From NCBI GenBank assembly GCA_905234205.1, contig CAJOGG010000024.1, forward strand, positions 1,257 to 11,605: a stretch of 10,349 nt of DNA, read 5' to 3'. A program made the translations under genes and the position numbers. The stretch comes from an uncultured Synergistales bacterium. Lineage in GTDB: Bacteria; Synergistota; Synergistia; Synergistales; Aminobacteriaceae. A model generated the notes under the pieces. That model saw only the letters and a program-made list of their open reading frames with translations. It was not told where the DNA came from and ran no database searches. Of this stretch, positions 1-10,349 are shown piece by piece. Within the stretch, counting starts at the first letter, position 1. Every line of letters begins with the position of its first letter.

Positions 1-279
1 AGATTTTTCTTCGCAACAAGTAAAGAAGGCTTATACGTGTTATCAATCGTGAGGGGCAATAAATTAACTGCCTGTTATCTAGTTTCTAATGCTGGTATGA
101 TAAGACGAAATTTATTGCAGCAGAACCTTCAATCAAACGTTACACAACGAAATTTTGAGAGCGGAGGAGCCGATATTGAGATCTCTTTGTGGGAGCCTGA
201 TAATAAACTGAACGATGAAAGCGATTTTGATACGTGCGTAGATATTTTTACAACACAACTTTTAGAGAGGAGCAAATAA
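1..279 (+). CDS. C-terminal part of an unrecognised protein (5' end outside window)
   Basis: The reading frame is open from the first base to the TAA at 277-279, so at least 92 C-terminal residues of a longer protein are present. A GTG at 37 could serve as a start, but no Shine-Dalgarno precedes it and the frame continues upstream, so a truncated gene is more likely. The visible part is soluble and mixed in character, with an acidic end (residues such as EPDNKLNDESDFD) and no membrane segment or motif that I can assign. It ends one base before the TTG start of the first large GTPase, and that gene's ribosome binding site lies inside this gene's last codons. The two are therefore almost certainly co-transcribed and translationally coupled, which makes this a probable component of the same system. 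Function unknown. Confidence 0.7.
   Translation, partial: RFFFATSKEGLYVLSIVRGNKLTACYLVSNAGMIRRNLLQQNLQSNVTQRNFESGGADIEISLWEPDNKLNDESDFDTCVDIFTTQLLERSK
265..272 (+). promoter_or_regulatory. Ribosome binding site deciding the TTG start at 281
   Basis: GAGAGGAG lies 8 bases upstream of TTG at 281, good spacing for a start codon. The first ATG in that frame is at 341, inside a stretch that aligns with the N-terminus of the paralogue starting at 3201, so the TTG start is preferred. Confidence 0.7.
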
Positions 280-280
280 A

Positions 281-2554
281 TTGATACAGGAAAACATTCA
301 GAGCATCATACGACAGAGACAGCCTTTAGCACTTCGAGTCATGAAAGCCCGCGAAAGTTTGTCTGCTGCGTTGGAGGGATTCGAGAGATTCAATTTTTTG
401 TGCCGCGAAACTTTTCAGGACAAAGACCTTGCAAAAGAATTTAACGGCGTCGTAAGCATTCTTGAGGAAGCCGACAAAATCGCTGGTGACGCTACAAAAC
501 GTTTGGACGAACTCAAGCACATTCAGAAAAGACTCACTCGTAACACGCTAAACATTGCTGTAATCGGTCGTGCGCGTCAAGGAAAAAGCCGTTTGCTACA
601 AACTATAACGGGATTAACTGCTGATGAGATACCCGACAGTAACGGAGGCTTCTGCACTGGTGTACGTAGCGACATTATCAACGAGGACACAGAAATGACA
701 TACGCCATTGTGAATTTCTTGACGGAAGCGAAATTTATAAGTGAGAACGTTACGCCATACTTTGCAGAGCTGAAAAATTTTTTCTCAATCGTTCCGACTT
801 CGCTATCAGAGTTCAAGAGCTTGTCAATCCCTATGCCAGAAGACTCTCTTGACACATCAATAAATCAACACTTAAAGCACTTGGCAGACCTTCAGCGCAA
901 TATCCCTCAATACGAACACTTATTGGACCAGAGACCACGACGAATCAAAAAAGAAGAGATCAGGCTATACGTTGCTCAAGACGATAAGGAAGGCAATAGA
1001 GGCTATTACAATTATCTTGCTGTTGAAAGCGTTGAGATATTTTGCCGTTTTCCTAATAGTGAAGTAGGCGCTTTAAGATTGATTGATTTACCTGGACTCG
1101 GCGATACAAAACTAGGAGACGTTGGACGAGTTGTGAATGCCCTGAAAGATCAAGTTGACCTAGTGTTATTCTTGACGAAGCCTTCAAATGCCGGAGCAGG
1201 TTGGCAGGATATTGACACGGACCTTTACAGCCAGGCTAGAAGCGCATTAGGCGAGAAACTCCCGATCGAACGTTGGGCCTTCTGGGTATTCAATCACGAC
1301 TCAAGGACGGGGGCTGATAATGAGATTCAGTGTAAATTATTGCGGGACTCTATCAGTGACGCACAAATAAAAGTCGCTCAAACCGTTGTAGTTGACTGCA
1401 CACACTCGCATGACGTATCGAAAAATTTGATTGATGTTGCCTTGGCCCACCTTTCACGCAATATCGAACGCAACGACCGCGAATACGCCGAAAACATTCA
1501 AAGCATGGTCAATTCCACTGTTCAGAATATGCGAGCCTTCGTTGAAAATGTCCGTGCCCTGTTAAAAGACGATGACGACTTTGACAAGGATAGCGATACT
1601 TTTGACGTATTGTTTGAGGATTTATGGGACGCTCTTCGCGGTGAAATGCAAGCTTGCGTCGGAGAGGACTCCAGGCTTAGAGCAAACCGTAAAGAACCGT
1701 ATATGGAACTCATGAAAGAGATTGAGCAAGTTTTAGAGGAAGAACGCACCAATGAATTTCCGTTGACAGAGGAAGAAATCAAACGTGCTTCACGAGGCGA
1801 GGGCGGCGTATTGACTGCTTACCAAAACGCTTTGCACTACCTACGAACGAGATTAAGCGGCAAATTACAAATTAGTCTTGATCGTATCCTTGATGATCTA
1901 CTGAAGAAAATGAAGAGCGAGTTCACAGAGATATTCGCGACAACCGGAAAACTTAATATAAAACGATTCGACAACGTCTCCAACCATGAGCTCTTGGGCA
2001 AAATGATTGATTGCATTCAGGCGTCAGGAAATAGCGAAACCATGCCAACGATTTTGAAGGGCTTGAAATTCTTGGACGAGTGGACAATGAGCTACAGAAG
2101 CTTTATACAACATAGACTGCGCGGAGCCTTGAACGTTCTTGACTACGACGAAAAGGAATGCCAGGACAAAGGCACCCCAAGAAACGCTTCCCAAGCTGTT
2201 GAAATCCTTAGAGGTGAATACGAGGAAACAATCTACAAAGTGAAACAAGCGCTTGATGGAATTTACACAGAACCCAATGAAGCCGCTTTCGCAGTCGCCG
2301 AAGAGTTCAAGGACATAATGATACGCTCAAACGAAATCAGAACCCACTCCGACGATAACGAGAAGCCACACCAGAAATTCAAAAACGATCTCAAAATTCA
2401 ATGGAGACGCTTTTACAGACCTATACGCGGAGACGTTTGGCCAGATGAGTACGGACATAGCCAGCGCAGACGCGACATCAACACAAAACTTCGTGCGCCC
2501 CTTGATAGTTTGTTGTCCATGTTTACAAATTCAAGCTTTGATTTTTTGCGATAA
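281..2554 (+). CDS. Large dynamin-like P-loop GTPase, copy 1 (A1)
   Basis: A 757-residue protein with an N-terminal helical region (about 1-88) and a GTPase domain (about 90-400). The P-loop is GRARQGKS at 96-103, a threonine in FCTG (T126) fits the switch-I/G2 position, and the G3 motif is DLPG at 269-272 followed by LGD. No classical T/NKxD G4 is evident; FNHDS around 337-341 is the nearest candidate. The remaining 350 or so residues look mainly helical and charged, with no membrane segment. A GTPase head followed by a long helical region is the layout of bacterial dynamin-like proteins, which often occur as tandem pairs and remodel membranes. Assignment to that superfamily is from layout and motifs, not from a close match. 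The paralogue at 3201-5463 is colinear, with its P-loop at the same residue once its frame is restored. The next gene begins 3 bases after the stop. Confidence 0.85.
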   Translation: MIQENIQSIIRQRQPLALRVMKARESLSAALEGFERFNFLCRETFQDKDLAKEFNGVVSILEEADKIAGDATKRLDELKHIQKRLTRNTLNIAVIGRARQGKSRLLQTITGLTADEIPDSNGGFCTGVRSDIINEDTEMTYAIVNFLTEAKFISENVTPYFAELKNFFSIVPTSLSEFKSLSIPMPEDSLDTSINQHLKHLADLQRNIPQYEHLLDQRPRRIKKEEIRLYVAQDDKEGNRGYYNYLAVESVEIFCRFPNSEVGALRLIDLPGLGDTKLGDVGRVVNALKDQVDLVLFLTKPSNAGAGWQDIDTDLYSQARSALGEKLPIERWAFWVFNHDSRTGADNEIQCKLLRDSISDAQIKVAQTVVVDCTHSHDVSKNLIDVALAHLSRNIERNDREYAENIQSMVNSTVQNMRAFVENVRALLKDDDDFDKDSDTFDVLFEDLWDALRGEMQACVGEDSRLRANRKEPYMELMKEIEQVLEEERTNEFPLTEEEIKRASRGEGGVLTAYQNALHYLRTRLSGKLQISLDRILDDLLKKMKSEFTEIFATTGKLNIKRFDNVSNHELLGKMIDCIQASGNSETMPTILKGLKFLDEWTMSYRSFIQHRLRGALNVLDYDEKECQDKGTPRNASQAVEILRGEYEETIYKVKQALDGIYTEPNEAAFAVAEEFKDIMIRSNEIRTHSDDNEKPHQKFKNDLKIQWRRFYRPIRGDVWPDEYGHSQRRRDINTKLRAPLDSLLSMFTNSSFDFLR

Positions 2555-2557
2555 GTT

Positions 2558-3121
2558 ATGACCATGAACGACAACATAGAATTTAGATTTGTTACCAGAA
2601 CTCTACGTGAAGATTACCATGTTTACGCGGACAATGGTAACGCTATTTTTAGCGATCAGACAGAGTTTGCACCCTTACGAGCGAAATGTTCAATCAGGCC
2701 GGAAGACGGAGGGTGCGCGGCTCTCTTTGAGGATAACGGGAAAATTTTTCTAATCGTGTCAGGACTCTCAACCGGACGAAAAGATTTTGCGGGGCGTCCA
2801 ATTCGTTTTTCGTTCTGTAGGATCTTTCAGGACTCAAGTCAGAATAACAAGGCTAAATCTTATGCATCATTAATCAAGATCATAACCCAATGGCAACAAG
2901 TAGAGTCGACTCTTCAATCACTGTTTCACGAGAAAGATAACAGCGTCCATTTTGATCAACAAACTTTTATCGACTGGTTACGAGCTCAATCGCTCCCGAC
3001 GTTCAACTTTGAAATTTGTAAGCATGGTGATGTCCGAGGAGCTTGTGATATTATATGGCCATCACTAAATTCCATGCTCAAGTGGCTTTACTCGGAGGCT
3101 GATGAAATTGTCTGTATATGA
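2558..3121 (+). CDS. Short family-B protein (B1), unrecognised domain
   Basis: A 187-residue soluble protein that I cannot assign to a known family. Its whole length aligns with residues 1 to about 185 of the protein at 7528-8697. Shared blocks are FRFxTRT near the N-terminus, ALFEDNGKIF (ALYEEDGLIY in the paralogue), KDFAGRPIRFSF at 75-86 (KDFANRPIVFSF), a tryptophan-containing helix around 110 and LKW close to the end. It stops just where the shared domain ends, so it looks like a complete stand-alone domain rather than a truncation. The ATG at 2558 is 3 bases after the preceding stop and has no clear Shine-Dalgarno, suggesting translational coupling; ATG 2564 is an equally possible start. 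Its place between the two large GTPases suggests an adaptor or regulatory partner (inference). Confidence 0.75.
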   Translation: MTMNDNIEFRFVTRTLREDYHVYADNGNAIFSDQTEFAPLRAKCSIRPEDGGCAALFEDNGKIFLIVSGLSTGRKDFAGRPIRFSFCRIFQDSSQNNKAKSYASLIKIITQWQQVESTLQSLFHEKDNSVHFDQQTFIDWLRAQSLPTFNFEICKHGDVRGACDIIWPSLNSMLKWLYSEADEIVCI

Positions 3122-3187
3122 TAGAATTTTAGCGGGCGTAAACTTTTGGATACCGTGTCCAGAAGTAAAAGAGGAAGATAAAATTTT

Positions 3188-3195
3188 AAGGAGTG
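3188..3195 (+). promoter_or_regulatory. Ribosome binding site for the second large GTPase
   Basis: AAGGAGTG sits about 7 bases before ATG 3201. This supports 3201 rather than the upstream in-frame ATG at 3102, which overlaps the previous gene. Protein alignment also favours 3201: the product begins MKQERINSII, matching MIQENIQSII of the first copy. Confidence 0.75.
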
Positions 3196-3200
3196 ATACA

Positions 3201-3425
3201 ATGAAGCAAGAGCGCATCAATAGTATAATCCAGCAAGGGAAACCTATGGCTGAAAGAATAGCTGCTGTGCGTGAACGTTTTGTTCAGGCAATGGATCAAT
3301 TTGAAAGATTTCGTGCCCTTTGCAGAACAGCATTGCAAGATAAAGAAGTCGCCGCTGACTTTTCTGAACTTGGCCGCGTAATCGAAGCATCTGATCGCAT
3401 AATTGTGGGGGGGGGGCGAGCTTAA
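3201..3425 (+). CDS. N-terminal fragment of large GTPase copy 2 (A2), cut off after a G10 tract
   Basis: As the sequence stands, translation from ATG 3201 gives 74 residues and ends at TAA 3423-3425, directly after ten consecutive Gs. Up to the tract the product follows copy 1 closely, for example FERFRALCRTALQDKE against FERFNFLCRETFQDKD. The last residues (VGGGRA) come from the G run and the shifted frame. The fragment contains only the N-terminal helical region and lacks the P-loop, so on its own it cannot act as a GTPase. The remaining protein continues in the +1 frame (see 3403-5463). Removing one G would join the two parts into 753 residues. Confidence 0.75.
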   Translation: MKQERINSIIQQGKPMAERIAAVRERFVQAMDQFERFRALCRTALQDKEVAADFSELGRVIEASDRIIVGGGRA

Positions 3426-5463
3426 AGACAATTTAGCGCACATTCAAAACCGCCTTTTGCGTAACACTTTGAACATAGCAGTTATAGGACGAGCTAGGCA
3501 AGGAAAAAGTAGACTACTTCAAACTATAACGGGACTCACTTCCGACGAAATCCCCGATGGCAATCAAGCTTTCTGTACAGGAGTTCGCAGCGATATTATT
3601 AACGATCCAGCAACGGAAGAAGCTTATGCGAACGTCAACTTTTTGACCGAAGAAAGATTCATCGATGAGAACATTGCGCCGTATTTTGTAGAGTTGCAGA
3701 AGTATAAACCAGAACTTTTCACGCCTATGTCGATTGTGGAGTTCAAGGACTTTGTTCTACCACAGCCAGGAACTTTCAAAGCAACTCCTGAGGACGTCAC
3801 GCAGATGAATCTTCATTTGCAGCACCTCAAAGACCTTCAGGAACATTTACCACAATACCAAGAATATCTAGGCAAGCCACCGTTAAGAATCTCAAGAGGA
3901 CAAATCCGAGAATACGTAGCGCAGGACAACACTAAAGGTGAACGCGTTTACTTTAAGCACATGGCCGTCGATAGCGTCGAGATTTTCTGCAAGTTCCCTA
4001 ATTCTGATGTGGGAGCATTGAGACTCATAGATTTACCGGGCCTCGGAGATACTCGTATTGGCGACGTTGATAGAGTCGTGAGGGCTTTAAGGGATCAAGT
4101 TGACCTAGTTTTCTTCCTATCGAAACCTTCAAACGCTGGCGCAGGTTGGCAAGATAATGAAGTCTATTTGTACAGTCAAGCAAGGCGAGCACTTGGTGAG
4201 AAATTACCGATTGAGCGTTGGGCTTTTTGGGTGTTCAATCATGATTCACGCACTGGAGCAGATAATAGGACTCAATGTGAGCTTCTGAAAAATTCTATGC
4301 GTGCTGCACAGATTAGTGTAGCTGATACTGTGATTGTAGACTGTACCAACACCGAAGAAGTCTCGGAGAAATTAATCGACAAAGCACTTGAACACCTAGC
4401 AAGCAACATAGAACGCAACGATCGTGAATACGCTGAAAACATACAGGCTTCACTCATAAGCACTATGCAGAAATTCCGTGAAATTCTTTCTGAAGCTCAA
4501 ATGATTTTACGCGACGACAGCAGTTTTGATGATAGAGATAGCGGAGTTTTTGATGGCTTGTTCGATTATGTATGGGACGAAATTTGTGAGGAACTTCAGG
4601 CTTATGTGGAGGAAGACTCGGTATTAAGACGTAACAGGGAAAATCCTTGCTTGCCATTACAGGAACGAATTGAAACTGTACTCGATGAAGAAGATAACAC
4701 CGATGTTGGAGTAGCTGCGGAGGCTATGAAGAAGGCTTCACGAAGGCGCGGAGGTCTAGGATCGGCTTATGAGGATTGCCTGCACCAGCTTAGAACAGGT
4801 TTAAGCCGTAAGATGCAACAGAATCTCGATGACATTTTGGAAAACGTATTATGCGAAACGAAAGATACACTCTGCTATATCTTAGGAGTAACAGGACGAC
4901 TTGAGAAACGTTTTAGAGTTCATGATCACAGGCTTTTCGGTGAACTGCTTAACTTTATTGAGGCTTCAGGATACAAGGACGAGGTTCCGACGTTGATTGA
5001 GGGTTTTTCACTCGTGAATGATTGGACAATGAGTTATCGCAGCTTCATTCAACACCGTATCCGTAGCTCACTGAATGCACTGGATCCACTTGACAGCGAA
5101 TGTCTTGCTATGGGGACTCCGACGAGTGAAGTACAAGCAGCCGAGAATCTCCGAGAACTTTATAAGCAAGCAATCTACACTCTTCGAAAAGAGTTCGACG
5201 AGATTTATTCAGAACCCAACAAAGCGGCGTTTGCTATTGCCGAAGAATTCAAGGATATAATGATTCGTCCACATGATACAAAGGACAATGGGCCAAGACT
5301 GATTAATCAGTGGAGAAAGTTGTATCGTTCGATCAAAGGCGACATTTGGCCGGAAGAGTATGGGACTTCACAGCGTAGGCGTGACGTATGTGCAAAATTG
5401 CGCGTGCCCCTGATGAGTTTAGTTGCCTTGTGTAACTCAACGGATTTCACTTTTTTGAATTAG
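3403..5463 (+). CDS. Body of large dynamin-like GTPase copy 2 (A2), out of frame with its start
   Basis: This carries the GTPase domain and helical C-terminus of the second large GTPase. In numbering of the restored 753-residue protein (nine Gs), the P-loop GRARQGKS falls at 96-103, exactly as in A1. The FCTG threonine, the DLPGLGD G3 motif, the FNHDSRTGADN stretch and the C-terminal TMSYRSFIQHR block are all kept. The frame is open for about 685 codons with no other lesion, so decay is either very recent or the break is reversible or artefactual. The left coordinate is the first possible start in this frame (TTG 3403), which has no convincing Shine-Dalgarno; the intended start is most likely ATG 3201. 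Codon choices differ widely from A1 despite similar protein, so the duplication is old. The next gene follows after 10 bases. Confidence 0.8.
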   Translation: MWGGGELKDNLAHIQNRLLRNTLNIAVIGRARQGKSRLLQTITGLTSDEIPDGNQAFCTGVRSDIINDPATEEAYANVNFLTEERFIDENIAPYFVELQKYKPELFTPMSIVEFKDFVLPQPGTFKATPEDVTQMNLHLQHLKDLQEHLPQYQEYLGKPPLRISRGQIREYVAQDNTKGERVYFKHMAVDSVEIFCKFPNSDVGALRLIDLPGLGDTRIGDVDRVVRALRDQVDLVFFLSKPSNAGAGWQDNEVYLYSQARRALGEKLPIERWAFWVFNHDSRTGADNRTQCELLKNSMRAAQISVADTVIVDCTNTEEVSEKLIDKALEHLASNIERNDREYAENIQASLISTMQKFREILSEAQMILRDDSSFDDRDSGVFDGLFDYVWDEICEELQAYVEEDSVLRRNRENPCLPLQERIETVLDEEDNTDVGVAAEAMKKASRRRGGLGSAYEDCLHQLRTGLSRKMQQNLDDILENVLCETKDTLCYILGVTGRLEKRFRVHDHRLFGELLNFIEASGYKDEVPTLIEGFSLVNDWTMSYRSFIQHRIRSSLNALDPLDSECLAMGTPTSEVQAAENLRELYKQAIYTLRKEFDEIYSEPNKAAFAIAEEFKDIMIRPHDTKDNGPRLINQWRKLYRSIKGDIWPEEYGTSQRRRDVCAKLRVPLMSLVALCNSTDFTFLN
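3407..3416 (+). repeat. Homopolymeric G10 tract, candidate phase-variation switch
   Basis: Ten Gs interrupt the second large GTPase at codons 69-72. Nine Gs would read Val-Gly-Gly-Gly-Glu-Leu and give a spacing between N-terminal helix and P-loop identical to the first copy; ten Gs lead to a stop 7 bases after the tract. The first copy has ordinary mixed sequence at this place. Poly-G runs of this length are classic slipped-strand contingency loci in some bacteria, but they are also prone to sequencing errors. Confidence 0.7.
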
Positions 5464-5473
5464 GTAGCTTACA

Positions 5474-6529
5474 ATGTCAAATAATAAATCACAGCTGCTG
5501 AAAATCTTAGGATCAGAGGGGATAAGCATTATTATAAATGCCGTAAGACGTCTGTTCATAAGTAGAAAGTCAAGCAACGAATTATGGTTCACAGCGTTGG
5601 GGCCGAGCGGTGCGGGTAAAACCACACTGCTTGCCTGTATGCACAAAAGGTTTGAGGAACTGTTGCCCGGTTCATTCTATCCTGCAGATAACAAAACTTT
5701 CAGCACGTTGAACAGCGCTTACAAGAAGCTTAAGATAGAAGCCAATAGTCCTAGCATTGAGTTTGAAGTTGGCGTTGAGGGTACAAGTGATTTGCGCCAA
5801 TATGCCTTTACTATTAAGGGGAAGAGAGCAAATTTGCCGGTGAGATTCTTTGACTTCCCTGGCGGTTGGTTAAATCCTTATGACGAAGCACAAGCTGAAA
5901 ATCATGAACAAGTTATCAATATCGTACAGCGTTCTATGGTCATCATGGTGGCTATAAATACTCCTTACATAATGGAGTTTGATGGACGCTATAAAGATTA
6001 CGCCGGAGTTGATGAGATTGAATACGCAATCAAGTTGAGCCTTCGTAATGACAATAGCGATAAGTTGATTCTCCTAGTGCCGATTAAATGCGAACGTTAT
6101 ACTCGAACTGCTGCGGACAGCAAAATTATGCGCGACAAAATCAAGAAAGTGTTCAGTGGGATTCTAAACTTACCTCAAAATCCTGTGTATCGAGATAGAC
6201 TCGCTATAGCTCTGCTGCCTGTTCATACTGTCGGTAACGCTCACTTCAGCCGCTTCACTTTTAAAGGAGGAAATATAACCCAAGAAGTTTACGTGAAAAA
6301 TCGCACAATGAAATTCAGTCCTAAAGATGCCGACCAGCCGTTACGCTACGCAATGAGTTTCTTGCTGAATGAATTTGCTAAAGGTAGTACAGTCTTGGCC
6401 TCCGTAAAGAATATGTTCATGCAGAACGACATCAACTCGCTCAGGGATTTCGTACGTGCCGGAATGAAGCTTAACAGTGAAAACTTCGAAATAATGTGCG
6501 GCCAAAAACTACTATATAAAACTGTGTAG
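5474..6529 (+). CDS. Small P-loop GTPase-like protein, copy 1 (C1)
   Basis: A 351-residue protein with a Walker A/P-loop GPSGAGKT at 43-50, a Walker B/G3-like FFDFPGG (DFPG at 127-130) and VPIKCERY around 202-209, where IKCE may stand in for the G4 T/NKxD motif. These suggest a TRAFAC-type GTPase, perhaps related to the GTPase families found in bacterial conflict operons, but I cannot place it in a named subfamily. Compared with its paralogue it has about 34 extra N-terminal residues, including a hydrophobic/amphipathic stretch (roughly 8-28) that might touch membrane or a partner. A weak Shine-Dalgarno (AGGTAG, 5462-5467) overlaps the preceding stop codon. Paralogy with the next gene covers nearly the whole protein, including HTVGNAHFSRF and KDADQPLRYAMSFLL. 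Confidence 0.8.
   Translation: MSNNKSQLLKILGSEGISIIINAVRRLFISRKSSNELWFTALGPSGAGKTTLLACMHKRFEELLPGSFYPADNKTFSTLNSAYKKLKIEANSPSIEFEVGVEGTSDLRQYAFTIKGKRANLPVRFFDFPGGWLNPYDEAQAENHEQVINIVQRSMVIMVAINTPYIMEFDGRYKDYAGVDEIEYAIKLSLRNDNSDKLILLVPIKCERYTRTAADSKIMRDKIKKVFSGILNLPQNPVYRDRLAIALLPVHTVGNAHFSRFTFKGGNITQEVYVKNRTMKFSPKDADQPLRYAMSFLLNEFAKGSTVLASVKNMFMQNDINSLRDFVRAGMKLNSENFEIMCGQKLLYKTV
5581..5680 (+). repeat. Imperfect direct repeat, copy 1 (P-loop region of C1)
   Basis: This 100-base stretch matches 6571-6670 without gaps, with 14 differences by hand count (86% identity). It is the P-loop coding region shared by the two small GTPases, and the copies are 990 bases apart in the same orientation. 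Confidence 0.75.
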
Positions 6530-6541
6530 AGTGCCTGAAAT

Positions 6542-6547
6542 AGGAGG
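6542..6547 (+). promoter_or_regulatory. Strong ribosome binding site for small GTPase copy 2
   Basis: AGGAGG, 9 bases before ATG 6557, is the strongest Shine-Dalgarno in the plus-strand train. It fixes the start of the shorter paralogue and shows that its lack of an N-terminal extension is genuine. Confidence 0.75.
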
Positions 6548-6556
6548 AAAAATTTA

Positions 6557-7501
6557 ATGGCGGACAAAGAATTATGGTTTACGGCGTTGGGGCCAAGTGG
6601 TGCAGGTAAAACTACATTGCTTGCCTGTATGCACAAGAAGTTTGAGGATATGTTGCCTGGGTCATTCTACCCTTCTGATCCGAGAACTTTCAGCGATCTC
6701 ATAAAAACTTACAAAAAGTTGGAGGGAGAAGCTAATGGTCCTTCGATAGAATTTGGGATCGCCCTAAAGGGAACTGACGAATTACGCCAATATGCATTCA
6801 CGATTAAGGGCAAAAAAAAGAGTGTACCAGTTCGCTTCTTCGATTTTCCAGGAGGCTGGATGAATCCGCATGACGTGAGTCAAGCAGAGAATTACAAGCG
6901 CGTTATTAACATTGTCCAAAAATCTATGGTCATAATTGCTGCTGTGAACACTCCTTATATTATGGAGTTTGACGGGAAGTATAAAGACTATGCTGGAGTT
7001 GATGAGATTGAACACATTATCAAGATGAGCATAACTGACAAGGACAAGTTAATACTGTTTGTGCCGATTAAGTGTGAACGTTATACACGCACTCCACTAG
7101 GCAAAGTCACAATGATTAACAAGATTAAGCAAGTGTTTTCCTGTACGTTAAAGCTAGCATATAATCCAGTGTATCAAGACAAACTTGCTATAGCAATAAT
7201 GCCAATACATACCGTCGGGAACGCGCAATTCAGTCGTTTCGAGTTTGAGGCCGGAAATATCGTGCGTGAAGTTTACTTGAAGAATCGCAGCTTGAAATTC
7301 ACTCCCAAGGACGCCGATCAGCCTTTACGTTATGCTATGAGCTTTTTGTTGTCAGAGTTCAAGAAAAGCAGTGGAGGTTTCTGGAATTCATTCCTCGATT
7401 GGGTTTTCTCGCGCGATAACATGGCCGAAATTAGCAATTTCATTCGTGAAAACATGGTAGACTTCGACATTGTCTGCGGTCGTGAGCTCATAGGGATTTA
7501 A
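6557..7501 (+). CDS. Small P-loop GTPase-like protein, copy 2 (C2)
   Basis: A 314-residue paralogue of the preceding gene. The P-loop GPSGAGKT is at 12-19, DFPG at 96-99 and the G4-like IKCE at 171-174. The nucleotide-binding core starts almost at residue 1, without the N-terminal extension of copy 1. The long conserved middle (NTPYIMEFDG, KDYAGVDEIE) and the HTVGNAQFSRF and KDADQPLRYAMSFLL blocks are kept. The C-terminal 50 residues diverge more, with an aromatic segment (GGFWNSFLDWVF, about 273-284) instead of the sequence in copy 1. That pattern suggests different partners or membrane contacts (inference). It lies 27 bases after copy 1 and 26 before the membrane-anchored B2 gene, in one probable transcript. 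A GTPase fold is likely; the exact family is not certain. Confidence 0.8.
   Translation: MADKELWFTALGPSGAGKTTLLACMHKKFEDMLPGSFYPSDPRTFSDLIKTYKKLEGEANGPSIEFGIALKGTDELRQYAFTIKGKKKSVPVRFFDFPGGWMNPHDVSQAENYKRVINIVQKSMVIIAAVNTPYIMEFDGKYKDYAGVDEIEHIIKMSITDKDKLILFVPIKCERYTRTPLGKVTMINKIKQVFSCTLKLAYNPVYQDKLAIAIMPIHTVGNAQFSRFEFEAGNIVREVYLKNRSLKFTPKDADQPLRYAMSFLLSEFKKSSGGFWNSFLDWVFSRDNMAEISNFIRENMVDFDIVCGRELIGI
6571..6670 (+). repeat. Imperfect direct repeat, copy 2 (P-loop region of C2)
   Basis: Partner of 5581-5680 with 86% identity over 100 bases. Recombination between the two would fuse the C1 N-terminus to the C2 body and delete 990 bases while keeping the frame. Confidence 0.75.
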
Positions 7502-7527
7502 TCACAACAAGAAAGAAGGTTAGTATA

Positions 7528-8697
7528 ATGAAATTTCGATTTAAGACACGAACTAGATCAGTGAATGGCGATTATAGAGTCTTCGGAGAGGGCGGCAAAA
7601 ATATTTATCCCGAATCTGAATTTAAGCCCATAGCTGATAAAACGGACAGGCAAGACGATCCGTATGTTGCATTGTATGAAGAAGACGGGCTGATATATGT
7701 TGCGGCTTTTGACATGAAGCGAGGCACAAAGGATTTTGCTAATCGTCCTATAGTTTTTTCATTCTATCAGGTGTTCGAGGATTTCGGGAGTGCTTGGGCA
7801 GCTTTTAGCCGTATGATTCTTGAATGGTCAGAGGCCGAGACAAAAATGCGTTCACTCATCAAGGAGACTCCCAAGAAGGAAGGACGAGGTGAGAATATAG
7901 AATTTCAACAAGAAGCTTTTATGGCATGGCTACAGGAAAAACGAGGACGCATTGTGAATTATTCCCTATTGAAAAATGGAGACGTTGTAAAGCTCTCAAG
8001 TATAAAATCCGGTATAGCGTTTAGGCCTAAAAGTTGGTGCACCCTCAAGTGGGACGAGAATGGAGGCGAGATTTACTGCTTTCGATCCAACCGTGAAAAA
8101 TCCTCTGGCAACGTTCTCATTGGGCGTAGCAAAGGTGACATTAAAAACGGTCATAGCAGCAGCAACTATGGCGGAAAAGACTTCACAGTACATAAAGGAA
8201 AAGGCTGGAAACTCGTTGCGGGATTTATCATAGTACTAAGTTTAATAGGTTCAGGCGTTGGAATAAATAAAGTTCTTATGAAAAACGCTGAGGCCAAGGC
8301 AAGAAACACAATTAACGCAAATAATTCGCGTAATGCCGAAGTTAGCAACAAAATTAAACTTATCTCACGTGATATTGCAGAGAACAAGAAATCATTGCTT
8401 GAGGCTTTGGAGGGCGCAAAAGAAAGCATAGGAACTAATGAGTTTGCTACGTTCATAAAAAGAATGGAGAAGTTCAACGATGAAATAATTAAAGCTCAAA
8501 CAAGATTAGAGAACTTGCAATCCCAAAATCACAAGAACAAAAACTCTAACGAACAACTTCTGGCTAGCATCGACAATAACTTCTCTAAAAAACGTGAAAC
8601 AATCGAAGCCGGATTATTAACGACGAGTCGAGATATATATGACACAGAACAATCAGCAGATGAGCTTCAAGACACGGTAAAAGCACTAGGAATGTAA
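7528..8697 (+). CDS. Membrane-anchored family-B protein with coiled coil (B2)
   Basis: A 389-residue protein in three parts. Residues 1 to about 185 are the same unrecognised domain as the protein at 2558-3121, with FRFKTRT, KDFANRPIVFSF (69-80), a tryptophan-containing helix near 100 and a closing LKW (173-175). A Gly/Ser/Lys-rich linker follows (about 190-226). Then comes a hydrophobic segment, 228-246 (LVAGFIIVLSLIG core), that reads as a single transmembrane helix. Residues 251-389 are polar and helical with coiled-coil character, rich in Lys, Glu and Asn. There is no N-terminal signal peptide. Basic residues (KGKGWK) just before the helix favour the N-terminal domain in the cytoplasm and the coiled coil outside, by the positive-inside rule, though basic residues also follow it. 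AAGAAGG precedes ATG 7528. As last gene of the train it could tether the soluble GTPases to the membrane (inference). Confidence 0.8.
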   Translation: MKFRFKTRTRSVNGDYRVFGEGGKNIYPESEFKPIADKTDRQDDPYVALYEEDGLIYVAAFDMKRGTKDFANRPIVFSFYQVFEDFGSAWAAFSRMILEWSEAETKMRSLIKETPKKEGRGENIEFQQEAFMAWLQEKRGRIVNYSLLKNGDVVKLSSIKSGIAFRPKSWCTLKWDENGGEIYCFRSNREKSSGNVLIGRSKGDIKNGHSSSNYGGKDFTVHKGKGWKLVAGFIIVLSLIGSGVGINKVLMKNAEAKARNTINANNSRNAEVSNKIKLISRDIAENKKSLLEALEGAKESIGTNEFATFIKRMEKFNDEIIKAQTRLENLQSQNHKNKNSNEQLLASIDNNFSKKRETIEAGLLTTSRDIYDTEQSADELQDTVKALGM

Positions 8698-8706
8698 AAA
8701 ATACAA

Positions 8707-8740
8707 GGCGTTCTGAATCTCTATAGAGACTCGGAACGTC
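8707..8740 (-). terminator. Hairpin between convergent genes, probable terminator for the minus strand
   Basis: A 15-base stem (8707-8721 with 8726-8740, loop TATA) has two wobble pairs and one A-C mismatch. Read on the minus strand it is followed by TTGTATTTTTTA, a usable T-rich tail, whereas the plus-strand side lacks a clean T run. It probably ends transcription of the HTH gene at 8747-9238 and may slow transcripts leaving B2. Confidence 0.6.
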
Positions 8741-8746
8741 AATACT

Positions 8747-9238
8747 TTATCCTAGAATTTTTACTATATCTCTAAGTTTATTCACATGCTCTGTAAGCTG
8801 CTTAACTTTTTCTTTCAAGATAGCGTTTTCGATTTTAAGCATTAGATCCTGCGTGAATTCTGTGTTTGCAATATTCTCTTCAGAAGAAATATTATCCTCA
8901 ACTGGTTTTACTTCTTTCTGAGGCAAATTATCATCAACAAATTTTTCGTTAGCTTCTTCATCTGGTGTATCTGATATATCTGATGTGCTCGGAATAAAAT
9001 CAGAATCTGTTTGCGAGTCCATAGCGTTAAGCCATTTCATAATGATCTTCTTGTTCATTCCAAACTCTATAGCAGTTCGAAGTACGCCAATCTCTTTCAC
9101 TCTTGATAAAATCGTGCGTTTTTCTTCCGGCGTAAAATATTGCTTATGATTATATCTAAAGGGTACACTTAACGGTCTAGGAGAAGTTATTTCTCTGGCT
9201 CTTTGAGCGTTATCGTCTCTAAAATATTTTGTGTTCAT
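8747..9238 (-). CDS. HTH/coiled-coil protein, possible DNA-binding regulator
   Basis: A 163-residue protein in three parts. A helix-turn-helix of the transposase-OrfA/homeodomain-like type lies at about 34-72 (YFTPEEKRTILSRVKEIG, then IEFGMNKKIIMKWL). A long acidic, low-complexity linker spans about 73-130. A C-terminal leucine-zipper-like helix is at 133-162 (IENAILKEKVKQL). The zipper and HTH are clearly related to those of the larger upstream neighbour, so the two are paralogues. The layout resembles IS3-type OrfA, but no OrfB, terminal inverted repeats or target duplication are seen, so a domesticated regulator or nucleoid-type DNA binder is more likely than an active transposase subunit. 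AGGTGAG lies about 6 bases before the start. Whether it controls the facing GTPase train is not shown. Confidence 0.7.
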   Translation of the reverse strand: MNTKYFRDDNAQRAREITSPRPLSVPFRYNHKQYFTPEEKRTILSRVKEIGVLRTAIEFGMNKKIIMKWLNAMDSQTDSDFIPSTSDISDTPDEEANEKFVDDNLPQKEVKPVEDNISSEENIANTEFTQDLMLKIENAILKEKVKQLTEHVNKLRDIVKILG

Positions 9239-9261
9239 GCTAACTCACCTGATAATTTAAC

Positions 9262-9316
9262 TATGCAAAAATCCGCGCTACAAGAACGATGAAGCCTGAA
9301 CTTGCATAACGGATTT
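9262..9316 (-). repeat. Two crossed 7-base inverted repeats in the leader of the 163-aa HTH gene
   Basis: TATGCAA (9262-9268) is complementary to TTGCATA (9302-9308), and AAATCCG (9269-9275) to CGGATTT (9310-9316). The arms interleave rather than nest, so both hairpins could hardly form together. They lie in the 86-base gap between the two HTH genes and could act as an operator or alternative leader RNA structures, or be chance. Confidence 0.4.
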
Positions 9317-9324
9317 CAATCTTA

Positions 9325-10095
9325 CTAGTGTGATTGAGTGGGATCGCTCATCAAAGCTGTAATAGCTGCCTTAAGCCGTTCAAGTTGCCCAGTGAGATAT
9401 TGAACTTTTTCTTTCAAGATTATGTTCTCAATTTCGAGAGCTGATACCTGTTTTTTACTCGGCGCTGGAACTGAAGGAATGTTCTGTTCTACCTTAACCA
9501 CCTGAGGCTTTTTAACGGGTTCAATTGGTATTGGTTTAAGTTTAGGTGCAGGCGCAGGTATGGGCGTAGACTGTTTTACTTCTGTGCGTTGAGCCACATC
9601 AGAGTCCGCCGCAACCGGCATTGGCTTCATCTTACCAAACTTGAATGTCCAGTTGTATACCATTGAGAGAGAAATACCGGCTTCTCTTGCAGCTTGTGCC
9701 GCACCTACTTCCCTGGATCTTTCTATAACAGCTAATCGTTCAGCTAACGAGAATTCTTTCGCGCGTTTTAACCTAACCGGCTTTTCTGGTTTCAGGCGGC
9801 CTGCTGTTAATGGTATCGGAGTTGAAGTAGTCTGCTCTTTTTCTTCCATAGCAGATTTTATAATTGCTCTGCGTCTCAAGGACACGACCAACGAAGTGGA
9901 AATACCATATTCTTGTGCAGCTCTAGCAATTCCAACTTCTTTTATTCTTGTGACAATTTTTTCGACTTCTTCAGGCGTAAAATCTTTAACTTTTCTATTT
10001 TTAGGCTTAACGTTGCCGGCCGCCTCATCGTTCATAAGTTCAGCACTTGTTTCGTTTTGTGAGTCTTTTATTTGTTCGTCTGTCATTTCTGGCAT
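9325..10095 (-). CDS. Double-HTH/coiled-coil protein, possible DNA-binding regulator
   Basis: A 256-residue protein with two tandem helix-turn-helix units: about 38-80 (DFTPEEVEKIVTRIKEVG, then QEYGISTSLVVSL) and about 114-152 (EFSLAERLAVIERSREVG, then REAGISLSMVYNW). A Pro/Lys-rich linker (about 176-212) and a C-terminal zipper-like helix (217-249, IENIILKEKVQYL) follow. The units are repeats of each other and of the single HTH in the downstream gene, so internal duplication within a small family is evident. The first 35 residues are acidic and probably disordered. The start at ATG 10095 is supported by a strong GGAGG. The gene is 86 bases upstream of its paralogue and may be co-transcribed with it. 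DNA binding is likely; the target is unknown, and IS-derived origin is possible. Confidence 0.75.
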   Translation of the reverse strand: MPEMTDEQIKDSQNETSAELMNDEAAGNVKPKNRKVKDFTPEEVEKIVTRIKEVGIARAAQEYGISTSLVVSLRRRAIIKSAMEEKEQTTSTPIPLTAGRLKPEKPVRLKRAKEFSLAERLAVIERSREVGAAQAAREAGISLSMVYNWTFKFGKMKPMPVAADSDVAQRTEVKQSTPIPAPAPKLKPIPIEPVKKPQVVKVEQNIPSVPAPSKKQVSALEIENIILKEKVQYLTGQLERLKAAITALMSDPTQSH

Positions 10096-10101
10096 AAAGA
10101 G

Positions 10102-10110
10102 TTCCTCCGG
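10102..10110 (-). promoter_or_regulatory. Ribosome binding site of the 256-aa HTH gene
   Basis: On the minus strand CCGGAGGAA lies about 8 bases before the ATG at 10095. It is a near-consensus Shine-Dalgarno and fixes this start over the internal ATG three codons later. Confidence 0.75.
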
Positions 10111-10132
10111 TTAATCATATTACTTGCTTTTG

Positions 10133-10138
10133 ATTATA
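10133..10138 (-). promoter_or_regulatory. Candidate -10 box for the HTH genes
   Basis: A perfect TATAAT on the minus strand, in the 81-base gap upstream of the 256-aa HTH gene. No good -35 is seen at 16-18 bases upstream, so an activator may be needed or the match may be chance in AT-rich DNA. Confidence 0.35.
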
Positions 10139-10176
10139 CTACATAGCACAAATCTATTTCTATAAATTTTCATGCG

Positions 10177-10349
10177 TTATATACTACTACAATTTCTTCC
10201 GTTCCAATCGTTGAGCGCAAGACTTAACCTTTCATTGCCTCCACTTTCACAACCGCATTCTTTGCACCTGAACGAGTACCACATATCTTGGTGAAGTTGT
10301 TCTATGTTAGTACTTCCGCAGCATGGACAAGGACGAAGTATAGCTTTTG
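10177..10349 (-). CDS. Lar-like zinc-ribbon protein (5' end outside window)
   Basis: The minus-strand frame runs from the right edge to a TAA at 10177-10179 and gives the last 56 residues. It reads LRPCPCCGSTNIE, then WYSFRCKECGCE, and ends with a LALNDWNGRN stretch. Two CxxC pairs about 20 residues apart and a closing (A/S)xxxWN motif are the signature of the Lar family (restriction alleviation, known from the Rac prophage) and related phage zinc ribbons, which are usually 60-70 residues, so only a few N-terminal residues are missing. In E. coli, Lar lowers type I restriction by enhancing modification; many members have no tested role. Its presence hints at phage or mobile-element DNA beside the GTPase train. 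Confidence 0.7.
   Translation of the reverse strand, partial: KAILRPCPCCGSTNIEQLHQDMWYSFRCKECGCESGGNERLSLALNDWNGRNCSSI

Follow-up and report, generated by a model that had tools for sequence, protein, structure and literature searches.

Does a run of ten Gs that divides the gene of a dynamin-like GTPase mark an accidental break, or is it a device by which the gene is switched on and off? The locus that raises this question lies in a window (the whole stretch of DNA analysed here, 10,349 nucleotides) that comprises bases 1257–11605 of contig C24 of genome G000, a 2.30 Mb draft in 311 contigs. The source genome belongs to an uncultured gut bacterium, a Fretibacterium-like member of Synergistaceae, a genus name that we infer; a protein search yielded six relatives, all of them MAG contigs of Synergistaceae, Synergistales or Fretibacterium and several from goat, deer, reindeer or rumen. 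From position 281 to position 8697, six genes (A1, B, A2, D1, D2 and C, called with a simple script) follow one another in one direction:

281..2554, + strand: A1, intact dynamin-like GTPase, paralogue of A2, 757 aa; Pfam MMR_HSR1 over the cut-off, Dynamin_N under it
2558..3121, + strand: B, 187 aa, without a family match
3201..3425, + strand: 5' part of A2, 74 codons as assembled, ending just past the tract; same C-terminal end in P0121
3407..3416, + strand: G10 tract, proposed slipped-strand switch; Gly-Gly-Gly (residues 70–72) at this place in P0001
3403..5463, + strand: 3' part of A2, 686-codon open frame with the GTPase domain and a helical part, in a frame different from that of the 5' part
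5474..6529, + strand: D1, DO-GTPase2-like, 351 aa; Pfam PF19993, 31.7 bits, over the cut-off of 27
6557..7501, + strand: D2, DO-GTPase2-like, 314 aa; Pfam PF19993, 20.1 bits, under the cut-off of 27
7528..8697, + strand: C, 389 aa, without a family match; by eye, a hydrophobic stretch that looks like a membrane segment, and a C-terminus resembling a coiled coil

Since the gaps between A2 and D1, D1 and D2, and D2 and C are just 10–27 bases long, the array from A1 to C is probably an operon. By eye only, without computation, B looks like the first part of C. On the minus strand, positions 8747–9238 and 9325–10095 encode two small proteins, both weakly similar to the IS66 accessory protein TnpA, and the latter has a match to a transposase-type helix-turn-helix; no transposase was found with Pfam in the 10 window translations scanned.

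A tract of ten Gs divides the second dynamin-like gene

The original prediction, made from the DNA letters and their open reading frames, was that ten Gs at 3407–3416 cut A2 after codon 74, and this is what we found. The upstream frame starts with the ATG at 3201, which is preceded by AAGGAG at 3188–3193, and runs for 74 codons to a stop that ends at 3425, giving a product with the C-terminal end ...IIVGGGRA. The downstream frame, in which about 685 intact codons had been claimed, extends over 686 codons from the TTG at 3403 to 5463 with no further stop, and differs in phase from the upstream one. The tract itself, located 69 codons into A2, is the sole G/C run of at least 8 within the window and, with ten Gs, exceeds the 7–8 that suffice for slippage. 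It provides three overlapping G8 matches, a number that 1 of 200 dinucleotide shuffles attained, the average over the shuffles being 0.03.

The expected relationship with the paralogue also held. P0001, an intact homologue of 753 aa, has its P-loop (GRARQGKS) starting at residue 96, and the P-loop of the paralogue encoded at 281–2554 starts at this residue too. Ahead of the P-loop, A1 lacks any G/C run of at least 6. A1 and A2 are 58.7% identical over 664 codons. The comparison of the 3' part of A2 with its relative from genome G016 gave a pN/pS of 0.20 over 435 codons, with synonymous sites saturated. The intact A2 protein is dynamin-like: it is a GTPase with a P-loop, a dynamin-type fold, N-terminal helices and a helical stalk.

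Intact and truncated forms of A2 on record

The search with the 686-codon part identified P0001 as 99% identical over the whole query. This protein is intact and reads through the tract as IIVGGGELKD, with its Gly-Gly-Gly (residues 70–72) falling in the helix that immediately precedes the GTPase domain. It differs from the window at several residues and therefore comes from another strain and not from a sister cell. The sole match to the 74-residue start was P0121, a protein of 105 aa that ends in ...IIVGGGRA exactly as in the window. P0121 comprises 2 member sequences and 3 contigs, the longest of 26,273 bases as compared with 11,605 for the contig of the window; it may include the window's own record, so that at least one of the 3 contigs would be that of the window. 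Thus, the intact state (P0001) and the truncated state (P0121) are both recorded in nature, as protein predictions from different strains.

Could the truncated state be an artefact, the true tract being in frame and A2 intact? We regard an assembly or sequencing error of this kind as unlikely. It would fit a draft of 311 contigs, the error-prone nature of homopolymers, the existence of the intact allele P0001, and the presence of G tracts at the ends of some contigs in the genus. However, the truncated product P0121 occurs on 3 contigs, one of them longer than that of the window, and a misread length would still leave in place the tract that is proposed to act as the switch.

Of the 104 homologues listed with their N-terminus, P0001 alone shows Gly-Gly-Gly within 45 residues ahead of the P-loop; the tract in A2 is therefore young, a point that we count against a contingency locus. 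That the other homologues listed lack tract-encoded glycines, and that an intact paralogue, A1, lies next door, would also suit an ordinary recent pseudogene, in which a single slip has hit a duplicate that decays since A1 suffices. This account is nevertheless very improbable: the 686 codons contain no second disabling change, an intact allele exists elsewhere (P0001), and the tract is one of a genome-wide class, as described below.

Among the GTPase loci examined, a run of at least 6 in or just before the N-terminal region was found only in G008 and G022, with the reservation that L035/L051 were covered by 115 upstream bases only and that L037 has an N gap there. In G008, another species, the homologue (L053/L036) has an ATG-initiated start followed at once by a G8, and the frame of this start is not that of the GTPase; a real start further down is possible. 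In G022, a G12 (L117:8549-8560) separates a flagellin gene (named by eye) from a divergent dynamin/DO-GTPase operon; as it may serve the flagellin only, it was not counted as an independent GTPase switch. The frameshift in the GTPase homologue of L056 has no tract and represents an ordinary break or an error.

Long G tracts are in excess in the genome and in the genus

One of the checks proposed with the original prediction was to look for similar tracts elsewhere in the genome, and these proved to be numerous. G000 contains 24 G/C tracts of at least 8 (5 G8, 14 G9 and 5 G10) and 5 exact G7 runs. Runs of 5 and 6 numbered 49 and 6 in 155,766 bases of G000, a background that is approximate, as the stretches had been chosen for holding tracts. 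Extrapolation from these runs gives about 11 G7, 1.3 G8 and 0.19 tracts of at least 9 expected genome-wide, as compared with 19 of the last class seen. An isolated mutation or error in A2 would leave the other 23 tracts unexplained. As the source of the tracts we rejected a mobile element or a family of repeats: those of G000 had no clear common sequence upstream or more than about 8 bases downstream.

The excess is shared by the genus. In 61 genomes we set windows of nine Gs against exact G7 runs. The former were the more numerous in 31 of the 37 genomes that belong to the genus, among them G000, and in 2 of the 24 from other families in the order (Mann–Whitney p=1.8e-10); as windows of nine count long tracts repeatedly, the ratio is no count of sites, but its direction is clear. 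The six exceptions in the genus were G004, G011, G013, G020, G044 and G048. The two genomes outside it, G027 and G056, both of family f4, had 16 windows against 15 exact G7 runs, and 12 against 5, respectively; this family may represent a second origin of poly-G enrichment within the order. Because the excess is confined largely to one genus, a metagenome-assembly platform artefact is unlikely, and an error in the tract of A2 would not account for a single genus being rich in such tracts when 22 of 24 other-family genomes are not.

Loss of mismatch repair was rejected for the genus as the cause of the tracts. MutS1 was over the cut-off in 52 of 61 genomes, among them 34 of the 37 of the genus with G000 included, and MutL in 51 of 61 and in 33 of 37, respectively; at E 0.001, MutS matches, including partial MutS2-like ones, were present in 60 of 61 genomes and MutL matches in 56 of 61. 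In the draft G000 itself MutL was not found, a gap that is uninformative, as only 300 bases separate the start of the mutS match from a contig end. In having MutS and MutL the genus differs, so far as is known, from Campylobacter and Helicobacter, and we count the presence of MutS1 and MutL in most of its genomes against a contingency locus.

Positions of the tracts and the genes they touch

To describe where tracts lie, we scored those of at least 9 as near a start when they fell within −300 to +150 of a called start, excluding G8 runs, runs at most 300 bases from a locus end, and genes of fewer than 100 codons. This was so for 13 of 18 tracts in G000 and, among the tracts listed from 108 windows, for 15 of 22 in G010, a second species of the genus, as compared with 21/52 and 44/127 G5–6 runs. 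Pooled, 28 of 40 listed tracts were near a start versus 65 of 179 G5–6 runs (Fisher one-sided p=1e-4), part of this difference being due to the gene caller, which lets a further gene start wherever a tract puts a gene out of frame, as in A2. Without the runs at which the caller had set the start, the counts were 24/36 listed tracts and 52/166 G5–6 runs (p=1e-4). When the four dropped tracts were scored as not near, they were 24/40 listed and 65/179 (p=0.005), so that the direction stands.

Called genes of at least 100 codons contained 16 of the 40 listed tracts of at least 9, and in 13 of these 16 the coding strand carried the G. The remaining 24 were outside such genes, which speaks against programmed slippage, in which RNA polymerase or the ribosome would slip on G10 and produce both the stub and the full-length protein from the out-of-frame allele. 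Homopolymer runs are slippage sites, and the downstream frame of A2 overlaps the tract directly, as such slippage would have it. Programmed frameshifts are usually conserved, though, and the other homologues listed lack the tract-encoded glycines; we hold this reading to be the least probable of those considered here.

Pfam matches were obtained for 16 of 20 tract-associated proteins scanned in G000 (29 listed). One set comprises leucine-rich-repeat proteins (three), a flagellin, a pilin-like protein, an Ig-domain surface protein, a glycosyltransferase and an acyltransferase, the tract being inside the gene in the last two. Transporters are represented by an amino-acid permease and an AI-2E-type transporter; further matches were CbiC, a ParA-type ATPase, an M50 protease, an AMP-binding/condensation enzyme, a zinc-ribbon protein and DUF6492. 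In G010, 4 of 10 proteins scanned (33 listed) matched a permease, IF-2B, DeoC and DUF4910. That some of these genes are metabolic (CbiC, IF-2B, DeoC) counts against a contingency locus.

The frame states of 13 tracts, judged by eye, were mixed: five were in frame (L022, L023, L101, L106, L111), three out of frame (L024, L029, L030), two at a C-terminus (L014, L096) and three ambiguous (L012, L017, L093). The three related leucine-rich-repeat proteins of G000 have G8–G10 in or after a signal-peptide-like start, in frame in L023 and out of frame in L024 and L030; for the protein of L030, none of the best 120 of 7,899 matches was near-identical, the highest identity among these 120 being 59%. The permeases of L014:3969-5414 (G000) and L096:1584-3050 (G010) are 71% identical, and their tracts are 12–15 codons from the C-terminus (G9 at codon 469 of 481 and G12 at codon 473 of 488, respectively). 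A change in tract length would alter only the tail of these proteins, which looks like C-terminal tail switching. Additionally, flagellin genes of two species have a tract upstream, at 78 bases in G000 (G9, L020) and at 57 bases in G022, where the gene was named by eye.

The sequence that follows the tracts in G000

Tracts of at least 9 in G000 were followed by T-N-C-G in 11 of 19 cases, as compared with 1 of 55 G5–6 runs and 5 of 345 G4 runs, and with 0 of 23 tracts among those listed for G010. The consensus of this species-specific flank is T-[GT]-C-G-A-C-T-T (L013, L020, L023, L025, L029, L031). GGGGGGGTGCGA has six copies in G000, none in the other 36 genomes of the genus, and one each in 3 of the 24 other-family genomes. 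The tract of A2 is followed by CGAGCTT (3417–3423), a partial match to this flank. The flank profile of other species comes from 24 tracts, with few loci per species.

A proposed slipped-strand switch of A2 and its possible consequences

Taken together, these results make it likely that the G10 tract is a poly-G contingency locus that changes by slipped-strand mispairing, a reading that the original prediction had offered beside a recent mutation or a homopolymer sequencing error. We favour this explanation because of the excess of tracts in the genome and in the genus, with a peak at 9–10, the intact allele elsewhere, and the mixed-frame tracts at the 5' ends of genes typical of phase variation. 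In most classical switches the tract is nearer the gene start, and its position 69 codons into A2 is counted against this explanation.

According to the proposed mechanism, slipped-strand mispairing during replication would alter the length of the G tract. In the ON state the cell would produce the full-length second dynamin-like GTPase, and in the OFF state, which is the assembled one, a 74-residue helical stub without the GTPase domain. Reversible length change at a high rate in living cells, and the state of the tract in the sample, are what we infer here. As A2 toggles while A1 stays on, the operon would yield A1 alone or A1 and A2, beside D1 and D2. In the OFF state, about 2 kb of untranslated message could also cut the expression of D1, D2 and C by polarity. 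By analogy with the dynamin-like pair of Campylobacter jejuni (PMC6104087), A1 and A2 may form mixed complexes, so that ON would correspond to hetero-complexes and OFF to homo-complexes. The likely use of such a switch would be to keep a costly membrane-protective or anti-phage function in part of the population, a guess guided by known bacterial dynamins. Weak PADLOC matches (ZorA, LeoBC, mad3, mad8 and AriA; E 1e-4 to 8e-3) were not accepted as evidence of a defence system.

A wider proposal can be put forward only tentatively, and we would sooner doubt it than rely on it. It is that the Fretibacterium-like genus has a large poly-G phasome that is Campylobacter-like in tract shape and whose targets are not confined to the cell surface but include a dynamin/DO-GTPase operon. 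The switch would exchange a one-dynamin for a two-dynamin form of a randomly varied membrane-defence system, and the 3' flank would hint at a sequence-specific process that makes or keeps the tracts.

Most of what is known of poly-G phase variation comes from cultured pathogens such as Campylobacter, Helicobacter and Neisseria. Here, poly-G tracts are seen genus-wide in mostly uncultured Synergistaceae. In the open-access literature searched we found no report of phase variation in Fretibacterium and, by title, none of such switching by homopolymeric tracts in Synergistetes or of a phase-variable dynamin. Some broken-looking genes in these genomes may be switched-off alleles. A phase-variable A2 would suggest that bacterial dynamins are costly and serve just a part of the population, in keeping with the protection at population level that is reported for DynA (PMC8844932).

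Comparison with known systems

The operon shares features with several systems. As in DO-GTPase conflict systems (PMC7159879), it combines two DO-GTPase-like genes, D1 over and D2 under the Pfam cut-off of 27, with a probably membrane-bound component. Unlike those systems, it has a dynamin pair in place of GAP1, GASH and FNIII, none of which was found with Pfam (to E 0.01) in the 10 window translations, a remote form of GAP1 being possible. A1 and A2 belong to the same bacterial dynamin-like family as DynA of Bacillus subtilis (PMC8844932), with which they may share a protective role at the population level; the protection provided by DynA is against phage, a role for which the A1/A2 operon offers no evidence. 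DLP1 and DLP2 of C. jejuni (PMC6104087) are also a pair of dynamin-like genes, and the intact A2 protein has structural matches to 5owv and 5oxf. In contrast to that pair, A1 and A2 are paralogues with the identity given above, gene B lies between them, and DO-GTPase-like genes follow.

The tracts, in turn, resemble those of Helicobacter canadensis (PMC2823697) in being placed in promoters and at the 5' and 3' coding ends, and the permease pair of L014 and L096 recalls its switching of C-terminal tails. In H. canadensis length variation was seen in reads at all 29 tracts (PMC2823697), whereas the tracts described here are known from assembled sequence. The genus belongs to a phylum different from that of the Campylobacter phasome, has MutS and MutL in most of its genomes, and directs the proposed switch at a dynamin-like GTPase without a predicted surface role. 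The share of tracts within genes also differs: 16 of the 40 listed here lie in called genes of at least 100 codons, as compared with 77% in ORFs of Campylobacter (PMC6321876). Nevertheless, as in Campylobacter, in which lengths of 9 and 10 account for 53% and 26% of poly-G/C tracts, the lengths in G000 peak at 9 and 10 (14 and 5 of 24), the G is mostly on the coding strand (13 of 16 listed in-gene tracts here, all but 5% there), and in-frame and out-of-frame states are mixed (PMC6321876).
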